Below are positions 1 through 64,000 of a stretch of 64,000 nucleotides of DNA, one piece after another; the first letter of the stretch is position 1; each line of letters begins with the position of its first letter. The notes below the pieces were generated by a model that saw nothing but the letters and a program-made list of their open reading frames with translations, had not been told where the DNA came from and ran no database searches. The stretch covers positions 1 through 64,000 of the forward strand of contig CADCJW010000003.1 of assembly GCA_902801845.1 (NCBI GenBank), given 5' to 3'. Both the position numbers and the translations under genes were made by a program. Origin of the DNA: an uncultured Eubacteriales bacterium (GTDB lineage Bacteria; Bacillota; Clostridia; Christensenellales; CAG-138).

Positions 1-83
1 CCATTCCGAACACAGAAGTTAAGCTCACATACACCGACAATACTTGGCTGGCAACGGCCCGGGAAGATAGGCAGCCGCCGGGA
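1..83 (+). rRNA. rrf: 5S ribosomal RNA, 3' part
   Basis: The window opens inside a 5S rRNA. The conserved loop CCATTCCGAACACAGAAGTT is followed by the GAAGTTAAGC helix region and a G/C-rich 3' end near GCAGCCGCCGGGA. About 30-35 bases of the 5' end lie outside the window. A strong intrinsic terminator follows within 5 bases, so this is the last gene of an rRNA operon reading rightward. The exact 3' end is uncertain by a few bases. Confidence 0.9.
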
Positions 84-87
84 CCCC

Positions 88-117
88 AAAGAGTCACTCT
101 CTCGAGTGACTCTTTTC
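88..117 (+). terminator. Intrinsic terminator of the rRNA operon
   Basis: A perfect 12-bp stem AAAGAGTCACTC (88-99) pairs with GAGTGACTCTTT (104-115) around a TCTC loop and runs into TTTTCTTTT. It directly follows the 5S rRNA. Confidence 0.92.
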
Positions 118-139
118 TTTTGCCTTGTAAAACGTTGGA

Positions 140-240
140 TCCCCGTAGGGGAGGGGCTTGCCCCTTCCGCCGCATCTTTCACCCTCGCCACACCAGGCAC
201 CGTTCAGAGATCCTTCCGCTCGCTTCGCTCGGTCAGGATG
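140..240. repeat. Intergenic spacer with REP-like palindromes
   Basis: The 84-444 gap has no convincing gene. It holds two short palindromes of the kind repeated in many bacterial genomes: a GGGAGGGGC/GCCCCTTCC hairpin at 149-168, and an imperfect palindrome at about 212-239 bounded by ATCCT and AGGAT with a CTCGCTTCGCTC centre. Short open frames across the region lack ribosome-binding sites and family resemblance. Only one copy of each is present here, so the repeat assignment rests on shape alone. Confidence 0.4.
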
Positions 241-386
241 ACAACGGGGACCGTAGGGCAAGGTGCTCCATCCCCAAATGTTATCCCGAGCCTGTCGATG
301 TATCTGTGAACGCAGAGCCTTGTCCTCAATCAAAAAGGAAGCTGAACGAATCCAGCTTCCTTGTTTTATTTGCTCAACATCCTGTG

Positions 387-440
387 CTTCTCTTTTTCGG
401 TTCCTTTTTCTCTTCACTGAAGAGAAAAAGGAACAAAAAC
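387..440 (+). repeat. Hairpin repeat family R1, copy a
   Basis: A perfect 16-bp stem GTTCCTTTTTCTCTTC (400-415) pairs with GAAGAGAAAAAGGAAC (419-434) around an ACT loop. It is preceded by GCTTCTCTTTTTCG and followed by AAAAACC. Close relatives with compensated stem changes occur at 29595-29648 and (inverted) 33535-33606, with a decayed one at 46140-46175. It lies at the 3' side of the leftward degV gene and could also terminate transcription. Confidence 0.75.
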
Positions 441-444
441 CATC

Positions 445-1338
445 TTACCGTCTCCTGTCCGCTTCCCCGGTCCAGAAGAACAGGGCCACGGTCCCCGGGC
501 CGGTGTGGCAGCCGATGACGCCGCCGATGGGGTAGATCTGGACCTTCCCGTTGAGGTGGGGGAACCGCTTCTCGATCTCGTCCGCCACCTTTCTGGCTTC
601 GTCCATGATGTCGGACTGGCAGATATAGCACTTGCCGCTGTAATCGAGACCGTTCTCCGCCTGGGTCTCCATCTTCTTGAGCATCTCCCGGCGCACCAGC
701 TTCTTGGAGGGGATCTTGGCCACGGGCTCCAGCTTGCCCTCGTTGTTCACGTGCAAGAGGGGGCAGATGCCCAAAAGACCGCCTACGAAGCCCGCCGTCT
801 TGCTCACCCGGCCGCCCCGGATGTACTGGGTCAGGTCCGTGGAGAAGAACCAGTGGTTCAGCCGGAGACGGTTCGCCTCGGCCCAGTCCTTCAGCTCGTC
901 GATGCCCATGCCCTCATCCCTGAGGTCCGCCAGCTTGTCCATGAACAACCCGTAGCCGGAGGAAGCGCAGAGGGAGTCCACAATATAGATCTTTCGCTCC
1001 GGGAACTCCTCTCGGAGGACCGCCGCGGCGGCCTGGGCAGAGTTGATGGTGCCGGAGATGCCGGAGGAGAGGGTCACGTGGAGCACGTCCTTACCCTCCT
1101 GCAGATAGGTGCGGAAGAAGGCCTCGTACTCGTCCGCGTTCACCTGGGCCGTCCGGGCGGAGGCCCCGGCCTTGATGCTGTCGAAAAGCACCTTGGGCGG
1201 TACGCTGATGCCCAGATCGTCGATCTTTTCCTCATCGTTCAGGAAAAAGTGGAAGCATACGTAGGGGATGTTCCGGGACAGAAGATGCTCCCGGCTAAGA
1301 TCGGCGGTGGAGCAGCAGCTCAGGATGTATTCGGCCAT
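445..1338 (-). CDS. DegV family fatty-acid-binding protein
   Basis: A 297-residue protein of the DegV family, two-domain cytoplasmic proteins that bind a fatty acid and in some species present it to a fatty-acid kinase (FakB role). Family motifs are visible: the N-terminal strand with SCCSTADLS, the LSSGISGTINSA loop, the YIRGGRVSKTAG motif and the GVIGCHTGPG motif near the C-terminus that lines the ligand pocket. Length is normal. The start is preceded on its strand by AAAGGAG and a promoter at 1376-1404. It is monocistronic. No fatty-acid kinase gene (fakA) is in the window, so the kinase link is family knowledge only. Confidence 0.92.
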   Translation of the reverse strand: MAEYILSCCSTADLSREHLLSRNIPYVCFHFFLNDEEKIDDLGISVPPKVLFDSIKAGASARTAQVNADEYEAFFRTYLQEGKDVLHVTLSSGISGTINSAQAAAAVLREEFPERKIYIVDSLCASSGYGLFMDKLADLRDEGMGIDELKDWAEANRLRLNHWFFSTDLTQYIRGGRVSKTAGFVGGLLGICPLLHVNNEGKLEPVAKIPSKKLVRREMLKKMETQAENGLDYSGKCYICQSDIMDEARKVADEIEKRFPHLNGKVQIYPIGGVIGCHTGPGTVALFFWTGEADRRR

Positions 1339-1375
1339 GGAAAGCTCCTTTCAAGGGTCCGTTTCAATGTAATAA

Positions 1376-1404
1376 GTAATATCATGTTATCCGGTTATTG
1401 TCAA
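1376..1404 (-). promoter_or_regulatory. Sigma-A-type promoter of degV
   Basis: On the minus strand TTGACA (1399-1404) and TATTAC (1376-1381) are separated by 17 bases, about 38 bases upstream of the degV start. Confidence 0.6.
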
Positions 1405-1431
1405 TAGGTAGGAAGTGAAATATATATGAAA

Positions 1432-1451
1432 GAGAGCGCCGAAGCGCTCCC
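1432..1451 (-). terminator. Intrinsic terminator of the solute-binding protein gene
   Basis: GAGCGC (1434-1439) and GCGCTC (1444-1449) pair around a CGAA tetraloop. On the minus strand the hairpin continues into CTTTCATAT. It lies just past the stop of the gene ending at 1466. Confidence 0.6.
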
Positions 1452-1465
1452 TTAAGCATATCTCC

Positions 1466-2464
1466 TTATTTTCCGCTCTGCACCGCTTCGGCCAGACCGT
1501 TGTCCACCAGCTCCCCGAAGGGCGGTCGCGCGGTCAGCTCCCCGGCCCCGTCGATCACGTCCAGCAGGCGGGCATAGTCCTCGGCCTCCATGGTCAGCTC
1601 CCGCTTCCAGGAATCCGTCTCCCGGTAGCTGTGGGCCACGATCATCAGGCTCTCCAGGCTGGTGTCCGGAAAGCTGGGCTCCATGGCCCGGGCGATCTCT
1701 TCGTCGGAGGCGGTGGCACAGTACTGCTGGGCCCGGTAGACGGCCCGCAGGAAGGCCGCGACGGTCTCCGGGTCCTTCTCCAGCTTCTCCGGCGTCACCA
1801 TATAGGCCGTGTAGGGGATGCTGCCGGACTCCAGGCCCACGTTGGCCACGATATAGCCCTTGCCCGCGTTCTGCATCTGGGTGGCCGTGGGCTCGAAGAG
1901 GGTCACATAGTCCCCGGTGCCCCCCTCAAAGGCCGGGCCCATCATGTTGAACTGGATGCTGTCGATGACCTCCACGTCCTCCCCGGGAACGAGGCCGTGC
2001 TGCCGGAGCACATAGCACAATGTCATGAGGGGCATGCCCCCCTTGCGGCCGCCGATGATGGTCTTGCCCTTGAGACTTTCCCAGGTAAAGCCCGGTTCGT
2101 CCGTGCGCGAGAGCAAAAAGGACCCGTCCCGCTTGGTGAGCTGGCCCACCACCACCGGGTGCTTCTCCTGCCCGGCGTTGTAGACGTACACCGCCGTCTC
2201 CGGCCCCGCAAGACAGATATCCGCGTCCCCGGACAACAGGGCGGTCATGGCCTTGTCGCTGCCACCGGAGGTGGTGATGTTCACCGCAAGCCCCTCCTCC
2301 TCAAAATAGCCCAGGTTCAGCGCCACGTACTGGGGCGCGTAGAACACGGACCGGGTCACCTCGTGGAGCTCCACCCGTTTCAGCGCCCCCTCCTTTTGTT
2401 TGCAGCCCATGGGCAGCGTCAGCAGCAGCGCCAGCAGCAGCAGGGCGCATCCTATCCTCTTCAT
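1466..2464 (-). CDS. ABC transporter solute-binding lipoprotein, SsuA/THI5 (NMT1-like) family
   Basis: A 332-residue lipoprotein. A hydrophobic signal ends in the lipobox LPMG-C with the lipidated Cys at residue 21. The mature part shows the NMT1/SsuA fold signature (FYAPQYVALNLGYFEEEGL, then an LLSGDADICLAGPE segment), the family that binds thiamine precursors, alkanesulfonates, taurine or nitrate. The substrate cannot be told from sequence. The start has AAGGAGG on its strand. No permease or ATPase lies beside it, which is unusual for this family, so its transporter must be encoded elsewhere or it has another role. Confidence 0.85.
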   Translation of the reverse strand: MKRIGCALLLLALLLTLPMGCKQKEGALKRVELHEVTRSVFYAPQYVALNLGYFEEEGLAVNITTSGGSDKAMTALLSGDADICLAGPETAVYVYNAGQEKHPVVVGQLTKRDGSFLLSRTDEPGFTWESLKGKTIIGGRKGGMPLMTLCYVLRQHGLVPGEDVEVIDSIQFNMMGPAFEGGTGDYVTLFEPTATQMQNAGKGYIVANVGLESGSIPYTAYMVTPEKLEKDPETVAAFLRAVYRAQQYCATASDEEIARAMEPSFPDTSLESLMIVAHSYRETDSWKRELTMEAEDYARLLDVIDGAGELTARPPFGELVDNGLAEAVQSGK

Positions 2465-2581
2465 GCAATTTCCTCCTTCCGCGTTGTGGTCCTATTCTAT
2501 GCGCTCTTTCAGCCTGAGGTGCGCCGGGGCGGCGGCCTGTGAAAAGGATGGGGGATTTTCGTGAGAAAGTATAGATAAGGT

Positions 2582-2610
2582 TTGAATTATGGAAGTATGT
2601 GTGGTATAGT
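2582..2610 (+). promoter_or_regulatory. Sigma-A-type promoter of ireB-ruvX-yrzB
   Basis: TTGAAT (2582-2587), 17-base spacer, TATAGT (2605-2610). Transcription would begin near 2617. This places upstream in-frame ATGs at 2599 and 2611 outside the message and supports the ireB start at 2665. Confidence 0.75.
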
Positions 2611-2664
2611 ATGTTCGACAGAGACTATATTCAGCCATCCGCTGAAGGAAAGGAACCGAACACC

Positions 2665-2934
2665 ATGGAATTTAACGGCGGAAAGACCACGAAATTCACC
2701 TCCTCTCGAAGCGAGCTCACGCCGCGGGAGGTGCTCATGACCGTCTACGCGGCCATGAAGGAGAAGGGCTACGATCCGGTGAACCAGATCGTAGGCTACC
2801 TGCTGTCCGGCGACCCCACCTACATCACCAGCTATAAGAACGCCCGCTATTTGATCTTGCGGGTGGAGCGGGACGAGCTGTTGGAGGAGCTGGTGCGTTT
2901 CTACGCCCGCCGTCAGAAGCGGGAAGAGGAATGA
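2665..2934 (+). CDS. ireB: IreB family regulatory phosphoprotein (UPF0297)
   Basis: An 89-residue protein of the IreB/YrzL family. In Enterococcus IreB is phosphorylated by the PASTA kinase IreK and tunes cephalosporin resistance. Conserved stretches are [40 protein letters not shown] and the C-terminal acidic RREEE-type tail. The ATG at 2665 is chosen over upstream in-frame starts because it has AAGGAAAGGA at the right distance and lies downstream of the predicted transcription start. It overlaps ruvX by 4 bases, the order (ireB-ruvX-yrzB) found in most Firmicutes. Confidence 0.93.
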
Positions 2935-3353
2935 TGCAGCGGATATTGGCCTTCGACGTGGGGGACAAGCGCATCGGCGTGGCCGTGTCCGACGCCCTGG
3001 GCATCACGGCCCAGCCCGTGGAGACCTACCACCGCAAGGGCGGCGCAGAGAAGGACGCGGAGTACCTTCTGGCCCTGGCGAAGAAGTATGCTCCCTGCAC
3101 GCTTTTGTTCGGCCTGCCCCGAAACATGGACGGCACCTACGGCGAGCAGGCGGAGAAGGTGAAAAAGTTCGCCCAGCGTCTCATCGACCGGTGGGAGGGG
3201 GACTACGCCTTCTATGACGAGCGCTTGACCACCATGGCCGCCCGGCGGGTGCTGCTGGACGCGGACATCTCCCGGGAGAAGCGCAAGCAGGTCATCGACA
3301 AGATGGCCGCCGTGGTCATCCTCCAGGGCTATATGGAAAGCCATCGAAACTGA
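2931..3353 (+). CDS. ruvX: Putative Holliday junction resolvase / pre-16S rRNA nuclease RuvX (YqgF)
   Basis: A 140-residue RNase H-fold nuclease. Motifs in order: [16 protein letters not shown] with the first catalytic Asp, [13 protein letters not shown], the [12 protein letters not shown] strand with the catalytic Glu, and [14 protein letters not shown] carrying the last Asp. YqgF proteins process 16S rRNA 5' ends in E. coli, and a Holliday-junction role is also proposed. The ATG overlaps the ireB stop (ATGA), so translation is probably coupled. Length is normal. Confidence 0.93.
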
Positions 3354-3379
3354 ACGAATCTGTTTTTGAGGAAAGAAAA

Positions 3380-3664
3380 ATGGAAGAAAAGGATACCATC
3401 GTCACCCTGATCGACGAAGAAAACGGCCAACCGGTGGACTTCGATCTGCTGCTCACCTTCTCCTATGAGGGCAGGCGGTACGCGGCGCTCCAGCCCCTCG
3501 ATGAGGTGGCGGGCGTGGGCGAGGACGAGATCGTCCTGTTGGAGATCGTGAAGGAGAACGGGGAGGAGACCTACCGTTCCATCGACAACGAGATCCTCCT
3601 GGACGAGGTCTTCCAGGAGTTCCAGGATCTCTTCGACGAAGAGGACGAGGAAGAGGAAGAATAA
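3380..3664 (+). CDS. yrzB: DUF1292 family protein YrzB
   Basis: A 94-residue strongly acidic protein of the DUF1292/YrzB family, always found with ireB and ruvX in Firmicutes but of unknown function. The core DTIVTLIDEENGQPVDFDLL and FSYEGRRYAALQPLDE segments are followed by a tail of almost uninterrupted Asp/Glu. The start has GAGGAAAG 8 bases upstream. It is the last gene of the operon and is followed by a terminator. Confidence 0.9.
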   Translation: MEEKDTIVTLIDEENGQPVDFDLLLTFSYEGRRYAALQPLDEVAGVGEDEIVLLEIVKENGEETYRSIDNEILLDEVFQEFQDLFDEEDEEEEE

Positions 3665-3700
3665 GCTTCATTTCCCGAAAAAACAAGCATATTTTTTTAA

Positions 3701-3730
3701 AAAAGCCCTTGCAACGGGGCTTTTGTTTTG
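3701..3730 (+). terminator. Terminator of ireB-ruvX-yrzB
   Basis: AAAAGCCC (3701-3708) pairs with GGGCTTTT (3717-3724) and runs into TGTTTTG. The loop contains the -35 box of the rpsB promoter. Confidence 0.85.
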
Positions 3731-3737
3731 CTATACT
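3709..3737 (+). promoter_or_regulatory. Sigma-A-type promoter of rpsB-tsf, nested in a terminator
   Basis: TTGCAA (3709-3714), exactly 17 bases, TATACT (3732-3737), with an A/T-rich run (3680-3704) upstream that may act as an UP element. The -35 lies in the loop of the preceding terminator. The roughly 105-base leader before rpsB contains G/C-rich inverted segments (around 3755-3815) and could hold an S2 autoregulatory site, which I cannot establish. Confidence 0.8.
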
Positions 3738-3851
3738 ATGCAAGGTTATCACGCACCTCCGTGGATCGGCGGCTCTCGTCCCTGAAATATGGGTTGCCGG
3801 CCGGATGAAGCGGGGGAAGGACAAAAATAAAACGAGGAGGTTTGATTACTC

Positions 3852-4592
3852 ATGTCCGTGATCTCTATGAAGCAGCTGTTGGAGGCCGGTGTACATTTCG
3901 GCCACCAGACCCGCCGTTGGAACCCCAAGATGAAGCCCTATATCTTCACCGAGCGCAACGGCATCCACATCATCGACCTGCAGATGACCGTCAAGAAAAT
4001 CGAAGAGGCCTACTACTTCATCCGTGACCTGGCCGGCCAGGACAAGGATATCCTTTTCGTCGGCACCAAGAAGCAGGCCGCCGAAGCCATTGAGCAGGAA
4101 GCCAAGCGCTGCGAGCAGTTCTACGTGAACCAGCGGTGGCTGGGCGGTATGCTCACCAACTTCAAGACCATCCAGACCCGCATCAACCGGCTCAAGACCA
4201 TCGAGAAGATGGAGGAGAACGGCGACTTCGAGCTCCTTCCCAAGAAGGAAGTCATCGCCATCAAGGCCGAGCAGGAGAAGCTCATCAAGAACCTGGGCGG
4301 CATCAAGGAGATGAAGAAGCTCCCCGGCGCGCTGTTCGTCATCGATACCCGCAAGGAGCACATCGCCGTCACCGAAGCCCGGAAGCTGGGCATCCCCATC
4401 GTGGCCACCGTGGACACCAACTGCGATCCTGACGAGGTGGATTATCCCATCCCCGCCAACGACGACGCCATCCGTGCGGTCCGCCTCATCACCTCCAAGA
4501 TGGCCGACGCCGTCCTCGAGGGCAAGCAGGGCGAGCAGATGACCGACGCCGCCGCTGAGGACGTCGAGGACAAGGACGAGACCGAGGAATAA
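3852..4592 (+). CDS. rpsB: 30S ribosomal protein S2
   Basis: A 246-residue S2 protein of normal length. Conserved motifs: [20 protein letters not shown] at the N-terminus, [15 protein letters not shown], the [15 protein letters not shown] segment and the C-terminal [30 protein letters not shown] block. The last 20 residues are acidic. It has the SD GAGGAGG (3834-3840) 11 bases upstream and is followed after 20 bases by tsf, the near-universal pair. Confidence 0.98.
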
Positions 4593-4612
4593 TTCGAGGA
4601 GGAATTCAGATA

Positions 4613-5503
<891 letters not shown>

Positions 5504-5515
5504 CCAAAGCGAACC

Positions 5516-5549
5516 ACGAGCCGGCGGAACACCGTCGGCTCGTCTTTTA
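5516..5549 (+). terminator. Terminator of rpsB-tsf
   Basis: ACGAGCCGGCGG (5516-5527) pairs with CCGTCGGCTCGT (5532-5543; one G-U) around AACA, then CTTTTAT. Confidence 0.9.
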
Positions 5550-5554
5550 TACCT

Positions 5555-6034
5555 ATGAGAAGAAAAGACAGAGAGATCATCGATATCGAAACGATCCGCT
5601 CCATCCTGGATAAGGCGAAGGTCCTGCACCTCGCCATGATCGACGGGGACCGACCTTACGTGGTGCCCCTGCACTATGGCTACACCATGGAAAACGGGGT
5701 TTTGACCCTGTATCTGCATAGCGCCAAGGAGGGTCGGAAGCTGGACGTCCTCGGCAAGAATGACCGGGTGGCTTTCGTGCTGGAAACGGACGTTTCTCCA
5801 ATCTCCGGCGGCGAGATCCCCTGCAAGTACGGGGCTGCTTATGCCTCCGTCATGGGGGAGGGGAAAGCGGTGTTCCTCACGGACCCGGCGGAGAAGGCGG
5901 CGGGGCTGCGAATTCTTATGTGCGCTCAGACCGGTCGGGATTTCATCATCACCGAGGCTATGACTGAATCTGTGGCCGTTTTGCGGGTGGATGTGGAGAC
6001 TTATTCCGCCAAATCCCGGCCTTTGACCCATTGA
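5555..6034 (+). CDS. Pyridoxamine 5'-phosphate oxidase family protein, NimA-like
   Basis: A 159-residue flavin-binding split-barrel protein resembling the NimA/nitroimidazole-resistance group of the PNPOx-like superfamily. The opening MRRKDREIIDIETIRSILDK and the LAMIDGDRPYVVPLHYGY strand with a conserved His are typical, followed by LYLHSAKEGRKLDVL and NDRVAFVLETD. Such proteins reduce small substrates or act as flavin reductases, and the substrate is unknown. The ATG sits only about 6 bases after the tsf terminator U-tract and I see no Shine-Dalgarno, yet the N-terminus matches the family, so the start is kept. Confidence 0.85.
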   Translation: MRRKDREIIDIETIRSILDKAKVLHLAMIDGDRPYVVPLHYGYTMENGVLTLYLHSAKEGRKLDVLGKNDRVAFVLETDVSPISGGEIPCKYGAAYASVMGEGKAVFLTDPAEKAAGLRILMCAQTGRDFIITEAMTESVAVLRVDVETYSAKSRPLTH

Positions 6035-6053
6035 ACGGTAGAGGTGAGAGCCA

Positions 6054-7109
6054 ATGAAACGGTTGTTTTTTGTCCTGTCGGCTATTCTGTTGCTTTTGGC
6101 CTTCAGCGCCTGTGAACAGAAAGAGAGCACAGCCGAACCGCAGACAACGAGAGCCGAACCCACTTCCAGTGCCGAACCCGCCCCCGTCGCCGAACCCGAG
6201 GCGGAAACGCCGGCCCTCAGGACGGTGGGGGGCTATGCTGTGACGGTCAACGAAGGCCAGCGCAAAAATGAATACCCCTATGTACTGCAGACGAAGAACT
6301 CCGTGTGGTATCTTGCTTCGGCTGACCTGGACTTGATGGGGGAGGAGGCCTTCTATGCAGGCTTGGAGGACATCCTCCAATACATGGAGGCTGACATGGC
6401 TGACGCCCGCAAAGCCCTGACCGGCCGCATCTGGAAGGAGGTTCCGCCCGTGGAGATCCGCACGGACTTCTGCGGTAAGGCCGGCGCCTCTCAGGACGCA
6501 GGGGCATATTATAACGGCCGCGTCAACTTTATCAAGCTCTTTCGCAGCTGGGACATGGCCAAGTTCGCCCTGCTCCACGAGTACGTGCACTATCTCACCA
6601 TCCACTGCGCTGAGAAGAAGACCATGTCCGGCTTCTACAACGAAACCGTGGCAGAGTACGTGTCCAAGCTCCTCTGCGAAAACCGCATGTTCCGCAGCAT
6701 CGACTTTAACAGGAACGATCAGCCCGAGCTGAATTCCGTAGCGGAGATCTGGGGCGACTTTGACGAGACGAAATATCGCAATTCCTGCCTGTCCGAGAGC
6801 GACAACTATGCCCGGGGCACGTACGACGGCCAGCCCTACACCTGCGTGGGCCAGTACACCGCCTACCGCTGGCCGAATAAACGGCTGCCCGACCATCTTT
6901 ACGAGCTGTCCTACGCCGAAGCCATGTCCTTGGCCCTGTATCTAATGGAGACCTACGGGGCAGAAAAATATCTGGACAATTGGGATGTGGTCGAGGAAGA
7001 GGATCTGGCGGCTCTCTACGGGTATACCGTGGAGGAGCTGCTGACCGCTTGGAGCCAGTGGAACGCAGAACATTGCGCCAAGCTGGGGATCCGAATGGAG
7101 CAGCCGTAA
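6054..7109 (+). CDS. Lipoprotein with HExxH motif, putative zinc metallopeptidase
   Basis: A 351-residue secreted lipoprotein: signal peptide with lipobox AFSA-C (Cys20), an Ala/Glu/Pro-rich linker (about residues 25-52), then a globular domain. The domain carries HEYVH at residues 175-179 inside a helix-like FALLHEYVHYLTIH, with NETVAEYVSKLL 17-28 residues later supplying a Glu that could be the third zinc ligand, as in gluzincins. I recognise no named family. The extracellular peptidase role is inferred from the motif alone. It follows the NimA-like gene by 19 bases (SD AGAGGTGAG), so the two are probably co-transcribed. Confidence 0.7.
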   Translation: MKRLFFVLSAILLLLAFSACEQKESTAEPQTTRAEPTSSAEPAPVAEPEAETPALRTVGGYAVTVNEGQRKNEYPYVLQTKNSVWYLASADLDLMGEEAFYAGLEDILQYMEADMADARKALTGRIWKEVPPVEIRTDFCGKAGASQDAGAYYNGRVNFIKLFRSWDMAKFALLHEYVHYLTIHCAEKKTMSGFYNETVAEYVSKLLCENRMFRSIDFNRNDQPELNSVAEIWGDFDETKYRNSCLSESDNYARGTYDGQPYTCVGQYTAYRWPNKRLPDHLYELSYAEAMSLALYLMETYGAEKYLDNWDVVEEEDLAALYGYTVEELLTAWSQWNAEHCAKLGIRMEQP

Positions 7110-7134
7110 GCGAAAAGGAAAAAAAGAACATCGT

Positions 7135-7172
7135 CCCGGGACGCATCGTTTCGCGTCCCGGGGCTTTCTTTT
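7135..7172 (+). terminator. Intrinsic terminator after the HExxH lipoprotein
   Basis: CCCGGGACGC (7135-7144) pairs perfectly with GCGTCCCGGG (7153-7162), followed by GCTTTCTTTTTG. Confidence 0.9.
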
Positions 7173-7194
7173 TGTATAAAACGCCGCGAAAACG

Positions 7195-7223
7195 TTGCAT
7201 TATTCACGAAAAAGGGCTATACT
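7195..7223 (+). promoter_or_regulatory. Sigma-A-type promoter of feoAB
   Basis: TTGCAT (7195-7200), 17 bases, TATACT (7218-7223), 46 bases before the start. No clear Fur-box palindrome is evident. Confidence 0.75.
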
Positions 7224-7269
7224 TGTCAAAAAATCAGCCCGACAAACAGGGCAGTAACGAGGCAGCGAT

Positions 7270-9615
7270 ATGACATTGGATAAGGTAGCCGTCGGCAAAT
7301 CCGCCGTGATCCGCACCGTGGGCGGGGAAGGGGCCCTGCGGCAGCATTTTTTGGACATGGGCATGATCCCCGGGGCGGAGGTCACGGTGGTGAAGCTGGC
7401 CCCCATGGGGGACCCCATGGAGCTGCAGGTCCACGGCTACGAGCTGACCATCCGCATGGCCGACGCCGGTGAGATCGAGATCGAGCCCATCGAGCGCAGG
7501 TCCAACCCCCACACGGGCATCTCCCGCATCCAAAAGAGCGAGCACCCGGGCCTGGGCGAGGGCGGCAAATACCATGCAAAGGGCGACGGGGATCCGCTGC
7601 CTCCGGGGACCACCCTGACCTTTGCCCTGGTGGGCAACCAGAACGCGGGGAAGACCACCCTCTTCAACCAGCTCACCGGCGCCAACCAGCACGTGGGCAA
7701 TTTCCCCGGCGTCACCGTGGATCGGAAGGACGGGGTCATCAAGGGCCATCCCGAGACCCTCATCACGGACCTCCCCGGCATCTACTCCATGTCCCCCTAC
7801 AGCAGCGAGGAGATCGTCTCCCGCAGCTTCGTCCTGGACGAGAAGCCCACGGCCATCATCAACATCGTGGACGCCACCAACATCGAACGGAACCTGTATC
7901 TGACGGTCCAGCTGCTGGAGATGCATATGCCCATGGTGGTGGCTCTGAACATGATGGACGAGGTCACCTCCAACGGCGGCTCCGTGGACGTGAACGGCAT
8001 GGAAAAGCTTTTGGGCGTGCCCGTGGTGCCCATCGCCGCCGCCAAGAATCAAGGCGTGGATGAGCTTGTCAAGCATGCCCTCCACATCGCTCAGTATCAG
8101 GAGCGGCCCACCCGCCAGGATTTCTGCGACAAGCGGGACCACAACGGCGCCGTCCATCGCTGCCTTCACGGCGTCATCCACCTTATCGAGGACCATGCCG
8201 AGCGGGCGGGGCTCCCCGTGCGCTTCGCCGCCAGCAAGGCGGTGGAGGGGGACCATCTGGTCCTGGACAAGCTGGCTTTGGAGGAGAACGAGCGGGACAT
8301 GCTGGAGCATATCATCGTCCAGATGGAGAACGAGTGCGGCATGGACCGGGCCGCCGCCATGGCGGACATGCGCTTCGACTTCATCGAAAAGGTCTGCGAA
8401 GCCACGGTCATCAAGCCTCGGGAGAGCAAGGAGCGGACCCGCTCCGAGCGCATCGACCGGGTGCTCACGGGCAAGTTCACGGCCATCCCCTGCTTCATCG
8501 GCATCATGGCCGCCGTGTTCTATCTCACCTTCAACGTGATCGGCGCCTTTTTGCAGGACCTTCTGGCCTCCGGCATCGACGGTCTCAAGGCCCTGGTGGA
8601 CGGGATGCTGACCTCCGCCGGCGTCAGCCCCACCATCCACAGCCTCATCGTTCAGGGTATCTTCGAGGGCGTGGGCAGCGTGCTGAGTTTTTTGCCCATC
8701 ATCGTCACCCTCTTCTTCTTCCTCTCCCTCATGGAGGACAGCGGCTATATCGCCCGGGTGGCCTTCTTCATGGACAAGCTCCTTCGGCGCATCGGCCTTT
8801 CGGGCCGGAGCATCGTGCCCCTGTTGGTGGGCTTCGGCTGCACGGTCCCGGCGGTCATGGCCACCCGCACCCTGCCCAGCGAGCGGGATCGGAAGATGAC
8901 GATCCTCCTGACCCCCTTCATGAGCTGCACCGCCAAGCTTCCCATCTACGCCTTTTTCGTCAGCGCATTCTTCCCCGGCAAGGGAGGCCTCATCATGACG
9001 GGCCTGTACCTTTTGGGCGTGCTCATGGCCGTCCTCATCGCCTATCTCTACAAGGGCACCCTCTTTAAGGGGGAGGCGGCCCCTTTCGTCATGGAGCTGC
9101 CCAACTATCGCCTGCCCAGCCCCAAGAACGTGATCCGCCTTCTGTGGGAGAAGGCCAAGGACTTTCTGCAGCGGGCCTTTACGGTGATCCTCATCGCCAC
9201 GGTGGTGGTCTGGTTCCTGCAAAGCTTCGATATCCGGCTGAACCCCGTGGCCGATTCCCACAGCAGCATCCTCGCTATGCTGGCAGGGCTGCTGGCGCCC
9301 CTGTTCCGGCCCCTTGGCCTGGGGGACTGGCGCATCTGCACCTCCTTCATCACCGGCTTTTTGGCCAAGGAGAGCGTGGTCTCCACCCTGGGCATCCTCT
9401 TTGCGGGGAACGTGGCCGCGGCCCTGACGCCCCTCTCCGCCGGGTGTTTGCTGGTGTTCTGCCTTCTCTACACCCCCTGCGTGGCCTCCGTGGCCGCCAT
9501 CCGCCGGGAGCTGGGGGGCAGGTGGGCGTTCGCCGTAGTCGTGTGGCACTGCGTCCTCGCCTGGCTGGTGGCCCTGCTCCTGCGCCTGGTGGGCCTTGCG
9601 CTGGGGGTGATGTAG
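7270..9615 (+). CDS. feoB: Ferrous iron transport protein, FeoA-FeoB fusion
   Basis: A 781-residue membrane GTPase importing Fe2+. Residues 1-75 are a complete FeoA domain (GGEGALRQHFLDMGMIPGAE is its signature turn), joined by a roughly 40-residue linker to FeoB. The G domain has G1 GNQNAGKT at 122-129, G2/switch region GNFPGVTVDRKDG, G3 DLPGIYSMSP and G4 NMMD. The C-terminal half has two Gate repeats with LVGFGCTVPAVMATRTL and ITGFLAKESVVSTLGILF, and about 8-10 transmembrane helices. FeoA-FeoB fusions are known in some Firmicutes. A small FeoB-associated protein follows at once. Confidence 0.96.
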   Translation: MTLDKVAVGKSAVIRTVGGEGALRQHFLDMGMIPGAEVTVVKLAPMGDPMELQVHGYELTIRMADAGEIEIEPIERRSNPHTGISRIQKSEHPGLGEGGKYHAKGDGDPLPPGTTLTFALVGNQNAGKTTLFNQLTGANQHVGNFPGVTVDRKDGVIKGHPETLITDLPGIYSMSPYSSEEIVSRSFVLDEKPTAIINIVDATNIERNLYLTVQLLEMHMPMVVALNMMDEVTSNGGSVDVNGMEKLLGVPVVPIAAAKNQGVDELVKHALHIAQYQERPTRQDFCDKRDHNGAVHRCLHGVIHLIEDHAERAGLPVRFAASKAVEGDHLVLDKLALEENERDMLEHIIVQMENECGMDRAAAMADMRFDFIEKVCEATVIKPRESKERTRSERIDRVLTGKFTAIPCFIGIMAAVFYLTFNVIGAFLQDLLASGIDGLKALVDGMLTSAGVSPTIHSLIVQGIFEGVGSVLSFLPIIVTLFFFLSLMEDSGYIARVAFFMDKLLRRIGLSGRSIVPLLVGFGCTVPAVMATRTLPSERDRKMTILLTPFMSCTAKLPIYAFFVSAFFPGKGGLIMTGLYLLGVLMAVLIAYLYKGTLFKGEAAPFVMELPNYRLPSPKNVIRLLWEKAKDFLQRAFTVILIATVVVWFLQSFDIRLNPVADSHSSILAMLAGLLAPLFRPLGLGDWRICTSFITGFLAKESVVSTLGILFAGNVAAALTPLSAGCLLVFCLLYTPCVASVAAIRRELGGRWAFAVVVWHCVLAWLVALLLRLVGLALGVM

Positions 9616-9616
9616 C

Positions 9617-9769
9617 ATGTGGCTCGATATCCTTTTAGGCGTCCTCATCGCCGCCGCCGTGGCGCTGGCGATGGGAAAGATGGTCCGTGACCGCCGCCGA
9701 GGCGGTGGATGCTCCTGCGGCTGCAGCGGCTGCACTCGGGCCGACTGCCCGAGCCACAAGGATCCCTGA
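9617..9769 (+). CDS. FeoB-associated Cys-rich membrane protein
   Basis: A 50-residue protein starting 1 base after the feoB stop codon. One N-terminal transmembrane helix (about residues 3-19) is followed by a basic MVRDRRRGG stretch and a Cys cluster CSCGCSGCTRADC near the C-terminus. This matches the small FeoB-associated Cys-rich family encoded after feoB in many Firmicutes, thought to assist iron uptake by an unknown mechanism. It is probably translated by coupling with feoB. Confidence 0.85.
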   Translation: MWLDILLGVLIAAAVALAMGKMVRDRRRGGGCSCGCSGCTRADCPSHKDP

Positions 9770-9788
9770 TCCAAGAACCATCCTTTCG

Positions 9789-9811
9789 GACCCCTCCGGG
9801 GGTCTTTTTTT
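9789..9811 (+). terminator. Terminator of feoB operon
   Basis: GACCCC (9789-9794) pairs with GGGGTC (9799-9804), followed by seven T. Confidence 0.85.
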
Positions 9812-9860
9812 GAATGCTCAGATAAAGACGTTCACTGAATAATAATATATCATTCATATA

Positions 9861-9890
9861 TTGGACATAATTTGACCATTGTGTTACAAT
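9861..9890 (+). promoter_or_regulatory. Possible promoter of the giant surface-protein gene
   Basis: TTGGAC (9861-9866), 18 bases, TACAAT (9885-9890), within an A/T-rich stretch between the feoB terminator and the surface-protein start at 10002. Overlapping alternatives exist, for example TTGACC at 9872, so the exact boxes are uncertain. Confidence 0.5.
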
Positions 9891-10001
9891 ACAAAATGGT
9901 TCAATAGGGGCAGTATATTTATGTATACCCCATATACATGATTCCCCAAAACTATGGTACAGGAAAACCGGCAAATCTTATTGAATTTGAGGAGGCTCTC
10001 C

Positions 10002-10526
10002 ATGCGTTCCAAGCGACTCGTATCCCTGATGATGGCCCTGATCATGGTGCTCACCCTGTTTGCGCCCACCCTTGCCTGGGCGGCGGAGGGCGACGGCGGG
10101 GAGGAGACCCCCACGGAATCCATGTCCGCTGCAAGCGAGAGCGGGGAGGCGGCGCCGTCTGAGGAGTCTCAGCCCGTCGAGACCGATCCGGAACCTGCCC
10201 CTGCGGCTGACCCGGAGCCTGCCGCCGATCCCGAGCCCGTGGCTGAGCCGGAACCGGAGTCTGCGGCTGAGCCGGAGCCTGCCGCCGAGAGCCGGAGCCT
10301 GCCGCCGATCCCGAGCCCGCGGCTGAGCCGGAACCCGTGGCTGAACCTGCCGCCGATCCGGAGCCGGAGCCTGCGGCTGAACCTGCCGCCGATCCCGAGC
10401 CCGTGGCTGAGCCGGAACCTGCCGCCGATCCGGAGCCCGTGGCTGAGCCGGAGCCTGCCCCTGCGGTTGACCCGGAGCCTGCCGCTGACCCGGAGCCTGA
10501 ACCGGAGCAGAAATATTATCGGCTGA
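10002..10526 (+). CDS. Surface protein, N-terminal fragment (signal peptide and start of PE/PA repeat)
   Basis: This frame encodes a signal peptide ([20 protein letters not shown], cleaved after AWA), an acidic linker and the first [16 protein letters not shown] repeats. After GAGAG at 10287-10291 the frame leaves the repeat and becomes Arg/Ser/Leu/Pro-rich, not repeat-like, to the stop at 10524-10526. Removing the dinucleotide AG restores the repeat into the next frame. The upstream ATG/GTG at 9954 lacks an SD. The piece past about 10290 is probably not natural sequence. Confidence 0.6.
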
Positions 10527-11340
10527 AGATCCAGGTCGATCCCAGCACCGCATCGGTCAAGGTGTACGTGCGGATCGATCCTACGGAAAAGGAACCGGTG
10601 CCGGATTATACCAAGGCCAACCCCCTGTCCAATCTGGAAAAAATGGAGCCGGGTCGCTATCACTATATCGCTACAGCGACAAACTATGTGATGTTGGAGG
10701 GGGACTTCTCCATCACGGATCAAGATGTGGAGCTGTCCCTGGTCCTGCAGCCCGTGGAGCCTGAGCCCGAGCCGGAGACTGAGCCTATTGCTGAACCTGA
10801 ACCCGAGCCTGCTCCCGCAACTGAACCCGAGGTTGAGCCTGTTGCCGAGCCGGTGCCCGAAGCTGAGCCTATTTCCGAGCCTGAGCTCGAGCCCGAGCCC
10901 GTTGCTGAGCTGGAGCCCGTTGCCGAGCCTGAACCCGAGCCTGCTCCTGTAACTGAGCCCGAGCCTGAGCCTGTTGCCGAGCCCGAACCCGAGACTGTTC
11001 CCACAACTGAACCCGAGGCTGAGCCCGTTGTCGAGTCCGAGCCTGAGACTGCTCCCGCAACTGAGCCTGAACCCGAAGCTGAGCCTGTTGCAGAGCCTGA
11101 ACTCGAAGCAGAGCCCGTTGCCGAACCTGCCCCTGCGGCTGAGCCCGTTGCTGAGCCCGTTGTCGAGTCCGAGCCCGAGACTGCTCCCGCAACTGAACCC
11201 GAGGCTGAGCCTGTTGCCGAACCCGAGGCTGAGCCCGTTGTCGAGCCCGAGTCCAAGTCTGCCCTTGCAACTGAACCCGAGGCTGAGCCTATTGCCAAAC
11301 CCGAGACTGCCCCTGCAACTGAGCCGGAGTCCAAGTTTGC
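10174..11340 (+). repeat. Low-complexity PEPA-coding repeat
   Basis: About 1.15 kb of degenerate 6- to 12-base repeats built from GAGCCT/GAACCC/GCTGAG-type codons, encoding Pro-Glu-Pro-Ala-Val stalk sequence. It contains the first frameshift (10287-10291). Such DNA is prone to slippage and to misassembly. Confidence 0.9.
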
Positions 11341-14300
11341 CCGTGTGGCTGAGCTTGAGGCGGCTGTCGAGCCTGCATCCGTAGTAGAGGAGCCCGCTTC
11401 AGCGACAGAAAGCGAGCCCACATCCGAGGCAGAGCCGGAAGAGAACACAGTGGAACTTGAGACGGGGGAACCTGCTCCAGAGGAGGAGCTGGAGGAAAAG
11501 TGGGTTACCTTCTCTGAATATAGAAGTGTAAGCATCCCCCAGGATGATACGGATCAACTGTTCAAAAACTTCGTCAACCAGCAGATGGGCAAAGGCGGAT
11601 CCCGAAGGGGACAAAAATCCGCTGGGGCTGGGGAAGGGTTGACCGGGCCTGCTAAGATCATCTATCAAACCGTTGCGCCGGCTATTCATGAGATAGCCAT
11701 AGGTGAACGGGCCGACACGACCTTTGTGTTTACGACCAGCGAATTAGGATTAACTGAATCCGTTCTGTGGACAGCAGCGGATCTTGGGGTTGAGCAGGTA
11801 TTCACGGAAAATGGACTTGTCGATGCGTTCTGGATTAAATTCTTTAAAACCCTGGATGTAGAACCGCTGTATGCTGCATTGCGTGCCGATAACCCCTATG
11901 ATCTGTATTGGATCGATGTTACGCAAGGACTCAAGTGTGGCCTAGATGGTTCAGATGGTTCGGTTAGATATGATGATAGTAAGACATGGATCGAGTTTTC
12001 AAGCGTTCGGATTCTGTTTAGTGTGGCATCTCCCTATCAGCAGGATGAAAACGAATTCATAATCAACACATCCATCGGTTCCACTGTGAACGCTGCTGGA
12101 GAGAAAGCAAAGACGATCGTGGCCCAATATGCATCGGCTTCGGATTATCAGAAGCTGCGCGGATATCGTAAAGAGATCTGCGATTTAGTAAACTATAACA
12201 CTGAAGCGATCAATGAGAGCAACAGCGGGACCATTTCATCCAGTGATCCCTGGATGGTCATTTGGGTGTTTGATGGGGATCCCAACACCAACGTGGTCTG
12301 CGAAGGATATTCGAAGGCTTTTCAGCATCTGTGCGATTTGTCAACCTTCAAAACTGGCATTCGATGCATCACCGTCACCGGCAATGCAGGCGAGGCTCAT
12401 ATGTGGAATGTGGTCCGCATGGAGGACGGAAAAAACTATCTCGTGGATGTGACCTGGTGCGATGAAAATGATTCCAGCAACGAGTCTTTCTTCCTAAAGG
12501 GATACGATGAGGACAGCGAGAGCTTGTACCCCACGTATTGGATCAATGGCATTGAACGCACATATGATTCCAGCTCCATGGCCATCTATGGGGAAGAAAA
12601 GCTGTCATTGCGCGCGCATGACTATAGTCCTACGATCACGAAAATCACCATGGACCAGCTGCCTGACAAGACCCAGTACGTTTTGGGAGACGAACTGGAT
12701 CTGACCGGAGGGACCGTAGCGCTTCAGTTTAGCGATGGCGCCATACAGGAAGTCGCTCTTACAGCAGAGGACTTGCTCGTCACTGGGTTCGATCCCTCGA
12801 CCGTCGGAACACAGACCCTGACGGTGACTTATGGGGATTTCACCACATCCTTTGAAATCAACATGGCCAACGGCACCTGCGGTGAAACCCTCTATTGGAC
12901 CTTCGATGAGTTCACCGGCACCCTGACCATCACCGGCAGCGGAGCCATGTATAACTACATGGATAATAGAGATCAGCCCTGGGAATCTTTGCGTAGCCAG
13001 ATCGAGGCCATCGTTCTGCCGGAAGGCCTGACCCATATCGGTGAGAGCGCTTTCGATCACTGCACCGCTTTGAAAAGCATCACGATCCCGGCAGGCGTCA
13101 TGTCCATCGGGCAGAGCGCGTTCACCTATACAGGCCTTGAAACGGTGACGTTTGAGGAGGGGTTCACGAGGCTCGATGATTGGGTCTTTGGATTTGGCTA
13201 TGGACCGATGAAGGTCAACGTCCCGAAGACGATCAAATACATTGGCAGTGGGAATTTTGATCGGTCGGATATCACGATCCAGTATGCTGGCACGTTGACG
13301 GATAAGGCAAAGATTGAGATCGGCGAAGGAAACGAGGATGCCGTCTGGCACTATACCTATGCCCAGCAGAGCGGGCTTTCCGTGATGGAAAGCGGCGAAG
13401 CCATGACCGTCGACATGGAATCGGGCACAGAAACGGAATTGAACGGGATCCTTCCGTCGGATCTGTTCGATGGAAGCGAGGAAAAGCCCTTGACCCTGAA
13501 TGCTCCGGCCGCCCATGTCACGTTCGATGCTCAGGCGGTCCAATCCATCGCCAGCCAGGCGAACGGTAAGGACGTTCAGATCGTCATCTCTGAAACGGAA
13601 GAAGAAAGCATTAAGACGGTTCAAATCACCCTCCAGGCGGGCGAGCAGAACGTTTTTGACGAATCTTCGGCTTCGGGCACGGCAACGATCACCGTTCCCT
13701 ATCAGGTGACCGAAGGAAACTGCCCTGTGGTCAATCTGGTTTCTGTGGATGCGGGAGAGACACAAAAGATGCCGGTCAAGGTGACGGGCTATGATGAATC
13801 CAGTGTCACCTTCGTAGTTCCCCACTTTTCCACCTATGAGATCAGCGAGGCCCCGGGCGTTACGGTCACCTTCATGGACGGAACTGAGGTTGTAAAAGAG
13901 ATCACCATTCCGCAGGGTTCGTTTATCGCTGAGGACGATGTCCCTGTGCTCGAGCCTCGAGAGGGCTATTCCTGTATCTGGTGCATGGATGAAGAGCTGG
14001 GAGCTCCGATGAACTTCAGTGATATTCCGATCCATGGGGACGACAATAGGACATGCGTTTTTTACGCCAAGTGGGTGGAGAACCTGAACTATTATCGGAT
14101 CACGTTTGTGGACGATGACGGTACGGTGCTGCAGAGCAGCGAGGTGGCCTATGGCGAAACGCCTGCCTACACGGGCGAAACGCCCACCAAGGCCGCAACG
14201 GCTCAGTATACTTACACCTTCGCAGGTTGGACGCCGGAAATTGCCAATGTAACTGGCGACGCCACCTACACGGCGACCTATACGGCGGCCGTGAACAAGT

Positions 14301-15232
14301 ATACGATCACCTTCCTGAACGAGGACGGCACGGTGCTGCAGAGCAGCGAGGTGGCCTATGGCGAGACGCCTGCCTATGCTGGCGAGACGCCCACCAAGGC
14401 TGCAACGGTTCAGTATACTTACACCTTCGCAGGTTGGACGCCGGAAATTGCCAATGTAATTGGCGACGCCACCTACACGGCGACCTATACGGCGACTGTG
14501 AACAAGTATACGATCACCTTCCTGAACGAGGACGGCACGGAGCTGCAGAGCAGTGAGGTGGCCTATGGCGAGACGCCTGTCTACACGGGCGCGACGCCCA
14601 CCAAGGACGCAGACACCCAGTATACCTACACCTTCGCAGGCTGGGATCCGGAGATTGCCAATGTAACTGGTGACGCCACCTACAAGGCGACCTATACGGC
14701 GACCGTGAACAAGTATACGATTAGGTTCGTGAACGATGACGGCACGGTGCTGCAGAGCGGGCTGGTGGCCTATGGCGAGACGCCTGCCTACACGGGCGAA
14801 ACGCCCACCAAGGCCGCAACGGCTCAGTATACCTACACCTTCGCAGGCTGGAGCCCGGAGATTGCCAATGTAACTGGCGACGCCACCTACACAGCGACCT
14901 ATACGGCGACCGTGAACAAGTATACGATCACCTTCGTGGACGAGGACGGCACGACCGTTTTGAAGGAAGCGACGGCCTATGACTACGGCACGGCAGCGGC
15001 GGATATCGTGAAGCCCGCCGATCCGACGAAGGCGTCTACTGATCAGTATACCTACACCTTCGCAGGCTGGAGCCCGGAGATTGCCAATGTAACTGGCGAT
15101 GCCACCTACACGGCGACCTATACAGCGACTGTGAACAAGTATACGATCACCTTCCTGAACGAGGACGGCACGGAGCTGCAGAGCGGGCTGGTGGCCTCTT
15201 CGCAGGTTGGACGCCGGAAATTGCCAATGTAA
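10337..15232 (+). CDS. Surface protein, central fragment (PE/PA stalk, transglutaminase-like, LRR, InlB repeats)
   Basis: A 1,631-codon open frame without its own ribosome-binding site; it continues the repeat begun at 10002. The first roughly 370 residues are Glu/Pro/Ala/Val repeats. A transglutaminase-like domain has the expected triad order: Cys in CEGYSKAF (codon at 12299), His in HMWNVV (12398) and Asp in LVDVTW (12446). Next come an Ig-like domain ([20 protein letters not shown]), LRR_5/BspA repeats ([19 protein letters not shown]) and a row of InlB-like repeats ending KYTITF or similar. The last 16 codons are out of frame after a deletion near 15198. An extracellular adhesion or cell-wall role is inferred. 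Confidence 0.7.
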
Positions 15233-15345
15233 CTGGCAATGCCACCTACACGGCGACCTATACGGCGACTGTGAACAAGTATACGATCACCTTCCGGAAC
15301 GAGGACGGCACGGAGCTGCAGAGTGGGCCGGTGGCCTATGGCGAG
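14095..15345 (+). repeat. Tandem 207-bp repeats coding InlB-like units
   Basis: Near-identical units of 207 bp (69 codons) repeat across this stretch; equivalent AAG codons at 14297 and 14504 are exactly 207 bases apart. Each encodes [19 protein letters not shown], a [15 protein letters not shown] segment and [19 protein letters not shown]. The fifth unit is a variant ([13 protein letters not shown]). The sixth, near 15198, has lost about 67 bases between GTGGCCT and CTTCGCAGG, shifting the frame. Confidence 0.9.
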
Positions 15346-16389
15346 CAGTATGCTCTTCCGGCTTGTACGTTTAATCCGCCGGGAGGGAAGGTGTTTGACT
15401 CTTGGCTGGATGAAGAAGGCACGCATCATGAAGTGGGCGAGGAGCTTACAATCACTAAAGATATGACTTTCATGGCAACATGGAAGGGATATGCGGTATT
15501 CATTGGTGCTTCCGCATCCTTTAAGGGAAATATCAATTTGAACTTCTATATCAGAATGCCTGAATCGATAACGTCTGATGAAAATGCTTTTGTACGCATA
15601 ACATTCAATGGGAGCGAGGTGAATATTCCTGTTAAGAATATTGAATACAATAATACTCAAAAAGCGCATAAAGTTATTTTTACCATACTTGCAAGACAGA
15701 TTCGGGATACTGTTAACGTGAAGGTCTTTTCTGGGAATGGTGAATTAATGACCTTTATGAATTCAGGACGCACGAAGGAGTACACATATATCGGCTATGA
15801 GTATTCGTTATTTAAGTATACGAATGATTTGCTTAATAAGCCAGGTTATACTGAATTAGAGGAAAAATTGGCGCAGGCAGCTCAGGATTATTGCACGGCT
15901 GCTCAGATTGCCTTCAAGTATGAAGAAAGCGGATTGACTGTAAGCGACAGCGTTAAAAGTGTTGACTCACGCGATTTAGAAAAGTTTAAGGTTGAAAAAG
16001 GTGGAGCGTTCCCGGAGGGAGTATCTTCTAAAGGACTTACTGCTATGTTTAAAGAGGATAATTCCCTCAGATGGTATTTAAGCTTTAGCAATGGAGTAGA
16101 TCCAAATAGCTTCCAATATACATTAGACGGGAACACAATACAACTTAAGCGCAACGACCAAGGATATTATCTTGAATTAGCTAATATTTCTGCAAAGAAC
16201 TTAGGTGATGTTCATTGCTTCTCCGTATCGGATGGAACAGCGGCACATACGTATACATACAGGGCATCAGTGCTAACGTACGCAAGGAATTATGTTAAAA
16301 GTGGCACAGATGAAAACTTTATAAATCTTTGTAAAGCCTTGTATTTGTATTATGTTGCAGCAAAGAATTACTTTGCAAGTTTATCATAA
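15271..16389 (+). CDS. Surface protein, C-terminal fragment
   Basis: A 372-codon frame beginning within a [17 protein letters not shown] repeat unit, without an SD, and continuing the protein after the second frameshift. After the last InlB-like repeat, ending with FDSWLDEEGTHHEVGE, it encodes an unrecognised domain of about 290 residues ending SVLTYARNYVKSG and ALYLYYVAAKNYFASLS, a type of C-terminus I associate with secreted repeat proteins of gut Clostridia. Base composition drops sharply to A+T-rich from about 15,380 onward, unlike the repeats and the rest of the window, suggesting a separate origin for this domain. Confidence 0.6.
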   Translation: MNKYTITFRNEDGTELQSGPVAYGEQYALPACTFNPPGGKVFDSWLDEEGTHHEVGEELTITKDMTFMATWKGYAVFIGASASFKGNINLNFYIRMPESITSDENAFVRITFNGSEVNIPVKNIEYNNTQKAHKVIFTILARQIRDTVNVKVFSGNGELMTFMNSGRTKEYTYIGYEYSLFKYTNDLLNKPGYTELEEKLAQAAQDYCTAAQIAFKYEESGLTVSDSVKSVDSRDLEKFKVEKGGAFPEGVSSKGLTAMFKEDNSLRWYLSFSNGVDPNSFQYTLDGNTIQLKRNDQGYYLELANISAKNLGDVHCFSVSDGTAAHTYTYRASVLTYARNYVKSGTDENFINLCKALYLYYVAAKNYFASLS

Positions 16390-16407
16390 AAGAAAGGAGG
16401 ATGACCT

Positions 16408-16512
16408 ATGAAGGAAGCTTATGAAAAACTGGAAATGGTCACTATGATTTTTTCTGGCGAAGATGTGATCACTAGCAGTGATGAAGGCCCCATAATTAGC
16501 GACGACGACTAA
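16408..16512 (+). CDS. 34-residue acidic-tailed peptide, candidate peptide precursor
   Basis: A short gene with an excellent SD (AAAGGAGG, 16394-16401) and a stop before a strong hairpin. The product begins MKEAYEKLEMVTMIFSGEDV and ends in an Ile/Ser/Asp/Gly-rich tail finishing SDDD. Leader-like Tyr-Glu-Lys-Leu and Glu-Asp-Val-Ile features followed by a Ser/Asp/Gly tail resemble precursor peptides of modified peptides, and a PqqD-like gene begins 182 bases later. No radical-SAM or other maturase is within view, so this is a candidate only. It lies 19 bases after the surface-protein stop and could be on the same message. Confidence 0.6.
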   Translation: MKEAYEKLEMVTMIFSGEDVITSSDEGPIISDDD

Positions 16513-16533
16513 AGGATCGTTAAAAACCACAAG

Positions 16534-16569
16534 GAAAGTGGCAGGCAGGATGTTCTGCCTGCCACTTTC
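16534..16569 (+). terminator. Strong 15-bp hairpin after the short peptide gene
   Basis: GAAAGTGGCAGGCAG (16534-16548) pairs perfectly with CTGCCTGCCACTTTC (16555-16569) around GATGTT. There is no clean T-run after it (AGCATTTCGCT), so it may be a weak terminator, a 3' stabiliser or a processing site. Confidence 0.65.
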
Positions 16570-16694
16570 AGCATTTCGCTAATCATTTGTTTGAATATGG
16601 TAGAGAACAAAAGGACTCAAAATGCTTAGCATTATTGTTATATGATAGAATTAATTCAAAACAATTAACAGATGTTATAAAGAAAGGGGCAAAT

Positions 16695-16955
16695 ATGAAA
16701 CTGAAAGAATCATTCATCACCCACATCACCCAGGAGGAAAGCCTGCTGGTGCCGGTGGGCGGGTCGGCGTTTTCCGGGGTGGTCCGGGGGAACAAGACCT
16801 TGGGGGCGATTTTAGAGCTGTTGAAAAACGATATCGACGAGGCGGGGATCGTCGCCGCGTTGAGAGAAAGGTTCGACGCTCCGGCAGGAGCCGTGGAGGC
16901 GGATGTGGCCCGGGCCATCCAGGAGCTTCGTCGCATCGGCGCTCTGGAGGAATAG
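16695..16955 (+). CDS. PqqD family peptide-recognition protein
   Basis: An 86-residue protein with the PqqD winged-helix pattern: MKLKESFITHITQEESLLVP, then GVVRGNKTLGAILELLKND, a DEAGIVAALRERF helix and a final AIQELRRIGALEE helix. PqqD-like proteins bind leader peptides (RiPP recognition elements) for maturases. The start has AGAAAGGGG (16681-16689). It is not next to a radical-SAM enzyme here; instead a 34-residue peptide gene lies upstream. The upstream 16570-16690 stretch is A+T-rich, the gene itself G+C-rich. Its own terminator follows. Confidence 0.8.
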   Translation: MKLKESFITHITQEESLLVPVGGSAFSGVVRGNKTLGAILELLKNDIDEAGIVAALRERFDAPAGAVEADVARAIQELRRIGALEE

Positions 16956-16976
16956 GGCGAATCTGAAAATGGCCAT

Positions 16977-17017
16977 GCCAAGCGGCGCCATTCGTCGCTT
17001 GGCTCTTTCCTTTTTGG
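16977..17017 (+). terminator. Terminator of the PqqD-like gene
   Basis: GCCAAGCGGCG (16977-16987) pairs with CGTCGCTTGGC (16993-17003; one G-U) around CCATT, then TCTTTCCTTTTTGG. Confidence 0.88.
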
Positions 17018-17025
17018 ATGGATGG

Positions 17026-17034
17026 TGGTATACT
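17026..17034 (+). promoter_or_regulatory. Probable extended -10 promoter of pyrH
   Basis: TGGTATACT (17026-17034) forms an extended -10 (TGN before TATACT). The hexamer 17 bases upstream is a poor TTTCCT. It is well placed for pyrH at 17066. Confidence 0.55.
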
Positions 17035-17065
17035 GAACAAAATGAATTTTGGGGAGGATGAAGGA

Positions 17066-17758
17066 ATGTACAAGCGGATCCTGTTGAAGATCAGCGGCGA
17101 GGCGTTGATGGGGGAGAACGGCCCCATCGGCTTTGAGAAGGTGGAGAAGACCGCCCGTAGCATCGCGGCCCTCGCAGAAAAGGGCATTGAGGTGGGCGTG
17201 GTCGTGGGCGGCGGCAACATCATCCGCGGTCGGGACGCCGGTCAGCACGATCGGAACCGGCGGGACCACATGGGCATGCTGGCCACCGCCATCAACGCCC
17301 TGGCCTTGCAGGACGCTTTCGAGGGGCTGGGTCGGAAGGCGGCGGTGCTCTCCGCCGTGGATATGGATCGGTTCTGCGACAGCTTCTCCAGCCGCCGGGC
17401 CAAGGAGCTTTTGTCCCAAAAGGTCATCGTCATCTTCGCCTGCGGTTCCGGCTGCCCCTTCTTCTCTACGGATACGGCGGCGGCCCTTCGGGCGGCGGAG
17501 ATCGGCGCGGACGCCCTGCTCCTTGCTAAGAACGTGGACGCCGTCTATTCCGCCGATCCCAAGAAAGACCCAAATGCCGTCCGCTACAGCCATCTTTCCT
17601 ATGAAAAGGTCATCCGCGACAACCTAAAGGCCACGGACCTCACCGCCATCACCCTCTGCCGGGAGCAGGAGCTGCCCATCCTCTGCTTCGCTCTGGACAA
17701 GCTGGAGGAAGCGGTGGAATGTGAAAATGTTGGCACTTTGATCGACAGCCGAGCATAA
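17066..17758 (+). CDS. pyrH: UMP kinase
   Basis: A 230-residue hexameric-type bacterial UMP kinase (UMP to UDP, pyrimidine synthesis; usually activated by GTP and inhibited by UTP). Motifs: LLKISGEALMGENG, VVVGGGNIIRGRDAG, the RRDHMGMLATAINALALQD helix and the acceptor region LLLAKNVDAVYSADPKKD. The ATG at 17066 has GGGGAGG and AAGG upstream and matches the family N-terminus. An upstream in-frame start at 17018 would overlap the promoter. It is followed by frr with its own promoter. Its normal neighbour tsf is 11.5 kb away. Confidence 0.97.
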   Translation: MYKRILLKISGEALMGENGPIGFEKVEKTARSIAALAEKGIEVGVVVGGGNIIRGRDAGQHDRNRRDHMGMLATAINALALQDAFEGLGRKAAVLSAVDMDRFCDSFSSRRAKELLSQKVIVIFACGSGCPFFSTDTAAALRAAEIGADALLLAKNVDAVYSADPKKDPNAVRYSHLSYEKVIRDNLKATDLTAITLCREQELPILCFALDKLEEAVECENVGTLIDSRA

Positions 17759-17763
17759 ACCTC

Positions 17764-17792
17764 TTGAATTCGCCGTCGGCCTATTGTAAAAT
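17764..17792 (+). promoter_or_regulatory. Sigma-A-type promoter of frr
   Basis: TTGAAT (17764-17769), 17 bases, TAAAAT (17787-17792), 33 bases before the frr start. It could serve the frr-uppS-cdsA-dxr-rseP-ispG run. Confidence 0.65.
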
Positions 17793-17825
17793 ATATGCGC
17801 TAAATCTGGAAAGGGGATAAAAGCC

Positions 17826-18380
17826 ATGCCGGAATTTTTAGATATCGCCACCGAAAAAATGAACAAGACCATCAGCGTCATGAAGCAGGAGTACAACTCC
17901 CTGCGGGCCGGCCGGGCCAATCCCCAGGCCCTGGACCGCATCACGGCGGATTACTACGGCACGCCCACGCCCATCAACCAGATGGGCAACATCTCCGTGC
18001 CTGAGCCCCGGATGCTCATCATCTCCCTGTGGGATACCAAGCTGATCCCCGTGGTGGAGAAGGCCATCCAGAAGTCCGATCTGGGCATCAACCCCGCCAA
18101 CGACGGCAAGGTCATCCGCCTCATCTTCCCCGAGCTCACCGAGGAGCGCCGTAAGGAGCTGGCCAAGGTCATCCGCAAAAAGGCGGAAGAGAGCAAGGTG
18201 GCCGTTCGTTCCATTCGCCGGGACGCCATGGAGGACATCAAGAAGCAGAAGAAGGACAATCTCCTCACCGAGGACGACCAGAAGAAGCTGGAGGAGAAGG
18301 TCCAGAAGCTCACCGACGAGAAGGTGAAGGAGATCGACACCATCGCCCAGGCCAAGGAAAAGGAGATCATGTCCGTTTGA
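17826..18380 (+). CDS. frr: Ribosome recycling factor
   Basis: A 184-residue RRF, the normal length, which with EF-G splits post-termination ribosomes. Conserved sequence spans the protein: EYNSLRAGRANPQALDRI, YYGTPTPINQMGNISVPEPR, KAIQKSDLGINPANDGKVIR and a long C-terminal helix rich in Lys/Glu (ERRKELAKVIRKKAEES onward). SD AAAGGGG precedes it. The stop overlaps the TTG start of the next small gene. Confidence 0.98.
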   Translation: MPEFLDIATEKMNKTISVMKQEYNSLRAGRANPQALDRITADYYGTPTPINQMGNISVPEPRMLIISLWDTKLIPVVEKAIQKSDLGINPANDGKVIRLIFPELTEERRKELAKVIRKKAEESKVAVRSIRRDAMEDIKKQKKDNLLTEDDQKKLEEKVQKLTDEKVKEIDTIAQAKEKEIMSV

Positions 18381-18559
18381 CGAACGTGCTCTGCTGGCCT
18401 CTGGATGAGGCCGTGGCCCGGCTGGAAGCGGTGGGGATGCAGGTGGAGCTCTATGAGGCGAAGCCTCGAAAGGAGACCCCCGCCGGTCAGCGCCGGGTGA
18501 TCCGCCAGGTGGAGGAGGGTGGCGTCTGCCGCCTCACCTGGTCCAACTTCAAAGCATAG
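18377..18559 (+). CDS. Small PASTA-like protein
   Basis: A 60-residue open frame with a TTG start overlapping the frr stop (TTGA). The sequence MTNVLCWPLDEAVARLEAVG and following VELYEAKPRKE and GQRRVIRQVEEGG segments resemble a single PASTA-type repeat (helix, then strands with a G-x-R-V-I-x-Q motif). Soluble and cytoplasmic by appearance. No named family is recognised with certainty. It lies between frr and uppS and is followed by a terminator-like hairpin. Reading-frame coupling with frr supports it being real. Confidence 0.6.
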   Translation: MTNVLCWPLDEAVARLEAVGMQVELYEAKPRKETPAGQRRVIRQVEEGGVCRLTWSNFKA

Positions 18560-18568
18560 AACGAAAGC

Positions 18569-18600
18569 GATGCAAGGCGGTTTTCGCTTTGCATCCTCTT
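18569..18600 (+). terminator. Hairpin between the PASTA-like gene and uppS
   Basis: GATGCAAGGCG (18569-18579) pairs with CGCTTTGCATC (18585-18595; one G-U) around GTTTT, then CTCTTTA. It probably gives partial termination, because uppS starts 22 bases later. Confidence 0.65.
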
Positions 18601-18616
18601 TATGAAAGGGAGCGTC

Positions 18617-19354
18617 ATGGCAAAGCTCACCGCGGAAGAACTGAACAGCCTGGGATTACAGAGGGAGACCCTCCCTCGACACGTGGCTATCGTCATGGAC
18701 GGCAACGGCCGCTGGGCCCAGAAGCGGGGCCTGCCCCGGAGCTTCGGCCATAGGGCGGGGACGGAGCGGCTCAGGGAGATCATTCGCTTCTCCTCCGACG
18801 CCGGGATCAAAGCCTTGACCCTGTACGCCTTCTCCACGGAGAACTGGCGGCGGCCTGAGGAGGAGAAGAGCGTCCTTTTCTCCCTACTCATCGAGTATTT
18901 CAACAGCGAGATCGACGAGCTCCACGAGAACAACGTGCGCATCACCATCTTCGGCGAGAAGGCCCCCTTTCCGGAAAAGGTTCGCGCCGCTCTGCTGCGG
19001 GCGGAGGACAAGACCCGGAACAACACGGGGCTGCGGCTCAATATCGCCCTCAACTATGGGAGCCGGGCGGAGATTTTGCGGGCGGTCCGCCGCTGCGCCG
19101 AGAAGGCCGTCGAAGAAGGGCGATATCCCGGGGACGAGGCTTTCGAAAACGAGCTCTATTCCGCCGGACAGCCGGAGCTGGATCTCATGATCCGCACCAG
19201 CGGCGAGGAACGCTTGAGCAACTTTCTCCTGTGGCAGGCAGCCTACGCGGAGCTGTACTTTACACCCATCTTTTGGCCCGACTTTACCAGGGAAGAATAC
19301 ATCAAGGCCCTTCGGGAGTTCGCTCGCCGGGGTCGCCGGTTCGGAGGTCTGTGA
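18617..19354 (+). CDS. uppS: Undecaprenyl diphosphate synthase (isoprenyl transferase)
   Basis: A 245-residue cis-prenyltransferase that condenses isopentenyl diphosphate onto farnesyl diphosphate to build the C55 cell-wall lipid carrier. Motifs: HVAIVMDGNGRWAQKRGL with catalytic Asp28, GHRAGTERLREIIRF, TLYAFSTENWRRPEEE, and DLMIRTSGEERLSNFLLWQ with the ITRTSGE-type substrate site. The ATG at 18617 is preferred over 18602 because AAGGGAG sits 7 bases upstream. It overlaps cdsA by one base. Confidence 0.96.
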   Translation: MAKLTAEELNSLGLQRETLPRHVAIVMDGNGRWAQKRGLPRSFGHRAGTERLREIIRFSSDAGIKALTLYAFSTENWRRPEEEKSVLFSLLIEYFNSEIDELHENNVRITIFGEKAPFPEKVRAALLRAEDKTRNNTGLRLNIALNYGSRAEILRAVRRCAEKAVEEGRYPGDEAFENELYSAGQPELDLMIRTSGEERLSNFLLWQAAYAELYFTPIFWPDFTREEYIKALREFARRGRRFGGL

Positions 19355-20184
19355 TGAAAAAAACGCTGATCCGCATCCTCACCGGGGTGTTCCTCATCGG
19401 CCTGCTGGTGCTGTGCCTGCACCTGGGGGACATCGTGTTTTTGCTCATCTTCGGCGGGGCGTATCTCATCACCATCAAGGAGATGGATGTCCTCATCAAG
19501 GCCATGGGCAAGGAGATCGTCATCACCCCGGCCTATATCTTCGCCGGTTTTTTCGGCATCGTTTACTATCTGACGTCCTATAATCTATCGGTGGTGTGCG
19601 CCTTTGCCCTGCTCATGGTGGCGGCCACCATGATCGGACAGGTCCTGCTCATGGGGGAGGACTATTCCGCAGCGGCCTACTGTCTGCTGCCCTTCGTATA
19701 CCCCATTTTGAGCGAGTGCGCCCTGGTGGCCATCTACTTCGCTTTGCCACCCTGGATGGCCAAAACAGCCTGCTGCGCGGCCATCCTGTGCCCCTCCGCG
19801 GGGGATATGTGCGCCTATTTCGGCGGCATAGCCCTGGGCAAGACGCCCCTTGCCCCCAGGATCAGCCCCAAGAAGACCGTGGAGGGGGCGGTATTCAGCC
19901 TCGTCGGCTCCACGCTGATGGGGGTGGCCCTGTACTATGTCCAGGCCCTTTGGGCCAAGGGCGGCAACCTGGGCATGGGCTTCTTCCCTCTGCTGTCCCT
20001 GGGCTTCATCTGCGGCATCGCGGGCCAGTTTGGGGACCTGTTCGCCAGCTGTCTCAAGCGCAGCGCGGATTTGAAGGATTTTTCGGAGACCCTGCCCGGC
20101 CATGGCGGCATCCTCGACCGGCTCGACAGCGTCCTGCTCTGCGCGCCGGTGGTGCTGGCCTTCTGCATCCTGGCCCTGTCCTGA
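19354..20184 (+). CDS. cdsA: Phosphatidate cytidylyltransferase
   Basis: A 276-residue membrane enzyme making CDP-diacylglycerol from phosphatidic acid and CTP. It has about 7-8 hydrophobic helices, a central GDMCAYFGGIALGKTPLAPR segment, SPKKTVEGAVF, and the C-terminal CDS signature SCLKRSADLKDF then LPGHGGILDRLDS. The ATG lies in TGATG with the uppS stop, so coupling is likely. An in-frame upstream start inside uppS is rejected because the conserved N-terminus begins MKKTLIRILTG. Confidence 0.95.
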   Translation: MKKTLIRILTGVFLIGLLVLCLHLGDIVFLLIFGGAYLITIKEMDVLIKAMGKEIVITPAYIFAGFFGIVYYLTSYNLSVVCAFALLMVAATMIGQVLLMGEDYSAAAYCLLPFVYPILSECALVAIYFALPPWMAKTACCAAILCPSAGDMCAYFGGIALGKTPLAPRISPKKTVEGAVFSLVGSTLMGVALYYVQALWAKGGNLGMGFFPLLSLGFICGIAGQFGDLFASCLKRSADLKDFSETLPGHGGILDRLDSVLLCAPVVLAFCILALS

Positions 20185-20197
20185 AGGGAGGTTGCCC

Positions 20198-21340
20198 ATG
20201 AAACACGTCGCGATCCTGGGCAGCACCGGCTCCATCGGCCGACAGGCCCTCGATGTGGTCCGCACCCATCCCGACCTCTTTTCCCTCTACGGAATCAGCG
20301 CTCATAGCAGCGAAGCGCCCTTCCTCGCTCAGATCGAGGCGGAGCGGCCCAAGGTGGCCGTGTTCTCCCGCCCTCTTTCGACCGATGTCTCCGGCACAGA
20401 TGTTCGCTGGGGGGACCAGGCCCTATACGATCTGGCCGCCGATCCCCAGGTGGATGTGGTGGTGCTGGCCATCTCCGGCATCGCGGCCCTGACGCCCCTG
20501 CTCTCGGCCCTGAAGGCGGGGAAGCGGGTGGCCATCGCCAACAAGGAATCCCTGGTCTGCGGCGGCGATCTGGTGAAGAAAGCCCTGGAGGTGGGGGAGG
20601 GAGAGCTCCTTCCCGTGGACAGCGAGCAGTCCGCCCTCTTCCAGTGCCTTGAGAACGGCCGGCGGGACGAGGTGGAGAAGCTGATCCTCACGGCTTCCGG
20701 CGGCCCCTTCTTCCGGCGGCCCCGGGAGGAGTTGAAGAACATCACCCCGGAGCAGGCCTTGAAGCACCCCACCTGGTCCATGGGGCGGAAGATCTCCCTG
20801 GACTCCGCCACCCTCATGAACAAGGGGCTGGAGGTCATGGAGGCGTCTCGGCTCTTCGATTTTCCCGGGGAGCAGATCGAGGTGCTGATCCATCCCCAGT
20901 CCGTGGTCCACAGCATGGTGGCATATCGGGACGGCACCGTCATGGCGAATCTCAGCACCGCCGACATGCGCCTGCCCATCCAGTACGCCATGACCTGGCC
21001 CCGTCGGATGCCCTCCCCGGCAGCGCCGCTGAAGCTGTGGGAGCGGCCCGAGCTCACCTTTTTCAAGCCCGACATGGCCCGGTTCCCAGCTTTACAGATG
21101 GCCTACGACTGTCTGAAAGCCGGCGGCGGCTGCCCCGTGGTCTACAACGGGGCCAATGAGCGGGCGGCGGAGCTGTTTTTTGCCGGTGCGCTGGGCTTTT
21201 TGGAGATAGAAGAAAGCGTGTCCTTCGCTTTGGACCGGTTTAGGAACCGGCCCATGCGGGACCTGGAGGATATATTGGCGGCCGACGGGGAGGCCCGGCG
21301 GCTGGTGGATGAGTTTCAGAAGACAAGGAGATCAAAATGA
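20198..21340 (+). CDS. dxr: 1-deoxy-D-xylulose 5-phosphate reductoisomerase
   Basis: A 380-residue NADPH-dependent enzyme, the second step of the MEP isoprenoid pathway. The N-terminal Rossmann motif ILGSTGSIGRQALDV (residues 6-20) is followed by ANKESLVCGGDLV, the metal-binding PVDSEQSALFQCLE, GRKISLDSATLMNKGLEVME and the HPQSVVHSMV loop. SD AAGGGAGG lies 7 bases before the ATG at 20198. Its end overlaps rseP by 4 bases. ispG of the same pathway lies two genes on. Confidence 0.97.
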   Translation: MKHVAILGSTGSIGRQALDVVRTHPDLFSLYGISAHSSEAPFLAQIEAERPKVAVFSRPLSTDVSGTDVRWGDQALYDLAADPQVDVVVLAISGIAALTPLLSALKAGKRVAIANKESLVCGGDLVKKALEVGEGELLPVDSEQSALFQCLENGRRDEVEKLILTASGGPFFRRPREELKNITPEQALKHPTWSMGRKISLDSATLMNKGLEVMEASRLFDFPGEQIEVLIHPQSVVHSMVAYRDGTVMANLSTADMRLPIQYAMTWPRRMPSPAAPLKLWERPELTFFKPDMARFPALQMAYDCLKAGGGCPVVYNGANERAAELFFAGALGFLEIEESVSFALDRFRNRPMRDLEDILAADGEARRLVDEFQKTRRSK

Positions 21341-22368
21341 CGTTCCTGCATATCCTGGAAGCCCTGCTGGTGCTGTCCTTCCTCGTGATGTTTCATGAGC
21401 TGGGCCACTATACGGCGGGGAGGCTCTTGGGCTTCACCATCGTGGAATACGCCGTGGGCATGGGCCCCAAGCTGGTGGGCTTCAAGAAAAACGGCATCGA
21501 ATACAATCTCCGGGCCCTGCCCCTGGGCGGCATGTGCCGCTTCTACGGGGAGGACGACGGGGTGGCCGACGAGCGCTGCTTCAACGCCCAAAAGGCTTGG
21601 AAGCGGTTCATCGTCATTCTGGCCGGGCCGTTGATGAACTTCGTACTGGCCTTTCTCATCGCCATCGCCCTGCTCCTTGGCTGGGGCGTGGCGGACGAAA
21701 GCAAGGTGGTGATCCAAAGCGTCAACGACAGCAGCCCCGCCCAGACCGCGGGCCTGCTGCCCGGAGACACCTTCGTTTCTGTGGATGGAAAAACCGTGGT
21801 GGGCTTTGACGGCCTTACGGCGGCGGTCACCGCCGCGGATGGGGACCACATGGAGGTGACCGTCCTTCGGGAGGGCCGGGAGGAGACCTTCGTTCTCTCC
21901 GACCTCTTCAACGCCGAGGCGAACGCCAATTTGATGGGCGTCACCATCGCCTACGGCACCAAGCGCGTGGGCGTCGGGTACGCCATGAAGGAGGGGGCCG
22001 CCTACTGCTGGGACATGGCCGGGCTGGTGTTCAAGTCCCTGGGCATGCTCTTCTCCGGGGAGGCGGGCCTCAAGGACATGGCCGGTCCCGTGGGCGTCAT
22101 CCAGATCCTGGGCCAGGCGGCGGATTCCGGCTGGTACTATGTGCTGAGCCTGTGCGTCATGCTCAGCGTGAATTTGGGCATCGTGAACCTGTTCCCCATT
22201 CCGGCCCTGGACGGCGGGCGGCTCTTGTTCATCCTGATCGAGTGGGTCAGGGGCAAGCCCGTGCCCCCGGAGAAGGAGGGCCTGGTCCATCTCATCGGCA
22301 TGGGCCTGCTGTTGGTTTTGATAGGGGTCATCACCTTCAACGACGTGCTGCGGCTCATACGCGGGTGA
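21337..22368 (+). CDS. rseP: Site-2 intramembrane zinc metalloprotease RseP/RasP
   Basis: A 343-residue membrane protease. The first transmembrane helix carries MFHELGHYTAGR with the HExxH zinc site at residues 20-24. A PDZ domain occupies roughly 110-180 (AQTAGLLPGDTFVSVDGK). The second metal motif PIPALDGGRLLF lies in the third helix near residue 290. In Firmicutes this enzyme cuts anti-sigma factors and leftover signal peptides. It sits in the dxr-rseP-ispG order common in Clostridia and overlaps dxr by ATGA. Confidence 0.95.
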   Translation: MTFLHILEALLVLSFLVMFHELGHYTAGRLLGFTIVEYAVGMGPKLVGFKKNGIEYNLRALPLGGMCRFYGEDDGVADERCFNAQKAWKRFIVILAGPLMNFVLAFLIAIALLLGWGVADESKVVIQSVNDSSPAQTAGLLPGDTFVSVDGKTVVGFDGLTAAVTAADGDHMEVTVLREGREETFVLSDLFNAEANANLMGVTIAYGTKRVGVGYAMKEGAAYCWDMAGLVFKSLGMLFSGEAGLKDMAGPVGVIQILGQAADSGWYYVLSLCVMLSVNLGIVNLFPIPALDGGRLLFILIEWVRGKPVPPEKEGLVHLIGMGLLLVLIGVITFNDVLRLIRG

Positions 22369-22372
22369 TCCT

Positions 22373-23419
22373 ATGACGCGACAGGTTTTCATCGACTCCG
22401 TGCCCATGGGCGGCGGCGCTCCCGTCACCATCCAGTCCATGACCAACACCGATACCCGGGATGCGGCGGCCACCGTGGCCCAGATCCATCGCCTGGAGGC
22501 GGCGGGCTGCGAGATCGTCCGCTCCGCTATCTTCGATCAGAACGCGGCGAAGGCTCTCCGGGATATCGTGGATAAAATCCATATCCCCCTGGTGGCGGAC
22601 GTTCACTTCGACTATCGGCTGGCCATCGCCGCCGTGGAGAACGGCTGCAAAAAGCTTCGCATCAACCCGGGGAACATCGGCTCTGCCGACCGGGTGAAGG
22701 CGGTGGTGGACTGCTGCAAGATGCACCATATCCCCATCCGCATCGGGGTGAACGGGGGCTCTCTCAACAAGGAGAACCGGGCGAACCACCCGGACGATCC
22801 GGTGGAAGCCATGGTGGAGAGCGCCCTCGACCACGTGAAGCTCCTGGAGAACCAGGGCTTCTATGACACGGTCCTTTCCGTGAAGCATTCCTGCGTTCGC
22901 TACACCGTGGCGGCCATGCGCCGTCTTCACGAGCTGACGGACTATCCCCTTCACGTGGGCGTCACTGAAACGGGCAGCGGCGAGGCGGGCCTCATCAAAT
23001 CCGCCGCTGGCATCGGGAGCCTTCTCATGGATGGCATCGGCGACACCGTTCGGGTGAGCCTCACCGGCGACCCCGTACAGGAGGTGCTGGCGGCCAAAAA
23101 GATTTTGGCGGCCGTGGGCGTCCGTAAAAACGACGTGGAGATCATCTCCTGTCCAACCTGCGGCCGCACCCGGGTGGATCTGCTGTCCATCGCCGACTAC
23201 GTGAACGAGCACGTGCGTCACGACGCCGGGTATCTGAAGATCGCGGTCATGGGCTGCGCCGTCAACGGTCCCGGGGAGGCCTCCGACGCGGACATTGGCA
23301 TCGCCTTCGGCCAAGGGAACGGGGTCCTGTTCCGCCGGGGCGAGAAGGAGGCCGCGGGCCCCACGCAGGAGATCCTGGACCGGCTGGTGCGGGAAGCCAA
23401 CGAAATGCTTACCCATTGA
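22373..23419 (+). CDS. ispG: 4-hydroxy-3-methylbut-2-en-1-yl diphosphate synthase (flavodoxin)
   Basis: A 348-residue [4Fe-4S] enzyme of the MEP pathway. N-terminal TIM-barrel motifs PVTIQSMTNTDTRD, LVADVHFDYRLAI and LRINPGNIGS are followed by the C-terminal cluster domain: CPTCGRTRVDL and MGCAVNGPGEASDADIGIAFG give three Cys plus the Glu ligand. Length fits the short bacterial form. It starts 4 bases after rseP and ends only a few bases before the structured element at 23422. Confidence 0.97.
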   Translation: MTRQVFIDSVPMGGGAPVTIQSMTNTDTRDAAATVAQIHRLEAAGCEIVRSAIFDQNAAKALRDIVDKIHIPLVADVHFDYRLAIAAVENGCKKLRINPGNIGSADRVKAVVDCCKMHHIPIRIGVNGGSLNKENRANHPDDPVEAMVESALDHVKLLENQGFYDTVLSVKHSCVRYTVAAMRRLHELTDYPLHVGVTETGSGEAGLIKSAAGIGSLLMDGIGDTVRVSLTGDPVQEVLAAKKILAAVGVRKNDVEIISCPTCGRTRVDLLSIADYVNEHVRHDAGYLKIAVMGCAVNGPGEASDADIGIAFGQGNGVLFRRGEKEAAGPTQEILDRLVREANEMLTH

Positions 23420-23421
23420 CC

Positions 23422-23640
23422 GGAGCAATAGGAAGCGTGGTGCAGCCGTGCGTACACAACAAGCGGAGGAAGAAAGAGCAGCTTTCAATACGTGAGATTC
23501 AGCGACATGTGCGGTGAATCTCACACCTTGCAGGACCCGCCGCCCGGTAAACCGAAGGTTTATAGGTGGGGCCTGGAAGCGAAGCAAAAGCGGAGCCCAG
23601 CCCGTTGAAAAACGCAGTTTTTCGACGGGATGAATCGAGG
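23422..23640 (+). repeat. Structured noncoding element, copy A (plus strand)
   Basis: About 215 bases fill the ispG-polC gap and match 49603-49806 read on the minus strand. Predicted hairpins: GCGTGG/CCGTGC (23435-23440/23446-23451) with loop TGCAG; a 9-bp stem GTGAGATTC/GAATCTCAC (23492-23500/23516-23524) enclosing AGCGACATGTGCGGT; a stem in 23532-23574 with an inner TAAACC/GGTTTA hairpin; and a 13-bp stem CCCGTTGAAAAAC/GTTTTTCGACGGG (23601-23613/23617-23629). TGAATC follows in both copies. Loops are conserved between copies while stems differ with compensation, so the element is under structural selection as RNA or single-stranded DNA. It ends 5 bases before polC and includes its GAGG SD. 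Confidence 0.8.
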
Positions 23641-23645
23641 TAATC

Positions 23646-26600
23646 ATGGAACAGCCCCTTCGACAGGCATATGAACAGGCGGGCGTCACCGAACGGGAGA
23701 TCGCCATCGAGAACGTGCACCTTACCCGGAGCACCAACTCGCTGGAGCTGTCCTGTTCCCTGGCCGCGCCCCTGCCCGAGGGGCAGCTCAGGGCCTTCGA
23801 ATCGGCCATGAAGGGGCTTTTAGACCGGTACACCCTCGCCTTTTCCTATACCGTGCGCCCTGCGGAGGAAGCGGCGCCCGCTTCGGAGAACACGCCTCAG
23901 CCCGCGGCACCCGCGGCATCGGCTCCGGCGCCGGTTTCCGTCCCCGTGCCCCCCACGGCGGCGGTGGCGGTTAAGAAGACCAACGTGATCGAGGCGGATC
24001 TGCCGGAAAACGGCGTGCTGCTGGGCAATCGGATCCCCGGCGGCAAGCGGGCCCCCATCCACGACCTTGCCGAGGGGGATCGGCTTTTCACCATCGAGGG
24101 CCGGCTGGTCTCCTCCACACTTCGGGAGGGCTGGGGCAACAAATCGGAGAAGGGCCGAAACAGCTGGCGGGTCCAGATGAACGTGACGGATTTTACCGAC
24201 TCCATCTACTGCGAGGCCACCTTCTTCGAGGAATGGAAGGCTCAGCGGTTCATGTTCTGGATCGAGACCGCCCGCAAGAAGGGGAAAAATTTTGTCCTGA
24301 GGGGCTCCTGCAAGAGCCGCAAGTTCAACCCGGAGCTGAACTTCTATATCAATGACTGCAATCTGGTCGACCGCGTTTTGCGGCAGGACACGGGGGAGCA
24401 GAAGCGGACCGAGCTCCACCTCCACACCCGCATGTCCACCATGGACGGCCTTACGGACCTGACCGAGGCCTTCAAGACCGCCGCCCGCTGGGGCCACAAG
24501 GCCCTGGCCATCACCGACCATGGCAACGTCCAGTCCTTCCCCGAGGCGGCCAAGGCGGCCAAAGCCACCGGCGTCAAGGCCCTCTACGGGGTGGAGGGGT
24601 ATCTGCAGCCCGACACCGTGGACTTCCCCATGGAGGGGGAGTACGTGGCCTTCGATATCGAGACCACCGGCCTCAAGGCGGAGCAGAACGATATCATCGA
24701 GATCGGCGCCGTCCGCCTCATCGACGGGCAGGTGGTGGAGCGGTTCGACACCTTCATCGACGACGGCGTGGTCATCCCCAAGAAGATCACCGAGCTCACC
24801 GGCATCACCAAGGATATGCTGATCGGCGCGCCTCCCAGCCGGGAGGCCTTGAAGCGGTTCCGGGATTTCTGCGGCAGCGCCTGTCTGGTGGCCCACAACG
24901 CCAAGTTCGATATCGGCTTCATCACCCATCACGGAGCCAAGTTCGGCATCCGTTTCGATCTGCCCTACGCGGACACCCTTATGCTCTCCCGGTACATCCT
25001 CCACGACGACGTGGAGAACCACAAGCTGGACACCCTCTGCGCCCATTACCATATCGACATGGGCAGCCATCATCGCGCGGACGACGACGCCAACTCCTGC
25101 GCCATGCTCCTCATGAAGATGATGGAGGAGCTGCGGACCATGGGCGTCCACACCCTGCCCGTGGTGCCCGACGCCGCGGCGGAGCGGGACAGGCACCTCA
25201 AAAAGGAGAAGCAGCGGACCTACCACATCGTCATCCTGGCCAAGGACCAGCCGGGGATGAAGAACCTCTACAAGCTCATCAGCTTTTCCAATCTGGACCA
25301 TCTGCGGGGCGGCAAGCCCCTGATCCCCCGGAGCATGCTCTCCGTCTTCCGCGGCGGTCTCATTCTGGGCTCGGCCTGCGAGGCGGGGGAGCTCTATCGG
25401 GCGGTCCTCGCCGGGGAGCCGGAGGAGGAGCTGCTGAAGATCGCCGATTATTACGACTATCTGGAGATCCAGCCCGACGGGAACAACGCCTTCCTCATCC
25501 GGGAGGGCCAGGTGAAGGACGAGGAAGCCCTCCACGATATCAACCGGCATATCATCGCCCTGGGGGACAAGCTGGGGAAGCGGACCGTGGCCACCGGCGA
25601 CGTCCATTTCCTGGAGCCGGAGGATGCCATCTATCGCCAGATCCTGCTTTACAAGCTGGGTTTCGACGACGCGGCCTTCCAGGCACCCCTGTACTTCAAG
25701 CCCACCCAGGAGATGCTGGAGGAGTTCAAGTACCTGGGCGATCGGGCCAGGGAGCTGGTCATCGACAACCCCGCCGCCATCGCCGACGAGATCGAGGTGT
25801 TGAAGCCCTTCCCCGACGGCACCCATGCCCCCATGATCCCCGACGCGGAGAACGAGCTCACCCGCATGACCATGGACAAGGCCCACAGCATCTACGGCGA
25901 CCCCCTGCCCGACGTGGTCCAAAAGCGCCTCGACAAGGAGCTCAAGTCCATCATCGGCAACCACTTCGCCTCCCTGTACCTCATGGCCCAGCGGCTGGTC
26001 CACAAGTCCAATTCCGACGGGTATCTGGTGGGCTCGAGAGGCTCCGTGGGCAGCTCCTTCGTGGCCACCATGGCGGGCATCACCGAGGTGAACCCGCTAC
26101 CGCCCCACTACGTGTGCCCGAAGTGCCGATACAGCGATTTTGACGTCGATCCGCTCCAATACAACACCGGCGTGGACTTGCCGGACAAGGCCTGCCCCGT
26201 CTGCGGCGCGCCCCTCAAAAAGGACGGGTTCGAGATCCCCTTCGAGGTCTTTTTGGGCTTCAAGGGGGACAAGACCCCCGATATCGATTTGAACTTCTCC
26301 GGCGAGTACCAGCACCGGGCCCATAAATACGTGGAGGAGATGTTCGGCCAGCACCACGCCTACCGGGCCGGCACCATCGCCGGCATCGCGGAGAAGAAGG
26401 GTTTCGAGTGCGTCTACCACTATGCCGAGGCCACGGGCCAAACCCTGCGCCGGGCGGAGATGGAGCGCCTGAGCCAGGGCTGCCTCAACGTGAAGGTGAC
26501 CACGGGCCAGCATCCGGCGGGCATCGTCATCGTGCCCAAGGACGAGGATATCTACATGTTCACCCCCATCCAGTACCCGGCGGACAAGGTGGAGCAGGGG

Positions 26601-27716
26601 ACCATCACCACCCACTTTGACTTCCATGCCATGGACGACCGCCTGGTGAAGCTGGACATCCTGGGCCACGACGATCCAACGGCCTTGCGCATGCTCCAGG
26701 ATCTGACCGGCATCGATCCCACCACCATCCCCCTGGACGATCCGGAGACCCGGAGGATCTATTCCTCGCCGGAGCCCCTCCACGTGGACCTTTCCGCCCT
26801 CCAGTGCACCGTGGGCACCCTGGGCGTGCCCGAATTCGGCACCAGCTTCGTCCAGAAGGTGCTGGAGCAGACCCGGCCCACCACCATGGAGGAGTTGGTC
26901 CGCATCTCCGGCCTTACCCACGGCACCGACGTGTGGCTCAACAACGCGGAGCCCCTGGTGGTCAACGGCATCGCCAAGCTGAAGGAGGTCCTCTGCACCC
27001 GGGACGACATCATGAACTATCTCATCGTCCACGGCATGGAGGCGTCCCTCTCCTTCAAGATCATGGAGCGGGTTCGAAAGGGGAAGGGCCTCACCGACGA
27101 GATGGAGGACGCCATGAGGGCGGGGAAGATCCCGGCCTGGTTCATCGACTCCTGCAAGAAGATCAAGTACATGTTCCCCCGGGGCCACGCCGTGGCCTAT
27201 ACCATGATGGGCTTCCGCATCGCCTATTTCAAGGTCCATCACCCCCTGGAGTTCTACACGGTCTACTACACCGTCCGCGCTGACGCCTTCGATATCTCCC
27301 GGTCCCTGGGTGGGGCGGAGGCGGTGCTCCAGCAGATACACGCCCTGGAAAAGAGCCTGAATGCCGCCGACGCCGACGCCTCCAAGAAGGACAAGGACCT
27401 GATCACCATTTTGGAGGTGGTCTACGAGATGAACATGCGGGGCATCGAGCTCTTGCCCGTGGATATCTACAGGTCCCAGGGCACCAAATTCGTCATCGAA
27501 AACGGCGCCATCCGGCCCCCCTTCAACGCCATCCCCGGCGTGGGCGACACGGCGGCCCTGGCCATCGCCGAGAAGCGGGGCACCGAGCCCTTCCGCTCCG
27601 TGGAGGAGTTTTCCGCCCGCACCGGCGCCAACAGCGGCGTCGTCGCCGCCCTGGAAAGCTGCAGCTGCTTCACCGGCCTCCCCAAGAGCGACCAGATCTC
27701 CCTCTTCGATTTTTGA
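23646..27716 (+). CDS. polC: DNA polymerase III alpha subunit, PolC type
   Basis: A 1,356-residue Gram-positive replicative polymerase. N-terminal domain and Pro/Ala linker (about 75-110), OB fold (LFTIEGRLVSSTLREGWGNK), PHP domain (ELHLHTRMSTMDGLTDL), inserted DnaQ-like 3'-5' exonuclease (FDIETTGLKAEQNDIIEIGA, then CLVAHNAKFDIGF), PHP remainder, then the polymerase core with GSRGSVGSSFVATMAGITEV, a zinc-finger-like CPKCRYSDFD and CPVCGAPL pair, and the catalytic TPDIDLNFSGEYQ. The C-terminal helix-hairpin-helix AIPGVGDTAALAIAEKRGTE closes it. Length is near normal. The start lies 5 bases past the structured element. Confidence 0.97.
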   Translation: MEQPLRQAYEQAGVTEREIAIENVHLTRSTNSLELSCSLAAPLPEGQLRAFESAMKGLLDRYTLAFSYTVRPAEEAAPASENTPQPAAPAASAPAPVSVPVPPTAAVAVKKTNVIEADLPENGVLLGNRIPGGKRAPIHDLAEGDRLFTIEGRLVSSTLREGWGNKSEKGRNSWRVQMNVTDFTDSIYCEATFFEEWKAQRFMFWIETARKKGKNFVLRGSCKSRKFNPELNFYINDCNLVDRVLRQDTGEQKRTELHLHTRMSTMDGLTDLTEAFKTAARWGHKALAITDHGNVQSFPEAAKAAKATGVKALYGVEGYLQPDTVDFPMEGEYVAFDIETTGLKAEQNDIIEIGAVRLIDGQVVERFDTFIDDGVVIPKKITELTGITKDMLIGAPPSREALKRFRDFCGSACLVAHNAKFDIGFITHHGAKFGIRFDLPYADTLMLSRYILHDDVENHKLDTLCAHYHIDMGSHHRADDDANSCAMLLMKMMEELRTMGVHTLPVVPDAAAERDRHLKKEKQRTYHIVILAKDQPGMKNLYKLISFSNLDHLRGGKPLIPRSMLSVFRGGLILGSACEAGELYRAVLAGEPEEELLKIADYYDYLEIQPDGNNAFLIREGQVKDEEALHDINRHIIALGDKLGKRTVATGDVHFLEPEDAIYRQILLYKLGFDDAAFQAPLYFKPTQEMLEEFKYLGDRARELVIDNPAAIADEIEVLKPFPDGTHAPMIPDAENELTRMTMDKAHSIYGDPLPDVVQKRLDKELKSIIGNHFASLYLMAQRLVHKSNSDGYLVGSRGSVGSSFVATMAGITEVNPLPPHYVCPKCRYSDFDVDPLQYNTGVDLPDKACPVCGAPLKKDGFEIPFEVFLGFKGDKTPDIDLNFSGEYQHRAHKYVEEMFGQHHAYRAGTIAGIAEKKGFECVYHYAEATGQTLRRAEMERLSQGCLNVKVTTGQHPAGIVIVPKDEDIYMFTPIQYPADKVEQGTITTHFDFHAMDDRLVKLDILGHDDPTALRMLQDLTGIDPTTIPLDDPETRRIYSSPEPLHVDLSALQCTVGTLGVPEFGTSFVQKVLEQTRPTTMEELVRISGLTHGTDVWLNNAEPLVVNGIAKLKEVLCTRDDIMNYLIVHGMEASLSFKIMERVRKGKGLTDEMEDAMRAGKIPAWFIDSCKKIKYMFPRGHAVAYTMMGFRIAYFKVHHPLEFYTVYYTVRADAFDISRSLGGAEAVLQQIHALEKSLNAADADASKKDKDLITILEVVYEMNMRGIELLPVDIYRSQGTKFVIENGAIRPPFNAIPGVGDTAALAIAEKRGTEPFRSVEEFSARTGANSGVVAALESCSCFTGLPKSDQISLFDF

Positions 27717-27738
27717 GCATAAAACGGATGCAAAGTGC

Positions 27739-27767
27739 TTGACAGGGGGAGGGGGAGACCGTATAAT
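27739..27767 (+). promoter_or_regulatory. Consensus sigma-A promoter of rny
   Basis: TTGACA (27739-27744), 17 bases, TATAAT (27762-27767), a perfect consensus. The leader of about 170 bases up to 27945 is A+T-rich with an ATAGATAGATATATATATAG run (27801-27820) and a small ACCGGGC/GCTCGGT hairpin just before the SD. An open frame from 27821 overlapping rny in another frame has no support. Confidence 0.85.
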
Positions 27768-27944
27768 AACTTCAAGTGATCCTGCACGCTCGGTGCGTTC
27801 ATAGATAGATATATATATAGATGCTGAAAATAGAAGCGATTTATCCGTTTTTTGATATAGACATCGAATATATACGACCCTTAGTATGGACCTATTATGA
27901 CCGGGCGTTTGCTCGGTTATATTCTTATAGATGGGAGACAAACG

Positions 27945-29486
27945 ATGCACTGGTGGTTTTTGATCCCCGCCGTCGTGCTGGGCGCCCTGATCGGTGTGGC
28001 GATTGGCTATGCCTATCGCAAGAACGTTGCGGAAGCGAAGATCGCGAAGGCTGAAGATGCCGTGCGCACCCTGTTGGACGATGCGCAGAAGAAAGCGGAA
28101 GAGATACGTAAAGAAAAAGAGCTGGAGGCCAAGGAGGAGATCTACAAGCTCCGCACCGAGGCCGAAAAGGAAAACCGGGACCGCCGCAACGAGTTGCAGC
28201 GCACGGAGCGCCGCCTCTTCCAGCGGGAGGAGACCCTGGACAAGAAGATCGAGGCCGTGGAGGCCCGGGAACAGGCGTTGAACCAGCGGTCCGCCAAGGT
28301 GGACCAGCGGGAGGCCGACGCCGAGGCGCTGGTACAGCAGCAGGAACAGGAGCTGGAGCGGATCTCCGGGTTGACCGTGGAATCCGCCAAGGAGATGCTC
28401 CTGCAGCGCGTGGAGGAGGAGGCGAAGCACGACGCCGCCATCCTGCTCCGTGACATCGAACAGAAGACCAAGGAGGAGGCCGACCGCAAGGCCCGCAACA
28501 TCGTCACGTTGGCCATCCAGCGCTGCGCCGCCGACCATGTGGCCGAGGCCACCGTGTCTGTGGTGCCCCTGCCCAACGACGAGATGAAGGGCCGGATCAT
28601 CGGCCGCGAGGGCAGGAACATCCGGGCTCTCGAGACCGCCACCGGCGTGGACCTCATCATCGACGATACCCCCGAGGCCGTGATCCTCTCCGCCTTCGAC
28701 CCGGTCCGCCGGGAGATCGCCAGGATCGCCCTCGAAAAGCTGATCATGGACGGCCGCATCCATCCCGCCCGCATCGAGGAGATGGTGGAGAAGGCCAAGA
28801 AGGAGGTCAGCAACCAGATCCGCGAGGCCGGCGAAGCCGCCGTGCTGGAGGTGGGCGTCCATGGGCTGCACCATGAGCTCATCCGGTATCTGGGTCGCAT
28901 GAAGTATCGCACCAGCTACGGTCAGAACGTGCTGAACCACTCCATCGAGGTGGCGCACCTGGCCGGCATCATGGCCGCCGAAGTGGGCGCCAACGTGGCC
29001 CTCGCTACCCGGGCGGGCCTGCTCCACGATATCGGCAAGTCCATCGACCACGAGGTGGAGGGCTCCCACGTGGAGATCGGCGCGGACCTCGCCAAGAAGT
29101 ACCGGGAGAACAACCAGGTCATCCACTGCATCATGGCCCACCACAACGACGTGGAGCCCCAGACTTTGGAGGCCGTGCTGGTCCAGGCCGCGGACGCCAT
29201 TTCCGCCGCCCGGCCCGGCGCCCGCCGCGAGACGCTGGAGACCTACATCAAGCGCCTTGAGAAGCTGGAGGAGATCGCCAACTCCTTCGACGGCGTGGAC
29301 AACTCCTACGCCATCCAGGCCGGCCGCGAGGTGCGCATCATCGTGAAGCCCGAGAAGGTCAGCGACGCGGATACGGTGCTCCTTGCCAAGGACATCGCCA
29401 AGCGCATCGAGAACGAGATGGAGTACCCGGGCCAGATCAAGGTGAACGTGATCCGGGAGACCCGGACCATGGAGCTGGCGAAATAA
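27945..29486 (+). CDS. rny: Ribonuclease Y
   Basis: A 513-residue membrane-anchored endoribonuclease that starts mRNA decay. An N-terminal transmembrane helix ([20 protein letters not shown]) is followed by a long charged coiled coil (about 25-200), a KH domain ([20 protein letters not shown]) and an HD domain with [27 protein letters not shown] and HHNDVEP metal ligands. The ATG at 27945 has GGGAG and gives the family N-terminus; an upstream in-frame start at 27897 would add a non-conserved tail. Transcribed alone from a consensus promoter. Confidence 0.96.
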
Positions 29487-29509
29487 GCAAGGAATCATTT
29501 ATTGCCGGC

Positions 29510-29552
29510 GTCCCTTTTCTTGAAAGAAAAGGGACCCAAAAGAACTTTATTT
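29510..29552 (+). repeat. Hairpin repeat family R2, copy a
   Basis: GTCCCTTTTCT (29510-29520) pairs with AGAAAAGGGAC (29525-29535) around TGAA, followed by CCAAAAGAACTTTA. The same hairpin plus tail occurs inverted at 33648-33687. It follows rny and could end its transcript, though no T-run follows directly. Confidence 0.65.
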
Positions 29553-29594
29553 AGGGGGCGGGATCCCCTTGCGATATCCGATATCCCCCTGAGC

Positions 29595-29648
29595 TTCTCT
29601 TTTTCGGCACCTTTTTCTCTTCACTGAAGAGAAAAAGGTGCAAAAAAA
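29595..29648 (+). repeat. Hairpin repeat family R1, copy b
   Basis: GCACCTTTTTCTCTTC (29607-29622) pairs with GAAGAGAAAAAGGTGC (29626-29641) around ACT, with the same GCTTCTCTTTTTCGG preface as copy a. Two pairs of the stem base differ from copy a and both are compensated. It ends 20 bases before the dipeptidase start. Confidence 0.8.
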
Positions 29649-29667
29649 TATCCAAAAGGAAAAGAAC

Positions 29668-30594
29668 ATGAAATTCCCCATCGCCGACGCCCATTGCGAC
29701 TTTCTGTACGGGGCCATGGAGTATGGCTACGACATCAACACCCTGCGTCGGGACCAGGTGATCCACCTGCCCTACATGCAGCAGGGGAACGTGAAGATGC
29801 AGTTCTTCGCCTGCTGGTACGACGCGAAGCTGAAGACCCCGCCGCTGCAGCAGGGCCTCACCATGGTGGACTGCTACAACCGGATGCTGAAGAAGAACCC
29901 CGTCTTCGTGCCCTTCACCCGTGACTTCGATCCAAACGGCGACAAGATCGCCGCGGTCCTCACCATCGAGGGCGGCGAGATCTGCGAGGGGAGCCTCGCC
30001 ATGCTCCGCATCTTCAAACAGCTGGGCGTGAAGACCATGACCATGACCTGGAACGACAACAACGAGCTCGCCGGCGCCGCCCAGGCGAAGCGGCAGAAGG
30101 GTCTCACCATCCTGGGCCGGGAGATGCTCCGGGAGATGAACGAGATCGGTGTCGCCCTGGACGTGAGCCACCTGTCCGACCAGGGCATCCGGGACGCTCT
30201 CGAGTTCTCCACCCGTCCCATCTACGCCTCCCATTCCAACGCCCGGGCCCTCATGAACGCGCCCCGGTGCCTGCCCGACGATCTGATCCGCGACATCGCC
30301 CTCCAGGGCGGCGTCATCGGCGTCAACTTCTACGGCCCCCACCTGGCCCCCAAAAAGACGGTGGCCATCGCGGACATCGTGGAGCACATCCTCCACATCG
30401 TCAGCATCGGCGGCGTGGACTGCTGCTGCTTCGGCTCCGACTTCGACGGCATGAGCGTCTACCCCAAGGACCTGAAGAACAGCTCCGACTATCCCGCCCT
30501 CTGCGAAGCCCTGCTCAGGGCCGGCTTCAACGAGGAGCAGGTCTCCCGCATCGCCTACTGGAATCTGCACCGCTATCTTTCACAATTCGTTTGA
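29668..30594 (+). CDS. Membrane dipeptidase family protein (peptidase M19)
   Basis: A 308-residue zinc dipeptidase of the renal dipeptidase family. Motifs: IADAHCDFLYG with the HxD metal pair at the N-terminus, LTIEGGEICEGSLAML with the bridging Glu, LDVSHLSDQGIRDALE and IYASHSNARAL with two His ligands, and CCFGSDFDGM near the C-terminus. No signal peptide, so it is probably cytoplasmic and cleaves dipeptides, possibly including D-amino-acid ones. The ATG at 29668 has AAAAGGAAAAG upstream. An in-frame earlier ATG at 29638 lies inside the hairpin repeat and is rejected. Confidence 0.93.
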   Translation: MKFPIADAHCDFLYGAMEYGYDINTLRRDQVIHLPYMQQGNVKMQFFACWYDAKLKTPPLQQGLTMVDCYNRMLKKNPVFVPFTRDFDPNGDKIAAVLTIEGGEICEGSLAMLRIFKQLGVKTMTMTWNDNNELAGAAQAKRQKGLTILGREMLREMNEIGVALDVSHLSDQGIRDALEFSTRPIYASHSNARALMNAPRCLPDDLIRDIALQGGVIGVNFYGPHLAPKKTVAIADIVEHILHIVSIGGVDCCCFGSDFDGMSVYPKDLKNSSDYPALCEALLRAGFNEEQVSRIAYWNLHRYLSQFV

Positions 30595-30620
30595 CAAATA
30601 CGGCACCGGTGTGCTATACT
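30591..30620 (+). promoter_or_regulatory. Promoter of tRNA-Trp
   Basis: TTGACA (30591-30596), 18 bases, TATACT (30615-30620), 28 bases before the tRNA. The -35 box overlaps the dipeptidase stop codon (30592-30594). Confidence 0.82.
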
Positions 30621-30648
30621 GCTTCCGTTGCCGAAATCGGCGCTTATT

Positions 30649-30719
30649 AGGGGCATGATGTAATGGTAACATAGCGGTCTCCAAAACCGTTCTTGAGGGT
30701 TCGAGTCCTTCTGCCCCTG
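30649..30719 (+). tRNA. tRNA-Trp (anticodon CCA)
   Basis: Acceptor stem AGGGGCA (30649-30655)/TGCCCCT (30712-30718), a D arm with TGGTAA, anticodon loop CTCCAAA with CCA at 30681-30683, T loop GGTTCGAGTCC and discriminator G at 30719. The CCA tail is encoded (30720-30722). A terminator follows at 30731. Confidence 0.95.
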
Positions 30720-30726
30720 CCAAAAA

Positions 30727-30757
30727 GAATCCCACCCATCCGGGTGGGTTCTTTTTA
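30727..30757 (+). terminator. Terminator of tRNA-Trp
   Basis: CCCACCC (30731-30737) pairs with GGGTGGG (30742-30748) around ATCC, then TTCTTTTTAT. The same hairpin and T-run recur at 30904-30930. Confidence 0.88.
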
Positions 30758-30760
30758 TAC

Positions 30761-30901
30761 GGCAGGGGCAGAAGGACTCGAACCGGGTTCGGGAGTGAAT
30801 CAGGCCCCGGTGGGGCGCCGCAACGCCCGGCTTTGCCGGTCTTATGCGCAGAGCCACGACCTGAGCGAGCCCGCAGGCGAGTGTGAGAGTCCGTGTTGAT
30901 G
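30761..30901 (+). repeat. tRNA-derived repeat, unit 1
   Basis: It starts with 30761-30784, a perfect inverted copy of the 24-base tRNA-Trp 3' end (30698-30721). A GCCCC-GGT-GGGGC hairpin (30793-30805) and a GACCTGAGCGAGCCCGCAGG segment (30858-30877) follow. Unit 2 shares the same order. It has no gene-like frame with an SD. Confidence 0.75.
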
Positions 30902-31050
30902 TACCACCCATCCGGGTGGGTTCTTTTTATACGGCAAGGGCAGAAGGGCTCGAACCCTGGTCGCGGGAGTGAATGAGGCTCCGGTGGAGCCTCAGAGCCG
31001 CGACCTGAGCGAGCCCGCAGGCGCGAATTCGAGTCCTTCTGCCCTTGCGC
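30902..31050 (+). repeat. tRNA-derived repeat, unit 2, a long closed hairpin
   Basis: A terminator copy (30904-30930) is followed by an element closed by a 21-bp stem: 30934-30954 pairs with 31028-31048 with one G-U. Inside are an 8-bp stem GGTCGCGG/CCGCGACC (30959-30966/30998-31005) and a perfect hairpin GAGGCTCC-GGT-GGAGCCTC (30975-30993). The right arm TTCGAGTCCTTCTGCCC equals the tRNA-Trp T-arm and acceptor 3' strand; the left arm is its inverse. The inner hairpin differs from unit 1 by a compensated pair. Confidence 0.78.
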
Positions 31051-31073
31051 TCAGACATTTTTCCTGATATTAT
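31045..31073 (+). promoter_or_regulatory. Promoter of the acetyltransferase gene, partly inside repeat unit 2
   Basis: TTGCGC (31045-31050), 17 bases, TATTAT (31068-31073), 28 bases before the gene. The -35 box overlaps the terminal stem of repeat unit 2. Confidence 0.6.
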
Positions 31074-31100
31074 CATACAATCAAAACCCAGGAGGCCCCC

Positions 31101-32054
31101 ATGCAAACCGTCTTCGAATCCTCCCATATCTCCTTCGTCCGGGTATCAGAATCCCTCGTGCCGGACTACCTGGCCATGGTCAACGACTATGACCGAGTGG
31201 GCCGATTCCTCGGCAGGGGCCGGGACCCCATCTCCGAGGAGCAGGACCGCCGGTGGGTCCAAAAGAAGCTGGCGGAGGGCGCTCCCGTTTTCTCCATGCT
31301 GGAAAAAGCCACCGGCGCGTTCATCGGCAATATTGAGTTTATGGGCATAACCGACGGGGCGGGGGAGCTGGGCATCGCCATCACCGCCCAAATGCAGGAG
31401 AAGGGGTATGGCACCGAAGCCATCCCCGCCATGGTCCGCTATGGGATGGACGAGCTTGGCCTATCCCGGGTCTATCTCAAGGCCTTTCCCTTCAACGCCC
31501 GGGCCATCCATGTGTACGAGAAGTGCGGCTTTCGTGAGTACGACCGAACGGCGGAGGACGTATTTATGGAGGTTGTCCGTCCCGCCCAGCAGAAAGAGGA
31601 TGCCCTTTCCGTCCTGCCTTATACACGGGATAGGCTGGAGGATGTGCTTTCCTTCGAGCGCCGCCTGCGGGAGGAGGAAGCCGACTGGGGCTGGGTGATC
31701 GACGACGCCTATATCGCCCAGGTCAAAAAGAGCTTTGAGGGCGACACCTTCCGGGATGCCCTGTCATACCTGGCGTACCTTGATGGGCAGGTGGCGGGTC
31801 GGATCGACGCCTGTCTGATCCGCAGCCATTTCGACGGCTCCACCAAGGCCTATCTCGATTGGATCTGCGTCATCAAGAGCTATCGCCACCGGGGCGTAGG
31901 GCAAGCGTTGCTCGAAAGGCTCCGGCAGGAGCTGAAGGCTCGGGGCGTGGACACCCTCATCGCCCTGACCGCCGCCAACGACGAAGCCCAGCGGTTCTAC
32001 AAAAGCGTGCCCGACTCCTGTATGCGGGACGTGGGCATCTGGATCGACGTGTAA
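31101..32054 (+). CDS. Tandem GNAT acetyltransferase (two GNAT domains)
   Basis: A 317-residue protein with two GNAT folds. Residues 1-155 are RimJ/RimL-like: ELGIAITAQMQEKGYGTEAI forms the acetyl-CoA loop, followed by VYLKAFPFNARAIHVYEKCGF. Residues 165-317 are a second GNAT with DWICVIKSYRHRGVGQALLE (R-x-x-G-x-G/A-type loop) and NDEAQRFYKSVP. Both domains keep their cofactor loops, so both may be active. The acceptors are unknown. SD AGGAGG is 6 bases from the ATG. The TmrB-like gene follows 10 bases later, probably in the same operon. Confidence 0.87.
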   Translation: MQTVFESSHISFVRVSESLVPDYLAMVNDYDRVGRFLGRGRDPISEEQDRRWVQKKLAEGAPVFSMLEKATGAFIGNIEFMGITDGAGELGIAITAQMQEKGYGTEAIPAMVRYGMDELGLSRVYLKAFPFNARAIHVYEKCGFREYDRTAEDVFMEVVRPAQQKEDALSVLPYTRDRLEDVLSFERRLREEEADWGWVIDDAYIAQVKKSFEGDTFRDALSYLAYLDGQVAGRIDACLIRSHFDGSTKAYLDWICVIKSYRHRGVGQALLERLRQELKARGVDTLIALTAANDEAQRFYKSVPDSCMRDVGIWIDV

Positions 32055-32064
32055 GGAGGCAATC

Positions 32065-32580
32065 ATGATCTATTGGCTCAACGGCGCCTATGGCGTGGGG
32101 AAGACCACCGTGGCGATGCGGCTTTTGCCTTTGCTGCGCAACGCGCACCTGTATGACCCCGAACTGGTGGGCAACGGCATCCGGGACAATTACCCGGAGG
32201 CCCTCTTTTGCGAGACCTTCGAGGAGTATCCTGCCTGGCTGGAGACCAACTATCGGGTGTTGAAGGACCTATATGAACGGTACGACGGGGATATCGTGGT
32301 GCCCATGACCCTGCTCCGCGAGGCGTCCTATGCCGCCATGGTGCAAAGGCTTAGGGACGAGGGCGTTCCCGTGCAGTATATCTATTTGGACTGTGACGCG
32401 GAGACGCTGCGGTATCGGATGGTGGACCTGGGCCGGGAGAAGCCGGACAGCTGGTGCGTGGGGCATATCCCCATCTGCCTGGCGGTCCAGGCCGCCGAGA
32501 CCCACGCCGTCCACGTCCCCACGGTGGGGCGGACGCCCGAGCAGATCGCCGCCCAGATCGCGGCGCTGCCTGGTAAATAG
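32065..32580 (+). CDS. TmrB-like P-loop nucleoside-triphosphate-binding protein
   Basis: A 171-residue P-loop protein. Its N-terminus MIYWLNGAYGVGKTTVAMRL carries the Walker A motif, and HLYDPELVGNGIRDNYPE, WLETNYRVL and DIVVPMTLLR match the layout of Bacillus TmrB, which binds ATP and confers tunicamycin resistance. The C-terminus is shorter than TmrB. It could equally be a small-molecule kinase conferring a different resistance. SD AAGGAGG precedes the ATG. It probably shares a message with the tandem acetyltransferase. Confidence 0.75.
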   Translation: MIYWLNGAYGVGKTTVAMRLLPLLRNAHLYDPELVGNGIRDNYPEALFCETFEEYPAWLETNYRVLKDLYERYDGDIVVPMTLLREASYAAMVQRLRDEGVPVQYIYLDCDAETLRYRMVDLGREKPDSWCVGHIPICLAVQAAETHAVHVPTVGRTPEQIAAQIAALPGK

Positions 32581-32592
32581 GCTCGCGGGCCC

Positions 32593-32621
32593 TTGCATTT
32601 TCCGACGTGGGATACTATACT
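32593..32621 (+). promoter_or_regulatory. Promoter giving a leaderless mRNA for the EamA transporter
   Basis: TTGCAT (32593-32598), 17 bases, TATACT (32616-32621). The predicted transcription start, about 7 bases after the -10, coincides with the ATG at 32629, which has no Shine-Dalgarno. Confidence 0.65.
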
Positions 32622-32628
32622 ACCTTCC

Positions 32629-33522
32629 ATGGACAAGAAAAAGCAGATCAAAGCCATCCTGGCGGCCGCTGCCTGCCACGTAGCCTGGGGCTTCAGCTTC
32701 CTGGCCTCCCGCAAGGGGCTGGACGCGGCCCCGGTGTTCGTGTTGCTGAGCCATCGGTTCGGGCTGTCCTTCTTGACCATGAACCTGCTTGTGCTGCTGG
32801 GCGTGGGCAAGCTCGATTTCAAAGGCAAGGTCCTGTGGAAGCCCATCCTGCTGGGGATGATGCAGCCGGTCATCTACTTCTTCGGGGAGCAGTACGGCAT
32901 CCTCCATTCCAACACCGTCTTTTCCGGGGTCATGATCGCCATGATCCCCATCGTGGCCACCCTGGCGGCCTGGCCCGTGCTGCGGGAGAAACCCTCCCTG
33001 GGTCAGCTATTCTTCAGCTTCCTGTCGGTCTGCGGCGTGGTGGGCATCGGGCTCATGAACCGGAGCTCCGGGGCCCTGGACTGGATCGGCGCGGTGGCCC
33101 TGTCCGTGGCCGTCCTCTCCGCCGGGGCCTACACCCTCATCGGCCGCAGCATCTCCCAGGACTATACCCCCTTCGAGCGGACCTATACCATGATGGGCGT
33201 GGGCACCGCAGCCTTCACACCCCTGGCTCTGATCCAGACGGGGGGCAGCGTGTCCGGCTTCTTCCGGCCCCTCGGTCAGCCCACCTATCTGTTCGCCGTC
33301 CTGTTCCTGGCCCTGGCGTGCTCCGTGGCCGGATTCTTCCTTTCCGGCTATTCCATCACCCACCTGACCGTGGCCCGGGAGACGGTCTTTTCGAATTTGA
33401 CCACCGCCGTGTCCGTCTTCGCCGGTGTGATCTTCCTCCACGAACCCTTCACCTGGTTCGGCGCCTTTTGCTGTTTGGTGATCTTCGTGGGCATCTACGG
33501 GGTCCAGAAGACGGCGCCGTAG
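32629..33522 (+). CDS. EamA/DMT family transporter
   Basis: A 297-residue drug/metabolite transporter with ten predicted transmembrane helices in two EamA repeats (AAACHVAWGFSFLASRKGLD opens the first; GAVALSVAVLSAGAYTLIGR opens the second; a C-terminal LTVARETVFSNLTTAVSVFAG segment is typical). The substrate is unknown; members export metabolites or amino acids. The ATG at 32629 gives the family N-terminus MDKKKQIKA and lies at the predicted transcription start, so the mRNA is probably leaderless. Confidence 0.9.
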   Translation: MDKKKQIKAILAAAACHVAWGFSFLASRKGLDAAPVFVLLSHRFGLSFLTMNLLVLLGVGKLDFKGKVLWKPILLGMMQPVIYFFGEQYGILHSNTVFSGVMIAMIPIVATLAAWPVLREKPSLGQLFFSFLSVCGVVGIGLMNRSSGALDWIGAVALSVAVLSAGAYTLIGRSISQDYTPFERTYTMMGVGTAAFTPLALIQTGGSVSGFFRPLGQPTYLFAVLFLALACSVAGFFLSGYSITHLTVARETVFSNLTTAVSVFAGVIFLHEPFTWFGAFCCLVIFVGIYGVQKTAP

Positions 33523-33534
33523 GAGCGTGATATC

Positions 33535-33606
33535 TTTTCTTTCTTTTTGCCGCTTTTTTCTCTTCGGTGAAGAGGAAAAAAGCGGCGCAAAAAAGAGAAG
33601 CATAAA
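33535..33606 (-). repeat. Hairpin repeat family R1, copy c (inverted)
   Basis: GCCGCTTTTTTCTCTTC (33549-33565) pairs with GAAGAGGAAAAAAGCGGC (33569-33586; one bulged base) around GGT. Read on the minus strand it begins GCTTCTCTTTTTTGCGCC, the R1 preface. The closing pairs differ from copies a and b yet still pair. Confidence 0.7.
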
Positions 33607-33611
33607 ATGAT

Positions 33612-33650
33612 AAAGGGGAGATGCCATGAAAGCATTTCCCCCTTTTTAAA
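33612..33650 (+). terminator. Hairpin after the EamA gene
   Basis: AAAGGGG-A-GATGC (33612-33624) pairs imperfectly with GCATTTCCCCCTTT (33632-33645) and is followed by TTAAAGTTC. It could terminate transcripts from either side. Confidence 0.5.
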
Positions 33651-33700
33651 GTTCTTTTTGGTCCTTTTTCTTTCAAGAAAAAGGATCAGGCTTCAAATAA
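33648..33700 (-). repeat. Hairpin repeat family R2, copy b (inverted)
   Basis: GTCCTTTTTCT (33661-33671) pairs with AGAAAAAGGAT (33676-33686) around TTCA. On the minus strand the hairpin is followed by CAAAAAGAACTTTA, matching the tail of copy a at 29510. It lies just past the asnA stop. Confidence 0.62.
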
Positions 33701-33709
33701 AAACCTTTC

Positions 33710-34717
33710 TTATAAAAGCAGGATGCCCGCTTCCTCGCAAGCCTTTCGGGTCTGCTCGTCCCAGAGGCTGCTCTGGACCTCGCCGATGTGGCAGGTGCCG
33801 ATCATCAGCATGCAGAGTCGGCTTTGGCCGATGCCGCCGCCCATGGTCAAAGGGAGCTCGCCGTTTAGCAGCATCCGGTGGAAGGGGAGCTGGGCCCGCT
33901 CCGGGCATCCCGCGGCCTGGAGCTGCCGAGTGAGGGCAGGGGGGTCCACCCGGATGCCCATGGACGAAACCTCCATCGCCCGGCCCAGCACCTCATCCCA
34001 CATGAGGATGTCCCCGTTCAGCGTCCAGTCATCGTAGTCCGGCGCGCGGCCGTCGTGGGGCTTTCCGCTCTTCAGCGGGGCGCCGATCTGCTCCAGGAAC
34101 ACGGTCCCGTGCTGGCGGACGATCTCGTTCTCCCGCTCGTGGGGGGTGAGGTCGGGGTACATATCCTCCAGCTCCTGGGTGCGGATGAAGAACACCTCCC
34201 TTGTCAGGTTCATGGGCAGGCTCGGGAACGCCACGCTCAAGGCGTCCGCCGTCTCGCAGATGGCGTCCACGATGGACTGGACCGTGCGCCTAAGGGTGTA
34301 TTCCGTCCGCTCCTCGGGGCGGATGATCTTTTCCCAGTCCCATTGGTCCACATAGATGGAGTGGAGGTTGTCCAGCTGCTCGTCCCGGCGGATGGCGTTC
34401 ATGTCCGTGAACAGCCCCTTGCCGGGCCGGAACCCGTATCGCTTCAGGGCCAGTCGCTTCCACTTGGCCAGGGAGTGGACCACCTGCCCCTCAGCGTTCG
34501 CCGCCGGGATGGTGAAGCTGACAGGCCGCTCATAGCCGTTCAGATCGTCGTTGAGGCCGGAGCCGGCCGCCACGAACAGGGGCGCGGACACCCGTCTCAG
34601 GTTCAGGGCGCTGCCCAGGTTCACCTGAAAGCTGTTCTTGATGAATTCGATGGCCCGCTGCATCTCGTACACGGACAGAGGGGACCGATATCCCTGGGGA
34701 ATATACACCTCGTTCAT
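33710..34717 (-). CDS. asnA: Aspartate--ammonia ligase
   Basis: A 335-residue ammonia-dependent asparagine synthetase of the class-II aminoacyl-tRNA synthetase fold. Motifs: MNEVYIPQGYRSPLSVYEMQ, VSAPLFVAAGSGLNDDLNGY, ALKRYGFRPGKGLFTDMNAIRRDE, SIYVDQWDWEKII, and the C-terminal LPLTMGGGIGQSRLCMLM with motif 3. Length matches E. coli AsnA. The ATG at 34717 has GGGAGG on its strand; a start 11 codons upstream lacks support. Transcribed divergently from the acyltransferase gene. Confidence 0.96.
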   Translation of the reverse strand: MNEVYIPQGYRSPLSVYEMQRAIEFIKNSFQVNLGSALNLRRVSAPLFVAAGSGLNDDLNGYERPVSFTIPAANAEGQVVHSLAKWKRLALKRYGFRPGKGLFTDMNAIRRDEQLDNLHSIYVDQWDWEKIIRPEERTEYTLRRTVQSIVDAICETADALSVAFPSLPMNLTREVFFIRTQELEDMYPDLTPHERENEIVRQHGTVFLEQIGAPLKSGKPHDGRAPDYDDWTLNGDILMWDEVLGRAMEVSSMGIRVDPPALTRQLQAAGCPERAQLPFHRMLLNGELPLTMGGGIGQSRLCMLMIGTCHIGEVQSSLWDEQTRKACEEAGILLL

Positions 34718-34748
34718 AGGGCTGCCTCCCGGATAAAACTTGAAAAAC

Positions 34749-34778
34749 AATATAATATATGATCCGTGCTCTTGTCAA
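34749..34778 (-). promoter_or_regulatory. Promoter of asnA
   Basis: On the minus strand TTGACA (34773-34778) and TATATT (34749-34754) are 18 bases apart, about 32 bases before the asnA start. Confidence 0.7.
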
Positions 34779-34796
34779 GGGCCAAGGCGGGCAGGG

Positions 34797-34825
34797 TTGC
34801 TTCTTTTTCGGGGCTATGGTACAAT
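34797..34825 (+). promoter_or_regulatory. Promoter of the acyltransferase/zinc-ribbon pair
   Basis: TTGCTT (34797-34802), 17 bases, TACAAT (34820-34825), back to back with the asnA promoter. Confidence 0.68.
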
Positions 34826-34858
34826 GCCCCTATCGTTTTTGGAAGGGAGGACAGGCTC

Positions 34859-36136
34859 ATGGGCGGTGCGCGCAGCAAGGTTTGGATGCCCCTCGACAAC
34901 GCTGCCCTCATCTTTCCCGCCATCCGCCGCAAAAACTGGAACAACGTGTTTCGGGAATCCGTGACCCTCACCGAAGCGATCGACCCCGTCTTGTTGCAGC
35001 AGGCGGTGAACGAGCTCATGCCCCGGTTCCCCTCCTTCTATCTCAGGCTCCGTCGGGGCGTCTTCTGGTATTATCTGGAGGAGGTGGAGGCCCCGCCCCT
35101 GGTCCAGGAGGACTACGCTTACCCCCTGACCTTCATGACCCGGGGGGAGATGGGCCGCTGCTGCCTGCGGGTGCTCTACTATCGGAACCGGATCGCCGTG
35201 GAGTTCTTCCACGTACTCTCCGACGGCGGCGGCGCCATGGTGTATCTAAAGACCCTGACCGCCCGATACCTTGCCCTGCGCTATGGGGCGCAGATCCCGC
35301 CCACGGACGGGGTGATGGACGTCCATGGGCATCCCGATCCCGAGGAGCTGGAGGACAGCTTCCAGCGGTACGCCGCCGACCATCCGGCTTTCTGCCCGGA
35401 GGCGGAGGCCTATCGCCTCCCCGGCAAGCGGGAGCTGGGCCGGTTCACGGGCCTCATCACCGGCGTGGTCCCCGCCCAGGCCCTGCGCGCCTTGGCCCAT
35501 CGGTACGGCTGCACCGTCACCGTGCTCCTTTCCGCGGTCATGGCCGAGTGCGTCCTTGCCATGCAGGAGGAACAGGTGCCCAAAAAGCGGCAGAAGCCGG
35601 TGAAGATCACCGTCCCCGTGGACCTGAGGCGGCTGTTCCCCAGCCGGACCCTCCGAAACTTCGTCCTTACCGTGAACCCGGGCGTGGACCCGCGCCTGGG
35701 CGCCTACACCCTTCGGGAGCTTTGCGACACCTTCACCCACCAGCTGGCGGCGGAGACCACGCCCCAGCGCATGGCGGGCCGCATCGCGGAGAACGTGAAC
35801 CCGCAGCGCAACGGCTTCATGAAGGCGGTGCCCGTGATCCTCAAGACCCCGGTCATGCGGGCGGTCTACGATCGGCGGGGGGAGAAGCTGGGCTGTCTCA
35901 ACGTCTCCAACCTGGGAGTCCAGGAGCTGCCGGCGGCCATGGCCCCCTATGTGGAGCGGATGGAGTTCATCATCGGCGTCCAGTACTCCTATCCCAACAA
36001 CTGCTCCCTGGTCACCTGCCAGGGGGTCACCTGCATCAACATGATCCGCAGCACCCGCAGCACGGAGCTGGAGCGGCGGTTCTTCTCCCGGCTGGTGGAG
36101 CTGGGGGTGCCCGTGTCCATCGAGACCAACGAGTGA
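34859..36136 (+). CDS. Alcohol-acetyltransferase / condensation-domain-like protein
   Basis: A 425-residue CoA-dependent acyltransferase-fold protein resembling the AATase/condensation superfamily. The region VEFFHVLSDGGGAMVYLKTL holds a degenerate HHxxxDG motif: the first His is replaced by Phe, with H and D retained. Later TVLLSAVMAECVLAM, ITVPVDLRRLFPSRTLRNFV and SNLGVQELP are typical of this fold. Substrates are unknown. The ATG at 34859 has AAGGGAGG. The next gene, a zinc-ribbon membrane protein, follows by 31 bases and is a frequent partner of this family in Clostridia as I recall. Confidence 0.75.
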   Translation: MGGARSKVWMPLDNAALIFPAIRRKNWNNVFRESVTLTEAIDPVLLQQAVNELMPRFPSFYLRLRRGVFWYYLEEVEAPPLVQEDYAYPLTFMTRGEMGRCCLRVLYYRNRIAVEFFHVLSDGGGAMVYLKTLTARYLALRYGAQIPPTDGVMDVHGHPDPEELEDSFQRYAADHPAFCPEAEAYRLPGKRELGRFTGLITGVVPAQALRALAHRYGCTVTVLLSAVMAECVLAMQEEQVPKKRQKPVKITVPVDLRRLFPSRTLRNFVLTVNPGVDPRLGAYTLRELCDTFTHQLAAETTPQRMAGRIAENVNPQRNGFMKAVPVILKTPVMRAVYDRRGEKLGCLNVSNLGVQELPAAMAPYVERMEFIIGVQYSYPNNCSLVTCQGVTCINMIRSTRSTELERRFFSRLVELGVPVSIETNE

Positions 36137-36167
36137 AGAAAACAGCTGAAAAAGGAACGTGATAGAT

Positions 36168-36863
36168 ATGTACTGCGTGAAATGCGGCGTCCGGCTCCGG
36201 GAAGGGGCCAAAGCATGCCCCCTCTGCGGCACCCCCGTGTGGTGTCCGGAGGCGGGGGAGAGGGCTCCTGAGGCCGCCCCCTATTCCGAGCGGTATCCCG
36301 TCATCCGTCGCCAGGAGCGGCTCACGATCATGGCCGCTTTGACGGTGGCGCTGCTGGCGGCCATGGTGGCCTGCTGCTCCATCTGCCTCCATACCACGGG
36401 CAGGATCGGCTGGTCCTTCTATGTGCTCGTGGGGACAGTGACCTTCTATCTCGTCTTTTTGTTGCCCTGGTGGTTCAAAAACCCGCACCCCATGGTCTTC
36501 GTGCCCGTGGCCTTTTTGTCCCTGTGTCTGATGCTGCTGCTCATCTGCGGCTACACCGGGGACCACTGGTTCTGGAGCTTCGCCTTCCCCCTGACGGGGA
36601 TCGTGGCCGTTTTGACCATCGGCGCCATCGCCCTCTTCCGCTATGTGAGGCGGGGAGCGATCTTCATCACCGGCGGGCTTCTGACGGTCTGCGGCGGGGC
36701 CTGTCTGCTGATTGAGCTTTTCCAGCATCTCACCTTCCACACGCCCATGTTCACCTGGTCCATCTACGCGGCGGTGGTGTTCGCTCTCTTCGGTGGATTT
36801 CTCCTGCTGGCGGGGATGATCCGGCCCCTCAGGGAGCATCTGGAGCGCAAGTTTTTCCTGTGA
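36168..36863 (+). CDS. Zinc-ribbon membrane protein (DUF6320-like)
   Basis: A 231-residue protein. It starts MYCVKCGVRLREGAKACPLC, a two-CxxC zinc ribbon (residues 3-20), then a linker and six predicted transmembrane helices between about 50 and 220. It resembles DUF6320-type proteins encoded beside condensation-like acyltransferases; function unknown. ATG 36168 is preferred to GTG 36159 because AAAAAGGA lies at better spacing and the ribbon starts there. Probably co-transcribed with the gene before it. Confidence 0.72.
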   Translation: MYCVKCGVRLREGAKACPLCGTPVWCPEAGERAPEAAPYSERYPVIRRQERLTIMAALTVALLAAMVACCSICLHTTGRIGWSFYVLVGTVTFYLVFLLPWWFKNPHPMVFVPVAFLSLCLMLLLICGYTGDHWFWSFAFPLTGIVAVLTIGAIALFRYVRRGAIFITGGLLTVCGGACLLIELFQHLTFHTPMFTWSIYAAVVFALFGGFLLLAGMIRPLREHLERKFFL

Positions 36864-36903
36864 ACCGGGGCCGAAATAATTTGGTCATAGACCGTTAACA
36901 GAA

Positions 36904-36932
36904 TTGACAAATATGTTCTTTTGTGCTATAAG
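36904..36932 (+). promoter_or_regulatory. Strong promoter of the BMP binding-protein gene
   Basis: TTGACA (36904-36909), 17 bases, TATAAG (36927-36932). The roughly 70-base leader includes a GGGG-AGAAA-CCCC hairpin (36951-36963). Confidence 0.8.
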
Positions 36933-37008
36933 AAAAGTATGTTTGTGCTGGGGAGAAACCCCCTCGGCATGGATAAATCCAGTATCAAAATGGGAAAGGA
37001 AACCAAAG

Positions 37009-38112
37009 ATGAAAAAGATTCTGTCCATCATGCTGGCGCTCGTCATGGTCTTCGCCCTGGTCGGCGTCGCCCAGGCTGCGGAAGAAGTGAAGGTCGCTAT
37101 GATCACCGACTACGGCGATATCACCGACCAGTCCTTCAACCAGACCACCTATGAGGCCTGCAAGGCGTTCTGCGAAGCCAAGAACATCGACTTCCAGTAC
37201 TATAAGCCCTCCTCTGACTCCGATGAGGATCGTATCTCCTCCATCGAGAAGGCCATCGACGACGGCTTCAACGTGATCGTGATGCCTGGTTACGCCTTTG
37301 CTCCCGCCATCGCCAAGACCGCGCCCGAGTATGAGGACGTGACCTTCATCGCCCTGGATGTGTCTGAGTACGATCTGACCTCCGCCGGCCTCGAGACCCT
37401 TCCCGCCAACATGTACAGCGCCGTGTACCAGGAGGAGCTCTGCGGTTACATGGCCGGTTATGCGGCTGTGAAGCTGGGCTTCAAGAAGCTGGGCTTCCTG
37501 GGCGGCATGGCCGTTCCCGCCGTGGTCCGCTATGGCTACGGCTTCGTGCAGGGCGTGGACGCCGCTGCGGCTGAGCTTGGTCTTGCCGACGTGGCCGTCA
37601 AGTATGCTTACGGCAACCAGTTCTACGGCGACGCGGATATCACCGCCGCCATGGATGTCTGGTACGGCGCTGACACCGAAGTGGTCTTCGCCTGCGGCGG
37701 CGGCATCTTCACCTCTGCCGGTGAGTCCGCCAAGAAGTACGGCAAGAAGGTCATCGGCGTGGACGTGGACCAGGCCGGCACCATCGACGGTCTCTATGGT
37801 GAGGGCATCACCGTGACCTCCGCCATGAAGGGCCTGGCCGCCACGGTCAACACCATGCTGGGCAAGGTCGTGGAAGGCACCTTCGAGGGCGGCAAGGTGG
37901 AGAACCTGGGCCTCGTCTCTGCGGTCCCCGAAGAGAACTACGTCCAGATCGCTGGTTCCACCCAGTTCTCCGACAGCTTCACCGCTGAGGATTACGCCGC
38001 GCTGGTGGCCAAGATGTTCGCCGGTGAGATCTCTGTGTCCGCTGACATCGAGAAGACCGCTTCCGACTTCGCCACCGTCATCACCGTGGACGATCAGGGC
38101 AACATCAAGTAA
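37009..38112 (+). CDS. BMP family ABC transporter substrate-binding protein (nucleoside type)
   Basis: A 367-residue periplasmic-binding-fold protein of the BMP/PnrA family that binds nucleosides. Family marks: KVAMITDYGDITDQSFNQTT, FNVIVMPGYAFAPAI, GYMAGYAAVKLGFKKLGFLGG, VVFACGGGIFTSAGESAKKY and VIGVDVDQAGTIDG. The signal peptide ends VGVAQA-A and has no lipobox Cys, unusual for this family, whose members are mostly lipoproteins. SD GGGAAAGGA precedes ATG 37009. Terminator and new promoter separate it from the ATPase and permeases, allowing higher expression. Confidence 0.92.
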   Translation: MKKILSIMLALVMVFALVGVAQAAEEVKVAMITDYGDITDQSFNQTTYEACKAFCEAKNIDFQYYKPSSDSDEDRISSIEKAIDDGFNVIVMPGYAFAPAIAKTAPEYEDVTFIALDVSEYDLTSAGLETLPANMYSAVYQEELCGYMAGYAAVKLGFKKLGFLGGMAVPAVVRYGYGFVQGVDAAAAELGLADVAVKYAYGNQFYGDADITAAMDVWYGADTEVVFACGGGIFTSAGESAKKYGKKVIGVDVDQAGTIDGLYGEGITVTSAMKGLAATVNTMLGKVVEGTFEGGKVENLGLVSAVPEENYVQIAGSTQFSDSFTAEDYAALVAKMFAGEISVSADIEKTASDFATVITVDDQGNIK

Positions 38113-38135
38113 GCTGCCTTAAGAGCGATCCAACC

Positions 38136-38168
38136 AAAAGAGCAGACCTTCGGGCCTGCTCTTTTTTT
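38136..38168 (+). terminator. Terminator of the BMP binding-protein gene
   Basis: AAAAGAGCAG (38136-38145) pairs with CTGCTCTTTT (38156-38165) with an inner CC-TTCG-GG, followed by TTT. Confidence 0.9.
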
Positions 38169-38201
38169 GTCACATTTTTGTCATAAACCGCAAAAATTGC
38201 T

Positions 38202-38230
38202 TTGCTTTATGTCCGGTCATATAGTATACT
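38202..38230 (+). promoter_or_regulatory. Promoter of the nucleoside ABC ATPase/permease operon
   Basis: TTGCTT (38202-38207), 17 bases, TATACT (38225-38230). Confidence 0.75.
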
Positions 38231-38286
38231 AATTTTCAGAGTGGCAGGGTATGCCATGAATCTTGAAAAGAAGGAGGGCGTTCACC

Positions 38287-39849
38287 TTGGAAGAAGTCAA
38301 GTCCGCCGCGGCGCAGGCTCCCTATGCCATAGAGATGCTGCACATCACCAAGCGGTTTCCGGGTATCATCGCCAACGACGACATCACCCTTCAGCTGAAA
38401 AAAGGCGAGATCCACGCGCTCCTCGGCGAGAACGGCGCCGGCAAGAGCACGCTCATGAGCGTGCTGTTCGGCCTCTATCAGCCGGAGGAGGGGATCATCA
38501 AGAAGGATGGCAAGGAGGTCCACATCAAGGACCCCAACGATGCCAACGACCTGGGCATCGGCATGGTCCACCAGCACTTCAAGCTGGTGGAGTGCTTCAC
38601 GGTCCTCGATAACATCATCATGGGCGTGGAGCCCACGAAGGCCGGCTTCCTGCAGAAGGATGAGGCCCGCAAAAAGATCCTGGCCCTGTCCGAGAAGTAC
38701 GGCCTCCAGGTGGACCCGGACGCCCGCATCGAGGACATCACCGTGGGCATGCAGCAGCGCACCGAGATCTTGAAGATGCTCTATCGGGACAACGAGATCC
38801 TGATCTTCGACGAGCCCACCGCCGTGCTCACCCCTCAGGAGATCGAGGAGCTCATGGCCATCATGAAGAACCTCTCCAAGGAGGGGAAGAGCATCCTCTT
38901 CATCTCCCACAAGCTCAACGAGATCATGGCCGTGGCCGACCGTTGCTCCGTGCTCCGCAAGGGCAAGTACATCGGCACCGTGGAAACGAAGAACACCACC
39001 GCCGAGGAGCTCTCCGCCATGATGGTGGGCCGGAACGTGAACTTCCACGTGGCCAAGGAGCCCAAGGAGCCCGGGGAGGTGGTCCTCTCCGTGGAGAACA
39101 TGACCGTGGCCTCCAAAGCCCACAGCAACAACGCCGTGAAGAACGTGTCATTGAAGGTCCGCCGGGGCGAGATCGTGTGCCTCGCCGGCATCGACGGCAA
39201 CGGCCAGACCGAGTTCGTCTACGGCCTCACGGGTCTCGAGCCCCTGGTGTCCGGCAAGATCGTCCTGAACGGCAAGGACATCAGCCATGCCCCCATCCGG
39301 GAGCGGAACATCCTGGGCATGAGCCACATCCCCGAGGATCGGCATAAGCACGGTTTGGTCCTGGACTATCCCCTCGAATACAACTTCATCCTGGAGCGGT
39401 ACTTCGAGCCCGAGTTCACCAGCAAGGCGGGCTTCCTCCGCCGGGGCAACATCCGCAAGTACGCCGAAAAGCTCATCGACCAGTACGACGTCCGTTCCGG
39501 CCAGGGCCCCATCACCATCGCCCGGAGCATGTCCGGCGGCAACCAGCAGAAGGCCATCGTGGGCCGGGAGATCGACAAGGATCCGGAGCTGCTGGTGGCG
39601 GTGCAGCCCACCCGCGGCCTGGACGTGGGCGCCATCGAGTACATCCACAAGCAGCTGGTGGCCCAGCGTGACGCGGGCAAGGCCGTGCTGCTGGTGTCCC
39701 TGGAGCTGGACGAGGTCATGGACGTGCCCGATCGGATCCTGGTCATGTACGAGGGCGAGATCGTGGGCGAGCTGGATCCCAAGAAGACCACACAGGAGGA
39801 GCTGGGCCTGTACATGGCCGGCGCCAAGAGAGATGAGGTGAAAGCATGA
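38287..39849 (+). CDS. Nucleoside ABC transporter ATP-binding protein (NupO/YufO-like)
   Basis: A 520-residue double ATPase. First cassette: Walker A GENGAGKST, a Q-loop in GMVHQHF, a degenerate signature TVGMQQRTEIL, Walker B ILIFDEPTAVLT. Second cassette: altered Walker A GIDGNGQTE, signature SGGNQQK, and LVAVQPTRGLDVG. This is typical of BMP-type and sugar CUT2 ATPases. The TTG at 38287 is chosen because AGGAGG lies 9 bases upstream; the in-frame TTG at 38263 precedes that SD. It overlaps the permease by ATGA. Confidence 0.93.
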   Translation: MEEVKSAAAQAPYAIEMLHITKRFPGIIANDDITLQLKKGEIHALLGENGAGKSTLMSVLFGLYQPEEGIIKKDGKEVHIKDPNDANDLGIGMVHQHFKLVECFTVLDNIIMGVEPTKAGFLQKDEARKKILALSEKYGLQVDPDARIEDITVGMQQRTEILKMLYRDNEILIFDEPTAVLTPQEIEELMAIMKNLSKEGKSILFISHKLNEIMAVADRCSVLRKGKYIGTVETKNTTAEELSAMMVGRNVNFHVAKEPKEPGEVVLSVENMTVASKAHSNNAVKNVSLKVRRGEIVCLAGIDGNGQTEFVYGLTGLEPLVSGKIVLNGKDISHAPIRERNILGMSHIPEDRHKHGLVLDYPLEYNFILERYFEPEFTSKAGFLRRGNIRKYAEKLIDQYDVRSGQGPITIARSMSGGNQQKAIVGREIDKDPELLVAVQPTRGLDVGAIEYIHKQLVAQRDAGKAVLLVSLELDEVMDVPDRILVMYEGEIVGELDPKKTTQEELGLYMAGAKRDEVKA

Positions 39850-40982
39850 AGAAGGGCAGCATCTTAGAAAGAGAAGGGGTCCAGGCGCTCATCGCCTCCC
39901 TCATCTGCATCCTGCTGGGCGTGTTGATCGGATATATCGTGCTCCTGTGCATCAACGCCGAGGGCGCCGGCGAGTCCATCGTCAACGTGCTCAAGAACTT
40001 TATGACCTATTCTAAGCCCGCCACCCAGTGGAAAAAGTTCGCCAACACCCTGGCCAAGACCATGCCCTTGGTGCTCTGCTCCTTGAGCATCCTGTTTGCG
40101 TACAAGGTGGGCCTCTTCAACATCGGCACCGCCGGCCAGTACGTGGCGGGCGCCTGCGCCTGTCTATACGGCGCCCTGGGCCTGAAGCTCCCCTGGTACG
40201 CCTGCATGCTCATGGCCATCTGTGCCGGGGCGCTCCTGGGCTGCATCGTGGGCTTCCTCAAGTCCTACTGCAACGTGAACGAGGTCATCTCGGGCATCAT
40301 GCTCAACTGGATCTCCCTCTACACCACCAACACCATCCTGTCCAAGGTGAAGGAAACCACCAGCCCCTACACCCTGTACATCAACAAGGTGAACCCCTCG
40401 GCCTTTTTGCCCAAGATGGGCCTCGATAAACTCTTCGGCAAGAACGAGTACGTGACCATCGCCATCCCCCTCACCATTCTCATCGCCATCGCGGTGGGCG
40501 TGGTGCTGGATCGGACCAAGTTCGGCTATGAGCTCAAGGCCACCGGTTACAACAAGAACGCTGCCAAGTACTGCGGCATGGCCGAGAAGCGGAACATCAT
40601 CCTGACCCTCATCATCTCCGGCGGCCTTGCAGGCCTGGGCGCTTCGTTCCTCTATCAGACGGGCTACATGCGCTGGGAGTGCACCCAGTCCTCCGTGCCG
40701 GGCATGGGCTTCAACGGCATCGCCGCCGCCTTCCTGGGAGGCCTGAGCCCCATCGGCACCCTCTTCTCCTCCTACTTCATCCAGCACATCACCGACGGCG
40801 GCGCCTTCGTGAACACCAACATGTACTGCGCCCAGATCTCCGATCTCATCTCCGCGGTGATCATCTATCTGTGCGGTTTCGTGCTCTTCATCAAGCTGAC
40901 CATCCGTAAGCTCCTCGCCAAGAGGGGAGAGAAGGCGCCCAAAACACCGGCCCCCGCTGCCGCGAAAGGAGGCGATCGGTAA
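39846..40982 (+). CDS. Nucleoside ABC transporter permease 1 (NupP/YufP-like)
   Basis: A 378-residue membrane protein of the BPD_transp_2 family with about ten helices. Typical segments: LAKTMPLVLCSLSILFAYKV, GLFNIGTAGQYVAGACACLY, NVNEVISGIMLNWISLY and GMGFNGIAAAFLGGLSPIGT (the EAA-like cytoplasmic loop region). A short Pro/Ala/Lys tail closes it. It overlaps the ATPase by 4 bases and the second permease by one base, so the three are made stoichiometrically. Confidence 0.94.
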   Translation: MKKGSILEREGVQALIASLICILLGVLIGYIVLLCINAEGAGESIVNVLKNFMTYSKPATQWKKFANTLAKTMPLVLCSLSILFAYKVGLFNIGTAGQYVAGACACLYGALGLKLPWYACMLMAICAGALLGCIVGFLKSYCNVNEVISGIMLNWISLYTTNTILSKVKETTSPYTLYINKVNPSAFLPKMGLDKLFGKNEYVTIAIPLTILIAIAVGVVLDRTKFGYELKATGYNKNAAKYCGMAEKRNIILTLIISGGLAGLGASFLYQTGYMRWECTQSSVPGMGFNGIAAAFLGGLSPIGTLFSSYFIQHITDGGAFVNTNMYCAQISDLISAVIIYLCGFVLFIKLTIRKLLAKRGEKAPKTPAPAAAKGGDR

Positions 40983-41923
40983 TGCTGTTGCTCATCCAAT
41001 ACACCCTGATCTTCTCCTCCGTGCTGACGCTGGTGGCCCTGGGCGGCTGTATCTCCGAGCATTCCGGCGTCATCAACCTGGGCCTTGAGGGCATCATGGT
41101 CATCGGCGCTCTGGGCGGCGCCCTGGTCATGAGCAACCTGGTGACGGTGCTTCCCTCCGCGCTGCTGGTCATCGTGGCGATCCTGGCGGCCATCCTCTTC
41201 GGCATGGCCTATTCCTGCCTGCTGGGCGTGGCCTGCATCAACTTCAAGGCGGACCAGACCCTGGTGGGCACCGCCATGAACCTCTTGGGCACGGCGGGCG
41301 CCACGGTCTTCGTGAAGGCCATGAACACCGCCGCCAACCCCGACAACCACTCCTCCGAGATCAGCTACGTGGCGGCTCGCGAGAAGTTCCTGGTGAACAT
41401 CGGCGGGTTCGAGTTCAACTGGTTCATGCTGCTGGTGATCGTGGCCGTAATCCTGGTCTTCATCATGCTCTATAAGACCAAGTTCGGCCTGCGCCTCATG
41501 GCCTGCGGCGAGCATCCTCAGGCGGCGGACTCCGTGGGCATCAACGTCTACAAGATGCGCTGGTCCGGCGTGCTCCTTTCCGGCATGCTGGGCGGCGTGG
41601 GCGGCCTCTGCTACATCCTGGCGGGCGTCTCCCTGTGGAAGTTCGAAAACGGTGTGGCCGGTTTCGGCTTCCTCGCCCTGGCGGTCATGATCTTCGGCCA
41701 GTGGAAGCCCATCCGCATCGCCGTTTCGGCCCTGCTCTTCGGCCTCTTCCGCGCCCTGTCCAACGTGTACGGCGGCTTCGACTTTTTGACCGCCCTGAAC
41801 ATCCCCGGCAACGTCTACAACATGCTGCCCTACATCATCTCCCTGGTGGTCCTGGCCTTCACCTCCAAGAAGTCCCGGGCCCCCAAGGCCGAGGGCATCC
41901 CCTACGACAAGGGCATGCGATGA
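40982..41923 (+). CDS. Nucleoside ABC transporter permease 2 (NupQ/YufQ-like)
   Basis: A 313-residue membrane protein, the second BPD_transp_2 permease, with about nine helices. Typical: YTLIFSSVLTLVALGGCISE, HSGVINLGLEGIMVIGALGG, FKADQTLVGTAMNLLG, and GVAGFGFLALAVMIFGQWKP. With permease 1 it forms the channel for the nucleoside-type importer whose binding protein is at 37009. It is followed by a terminator. Confidence 0.94.
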   Translation: MLLLIQYTLIFSSVLTLVALGGCISEHSGVINLGLEGIMVIGALGGALVMSNLVTVLPSALLVIVAILAAILFGMAYSCLLGVACINFKADQTLVGTAMNLLGTAGATVFVKAMNTAANPDNHSSEISYVAAREKFLVNIGGFEFNWFMLLVIVAVILVFIMLYKTKFGLRLMACGEHPQAADSVGINVYKMRWSGVLLSGMLGGVGGLCYILAGVSLWKFENGVAGFGFLALAVMIFGQWKPIRIAVSALLFGLFRALSNVYGGFDFLTALNIPGNVYNMLPYIISLVVLAFTSKKSRAPKAEGIPYDKGMR

Positions 41924-41938
41924 TCCCTGCTCTCTGCG

Positions 41939-41972
41939 ACGGAGAAGGTGAAAACCTTCTCCGTTTCTTTAT
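41939..41972 (+). terminator. Terminator of the nucleoside ABC operon
   Basis: ACGGAGAAGG (41939-41948) pairs with CCTTCTCCGT (41955-41964) around TGAAAA, then TTCTTTATG. Confidence 0.88.
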
Positions 41973-42004
41973 GTATTTATTTTGCATATGTATGCTAAAG
42001 GACC

Positions 42005-42033
42005 TTGCGCATGCCGGGAAGATTCGCTATACT
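42005..42033 (+). promoter_or_regulatory. Promoter of the Cys/His-repeat secreted protein
   Basis: TTGCGC (42005-42010), 17 bases, TATACT (42028-42033), leaving a leader of about 185 bases. Confidence 0.72.
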
Positions 42034-42039
42034 GTACAT

Positions 42040-42195
42040 AGGTATATTTTACCAAGGAAAGGCCGAACCGACCATGCTGCCAGCATACCAGTACCGACAG
42101 GAAAGGAGACGAACGGACCGGCGGACCCATGCCGTTCCGCCCTGTACTGCGGCCTTTTTTCAAGCGACCTGATGGCTTCAGGCCGCTTTTTGATT
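42040..42195 (+). promoter_or_regulatory. Structured leader with terminator, candidate attenuator or riboswitch
   Basis: Between promoter and gene the leader can fold as ATGCT/AGCAT (42074-42078/42082-42086), CAGTAC/GTACTG (42089-42094/42144-42149) enclosing GGCGGA/TCCGCC (42120-42125/42136-42141), and a terminator GCGGCCT/AGGCCGC (42149-42155/42180-42186) followed by TTTTT. The outer pairing and the terminator share base 42149 and T-runs flank both arms, the layout of a transcription attenuator. I could not match it to a riboswitch class that I know. Confidence 0.5.
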
Positions 42196-42223
42196 ACATC
42201 AAGCACAAGAAGGAGGAAGTTGT

Positions 42224-45046
42224 ATGAGAAACGGAAAACGGTTGCTGTCCTTGCTGCTGATCGCTCTGCTCATGCTGGGCGTCCTGCCGGCGGCGGCTCA
42301 TGCGGATCCGCCCAAGGGGGACACCCACGTGCACGATTGGTCTCTCATCTCTGATACCGCCACCTGTACGGCGGACGGCGTTAAGACCTGGAAGTGCTCC
42401 CTGTGTAACCAAACCTATTCCGAACCCTCGCCCGCTAAAGGCCACAACTGGGACAACGGGTCCTATACCGTGGAGCCCTCCTGCGTGGCAGATGGGGTCA
42501 TGACCTACACCTGCACCCGCTGTGGCGCGACCCGGACCGAAACCATTCCCAGGAAGGGCCACCAGAGCGCGCCTCTGAAGGCCAAGGATCCCACCTGCAC
42601 GGAGCCCGGCCTGGCGGAGGGCCGCATCTGCAGCGTCTGCGGTGCCATCCTCCGGTCCCAGGACGAGATCCCGCCTCTGGGCCATACCTGGTCGGAGTGG
42701 GCCAACTTGAAGGAGGCCACCTGCACCGAGGCTGGGGCTGAGACCCATACCTGCATCGTCTGCGGGGTGGAGGAGACCCGTACCGTGGATCCTAAGGGCC
42801 ATCAGCCGGAGACCCTGCCCGGCAAGGCGGCCACCTGCACGGAAGCGGGTCTCACCGAGGGGCAGAGGTGCCTCGTCTGCGGCGCCGTGCTAAAGGCCCA
42901 GCAGGCCCTACCCGCCACGGGCCACAGCTGGGACGAGGGCCAGGTCACCAGAGAGCCCAGCGGCTTCACCCCCGGCGTCAGGACCTTCACCTGTAAAAAT
43001 GACCCCGGCCACACCCGCACGGAGGAGATCGACCCGGCCCCCTGGCTCTTTGCCACGTTCACCGGCTCGATCCCCGACTTCACCACCTTCGAAGCGTCCA
43101 CCCATGATCTGACGCCCCTTACCATCACGGAGCATCCCCAGGATGGCGCCGTCACCCGCCACGGCGGCGACAGCCTCACCCTCCATGTGGCAGCCACCGG
43201 CGGCACGGGGGACTATACCTATGAGTGGAAATACAGACCCACCTACAACTCGACCATAGGAAACATTATCAGCTGGACGTTTCTTCATACCTCCGGAAAG
43301 CAGACCGAGCCGGTCTTTGAAGCCTACGACGGCAACATGCGGTACTGGTGCGTGGTCACCGACTCTGCCGGCAACACCGCCCAGTCGGAGACGGCCATCG
43401 TTAGCTATAAGCTGGGCATTGCCAAGCAACCCGACAACGCCAATCTGCAGCCCACCGGGAAGGCCACCCTCTCCTGCCTCGCGGAGGACGGCTCCGGAAG
43501 CTATTCCTACCGCTGGATCGACAATCAGGACAACGAGATCGGCGTGGGTTCCTCCATCGACGTGACCGAGATCGGCGACTATATGTGCATAGCCACCGAC
43601 GATCAGACCGGCGAAACCGCCTCCTCCTATGTGGCCACCGTCTATGACACCGAGCCCTTCACCCTGGTGTATTTCACCGGGGACGCGGAGTATGTTCCGG
43701 AAGGGGAAGGATCGGGCATCCTGATGGCCGAATTCAAAGGCGGCGTCCAGCCCTATGAGATCTGGTGGGACAAGGACGGCGAAGCCCACGAGTCCCAGGA
43801 GGGCGACATGAACGAAAACTATGGCTCCGTGGTCCATATCACCACCGTGGGCGACTACACCGTTCACGCCGTGGATGCCATGGGCGAGGTCATCACCGCT
43901 ACCAGCCACCTCACCGCCCCCAAGCTCACCATTGTGGAGCAGCCCGTGGGCGGCACGATCCCGAAGGGTAAATGTCTTCCCATCAGCGTAACCGTGTCGG
44001 ATGGCGAAGCGCCGTATCACTACAAACTCTATTGGAACGGGAATAATCTGGTAAGCAGCGAGCAAGATAATCATGCTTCGTTTAGCGCTTGGGAATCTGG
44101 CGAATACTATATCCATATTGAGGATAGCCAGGGCCGCCAGGCGGATTCTGACGTGGTCACCTGCGAGAACGCCGTCTTCCGCATCAAGGACCAGACCGAA
44201 TCGGCGTCCCTCGCAAAGCCCGGAGACACCGCGTCGCTGTTTGTGGAAGCCGAGGGCGGTATAGAGCCCTATACCTACCTTTGGTCATTGAAGATAGGCA
44301 ACACCCGATACAAGGTGGCAGAAAGCAGAACCGTTACCGCCGACAAGCCCGGCGAATATCTGTGCCGTGTGGTGGACACCGATGGGGAGATGATTCACAG
44401 CAAGACGATCCTGGTCGGCTACACCGGCGATACGCCGATCATCACCAAGCAGCCCGTTGGAGGTAATCTTGTGTATGGCGGTTCGGTCTATCTTTCCTGT
44501 GCTGCCGTTTCTGGCTCCGGAGGCGAACTGCGCTATGAGTGGGAGAGGAGCACGACCGCAGCAGGCATGAGACCCAGTTGGGGCAAAGCTTCTCGCAGCG
44601 GAGGATCGACCTGGTATATGGAAGCGTCTGCGGCCGGCGCGTACCACTGCAGGGTCACTGATACCAAGACGGGCAAGTATACATTTACCCAGACAGTGTT
44701 CGTGACGAGAGATTTCTCAGCCACGGCAGAGGGACACACATACAGTTTGCAGCCTAGCGAATATTTTTACACGCTCCACATTCAGGGCGGCACAGCCCCC
44801 TATACCGTAAAAGTCTACCTGATAACGGAACGCTCCGAATTCAATCCGAAGACAATTCTATGGCGTACGCATACGGTTGCCACAGATGAGGAAGCGCTAA
44901 ATTTCGCAGAACAGATACCTAGATATTGGAATTATTCATATTACTATGCGCCGGATAACGAATGGATAAGGGCTTTTGAGAGCACAAAAGCATTTGCCAT
45001 CATTACGGACGCCGAGGGCAAGACCACAAGGGTAGATATACGGTAA
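42224..45046 (+). CDS. Secreted protein with Cys/His repeats and Ig-like domains
   Basis: A 940-residue exported protein. Signal peptide (MRNGKRLLSLLLIALLMLGV, cleavage near AHA). Residues about 35-270 carry six repeats, each of the form CTxxG...CxxC...GH (for example TWKCSLCNQTYSEPSPAKGH and CSVCGAILRSQDEIPPLGH), which could bind metal or fold as small Cys-stabilised units. Residues 290-940 hold about seven Ig-like domains of the type YTYEWKYRP...YWCVVTDSAG, with repeated IxxQPxG starts (ITEHPQDG, IAKQPDN, IVEQPVGG, ITKQPVGG). No sortase or SLH anchor is seen. A surface or extracellular binding role is inferred. SD AAGGAGG. Confidence 0.8.
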   Translation: MRNGKRLLSLLLIALLMLGVLPAAAHADPPKGDTHVHDWSLISDTATCTADGVKTWKCSLCNQTYSEPSPAKGHNWDNGSYTVEPSCVADGVMTYTCTRCGATRTETIPRKGHQSAPLKAKDPTCTEPGLAEGRICSVCGAILRSQDEIPPLGHTWSEWANLKEATCTEAGAETHTCIVCGVEETRTVDPKGHQPETLPGKAATCTEAGLTEGQRCLVCGAVLKAQQALPATGHSWDEGQVTREPSGFTPGVRTFTCKNDPGHTRTEEIDPAPWLFATFTGSIPDFTTFEASTHDLTPLTITEHPQDGAVTRHGGDSLTLHVAATGGTGDYTYEWKYRPTYNSTIGNIISWTFLHTSGKQTEPVFEAYDGNMRYWCVVTDSAGNTAQSETAIVSYKLGIAKQPDNANLQPTGKATLSCLAEDGSGSYSYRWIDNQDNEIGVGSSIDVTEIGDYMCIATDDQTGETASSYVATVYDTEPFTLVYFTGDAEYVPEGEGSGILMAEFKGGVQPYEIWWDKDGEAHESQEGDMNENYGSVVHITTVGDYTVHAVDAMGEVITATSHLTAPKLTIVEQPVGGTIPKGKCLPISVTVSDGEAPYHYKLYWNGNNLVSSEQDNHASFSAWESGEYYIHIEDSQGRQADSDVVTCENAVFRIKDQTESASLAKPGDTASLFVEAEGGIEPYTYLWSLKIGNTRYKVAESRTVTADKPGEYLCRVVDTDGEMIHSKTILVGYTGDTPIITKQPVGGNLVYGGSVYLSCAAVSGSGGELRYEWERSTTAAGMRPSWGKASRSGGSTWYMEASAAGAYHCRVTDTKTGKYTFTQTVFVTRDFSATAEGHTYSLQPSEYFYTLHIQGGTAPYTVKVYLITERSEFNPKTILWRTHTVATDEEALNFAEQIPRYWNYSYYYAPDNEWIRAFESTKAFAIITDAEGKTTRVDIR

Positions 45047-45108
45047 CGGATTCTTCCCGTTATGATCCATAAACCCAGCATGAACCATCATCCGAAAGGA
45101 GTATTGAT

Positions 45109-46068
45109 ATGAAAAAGCTGTGTATGATCCTGCTGGCGGCCCTGCTGCTGCTCTCGGCGGCCTGCACCGCCAAGGCGCCCCAGGAGAGCGCCGCTCCCGC
45201 CGCCACCGACGCCCCTGCGGCCACCGATGCCATCCTGAGCGCCAGCGAAGAACCTATGAACGAAGCTACGCCTGAACCTACCACTGAACCCACCCCCGAG
45301 CCCACCCCCGAGCCCACGCCCGAGCCCACAGCTGAGCCCACCGCCGAACCCACGGCCGAGCCCACCGCGGAACCTACCCCTGAGCCCACCCCCGAGCCCA
45401 CCCCCGAGCCCACCCGGCCGCCCAGGCCGGAGGAGCCCGAGTATGAGCCCCTGCCAGAGGAGTATCTGCCCCTCAGTCAGCGGGTCCTGGGTGACTGGTT
45501 CGCGGAGCAGGCGGGTCTCGTGATCGCCCTTTCCCTCACGGAGGACGGCTACACCCTGTCCGTCCCGGGCACGGACCCCCAGACCGGCCAGTGGGAGGAG
45601 AAGGACGGCATGGTCGTGTTGGACGGCGACGGGGAAAGCGCCCTGCTCGTTCTGGACGACGTGCTTCGCCTGGACGCCCTGGGTCTGCTCTTTACCAGGG
45701 AGCAGCCCCTGACCTATGTGCCTGCCGACCTTTTCGCCGACGCCCAGACGGGCAGCTTTGACGGCTTCTGGAAGGCCCACTTCGTGGCCGTGGGGAACGG
45801 CGTCATGCTGGCTCAGGCTCTGGCGGAGGACGCCTTCGTCTACATCGAGGGCACCAACGTGGCCCTGGGCGGCCAGCGCTTCGGCGACATGATCCGGGTG
45901 TTCACCCCCGCGGACGGCGCCCTGACCCTCACCGAGGGGGAATCCACGATCTCCCTCCAGCTCCAGCAGGACGGCTTCCTGCGCCTCACCGTCGCCGGAC
46001 CTGAGCCCGTCACCATCTACCTTATGCCAGCCCTGATCCCCGGCCAGGAACTCCCGGCGGCAGAATGA
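45109..46068 (+). CDS. Lipoprotein with TPEP linker, function unknown
   Basis: A 319-residue lipoprotein. The signal peptide ends LSAA-C (Cys19). It is followed by an Ala-rich stretch and a Thr-Pro-Glu-Pro linker (about residues 52-105, perfect TPEP/TAEP repeats). The C-terminal 200 residues form a beta-rich domain (WFAEQAGLVIALSLTEDGYT, then QWEEKDGMVVLDGDGES and FDGFWKAHFVAVGNG), possibly a duplicated lipocalin-like barrel; no named family recognised. SD AAAGGAG. It follows the Cys/His-repeat gene by 62 bases without a visible terminator, so both may share a message. Confidence 0.72.
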   Translation: MKKLCMILLAALLLLSAACTAKAPQESAAPAATDAPAATDAILSASEEPMNEATPEPTTEPTPEPTPEPTPEPTAEPTAEPTAEPTAEPTPEPTPEPTPEPTRPPRPEEPEYEPLPEEYLPLSQRVLGDWFAEQAGLVIALSLTEDGYTLSVPGTDPQTGQWEEKDGMVVLDGDGESALLVLDDVLRLDALGLLFTREQPLTYVPADLFADAQTGSFDGFWKAHFVAVGNGVMLAQALAEDAFVYIEGTNVALGGQRFGDMIRVFTPADGALTLTEGESTISLQLQQDGFLRLTVAGPEPVTIYLMPALIPGQELPAAE

Positions 46069-46093
46069 TCTTTCAAAACGTATCTACAACATG

Positions 46094-46130
46094 GAAGAAA
46101 GCAGACGACCGTCTGCTTTCTTCTTGTTTT
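46094..46130. terminator. Terminator between convergent genes
   Basis: GAAGAAAGCAGACG (46094-46107) and CGTCTGCTTTCTTC (46110-46123) form a stem of at least 12 bp with TTGTTTT on the plus side. It can serve the lipoprotein gene and, with its A-rich left flank, the leftward protease gene. Confidence 0.8.
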
Positions 46131-46139
46131 GCCTGTGTT

Positions 46140-46175
46140 TCGTCTTCCGCTTCTCTCGGAAGAGAAAAAGGAACA
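46140..46175 (+). repeat. Hairpin repeat family R1, decayed copy d
   Basis: The R1 preface CCGCTTCTCT is joined to the right arm GGAAGAGAAAAAGGAAC; most of the left arm is missing. A short CTTCCG/CGGAAG pairing remains. Confidence 0.45.
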
Positions 46176-46178
46176 TAT

Positions 46179-47123
46179 TTACTGAGCCAGCCCTTGTGTA
46201 AGCTCCGGGTGGTTCATGACGTACGCCACCAGCGCCATGACGCCCACGCTGATGAGCAGGAACAGGATCATGCCCCCGTTGGCGAACATGGTACCCACGG
46301 CTCCGGGCGACATGGTTTTCTCCACATGGAAAAGCTTCCGCATGGTGAAGAACAGCACGCAGCCCGCGATGGCCACGATCACCACCAGGAAGGAGGCGGC
46401 GGGGACCAGCAGCGGCAGCACCCCGCCCAGGAAGTTGATGCAGGCGTGGATGCCCATGGTGTACAGGATGTTCCCCGTGCGGATATACACGTAGGCAAGG
46501 AGCATCCCCAGCAGCGCCGCGTAGAAAAACTGGGTCAGATTCCCATGGAACAGCCCGAAGGTGACCCCGGAAAAGAGGATGGCGGGCCACTCCCCGAAGG
46601 GCAGCACCCGATCCACGAGCACCTTCCGGAACACCAGCTCCTCGAACACCGGCGCCAGCACCACGAAAGCCATGACCGTCTCCACCGAAGCCCCGGCGGC
46701 GGTGGCCAGCTGGCCGATCAGGTCCACGGAGCCTGGGGAGACCAGCATGTTGATGCCCATGCCCACCAGATTCCCCAGGAGCATACTGGCATAGCTGATG
46801 CACACCAGGGCCAGGAACCGGCCCATGGTCAGCCTGGCTTTCTCCGGCCGTTCGGTGGGCAGCCGGCGGCCCGCCAGCAGTATCACCGGCAGGGTGAAGC
46901 AGGCCGTACTTAGCCCGCCCACCAAAAAGGCGTGGGTCTGGGCGTCAAAGCCGGGGAACACCGCCGCCAGCAGGGTGGGCAGCAGCTGGCTGAACAACAG
47001 CCCCAAGCAGAGCCCCAGGGCCATGCGGCTATAGGTTCGGCGCATGACCCGCCTGGAGAACGCGGGAACGGGCGCCTCAACCGGCTCGTCCGCGGTATAT
47101 TCGATGGTTTCGTTTTCGTTCAT
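46179..47123 (-). CDS. CPBP family intramembrane metalloprotease
   Basis: A 314-residue membrane protein of the CPBP/CAAX-protease (ABI) family with about eight helices. All motifs are present: EELVFRKVL (EExxxR), GVTFGLFHGN (FxxxH) and GIHACIN (HxxxN/D). Members cleave prenylated or membrane peptides, and some protect against bacteriocins. The start at 47123 has AGGAGG on its strand; an ATG/GTG 11 codons upstream is weaker. Monocistronic, divergent from yqfC. Confidence 0.9.
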   Translation of the reverse strand: MNENETIEYTADEPVEAPVPAFSRRVMRRTYSRMALGLCLGLLFSQLLPTLLAAVFPGFDAQTHAFLVGGLSTACFTLPVILLAGRRLPTERPEKARLTMGRFLALVCISYASMLLGNLVGMGINMLVSPGSVDLIGQLATAAGASVETVMAFVVLAPVFEELVFRKVLVDRVLPFGEWPAILFSGVTFGLFHGNLTQFFYAALLGMLLAYVYIRTGNILYTMGIHACINFLGGVLPLLVPAASFLVVIVAIAGCVLFFTMRKLFHVEKTMSPGAVGTMFANGGMILFLLISVGVMALVAYVMNHPELTQGLAQ

Positions 47124-47206
47124 GGATCTTCCTCCTAATTCGATACCAACTACCATAGCAGAAAAACTTCCCGTTGTACAGGACCAGTATTTGCATATGC
47201 TGAACC

Positions 47207-47476
47207 ATGAGGAAAGATTTGTTGAAAAAAGCCATCCGTTTTTTGGATCTGCCCGAGGACGTGGACCCCAACGTGCCCCGGATCACCGTGGTGGGCCGGG
47301 AGCTGATGCTGGTGGAGAACGTGGCGGGCATCCGCCGCTGCACCCCGGAGGAGGTGGTCCTGCTGACGGGCCGGGATACCCTGCAGATATCGGGGGAGGG
47401 CCTTCGGGTGAAGGAGCTGGGGGAGAGCCGGGCCCTGCTCACGGGGCGGCTCTCGGGATGGGGGTTCGAGGCGTGA
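47207..47476 (+). CDS. yqfC: Sporulation protein YqfC (YabP family)
   Basis: An 89-residue protein of the YabP/YqfC family. In Bacillus yqfC is transcribed by sigma-E in the mother cell during sporulation. Typical sequence: PRITVVGRELMLVENVAGIR, then CTPEEVVLLTGRDTLQISGEGL. The stop overlaps the yqfD start. Upstream, CATATGCT at 47195-47202 vaguely resembles a sigma-E -10 box but is too close to the start to be certain. Presence of yqfC-yqfD supports an endospore-forming organism. Confidence 0.9.
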   Translation: MRKDLLKKAIRFLDLPEDVDPNVPRITVVGRELMLVENVAGIRRCTPEEVVLLTGRDTLQISGEGLRVKELGESRALLTGRLSGWGFEA

Positions 47477-48633
47477 AATTCATGTGGCGATTTTCAAAGG
47501 AGTATGTTATAATCCAAATTGAAGGAGTATATCCCGAGCGCCTGACGTCCCTGCTCCAGGGGGAGGGCGTCCCCCTGCGAAACGTCTACCGGCCCCAGCC
47601 GGGGACCCTGGTCTGCACCCTGCCCGCCCGGGACTTTCACCGGCTCCACCGGCTGAATCGCCGCTGCCGCTGCCAAATCCGCATCCGAAAGAAAGGCGGC
47701 GGGCGATACTCTCTGCGGCCCCTGTGGCGTCGGCGGGTGCTGGTTTTGGGGATGCTCTTTACGCTCCTCATTATCTGGTGGGCCTCCCGGCGGGTCTGGT
47801 TTCTGGACGTTCGGGACTGCCAGCCCATGGATGCGGAGGTCCTGCGCATGGCCCTCTACGAACAGGGTCTGCGGCCGGGGCGAAAGCTGTCGAACATGCC
47901 CCTCTCCGCCATCGGGGATTATGTGGCCGCCCAGTACGAGGAGATCGCCTTTTTGGAGCTCCACGTGGACGGGATCTTCCTCCGGGTCCGGACCAAGAGG
48001 GCCCTTGCCCAGGGGGAGAAGCTGGATCTGTCCGTCCCCTGCGATCTGGTGTCCGCCAAGGCGGGGGTCGTCACCGGCCTTACCGCCTATGGGGGACGGG
48101 CTCAGGTGAAGGTGGGGGACCGGGTCCAAAAGGGACAGCTGCTCATCGCGGGCCGTGTGACAGCCCGGGACGGGAGCATGAGCTATCAGACCCACGCCTA
48201 TGGAGAAGTGCTGGCGGCGGTCCTGTATACCAGTGCCGTCCCAGCTCCCAAAACCACGGTGGAGTGGGCCGAAACGGGAAAGGTCGCTCCCTACGCCGCC
48301 CTGGTTTGGAAGGGGAAGCCCCTTTGGGTGCGGCGCTGCCCCTTCGCCGACGGGGAATGGACCGTGGAGACCACCGTATCCCTGTCTCCCTGGCCCCTCA
48401 GCGTATGCAGGGGGACCTGGCGGGAGAAGGTAAAGCAAGAGCGGCCCCTGAGCGAGGCGGAGCGGAAGGAGGCGGCCCTCTTCGAGGCGGAGCGCATGGC
48501 TCTATTGCAGGTGCCCCGCCAGGCAAAGATCATCATGATCGACCGGCACACGGAACGAAAGCAGGGGGAGCTCTACGGCGTCTGCACCGTGACGGCGGAG
48601 GAGAACATAGGACGAACAAAGGAGATCGAATAA
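47473..48633 (+). CDS. yqfD: Sporulation protein YqfD
   Basis: A 386-residue stage-IV-type sporulation protein of unknown mechanism, membrane-anchored. An N-terminal cytoplasmic alpha/beta part (EYVIIQIEGVYPERLTSLLQ) leads to one transmembrane helix (VLVLGMLFTLLIIWWASRRV, about residues 92-112) and an extracytoplasmic domain with AYGGRAQVKVGDRVQKGQLL and SYQTHAYGEVLA. GTG at 47473 overlaps the yqfC stop (GTGA) and aligns with the Bacillus N-terminus; ATG 47482 is an alternative. Length matches the family. Confidence 0.92.
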   Translation: MKFMWRFSKEYVIIQIEGVYPERLTSLLQGEGVPLRNVYRPQPGTLVCTLPARDFHRLHRLNRRCRCQIRIRKKGGGRYSLRPLWRRRVLVLGMLFTLLIIWWASRRVWFLDVRDCQPMDAEVLRMALYEQGLRPGRKLSNMPLSAIGDYVAAQYEEIAFLELHVDGIFLRVRTKRALAQGEKLDLSVPCDLVSAKAGVVTGLTAYGGRAQVKVGDRVQKGQLLIAGRVTARDGSMSYQTHAYGEVLAAVLYTSAVPAPKTTVEWAETGKVAPYAALVWKGKPLWVRRCPFADGEWTVETTVSLSPWPLSVCRGTWREKVKQERPLSEAERKEAALFEAERMALLQVPRQAKIIMIDRHTERKQGELYGVCTVTAEENIGRTKEIE

Positions 48634-48641
48634 ACACAGGC

Positions 48642-49604
48642 ATGGAGATCAAAACGGAACGGATCGAATTGGACAGCATGGAGGACGCCGCGGGCATCTT
48701 CGGCGTATTGGACGAAAATATCTCCGTCTTCGAGCAGGAGACGGGTACCCTCATCACCGTGAACGGCGACGGCATCGCCATCGAAGGGGAGGCGGAGAAC
48801 GCCGCCCTCTGCCGGACCGTCCTCGAAAAGCTGCTGTCCATGCAGCGCAAGGGGGAGCCCATCAACCGGAGCCGCATCCGGTACGCGGTGGACCTGGCCC
48901 GGGAGGGGAACGCGGACCTCATCTCCGAGATCATGGGGGACGTGGTGGCCCTCACCGCCCGGGGCAAGCAGATCAAGTGCAAGACCCTGGGTCAGAAGAA
49001 ATACGTCCAGGCCCTGAAGGAATACGAGCTGGTCTTCGGCGTGGGCCCTGCGGGCACGGGCAAGACCTATCTTGCCGTGGCCATGGCAGTGTTGGCCTTC
49101 AAAAACAAAGAGGTGGACAAGATCATCCTCACCCGGCCCGCCGTGGAGGCGGGGGAAAAGCTGGGCTTTCTCCCCGGGGATCTGCAGAACAAGGTGGACC
49201 CTTATCTCAGGCCCCTGTACGACGCCCTGCAGGAGTTCTTCGGCCTGGAGACCTACCGCAACTTGATGGAGCGGGGGGCCATCGAGGTGGCGCCCCTGGC
49301 GTACATGCGGGGCAGGACGCTGAACAACGCCTACATCATCCTGGACGAAGCGCAGAACTGCTCCATCGAGCAGATGAAGATGTTTTTGACCCGTCTCGGC
49401 GAGGGCAGCCGGGCGGTGATCACCGGGGACATCACCCAGATCGACCTGCCCAAGGAGCGCAAGAGCGGCCTCATTCACGCCATCGGCGTGCTGCGGGACG
49501 TGGAGGGCATCCGGGTCATCCAGCTCACCCATAAGGACGTGGTGCGCCACGAGCTGGTCCAGCGGATCATCCAGGCCTACGAGCGGAGCGAAAAACAAAA
49601 CTGA
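48642..49604 (+). CDS. phoH: PhoH family protein (PhoH/PhoL-type ATPase)
   Basis: A 320-residue P-loop ATPase. A KH-like N-terminal region (about 1-110) is followed by the helicase-like ATPase core with Walker A GPAGTGKTYLAVAMA, TRPAVEAGEKLGFLPGDLQ, PLAYMRGRTLNNAYIILDEA with Walker B, and ITGDITQIDLP. PhoH-type proteins act in RNA metabolism, usually beside ybeY as here. The ATG lies 8 bases after yqfD; only a weak SD is seen, so coupling is likely. The stop sits at the edge of structured element copy B. Confidence 0.94.
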   Translation: MEIKTERIELDSMEDAAGIFGVLDENISVFEQETGTLITVNGDGIAIEGEAENAALCRTVLEKLLSMQRKGEPINRSRIRYAVDLAREGNADLISEIMGDVVALTARGKQIKCKTLGQKKYVQALKEYELVFGVGPAGTGKTYLAVAMAVLAFKNKEVDKIILTRPAVEAGEKLGFLPGDLQNKVDPYLRPLYDALQEFFGLETYRNLMERGAIEVAPLAYMRGRTLNNAYIILDEAQNCSIEQMKMFLTRLGEGSRAVITGDITQIDLPKERKSGLIHAIGVLRDVEGIRVIQLTHKDVVRHELVQRIIQAYERSEKQN

Positions 49605-49806
49605 TTCAGTCCATTGAAAACGGCGTTTTCAATGGACTGGGCTCCGCCTTCGCTTCGCTTCCAGGGCCCGCCTGTAAACCGGGCGGCGGTCCCTGCAAGG
49701 TGTCAAATCCACCGCGCATGTCGCTGGATTTGACGTATTTCAAGCTTTCGTTCTTCCCTTGTCGGTTGAGCGCGCGCGGCTACACCGCGCTTGCGGGGCT
49801 CGTTAG
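49603..49806 (-). repeat. Structured noncoding element, copy B (minus strand)
   Basis: Read leftward this matches copy A (23422-23640). Hairpins on the minus strand: GCGCGG/CCGCGC (49785-49790/49774-49779) with loop TGTAG; GTCAAATCC/GGATTTGAC (49726-49734/49702-49710) enclosing AGCGACATGCGCGGT, one base different from copy A; a CCGCC/GGCGG stem region; and a 15-bp stem CAGTCCATTGAAAAC/GTTTTCAATGGACTG (49625-49639/49607-49621). TGAATC follows. The inner TAAACC/GGTTTA hairpin of copy A is absent. It fills most of the phoH-pgpH gap, antisense to both genes. Confidence 0.8.
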
Positions 49807-49866
49807 ATGGGGGGCATTCCCCACAATGTTTCTTGTTGTATTGTTTCTTTTCCTGAGGAGGGAGCT

Positions 49867-52026
49867 ATGGGCACGGATCGGAGCGTAAAAACGGGACTCA
49901 AGCGGGCGGCAGGCTTGCCCCTGCTCCTTTTGGTGTGCCTGGTGAATTTGCTGGTGCTGTACCTCTGCTTCCCGGATACCCGGATCGAGGCCCAGGCGGG
50001 CAGCATCCTGGCGGAGGATCTGCGCTATCCCTTCTCCGGCACCGACGCCTTTCGGACGGACGAGCTCCGGCAGATCGCTCGGGATAGGACCGAGCCGGTG
50101 TATCTGCTGGATTCCGAGGCCGTGACCGCGGCTGAACGCAATCTGGACGACTGGTTCGCCCAGTACGATCTCTTTTTGCGGGAGATGACCCTGCGCTGGG
50201 AGGAGGGGGCCCAGGAGTACAACGGCTTCCTCTACAACCAAACGGCCTGGAACGTCCTGGTGCGGGAGACGGAGCTGCAGTCGAAGCTGAACGAGTTCGG
50301 CCTCTCCGATGCCCTGGACACGGCCATGGCCTATACCATCCTCAACACCTATCTGCCCCGCAGCAGCCTCCACGCCGCCGGAGCCATGCCGGATAGCCTC
50401 CCGCTAAAGACGGCCCTGTCCGATGCCATCCTGAAGGGCATGGAGGGGGGCGTGAAGGAAAGCGAGCTGGAGACCGCCCGATACAGGGCCAAGGAGCAGC
50501 TCAAGCAGACGTCCCTGCCTGCCGTCAGCAAGACGGAGCTGGCCGGGCATCTCATCGACAAGTTTTTCACCGTCTCCGCCGTGGTGGACCAGGTGGAGAC
50601 GGAGCTGGCCCGGGCCGCCGCCGCCAACCAGGTGATCCCCGTGACCGTGAAGAAGGGGGACGTCATCCTTCGGGCGGGGACGACCCTGACGGAGCGGGAC
50701 GTGGTCCATCTCGTGTCCCTGGGCATGATCAGGGCCGACGATTCCGGCTGGGCCTACGGCGGGTATCTGTTGTATCTGCTGCCCATCTATCTGGTTTTCG
50801 GCCTGTATCTGCTGCTCTTTGAGGGGAAGACGGCCCTTTCGCCCGGCACCATGGGCCGGCTGTGCCTGCTGCTGGGGCTGGAGCTGATCGTGGTATGGGG
50901 CTTCACCCTCTTTGAGCGCCGGGTGGCGCCGCTGCTGTTTGGGACCCTCATGATCGCCGCCACCCACGAGAAGCGGACCGCCCTGGGGGCCAACGCCCTC
51001 ATCGCCCTCACCGACACCCTGCTCCTTTCCGACGCGGGTCCTCTGACGGGGGACACCCTGTGGTACATGGTGGGCGCCCTGGTCATGGGCACCGTGGCCG
51101 TGGGCCTTATGAAGGGGGATGCCCGCCGCTCGGGCAGCACCCTGGTGGCCGCTGTGGCGGGGGGCGTTTTGGGCGGGCTCGTCATGGCCGTGCCCCGTGT
51201 TTTGAACGGGGACGGGCTGCTGCTCAGCTTCATGGCCTTCGGCCTGTCCTTCATCGGGGCCCTCATCGCCCTGCTTTTGTCCCTGGCCCTCACGCCCCTG
51301 TGGGAGAATTTGTTCGGTCTGCCCTCCCAAACCAAGCTGAACGAGCTGTTGAGCGCGGACCATCCCCTTCAGCGGCGGCTCATGAACAGCGCCCCCGGCA
51401 CCTACCATCACTGTCAGATGACCGCGCTGCTGGCGGAGAGCGGCGCCAAGAGCATCGGCGCCAACGCCCTGCTCGCCAAGGCGGCGGCCGCCGTCCACGA
51501 CGTGGGCAAGCTCCGCTCCCCCCGAAACTTTTCGGAGAACCAGGCCAACGGCATCAACCCCCACGACCAGATGGTGCCCTCGGAGAGCGCCCGGATCATC
51601 ATCGCCCACGTGGCCGACGGGGACACCATCCTGCGCCGGTACCGGGTCCCGGAGGCCCTGCGTGAGATCGTGCGGGAGCACCACGGCACCACCATGACGG
51701 CCTATTTCTACATGAAAGCCAAGAAGATGGGGGAGGACGTGGTGGAGGCGGACTTCCGCTATCCCGGCCCCCGGCCCAGCAGCCGGGAGAGCGCCATCGT
51801 CCTGCTGGCGGACAGCTGCGAGGCGGCGGTCCGCTCCCTGGGCGGCCCCAGCCCTGAGCAGGTCCGTGATATGGTCCGCCGGGTCTTCCGGGGCAAGATG
51901 GAGGACGGGCAGCTCATGAACAGCGATCTTACGCTGAACGAACTCAGCCGGGTGGAGGAGGCCTTTTTGCGGACGCTGGCAGGCATCCTCCACGACCGCA
52001 TCACCTATCCGGAGGAGAAACCATGA
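49867..52026 (+). CDS. pgpH: Cyclic-di-AMP phosphodiesterase PgpH (YqfF), 7TM-HD family
   Basis: A 719-residue membrane phosphodiesterase. The N-terminal transmembrane helix (GLPLLLLVCLVNLLVLYL) leads to an extracellular 7TMR-HDED domain (about 40-290), seven helices (about 300-485) and a cytoplasmic HD domain: PGTYHHCQMTALLAE, AAAAVHDVGKLRSPRNF, GINPHDQMVPSESARIII and REHHGTTMTAYFY. In Listeria PgpH degrades c-di-AMP. The ATG at 49867 has GAGGAGGGAG. It overlaps ybeY by 4 bases. Order phoH-pgpH-ybeY is conserved in Firmicutes. Confidence 0.95.
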   Translation: MGTDRSVKTGLKRAAGLPLLLLVCLVNLLVLYLCFPDTRIEAQAGSILAEDLRYPFSGTDAFRTDELRQIARDRTEPVYLLDSEAVTAAERNLDDWFAQYDLFLREMTLRWEEGAQEYNGFLYNQTAWNVLVRETELQSKLNEFGLSDALDTAMAYTILNTYLPRSSLHAAGAMPDSLPLKTALSDAILKGMEGGVKESELETARYRAKEQLKQTSLPAVSKTELAGHLIDKFFTVSAVVDQVETELARAAAANQVIPVTVKKGDVILRAGTTLTERDVVHLVSLGMIRADDSGWAYGGYLLYLLPIYLVFGLYLLLFEGKTALSPGTMGRLCLLLGLELIVVWGFTLFERRVAPLLFGTLMIAATHEKRTALGANALIALTDTLLLSDAGPLTGDTLWYMVGALVMGTVAVGLMKGDARRSGSTLVAAVAGGVLGGLVMAVPRVLNGDGLLLSFMAFGLSFIGALIALLLSLALTPLWENLFGLPSQTKLNELLSADHPLQRRLMNSAPGTYHHCQMTALLAESGAKSIGANALLAKAAAAVHDVGKLRSPRNFSENQANGINPHDQMVPSESARIIIAHVADGDTILRRYRVPEALREIVREHHGTTMTAYFYMKAKKMGEDVVEADFRYPGPRPSSRESAIVLLADSCEAAVRSLGGPSPEQVRDMVRRVFRGKMEDGQLMNSDLTLNELSRVEEAFLRTLAGILHDRITYPEEKP

Positions 52027-52463
52027 TCGAAGTCTATTCCGAAGACGAAGCCCTGACCCCTGAGGAGGAGGCGGGCATCCGCACCGCCTGCGAGGCGGCC
52101 TTGGCCGTTGAGGGGGCGGCGGGGGACATCACCGTCCTGGTGGCCGGCCCGGACCACATCCGCCAGCTCAACCGGGACTTTCGCCAGGTGGACCGGGTCA
52201 CGGACGTGCTCACCTTCCCCAGCCGGGAGGGGGCGGCACTCATAGGGTCCCCCGACGGGTATCTGGGGGACATCATGATCTGCCGGAGCCGGGCGGTGGA
52301 GCAGGCGGCGGAGTACGGCCACAGCCTGAGCCGTGAGCTGGCCTTTTTGGCGGTCCACGGCACCTTGCACATCCTGGGCTACGACCATATGAACGAGGCG
52401 GAGGAGCAGATCATGCGCGCCCGCCAGCGGACCATTTTGGAAAGGATCGGTGAAACGAGATGA
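52023..52463 (+). CDS. ybeY: Endoribonuclease YbeY (rRNA maturation factor)
   Basis: A 146-residue zinc endoribonuclease. The metal motif is HGTLHILGYDHMNEAEEQIM (the family HGxLHLxGYDH), preceded by NRDFRQVDRVTDVLTFP and LGDIMICRS. It acts in 16S rRNA 3' maturation and ribosome quality control. It overlaps pgpH and cdd by 4 bases each. In most relatives dgkA sits between ybeY and cdd; here it is absent. Confidence 0.96.
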   Translation: MIEVYSEDEALTPEEEAGIRTACEAALAVEGAAGDITVLVAGPDHIRQLNRDFRQVDRVTDVLTFPSREGAALIGSPDGYLGDIMICRSRAVEQAAEYGHSLSRELAFLAVHGTLHILGYDHMNEAEEQIMRARQRTILERIGETR

Positions 52464-52879
52464 AAAAGCTTACAAAAGCGGAGATCGACCTGCTGTTGGA
52501 CAAGGCCCAGGAAGCCCGGGACCATTCCTATGCCCCCTATTCCCGATACAACGTGGGGGCCGCCCTGCTGACGGCGGACGGCCAGATCTATCAGGGCTGC
52601 AACATCGAGAACGCCGGGTTCACGCCCACGGTCTGCGCCGAGCGCACGGCCTTCTTCAAGGCGGTCTACGACGGCCATCGGGCCTTTCGGGCCATCGCCG
52701 TCATCGCCACCGGGGAGGAGCAGGGGTTCCCTTGCGGCGTCTGCCGGCAGGTGATGGCGGAGTTCTGCGACAAGGATTTTATCATCGTCACTGCCAATCG
52801 GGATAGGAGCAAGGTGGACGTATCCACCTTTGAACAGCTGTTGCCCCATTCCTTCGGGCCCAAGGACCTGGGGGTGTGA
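52460..52879 (+). CDS. cdd: Cytidine deaminase
   Basis: A 139-residue tetrameric-type cytidine/deoxycytidine deaminase of the pyrimidine salvage pathway. Zinc-site motifs: NIENAGFTPTVCAERTAFFK (catalytic CAE) and PCGVCRQVMAEF (PCxxC). YSRYNVGAALLTADGQIYQG is also typical. It overlaps ybeY by ATGA and is 1 base from era. With the BMP nucleoside importer at 37009-41923 it suggests use of external nucleosides. Confidence 0.96.
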   Translation: MKKLTKAEIDLLLDKAQEARDHSYAPYSRYNVGAALLTADGQIYQGCNIENAGFTPTVCAERTAFFKAVYDGHRAFRAIAVIATGEEQGFPCGVCRQVMAEFCDKDFIIVTANRDRSKVDVSTFEQLLPHSFGPKDLGV

Positions 52880-52880
52880 C

Positions 52881-53768
52881 ATGGCCTACAAAAGCGGTTT
52901 TTTCAGCCTTATCGGCTGCCCCAACGTGGGCAAATCCACCCTCATCAACGCCCTGGTGGGCCAGAAGATCTCCATCGTCACGGACCGGGCCCAAACCACC
53001 CGGAACCGGATCACCGGCGTCCTCACCCGGGACGAGTACCAGATGATCTTCCTGGACACCCCCGGCATGACCAACCCCAAGAACAAGCTGGGGGAGTATA
53101 TGCAGAAGACCGCCGGGGACTGTCTTTCCGACGTGGAGGCCATCCTCTTCCTGGTGGACGCCCGCAAGGGGGTCGGGGAGCGGGACGAGCAGATCATGGC
53201 ACGGCTGAAGCAATCGAAATGCCCCGTGATCGTGCTGCTCAACAAGTGCGACATCGCCACCCGGCTCCAGCTGGACGAGGCGGAGGAGGCGGTCCGCGCC
53301 GCCGGATTCACGAGGATCCAGCATATCTCCGCCTTCAAGGGCACGGGCCTTGCTGAACTGGAGGCGCTGCTGGTGAGCTATCTCACCGAGGGGCCCCAGT
53401 ACTTCCCGCCGGACATGGTCACGGACCAGCCCGAGCGCCTCATTTGCGCGGAGATGATCCGGGAGAAGGCTCTGGAGCTCCTCAAGGACGAGGTGCCCCA
53501 CGGCATCGGCGTCAGCATGGACAAGATGGAGCTTCGGCCCGACGGGCAGCTCATGGACTGCTACGCCACCATCCTTTGCGAGCGGGACAGCCACAAGGGC
53601 ATCATCATCGGCCGGGGCGGGTCCATGCTGAAGAAGATCGGCTCCGCCGCCCGGGAGGACATGGAGTGGCTCCTGGGGGTGAAGGTGAATCTGCAGCTCT
53701 GGGTGAAGATCAAGGACGACTGGCGCAACCGGCAGACCGTGCTCAACGAGCTTGGCTACGAGGGATGA
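52881..53768 (+). CDS. era: GTPase Era
   Basis: A 295-residue GTPase that binds the 16S rRNA 3' end in 30S assembly. G1 GCPNVGKST, G2 TTRNRITG, G3 DTPGM, G4 NKCD; C-terminal KH domain with YATILCERDSHKGIIIGRGG and KKIGSAAREDMEWLLG. Length is normal. ATG 52881 follows the cdd stop by one base with AAGGACCTGGGGG upstream. An in-frame ATG inside cdd (52830) is rejected. Confidence 0.97.
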   Translation: MAYKSGFFSLIGCPNVGKSTLINALVGQKISIVTDRAQTTRNRITGVLTRDEYQMIFLDTPGMTNPKNKLGEYMQKTAGDCLSDVEAILFLVDARKGVGERDEQIMARLKQSKCPVIVLLNKCDIATRLQLDEAEEAVRAAGFTRIQHISAFKGTGLAELEALLVSYLTEGPQYFPPDMVTDQPERLICAEMIREKALELLKDEVPHGIGVSMDKMELRPDGQLMDCYATILCERDSHKGIIIGRGGSMLKKIGSAAREDMEWLLGVKVNLQLWVKIKDDWRNRQTVLNELGYEG

Positions 53769-53817
53769 ATAGGGAGCCGCCCCGGGGTCGATACTGATCC
53801 CGGAAAGGAGGCGTCCT

Positions 53818-53985
53818 GTGACGATGTCTGCGACAGAAGAAGAACAAAAAGCCTTTCAGGCGTTTTACGAGACCGGTCGGGTGGCGGAATACCTCGCCTA
53901 CGCCCGGCTGCGGGAGAAGCGACATGGCGGATCTGACCCTCAGGGGCATGGTGATCCGGACGGTGGATTACCGGGACAACGATAG
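53818..53985 (+). CDS. YqzL family small protein
   Basis: A 55-residue frame with a GTG start and excellent SD (AAAGGAGG, 53804-53811). The core FQAFYETGRVAEYLAYARL resembles the short YqzL family (W/F-x-x-F-x-x-T-G-x-x-x-x-Y-L), which sits between era and recO in Bacillus. The C-terminal 20 residues overlap recO by 62 bases in another frame and are Gly/Pro/Asp-rich. ATG 53824 is an alternative start. Function unknown. Confidence 0.65.
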   Translation: MTMSATEEEQKAFQAFYETGRVAEYLAYARLREKRHGGSDPQGHGDPDGGLPGQR

Positions 53986-54691
53986 GATACTGACCCTGTT
54001 CACGGCGGAGCAAGGCCGGGTGGACGCGAAGGCACGGAACTGCCGCAAGCCCACCTCGCCTCTGCTCGCCTGCACCCAGCCCTTCGCCTACGGGGAGTAT
54101 CAGCTCTTTTACCACAAAAACAAGTATATCGTGGACCAGGGGGAGGTGCTGGAAAGCTTCTATCCCCTCCGGGAGGACGTGGGCCGCTTCGCCGCGGCCT
54201 CCCTGTGCGCGGCCATGTGTTTGGAGGGGGTCCAGGCGGAGGAGGCGAGCCGGGAGATCTTCTCCCTGCTCTACCACACCCTTTCCTTCCTCACCTATGG
54301 GGAGAACGATCCCAGAGACCTGGCGGCCTGCTTCTTGATCCGCTTCCTTTCCCTGGCGGGCTATCGCCCCGCCATCACCCGCTGCGCCGTCTGCGGCCGG
54401 GACCTGAGGGAGGACCCGGTCATCCGCTTTTTGCCGGATCGGGGCGGGGCGGTGTGCGCAGCCTGCTCCCCCGTGGGACGGCGGATCGGCAAGACGGCTT
54501 TGGAGGCCATGCGGCGCATGCTCCTTTTGGACGACGACCAGTTGGGCCGAGTGAAGCTGAAGGAGGAGCTGCGTTCCGAGATCCTTTCCCATCTGCTCCC
54601 CTACGCGAAGCTGTATCTGCCTGGCATTGAGACCACCGCGGCCCTCTTCACTTCATTGCATATGCCGCCAGAGGCGACGGAACAGGAGTAA
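53924..54691 (+). CDS. recO: DNA repair protein RecO
   Basis: A 255-residue recombination mediator that with RecR loads RecA on SSB-coated DNA. The N-terminal OB fold includes TLRGMVIRTVDYRDNDRILT, then EQGRVDAKARNCRKPTSPL. A helical C-terminal domain contains a zinc finger (CAVCGRDL and CAAC). Length is normal. It starts inside the yqzL-like gene, at the place recO always occupies after era. Confidence 0.95.
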   Translation: MADLTLRGMVIRTVDYRDNDRILTLFTAEQGRVDAKARNCRKPTSPLLACTQPFAYGEYQLFYHKNKYIVDQGEVLESFYPLREDVGRFAAASLCAAMCLEGVQAEEASREIFSLLYHTLSFLTYGENDPRDLAACFLIRFLSLAGYRPAITRCAVCGRDLREDPVIRFLPDRGGAVCAACSPVGRRIGKTALEAMRRMLLLDDDQLGRVKLKEELRSEILSHLLPYAKLYLPGIETTAALFTSLHMPPEATEQE

Positions 54692-54694
54692 CCC

Positions 54695-55633
54695 GTGGAA
54701 CTGTTGAAAAACACCTTTTTAGCCCTCTTTCCCCTGTATTTTTACATGGGCACCGGGGCTGTGCTGCGGCGGATGAAGGTGCTGAAAACGGAGGATCTGC
54801 CGAAGCTGAACGCCTTTCTGTTCCGATCCTTCCTGTTCTTTTCCCTCTTCAACAACGTGCGCAACGCCAATTTCTCCGGCATGGACAGCGGCAAACTCAT
54901 GCTGTTCGGAGGCTTGGCCGTTCTCTTCCTGTTCGGCCTCTATATGCTGACCGTGCCCCGGATCATCAAGGACTATCGCCAAAGCTCCGTGGCCATCCAG
55001 GCCATGTACCGGAGCAACTTCGTGCTGCTGGGCATGGCCTATGCGGAGCAGCTTTGCGGGGCGGAGAACCTGGGCCCGGTGAGCCTGCTCGTGTCCGTGG
55101 TGGTGCCCATGTTCAATCTGCTGGCGGTGCTCACCTTCGAGCTGCTGCGGGGCGGCCGGCTGCATTTGGGGCAGATCCTGCTGAAGATCGTCAAAAATCC
55201 CCTGATCATCGCCTCCGCCCTGGGCGCCCTATGCGCCCTTTGCAAGATCACCTTTCCCGAGTATCTGGACAAGCCCATGAAGTCCCTGGGCAGCGTGGCC
55301 ACGCCCTTTGCCATGGTGCTGGTGGGGGCGTCGCTGACGTTGAAATCCCTGGCCAGGAACCGGCGGCTGGTCCTGGGGGTGTCGGCGGTGAAGCTTTTGC
55401 TGACCCCGCTGCTGGTGGTCCCGGCGGCGGTGCTTATGGGTTTTCGGGACGCGGCCCTGGTGGGCATCCTGACCGCCACCGCGGCCCCCACCGCCGTGGT
55501 GTCCGTGGCCATGAGCTACGAGCTGGGAGGCGACGGGGAGCTGGCGGCCCAGATCGTGGCCACCACGTCCCTTTTGTCCCTGGTCACCATGTTCCTTTGG
55601 ATCTTGCTCCTGCGGGGCATGGGCTATTGCTGA
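54695..55633 (+). CDS. AEC family transporter
   Basis: A 312-residue auxin-efflux-carrier-family permease with ten predicted helices. Typical: YFYMGTGAVLRRMKVLKTED, SFLFFSLFNNVRNANFSG, ALGALCALCKITFPEYLD and the C-terminal AALVGILTATAAPTAVVSVA with the family Pro. Bacterial members move malate or other carboxylates; substrate unknown. GTG start with CAGGAG upstream, 3 bases after recO, so it probably joins that operon. A terminator follows. Confidence 0.88.
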   Translation: MELLKNTFLALFPLYFYMGTGAVLRRMKVLKTEDLPKLNAFLFRSFLFFSLFNNVRNANFSGMDSGKLMLFGGLAVLFLFGLYMLTVPRIIKDYRQSSVAIQAMYRSNFVLLGMAYAEQLCGAENLGPVSLLVSVVVPMFNLLAVLTFELLRGGRLHLGQILLKIVKNPLIIASALGALCALCKITFPEYLDKPMKSLGSVATPFAMVLVGASLTLKSLARNRRLVLGVSAVKLLLTPLLVVPAAVLMGFRDAALVGILTATAAPTAVVSVAMSYELGGDGELAAQIVATTSLLSLVTMFLWILLLRGMGYC

Positions 55634-55639
55634 ACGGCA

Positions 55640-55662
55640 AGGGGAGGGAAGCCTCCCTTTTT
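55640..55662 (+). terminator. Terminator after the AEC transporter
   Basis: GGGAGG (55642-55647) pairs with CCTCCC (55652-55657) around GAAG, then TTTTTG. Confidence 0.8.
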
Positions 55663-55705
55663 GCATATATTTTACACGCTGATCGTTGAAACACATGAAA
55701 AAAAC

Positions 55706-55734
55706 TTGCATAATTGTCGGCAGACTGCTATAAT
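55706..55734 (+). promoter_or_regulatory. Sigma-A promoter of ppdK
   Basis: TTGCAT (55706-55711), 17 bases, TATAAT (55729-55734), 41 bases before the start. Confidence 0.8.
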
Positions 55735-55775
55735 AAATCGTTCCGAAACGAAATTCAAAACGGGAGGAAAAGAAC

Positions 55776-58403
<2,628 letters not shown>

Positions 58404-58424
58404 ACCTACATCCGAACCAACGCG

Positions 58425-58455
58425 AAAGCCGCTCCGATGGGGCGGCTTTTTCCTT
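58425..58455 (+). terminator. Terminator of ppdK
   Basis: AAAGCCGCTCC (58425-58435) pairs with GGGGCGGCTTT (58439-58449; one G-U) around GAT, then TTCCTT. Confidence 0.88.
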
Positions 58456-58482
58456 GCCTCCCGTTGCAAAATGTGATATGCT
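58454..58482 (+). promoter_or_regulatory. Promoter giving a leaderless mRNA for the lipase-like gene
   Basis: TTGCCT (58454-58459), 17 bases, TATGCT (58477-58482). The ATG at 58490 lies 7 bases after the -10, at the predicted transcription start, and has no Shine-Dalgarno. It overlaps the ppdK terminator tail. Confidence 0.55.
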
Positions 58483-58489
58483 TCCTCCC

Positions 58490-59332
58490 ATGGAACACAC
58501 GAATAGTACGGTGCAGGACCGATCCTGCCAAACGAAATATCCGATCGTCCTCATCCACGGGGCGGGTTTTCGGGATCTGAAATGGCCCGTATACTGGGGC
58601 CGTATCCCCAAAGCCCTGGAGCGCCGCGGCGCGAAGATCTATTATGGCTTGCAGGACTGCTGGGCCAGCACGGAGACCAACGCTCGGGAGATCGTGCGCC
58701 GCATCGACGAGATACTGCGGGAGACCGGGGCAGAGAAGGTAAACCTGATCGCCCATTCCAAAGGGGGGGTGGAAGCCCGGATGGCCGCCTCTTCTCTGGG
58801 GGCCGGGGACAGGATCGCCAGCATCACCACCATGGCCACGCCTCATCACGGCTCCAAGACCATCGACAGGCTCGTCGGCGCGCCGAAGCTCCTGTTCAAT
58901 ATGGCGGCATTCGCCGTAAACAACTGGATACGGGTGGTGGGAGACAAAAAGCCTGACTTTCTGGCCGTCTGTCGGGGCTTCACCACCGAGCATATGGCTG
59001 CCTTCAATCGGGCGAATCCCGACGTGCCGGGGGTGCTCTATCAGAGCTTTGGCTGCGTCATGGCTCATCCCTTCTCGGATATCAACCTGTCCACAGCCAA
59101 CTTCGTGCTGAACCGGATCGAGGGGGAGAACGACGGCTTGGTAAGCCTCGCTTCCGCCAAATGGGGGGAGAACTTCACCGTGCTCAGGGGCTGCGGGCGG
59201 CGGGGCATCTCCCATCTGGACGCCATCGACCTGCGACGGCGGCCCTTTCCTGATCGGCCGGGGGATGGGGTCAGGGATATCTGTGACGTGTATGTGGCCA
59301 TAGCAGCGGATTTAAAGAACCGCGGCCTCTAA
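58490..59332 (+). CDS. Lipase-like alpha/beta hydrolase
   Basis: A 280-residue alpha/beta hydrolase of the class-2 lipase/PGAP1-like type. YPIVLIHGAGFRDLKWPVYW gives the oxyanion strand, NLIAHSKGGVEARMAASSL the nucleophile elbow (AHSKGG, Ser in the GxSxG position with Ala replacing the first Gly), and GRRGISHLDAIDLRR supplies a C-terminal His. No signal peptide, so probably intracellular or otherwise exported. Substrate unknown, likely esters. ATG 58490 is chosen because the upstream in-frame ATG (58478) falls inside the -10 box. Confidence 0.82.
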   Translation: MEHTNSTVQDRSCQTKYPIVLIHGAGFRDLKWPVYWGRIPKALERRGAKIYYGLQDCWASTETNAREIVRRIDEILRETGAEKVNLIAHSKGGVEARMAASSLGAGDRIASITTMATPHHGSKTIDRLVGAPKLLFNMAAFAVNNWIRVVGDKKPDFLAVCRGFTTEHMAAFNRANPDVPGVLYQSFGCVMAHPFSDINLSTANFVLNRIEGENDGLVSLASAKWGENFTVLRGCGRRGISHLDAIDLRRRPFPDRPGDGVRDICDVYVAIAADLKNRGL

Positions 59333-59366
59333 CGACTGAATAACGAGTTGCATAAGGAGAATAACT

Positions 59367-60095
59367 ATGCAGATCATACAGGATTTTCTGGTCCGACTGG
59401 AGGACACGGGTAGGGGCTTTTTGCTGTCCAACAAGGGCTTTGTGACCATGCTCACCAACCTGGCATGCCTCCACGGGAACCGGATAGGCCAGGGGCTCAT
59501 GGACCGGGAGAAATGCCGCCTCTCCTGGATGGTGGTGGGCTGGCGGCTGGTGGTGGACCGGCGGCCCCGGCTCTGTGAGACGGTCCACGGCCTCACCTGG
59601 GCCAGCGGCTACGGGCAGCTCCAGACCACCCGTGATTTTGTCCTGTCCGACGGCGAGGGCCAGCCCTTCGCCAGAGCCACCTCCGCCTGGCTGGTGCTGG
59701 ACGAGCACAACACCCACGTGCTGCGCATGACCCCCGAGATCGTGGAGCCCTACGGTCCGGAGCCGGACAAGCAAACCTTTCCCGGCTACGCCTTTCCCCG
59801 GGAAGCCCCTGCCTTCCGGGTGGAGAATACGGCGACGGTCCAGGTGACTCGGTCCATGATCGACTGCAACGACCACGTGCACAACGTGGCTTACATGGAC
59901 ATCGCCGAGGAGGGCCTGCCGGAGAGGACGGACATGATGGACTTCTCCGACGTCACCATCGTCTACCGCCGGGAGATCCGGCCAAGGGAGACGGTGCGGG
60001 TGGAGTATGGCCCCACGGAGCGGGAGGGGGAGCGGGTGATCCTCATCCGGGAGGCACAGACGGACACGGTCCACGCCTTTTTGCTCCTGAAATAG
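59367..60095 (+). CDS. Acyl-ACP thioesterase family protein
   Basis: A 242-residue double-hotdog thioesterase of the FatA/FatB-like bacterial family that releases fatty acids from acyl-carrier protein. The second hotdog carries the expected catalytic region SMIDCNDHVHNVAYMDIAEE (Asn/His in NDHVHN), and IVYRREIRPRETVRVEYG follows. The first repeat includes MVVGWRLVVDRRPRLCETV. SD AAGGAG is 8 bases before the ATG. It follows the lipase gene by 34 bases, and the pair may share a message. Confidence 0.85.
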   Translation: MQIIQDFLVRLEDTGRGFLLSNKGFVTMLTNLACLHGNRIGQGLMDREKCRLSWMVVGWRLVVDRRPRLCETVHGLTWASGYGQLQTTRDFVLSDGEGQPFARATSAWLVLDEHNTHVLRMTPEIVEPYGPEPDKQTFPGYAFPREAPAFRVENTATVQVTRSMIDCNDHVHNVAYMDIAEEGLPERTDMMDFSDVTIVYRREIRPRETVRVEYGPTEREGERVILIREAQTDTVHAFLLLK

Positions 60096-60131
60096 GGAAT
60101 AGGGGGAGGGCGTCCTGGCTACACTTTCCCC

Positions 60132-61721
60132 ATGAAGCGATCGAGAAACATAGGGCGCTCATTGCGCTTTGACGAACCGGACGGACGATTCGAGCTCCTG
60201 GAAACGGAGGGAGGCGCCCCGTCCTTTTTTCATGGGCGGAAAGGGGCCCCGGCCCCGGAGATGCCGGACGAGCGGGGGATCGACCCCCATCTGAAGGAGA
60301 GCCGGCGGCGGCTTGCGGCCGCTTTCTTCACGGAGGTGAACACGGACCTGGTCCAGCGTTCCTTCCGCTTCTGTGGGCAGGTCCCGGCTTTGGCCGTGTT
60401 TCTGAACGGCATGGCCGACGGGACCGAGATCAGCGACTTCATCCTCAAGCGGGCCATGGAAAGCCCCCTGCCGGAAAAGGGCAAGGGGCTGATCGACTGC
60501 GCCCTGGAGCGGGTCTTCTCCCTGCAGGAGGCGGAGCAGACGGACCGCTGGGCCCAGGTGGAATCGGCCGTCCTGGAGGGGCGCACGGCGGTGCTCTTGG
60601 AGGGGGAGAAGCGGGCGGTGCTCCTGGACACCCGGGGCTACGCCTGCCGGGGGGTGGACACGGCCCAAAACGAGAGCACGGTCATCGGCCCCGCGGAGGC
60701 TTTCCACGAGAATCTGCGCATCAGCGTGACGCTGCTCCGCCGGATCCTTCGGCGGGCGGATTTCGTGTGCGAGTTTCGGGCTGCCGGGAGCAAAAACAAC
60801 GTGAAGCTGGCCCTCTGCTATCTGGGCGGCGTGTGCAGCGAAGCCCTGCTGCAGGAGGTAAGGCGGCGGCTGTCCAAGGTGCAGACGGACGTGCTCTTGT
60901 CCGCCGGGACATTGGGCCAGCGGATCGAGGACAGCCCCCTGTCCCCGGTGCCCCAGACCCTGCTCACGGAGCGGCCGGATCGGGCCGCCGCCGCCGTCAT
61001 GGCGGGGAAGGTGGTCCTGCTGGTGGAGGGAAGCCCCCAGGCTTTAGTATTGCCGGTGACCCTGTCGGGGCTGCTGCTCACCGCGGAGGACAGCTACCTT
61101 AGGCGGCCGGTGGGGTCCGTTCTGCGGTTCGTCCGGCTCTTTGGGGCGTCGGTGTCCGTGTTCATGCCGGCCTACTTTTTGGCCCTCGCTTTCCATCACC
61201 AGGGGCTTTTGTCCAGCGACATCCTCTCCACGGTCATCGCCTCCCGGAAGCTGGTGTTTTTGCCCATGGGGGCGGAGATGATCTTTCTGCTGCTGGTGTT
61301 CCAGCTGGTTAGAGAGGCGGGCATCCGGGTCCCCGGAGCCGTGGGCCAGACCGTGGGCATCATCGGCGGCCTCATCCTGGGCCAGGCGGCGGTGTCGGCC
61401 AACTTCGTCTCTACCGTTGCCCTCATCATCGTGGCCCTTACGGGGCTGGGGAACTTCGTCATCCCCAACTACGATCTGCAGCTGGCGGTGGCCTACTATC
61501 GGGTGGGCCTGTGCCTTTTGGCCATATCGGGCGGGCTCCTGGGCCTGAGCTGCGGGTGCATGGCCGCCCTCATCCTCCTCTGCGACCAAAAGTCCTTCGG
61601 GGTTCCCTTTTTGTCCCCCTTCGCCCCCAAGACCGTGGCCCGGGAGCCCCTCTTCTACCGGGGCACGGTGCGGGGCCACGGCACGGCGGAGGACGACATG
61701 AACGGGGAGGCGCCCCTGTGA
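60132..61721 (+). CDS. gerAA: Spore germination protein GerAA (A subunit of germinant receptor)
   Basis: A 529-residue GerA-family A subunit. A soluble N-terminal region (about 60-290) precedes the conserved membrane domain with LRRPVGSVLRFVRLFGASVS, PAYFLALAFHHQGLLSSD and PGAVGQTVGIIGGLILGQAAV, about five helices. It forms the ligand-gated channel in the inner spore membrane with the B and C subunits downstream. The ATG lacks a good SD; TACACT 10 bases upstream might be part of a promoter. It overlaps gerAB by GTGA. Confidence 0.94.
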   Translation: MKRSRNIGRSLRFDEPDGRFELLETEGGAPSFFHGRKGAPAPEMPDERGIDPHLKESRRRLAAAFFTEVNTDLVQRSFRFCGQVPALAVFLNGMADGTEISDFILKRAMESPLPEKGKGLIDCALERVFSLQEAEQTDRWAQVESAVLEGRTAVLLEGEKRAVLLDTRGYACRGVDTAQNESTVIGPAEAFHENLRISVTLLRRILRRADFVCEFRAAGSKNNVKLALCYLGGVCSEALLQEVRRRLSKVQTDVLLSAGTLGQRIEDSPLSPVPQTLLTERPDRAAAAVMAGKVVLLVEGSPQALVLPVTLSGLLLTAEDSYLRRPVGSVLRFVRLFGASVSVFMPAYFLALAFHHQGLLSSDILSTVIASRKLVFLPMGAEMIFLLLVFQLVREAGIRVPGAVGQTVGIIGGLILGQAAVSANFVSTVALIIVALTGLGNFVIPNYDLQLAVAYYRVGLCLLAISGGLLGLSCGCMAALILLCDQKSFGVPFLSPFAPKTVAREPLFYRGTVRGHGTAEDDMNGEAPL

Positions 61722-62809
61722 ATCGGCGGCTGGGCCGCTTCGGCCTCCAGGAGGGGACGGCCGCCGTGGGGCTGGGGGCCCTCCTCTCCGGCACCTTCGC
61801 CGTGAACCTGGGGGACACCTATGGGGCGGGAAACGTGTGCTACGCCGCCACCGCCGCCGGGGCGCTCCTGTCCCTGCTGCTCATGGGGCTGCTTTTGAAG
61901 GCCATGGAGCGGCGGGGGACGGGGGATCTGGGCAGCCTGCTTTTCGACCGGTTCGGGGGCCTTTTGGGGGCGCTGCTGGGGATGCCCCTGATCCTGGGGC
62001 TGCAGCTCTGCGCGGTGCTCCCTCTGTTTCGGTTCACCCTGGCCATGGAGCGGTATATCTTCGTGGAAGCGGACTACGTGCCCGTCGCCCTGTATCTGCT
62101 GCCGGTGCTGCTGCTTCTGGTGCTGCGGGGCATGGAGTGCGTGGCCCGGATGGCGAAGCTGTTGGCCATCCCGGGGGCCGTAGCCCTGGTCATGACTTTG
62201 TACCTTGCCTCCCCGGCCTTCCATATCCATCATCTATACCCCCTGTTCAACCCCGGCTTTTCCGCCTTTTTGACCCAGACCGGGGAGGCCCTCTTTCGCT
62301 TTTTGCCCGCCGGGACGGCCCTGTGCGTGGCGGGAAAGGGGTGCCAGGGGCAGGGGCATCTTTCCGGCAGCGTCCGCCGGGGGCTTTTGTTGGGCGGGGC
62401 GGGGAGCACGGCCATGCAGCTGGGGCTGGGCCTCACCTTCTTCGGTCCGGACATCGCCGGCATGGCCGCCCCCATCTTTTGCATGACCATGGCCGCCCGG
62501 CAGGAGCGGATGAGCCTGCGTCTCGACATGCTGGTGCTGTTTCTGTGGCTCATGGCGGGGCTGGTGGCCGCCGGGTTCTACGTGTACGCCGCGGCCCTGC
62601 TGCTGTGTCAGACGGCGGGCATTCAGGACATCCGGCCCGTGGGTGGTCTGATGGTGCTGGGGATCGTAGGGATGCTGCTCCTGTGCAACTTCGATTCGGA
62701 GCGCATCCTGAACGTGGTGCGGCTGGTCTATCATGGGGGATGGCTGCTGTTCCTTGTGCCGATCGCGGGGCTGCTCCTGCTGTCGTTGGGAAAGGGGGAA
62801 AAGGGATGA
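61718..62809 (+). CDS. gerAB: Spore germination protein GerAB (APC-type B subunit)
   Basis: A 363-residue membrane protein of the endospore germination permease family (APC fold, about ten helices). LGRFGLQEGTAAVGLGALLS opens it, then LLFDRFGGLLGALLGMPLIL and PLFRFTLAMERYIFVEADYV. It senses amino acids or sugars in known receptors. The GTG start overlaps the gerAA stop and has GGGGAGG upstream; earlier in-frame starts inside gerAA are rejected. It overlaps gerAC by ATGA. Confidence 0.93.
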   Translation: MNRRLGRFGLQEGTAAVGLGALLSGTFAVNLGDTYGAGNVCYAATAAGALLSLLLMGLLLKAMERRGTGDLGSLLFDRFGGLLGALLGMPLILGLQLCAVLPLFRFTLAMERYIFVEADYVPVALYLLPVLLLLVLRGMECVARMAKLLAIPGAVALVMTLYLASPAFHIHHLYPLFNPGFSAFLTQTGEALFRFLPAGTALCVAGKGCQGQGHLSGSVRRGLLLGGAGSTAMQLGLGLTFFGPDIAGMAAPIFCMTMAARQERMSLRLDMLVLFLWLMAGLVAAGFYVYAAALLLCQTAGIQDIRPVGGLMVLGIVGMLLLCNFDSERILNVVRLVYHGGWLLFLVPIAGLLLLSLGKGEKG

Positions 62810-63978
62810 AGCGACTGTTTTTCAGCGTATTCCTGTTGCTGCTGCTCCCCCTGGGCGGCTGCCTGCAGGGTCTGCCCCTGGACAAATACTGCTATGTGCT
62901 GGATCTGGGCGTGGAGCGTGGGGAGACGCTGCCCTATCGGTTCGTGTTCCTGCTGAACGAGGACACCGCCGGTGAGGAGGGGGAGGAGAGCGGCCGGGGC
63001 CAGGTATCCATGATCTGGGCCGAGGAACGGACCCTCTTTTCCGCCGTGGAAGCCCTGTCCGGGGCCCTGCCCGCCCAGCTGTCCTTCGAGCGGACCACCC
63101 TTCTGGCCTTCTCTAGGGAGCTGGCGGAGAGCGGGGAGATGGACACCCTGACGGCGGGGGTCCTGGGGCGGCTGAAGATACGGCAGAACGTGCGGATGCT
63201 GGTGATCGAGGAGGACATGCGCGCCGCCTTCCAGGGCTTCGTCAGCCCCGCGGATCCCAGCATGAGCCGGCTCAAGACCAACGTGAAGCTGTACGCCGAG
63301 GGCCACGGCTACGTGGAGGACTGGGGCCTGAGCGAAATGCGGGAGGCCTTCCGGTTCCGGGTGGGGGACGCCCTGCTCCCCTATGCAGCCCTGGTGGGCG
63401 GAGGGCCTACGGCGGACATGGCCGGGGGCCAGGTCTATCCTTACGTGGGCGGCGGCCTGTTGGGGGAGGGGCAGCTCAAGACCTCCCTGTGCGGCAGCGC
63501 CGTCTTCGCGGGGGATCGGATGGTGGGGGTCTTGTCCGGCCAGCATACCATGCTGGTGCTCATGGCCAAGGGGACCTTTCAGGAGGGGCATCTCACCCTG
63601 CCTCAGGAGGACGGCGGGCCCCTGGAGATGGCCCTTTACGCCGTGAAACCGCCTAAAAGGATTTGGGAACCGGGCCGCTTCACCTGCCGGCTGACGCTGG
63701 AGGCGGATATGGAGGACCCCCTGCGGGTAGAGATGGACGAGAAGGAACTCATCCGGCGGATCGAGACGTATCTATCCAAGGAATTGACTCGGGTGTTCCG
63801 GGCCACGGCGGATGCCGGGGCGGACGTCTTTTGCCTGGGGCGGGAGGCCATTCGGGACTATGCCACCTGGACGGCCTGGCAAGCCGCCTCTTTTCCGCAG
63901 AGGCTGGGGGAGGTGGAAGCGTTGTTCCAGGTCCGGGTGAAGCTGTCCCACAGCCCCCGGGACCCGGCGTTGGAATAA
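62806..63978 (+). CDS. gerAC: Spore germination lipoprotein GerAC (C subunit)
   Basis: A 390-residue lipoprotein of the Ger(x)C family. Signal peptide with lipobox PLGG-C (Cys18); typical domains follow: KYCYVLDLGVERGETLPYRF, AEERTLFSAVEALSGALPAQ, SFERTTLLAFSRELAESGEM and a C-terminal VRVKLSHSPRDP end. It completes the A-B-C receptor on the outside of the inner spore membrane. The three genes overlap by 4 bases each. Confidence 0.94.
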   Translation: MKRLFFSVFLLLLLPLGGCLQGLPLDKYCYVLDLGVERGETLPYRFVFLLNEDTAGEEGEESGRGQVSMIWAEERTLFSAVEALSGALPAQLSFERTTLLAFSRELAESGEMDTLTAGVLGRLKIRQNVRMLVIEEDMRAAFQGFVSPADPSMSRLKTNVKLYAEGHGYVEDWGLSEMREAFRFRVGDALLPYAALVGGGPTADMAGGQVYPYVGGGLLGEGQLKTSLCGSAVFAGDRMVGVLSGQHTMLVLMAKGTFQEGHLTLPQEDGGPLEMALYAVKPPKRIWEPGRFTCRLTLEADMEDPLRVEMDEKELIRRIETYLSKELTRVFRATADAGADVFCLGREAIRDYATWTAWQAASFPQRLGEVEALFQVRVKLSHSPRDPALE

Positions 63979-63990
63979 AGGAGGAAGGAA

Positions 63991-64000
63991 ATGATCCTGT
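63991..64000 (+). CDS. Start of a further gene, cut by the window edge
   Basis: ATGATCCTGT follows GGAGGAAGGAA 12 bases after the gerAC stop, an excellent start context. Only three codons are visible, so no product can be named. In other gerA operons a small or D-type subunit can follow. Confidence 0.5.

Follow-up and report, generated by a model that had tools for sequence, protein, structure and literature searches.

The window examined here is a stretch of 64,000 nt from an uncultured Eubacteriales bacterium (assembly GCA_902801845.1, contig CADCJW010000003.1, positions 1 to 64,000 of the forward strand), which begins with a partial 5S rRNA gene (1-83). On its plus strand lies a tRNA-Trp gene (30649..30722; CCA anticodon, CCA end encoded), called by ARAGORN and Rfam, and this gene is the host of two units that follow it on the same strand. 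Unit 1 starts with a palindromic, cassette-borne terminator (CCCACCC-ATCC-GGGTGGG with a T run; 30723..30760), beyond which stands an inverted copy of the tRNA-Trp 3' end (30761..30784). As the original prediction had claimed, the last 24 bases of the gene recur here in perfect form (30698-30721 versus 30761-30784; 24/24, 100% complementary, 39 nt spacing), and a perfect 24-nt match in this flank is far above chance expectation. The core that follows (30785..30880) is rearranged: its stem P3 is interrupted, its left half is equal to the lone unit of the sister genome G001, and a second hairpin (GCCGCAACGCC..TTTG..GGTCTTATGCGC; 30817..30849), also present in the distal tRNA-Pro unit (L019), is nested in the P3 region. 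A degraded direct tail copy with approximate limits ends the unit (30881..30901).

Unit 2 confirmed the predicted layout of terminator (30902..30932), inverted tRNA-Trp end (30933..30958; 92% against 30696-30721), hairpin core (30959..31023), and direct copy of the tRNA-Trp end (31028..31048; 20/21), the last of which pairs with 30934-30954 at 95% complementarity to close a 21-nt arm. Its core, termed core A, matched R1, a covariance model built on the 65-nt core, with 92.8 bits, and contains the stems P2 (30959-30966/30998-31005), P3 (30975-30993), and P4 (31013-31022), all on the plus strand. The compensated pair that had been noticed between the central hairpins of the two units was found as described (GGCCCC/GGGGC.. 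versus GGCTCC/GGAGCC). The claim of tandem units held in that two are present, with the 60-nt block 30732-30791 repeated at 30904-30963 at 92% identity, but unit 1 turned out to be a rearranged hybrid, which leaves unit 2 as the sole intact one.

A Genus-Wide Family of Cores

An initial similarity search with the window region returned more copies in the same genome and in every relative of the genus. Using R1, core A was detected in 12/12 genus genomes at 6-21 copies per genome, and in only 8 of ~290 other sampled genomes of the class. In the window genome (G000), all 14 cores were associated with tRNA or tmRNA genes: 11 lay within ~0.75 kb downstream of an intact gene, one lay 2.6 kb downstream of tRNA-Pro with a gene in between, and two followed 3' fragments of tRNAs. 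Units of the same layout, whose presence at other tRNA 3' flanks the original prediction had raised, thus occur in the window's own genome and in all genus relatives; the loci that we read each show the end of their own tRNA both direct and inverted. At L020 (G000:C2:264250), a tRNA-Leu-like 3' half precedes a cassette; this tail occurs once in the assembly, which means that the parent gene in intact form has been lost or is missing.

At tRNA-Trp itself, units across the class were confined to the window's genus, three species of genus g2, and G014, and none were found in the tRNA-Trp flanks of ~28 sampled genomes from other families and ~18 other genera of the same family. A few other families likewise have core A next to tRNA genes, namely at tRNA-Tyr (G072) and tRNA-Ser (G083 and G139), and in other Clostridia core A was found away from tRNAs as well, within generic palindromic repeats. 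We found no published description of such units in open-access text.

All comparisons were made on assemblies, and most of the genus genomes are probably metagenome-derived. N runs in some loci (L120, L125) would fit an assembly duplication, which the original prediction had named as a threat to its reading. However, the units are spread over many species with divergent cores and consistent, unique flanks, and independent genomes carry divergent cores at the same gene, which excludes such an artifact with near certainty.

Arms Fit the Local tRNA

In a core-free test, the 31-nt tails of 20 tRNA/tmRNA cluster ends of G000 were compared with the 500 nt downstream and upstream, a score of 11 or more being counted as a hit; five low-scoring tRNAs of this genome lay outside the tRNA listing. 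Downstream copies of the own tail were present in direct orientation at 16/20 cluster ends and in inverted orientation at 11/20, while the upstream control gave inverted copies at 0/20. Own tails outscored swapped tails for direct and inverted copies alike (permutation p = 5e-5, the floor of the test). The same layout with different cores was found at several tRNAs of G012 and G014, which belong to two other genera of the family; in these flanks (L145, L148, L144, L158, L161, and L164), arms made of the own tail surround unrelated, longer hairpin cores. It was absent from the tested tRNA flanks of G016 and of the other-family genome G025.

We then compared core identity with T-arm identity and found no correlation (610 pairs, rho -0.07; 12 isotypes, p = 0.55). 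For instance, the cores at tRNA-Trp in G004 and at tmRNA in G007 are identical at 62/64 positions, with the arms of each matching its own host. The idea that the units are lineages locked to one T-arm sequence was therefore rejected. Since core similarity is independent of T-arm similarity, it is the core that appears to spread and the arms that come from the target; as far as patterns in sequence can show it, the arms derive from the target tRNA. A different origin of the left arm, from the 5' half of the T arm, was also rejected: this arm reads GGGACTCGAA, the reverse complement of the 3' T-stem plus loop, and not AGGGTTCGAG. There are exceptions to the layout, as the inverted arm is unclear in some units (tRNA-Cys, and tRNA-Glu of G001) and the direct copy in others. 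At the tRNA-Pro locus, a core-A unit interrupts the T-arm copy that belongs to a different unit (TTCAAATC-TGAAA-GATTTGAA-core-CAAATCCCG).

Blocks Are Gained, Lost, or Reordered between Tail Copies

The block enclosed by two tail copies measures ~130 nt (mostly 129-135 nt) and consists of terminator, inverted T arm, and core. In G341, a unit-free genome of the sister genus, tRNA-Trp ends with CTGCCCCTGCCA and is followed by ACAAAGAAACCTCTTTTGTCTACC...; behind the G009 gene stands a different terminator, after which come an inverted arm, core A, another copy of CTGCCCCTGCCA, and finally a G341-like flank (40/43 nt). Because the G341 flank reappears behind the tail copy of G009, the block lies exactly between the tRNA end and the old flank. 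A flank behind the tail copy that equals the gene flank of another species was likewise observed at tRNA-Pro, tRNA-Glu, two tRNA-Ala genes, and tmRNA, and at five loci beyond tRNA-Trp blocks were gained, lost, or permuted. At the tmRNA, two blocks are arranged as P-Q in G000 and as Q-P in G001 (P 100% identical over 129 nt, Q 97% over 134 nt), a change of order that is cassette-like. Where a single empty site is concerned, precise loss via the tail repeats explains the difference equally as well as gain.

Terminators of the form CACCC..GGGTG were found at 17/35 core-A units versus 1/91 unit-less tRNAs, counts drawn from related genomes, for which a p value is only a guide. Given this enrichment, unit and terminator seem to move together. 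In the sequences compared, the cassette is bounded by tails on both sides, an arrangement in which the tRNA stays whole and gains a new terminator, with the old one displaced downstream; a terminator supplied in this way would mean that the tRNA still works. Together, the empty and filled sites, the precise tail-bounded blocks, and the permuted order support repeated integration at the tRNA 3' end, one of the two readings that the original prediction had put forward.

The 3' ends of tRNA genes are the usual target of tyrosine-integrase islands, and a directly duplicated tail with a displaced flank is the textbook outcome of such an insertion, so that the units could be scars or attachment sites of ordinary islands. 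But these islands leave neither inverted tails nor a common core at a dozen tRNAs, and no integrase gene was found within the units. A real island of ~35 kb is present at tRNA-Met (G000:C2 about 492700-528050; L021, L123); it has a 45-nt att and carries the original cassette untouched behind attR. An origin of the units from ordinary islands is hence quite improbable.

Stems Are Maintained as DNA

A structural alignment was built from 32 core-A units of 95 nt each. The fold consists of P1, in which the inverted arm pairs with the direct one, together with P2, P3, and P4, the last of which is small, and the conserved unpaired motifs are GTGAAT, AGAGC, and CGCAG. In P2-P4, 98.5% of the cells of the alignment were paired, 14/19 pairs had undergone two-sided change, and the changed cells comprised 117 two-sided versus 3 one-sided cases; when the partner column was slid by one as a control, pairing fell below 50%. 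The predicted fold is also very stable, with z about -6 to -7.

Such stability and covariation speak for an RNA, either a structured regulatory RNA or the read-through transcript that, in the original prediction, could base-pair with the acceptor and T arm of the tRNA. A G-U pair is roughly as good as a Watson-Crick pair in RNA, whereas in DNA it is a mismatch, and functional RNA stems accordingly tolerate it. We therefore counted G-U pairs in the unit stems and, for comparison, in the tRNAs of the sampled genomes (acceptor and T stems). They made up 3/599 standard pairs in the units (0.5%) but 120/1722 (7%) in the tRNA stems (Fisher p = 8e-13), the frequency in the units being 14-fold below that in the tRNAs of these genomes. 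This scarcity indicates that pairing is maintained as DNA, not as RNA. In addition, every unit has a terminator upstream, the stems avoid one-sided changes, core turnover is fast, and searches of the units against Rfam, T-box included, gave nothing above the gathering score except tRNA/tmRNA and, at a loose threshold, chance hits only. On the G-U depletion and the upstream terminators, we rejected an RNA function, which we consider very improbable. The original interpretation is thereby partly supported, with integration largely right and RNA regulation disfavored. Beyond this locus, the scarcity of G-U offers a clean worked example of how DNA-level hairpins can be separated from equally covarying RNA structures.

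G-U depletion also fits a mutational process with no mobile element at all. Replication template switching makes and keeps perfect stems in one step (PMC8794818), and it might act alone here, with the tail, the palindromic terminator, and the self-complementary T-loop (TTCGAA) giving rise to fold-back copies and the direct repeats expanding and contracting. The stems resemble those of hairpin evolution at quasipalindromes, as perfect stems, two-sided changes, and the lack of G-U steps or intermediates are the expected trace of template switching (PMC8794818), and the inverted arm sits behind a palindromic terminator, with hairpins nested within hairpins. However, template switching is a mutation process (PMC8794818) and supplies no spreading of a core between loci. 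It leaves unexplained both the conserved core, with its invariant unpaired GTGAAT, AGAGC, and CGCAG, at a dozen tRNAs in 12/12 genomes and the absence of the core at tRNA-Trp in the ~28 sampled genomes of other families; as the sole explanation, it is unlikely.

Candidate Driver Proteins

Between two tRNA-Pro units of the window genome, in the tRNA-Pro cassette array, lies a gene (L176:724-2832, equal to G000:C1:396623-398728) whose 702-aa product contains eight treble-clef zinc fingers of the DUF4379 type as well as a region that, judged by eye, resembles a Vsr/EDxHD nuclease. Relatives of this protein are encoded downstream of tmRNA and tRNA-Ser in G008 and G004, and DUF4379 genes are present in 3/12 genus genomes. 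The units could accordingly be nonautonomous satellites of an element whose DUF4379 zinc-finger nuclease is aimed at tRNA ends. In favor of this, the only DUF4379 genes of the genus stand directly behind tRNA-Pro, tmRNA, and tRNA-Ser; two of these genes are located within or next to units, and a remnant of the gene lies between the tmRNA units of G000. Against it, the gene is missing from 9/12 unit-bearing genomes, only 3 of ~17 DUF4379 loci outside the genus are behind a tRNA, none of them with arms, and the nuclease motif is a judgment by eye. We consider the satellite reading decidedly unlikely and rejected the nuclease as a general driver, being present in 3/12 genomes and, outside the genus, mostly not at tRNAs. 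Because 9/12 genomes are without it, it is more probable that the gene rides along as a passenger or homing-type guest than that it acts as the engine.

Two other candidates were rejected on their distribution. RAYT (PF01797) was found in only 2/12 genus genomes, and a reverse transcriptase (PF00078), as a target-primed retroelement would use, was also found in only 2/12 and not in G000.

A Putative Insertion Cassette

We lean, by a modest degree, towards the view that the units are miniature, protein-less insertion cassettes at tRNA/tmRNA 3' ends, whose arms are taken from the target and which work as DNA. In single-stranded or cruciform form, such a cassette would fold into a three-way-junction hairpin, the base stem of which would present a double-stranded tRNA end. 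Integration would most likely join this hairpin to the tRNA 3' end or copy it in, and fold-back synthesis by template switching could write the inverted arm. Joining at the T arm and 3' end would yield exactly the order tail, terminator, inverted arm, core, and tail, and the tail copies would then permit tandem growth, loss, and reordering. The enzyme might be a tyrosine recombinase of the host, either Xer or an integrase, with folded DNA as its substrate.

More tentatively, and with considerable reservation, the cassettes may represent a new class of mobile DNA that inserts at any tRNA/tmRNA 3' end, takes both of its ends from the tRNA that it hits, replaces the terminator, and moves as folded DNA, perhaps by host recombination machinery. 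Precise tail-bounded blocks at many tRNAs, arms that fit their targets, hairpins at the level of DNA, and the gain or loss and the reordering of blocks are all shown by comparison of the genomes. Elements that use tRNA ends normally recognize one tRNA; by contrast, near-identical cores occur here at a dozen tRNAs and at tmRNA, with arms fitting each gene. If the arms are copied from the target, the cassette would be site-specific in many places with no site of its own to carry, and tRNA 3' flanks would become cassette arrays.

Several known systems share part of these properties. Like the units, islands at tRNA 3' ends directly duplicate the tRNA end and displace the native flank, but they encode an integrase, whereas the units are ~130 nt long and gene-free, with an inverted arm and the same core at a dozen tRNAs. 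Integron cassettes with attC resemble the units in their tandem blocks, a folded, imperfectly palindromic site with a variable center, and the precise insertion and reordering of blocks at a recombination site, as in the tail-bounded gains and the P-Q versus Q-P order at the tmRNA. However, attC has conserved outer boxes common to cassettes, where the outer arms of the units are locus-specific tRNA tails, and integron arrays adjoin IntI, while the units have hardly any cargo and those in the window contain no integrase. In the single-stranded DNA integration of CTXphi, inverted att copies around a hairpin give a double-stranded site within one strand, on which Xer recombinases act. The unit layout is similar to these two inverted copies around a hairpin and, by analogy, the product layout would fit, although CTXphi targets dif and has phage genes, and the units target tRNA ends and have none.

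REP/REPIN and MITE-like repeats are, like the units, short, noncoding, dispersed hairpins with conserved unpaired motifs and many copies per genome, and generic clostridial palindromic repeats elsewhere contain core A itself. Yet REP/REPIN sequences are extragenic with no single gene class, whereas the units lie almost exclusively at tRNA/tmRNA 3' ends, have arms copied from the target, and bring a terminator; REP/REPIN are also RAYT-associated, and 10/12 unit-bearing genomes of the genus are without RAYT. In L252-L258 (IMG/VR contigs), L299, L300, L304, L305, and L308, core A is nested in the clostridial palindromic repeats, which around these non-tRNA copies read AGCCTCCCCT...GGAGGGGTTG and form hairpins within hairpins. 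Another viral contig (IMGVR_UViG_3300032167_000473; L251:11931-11983) ends in a unit of the tRNA/tmRNA type, as if a prophage had adjoined a cassette. Finally, ARAGORN reported a reverse-strand tRNA-Ser within a cassette (L004:1616-1702), and genome annotations may hold such false tRNAs.
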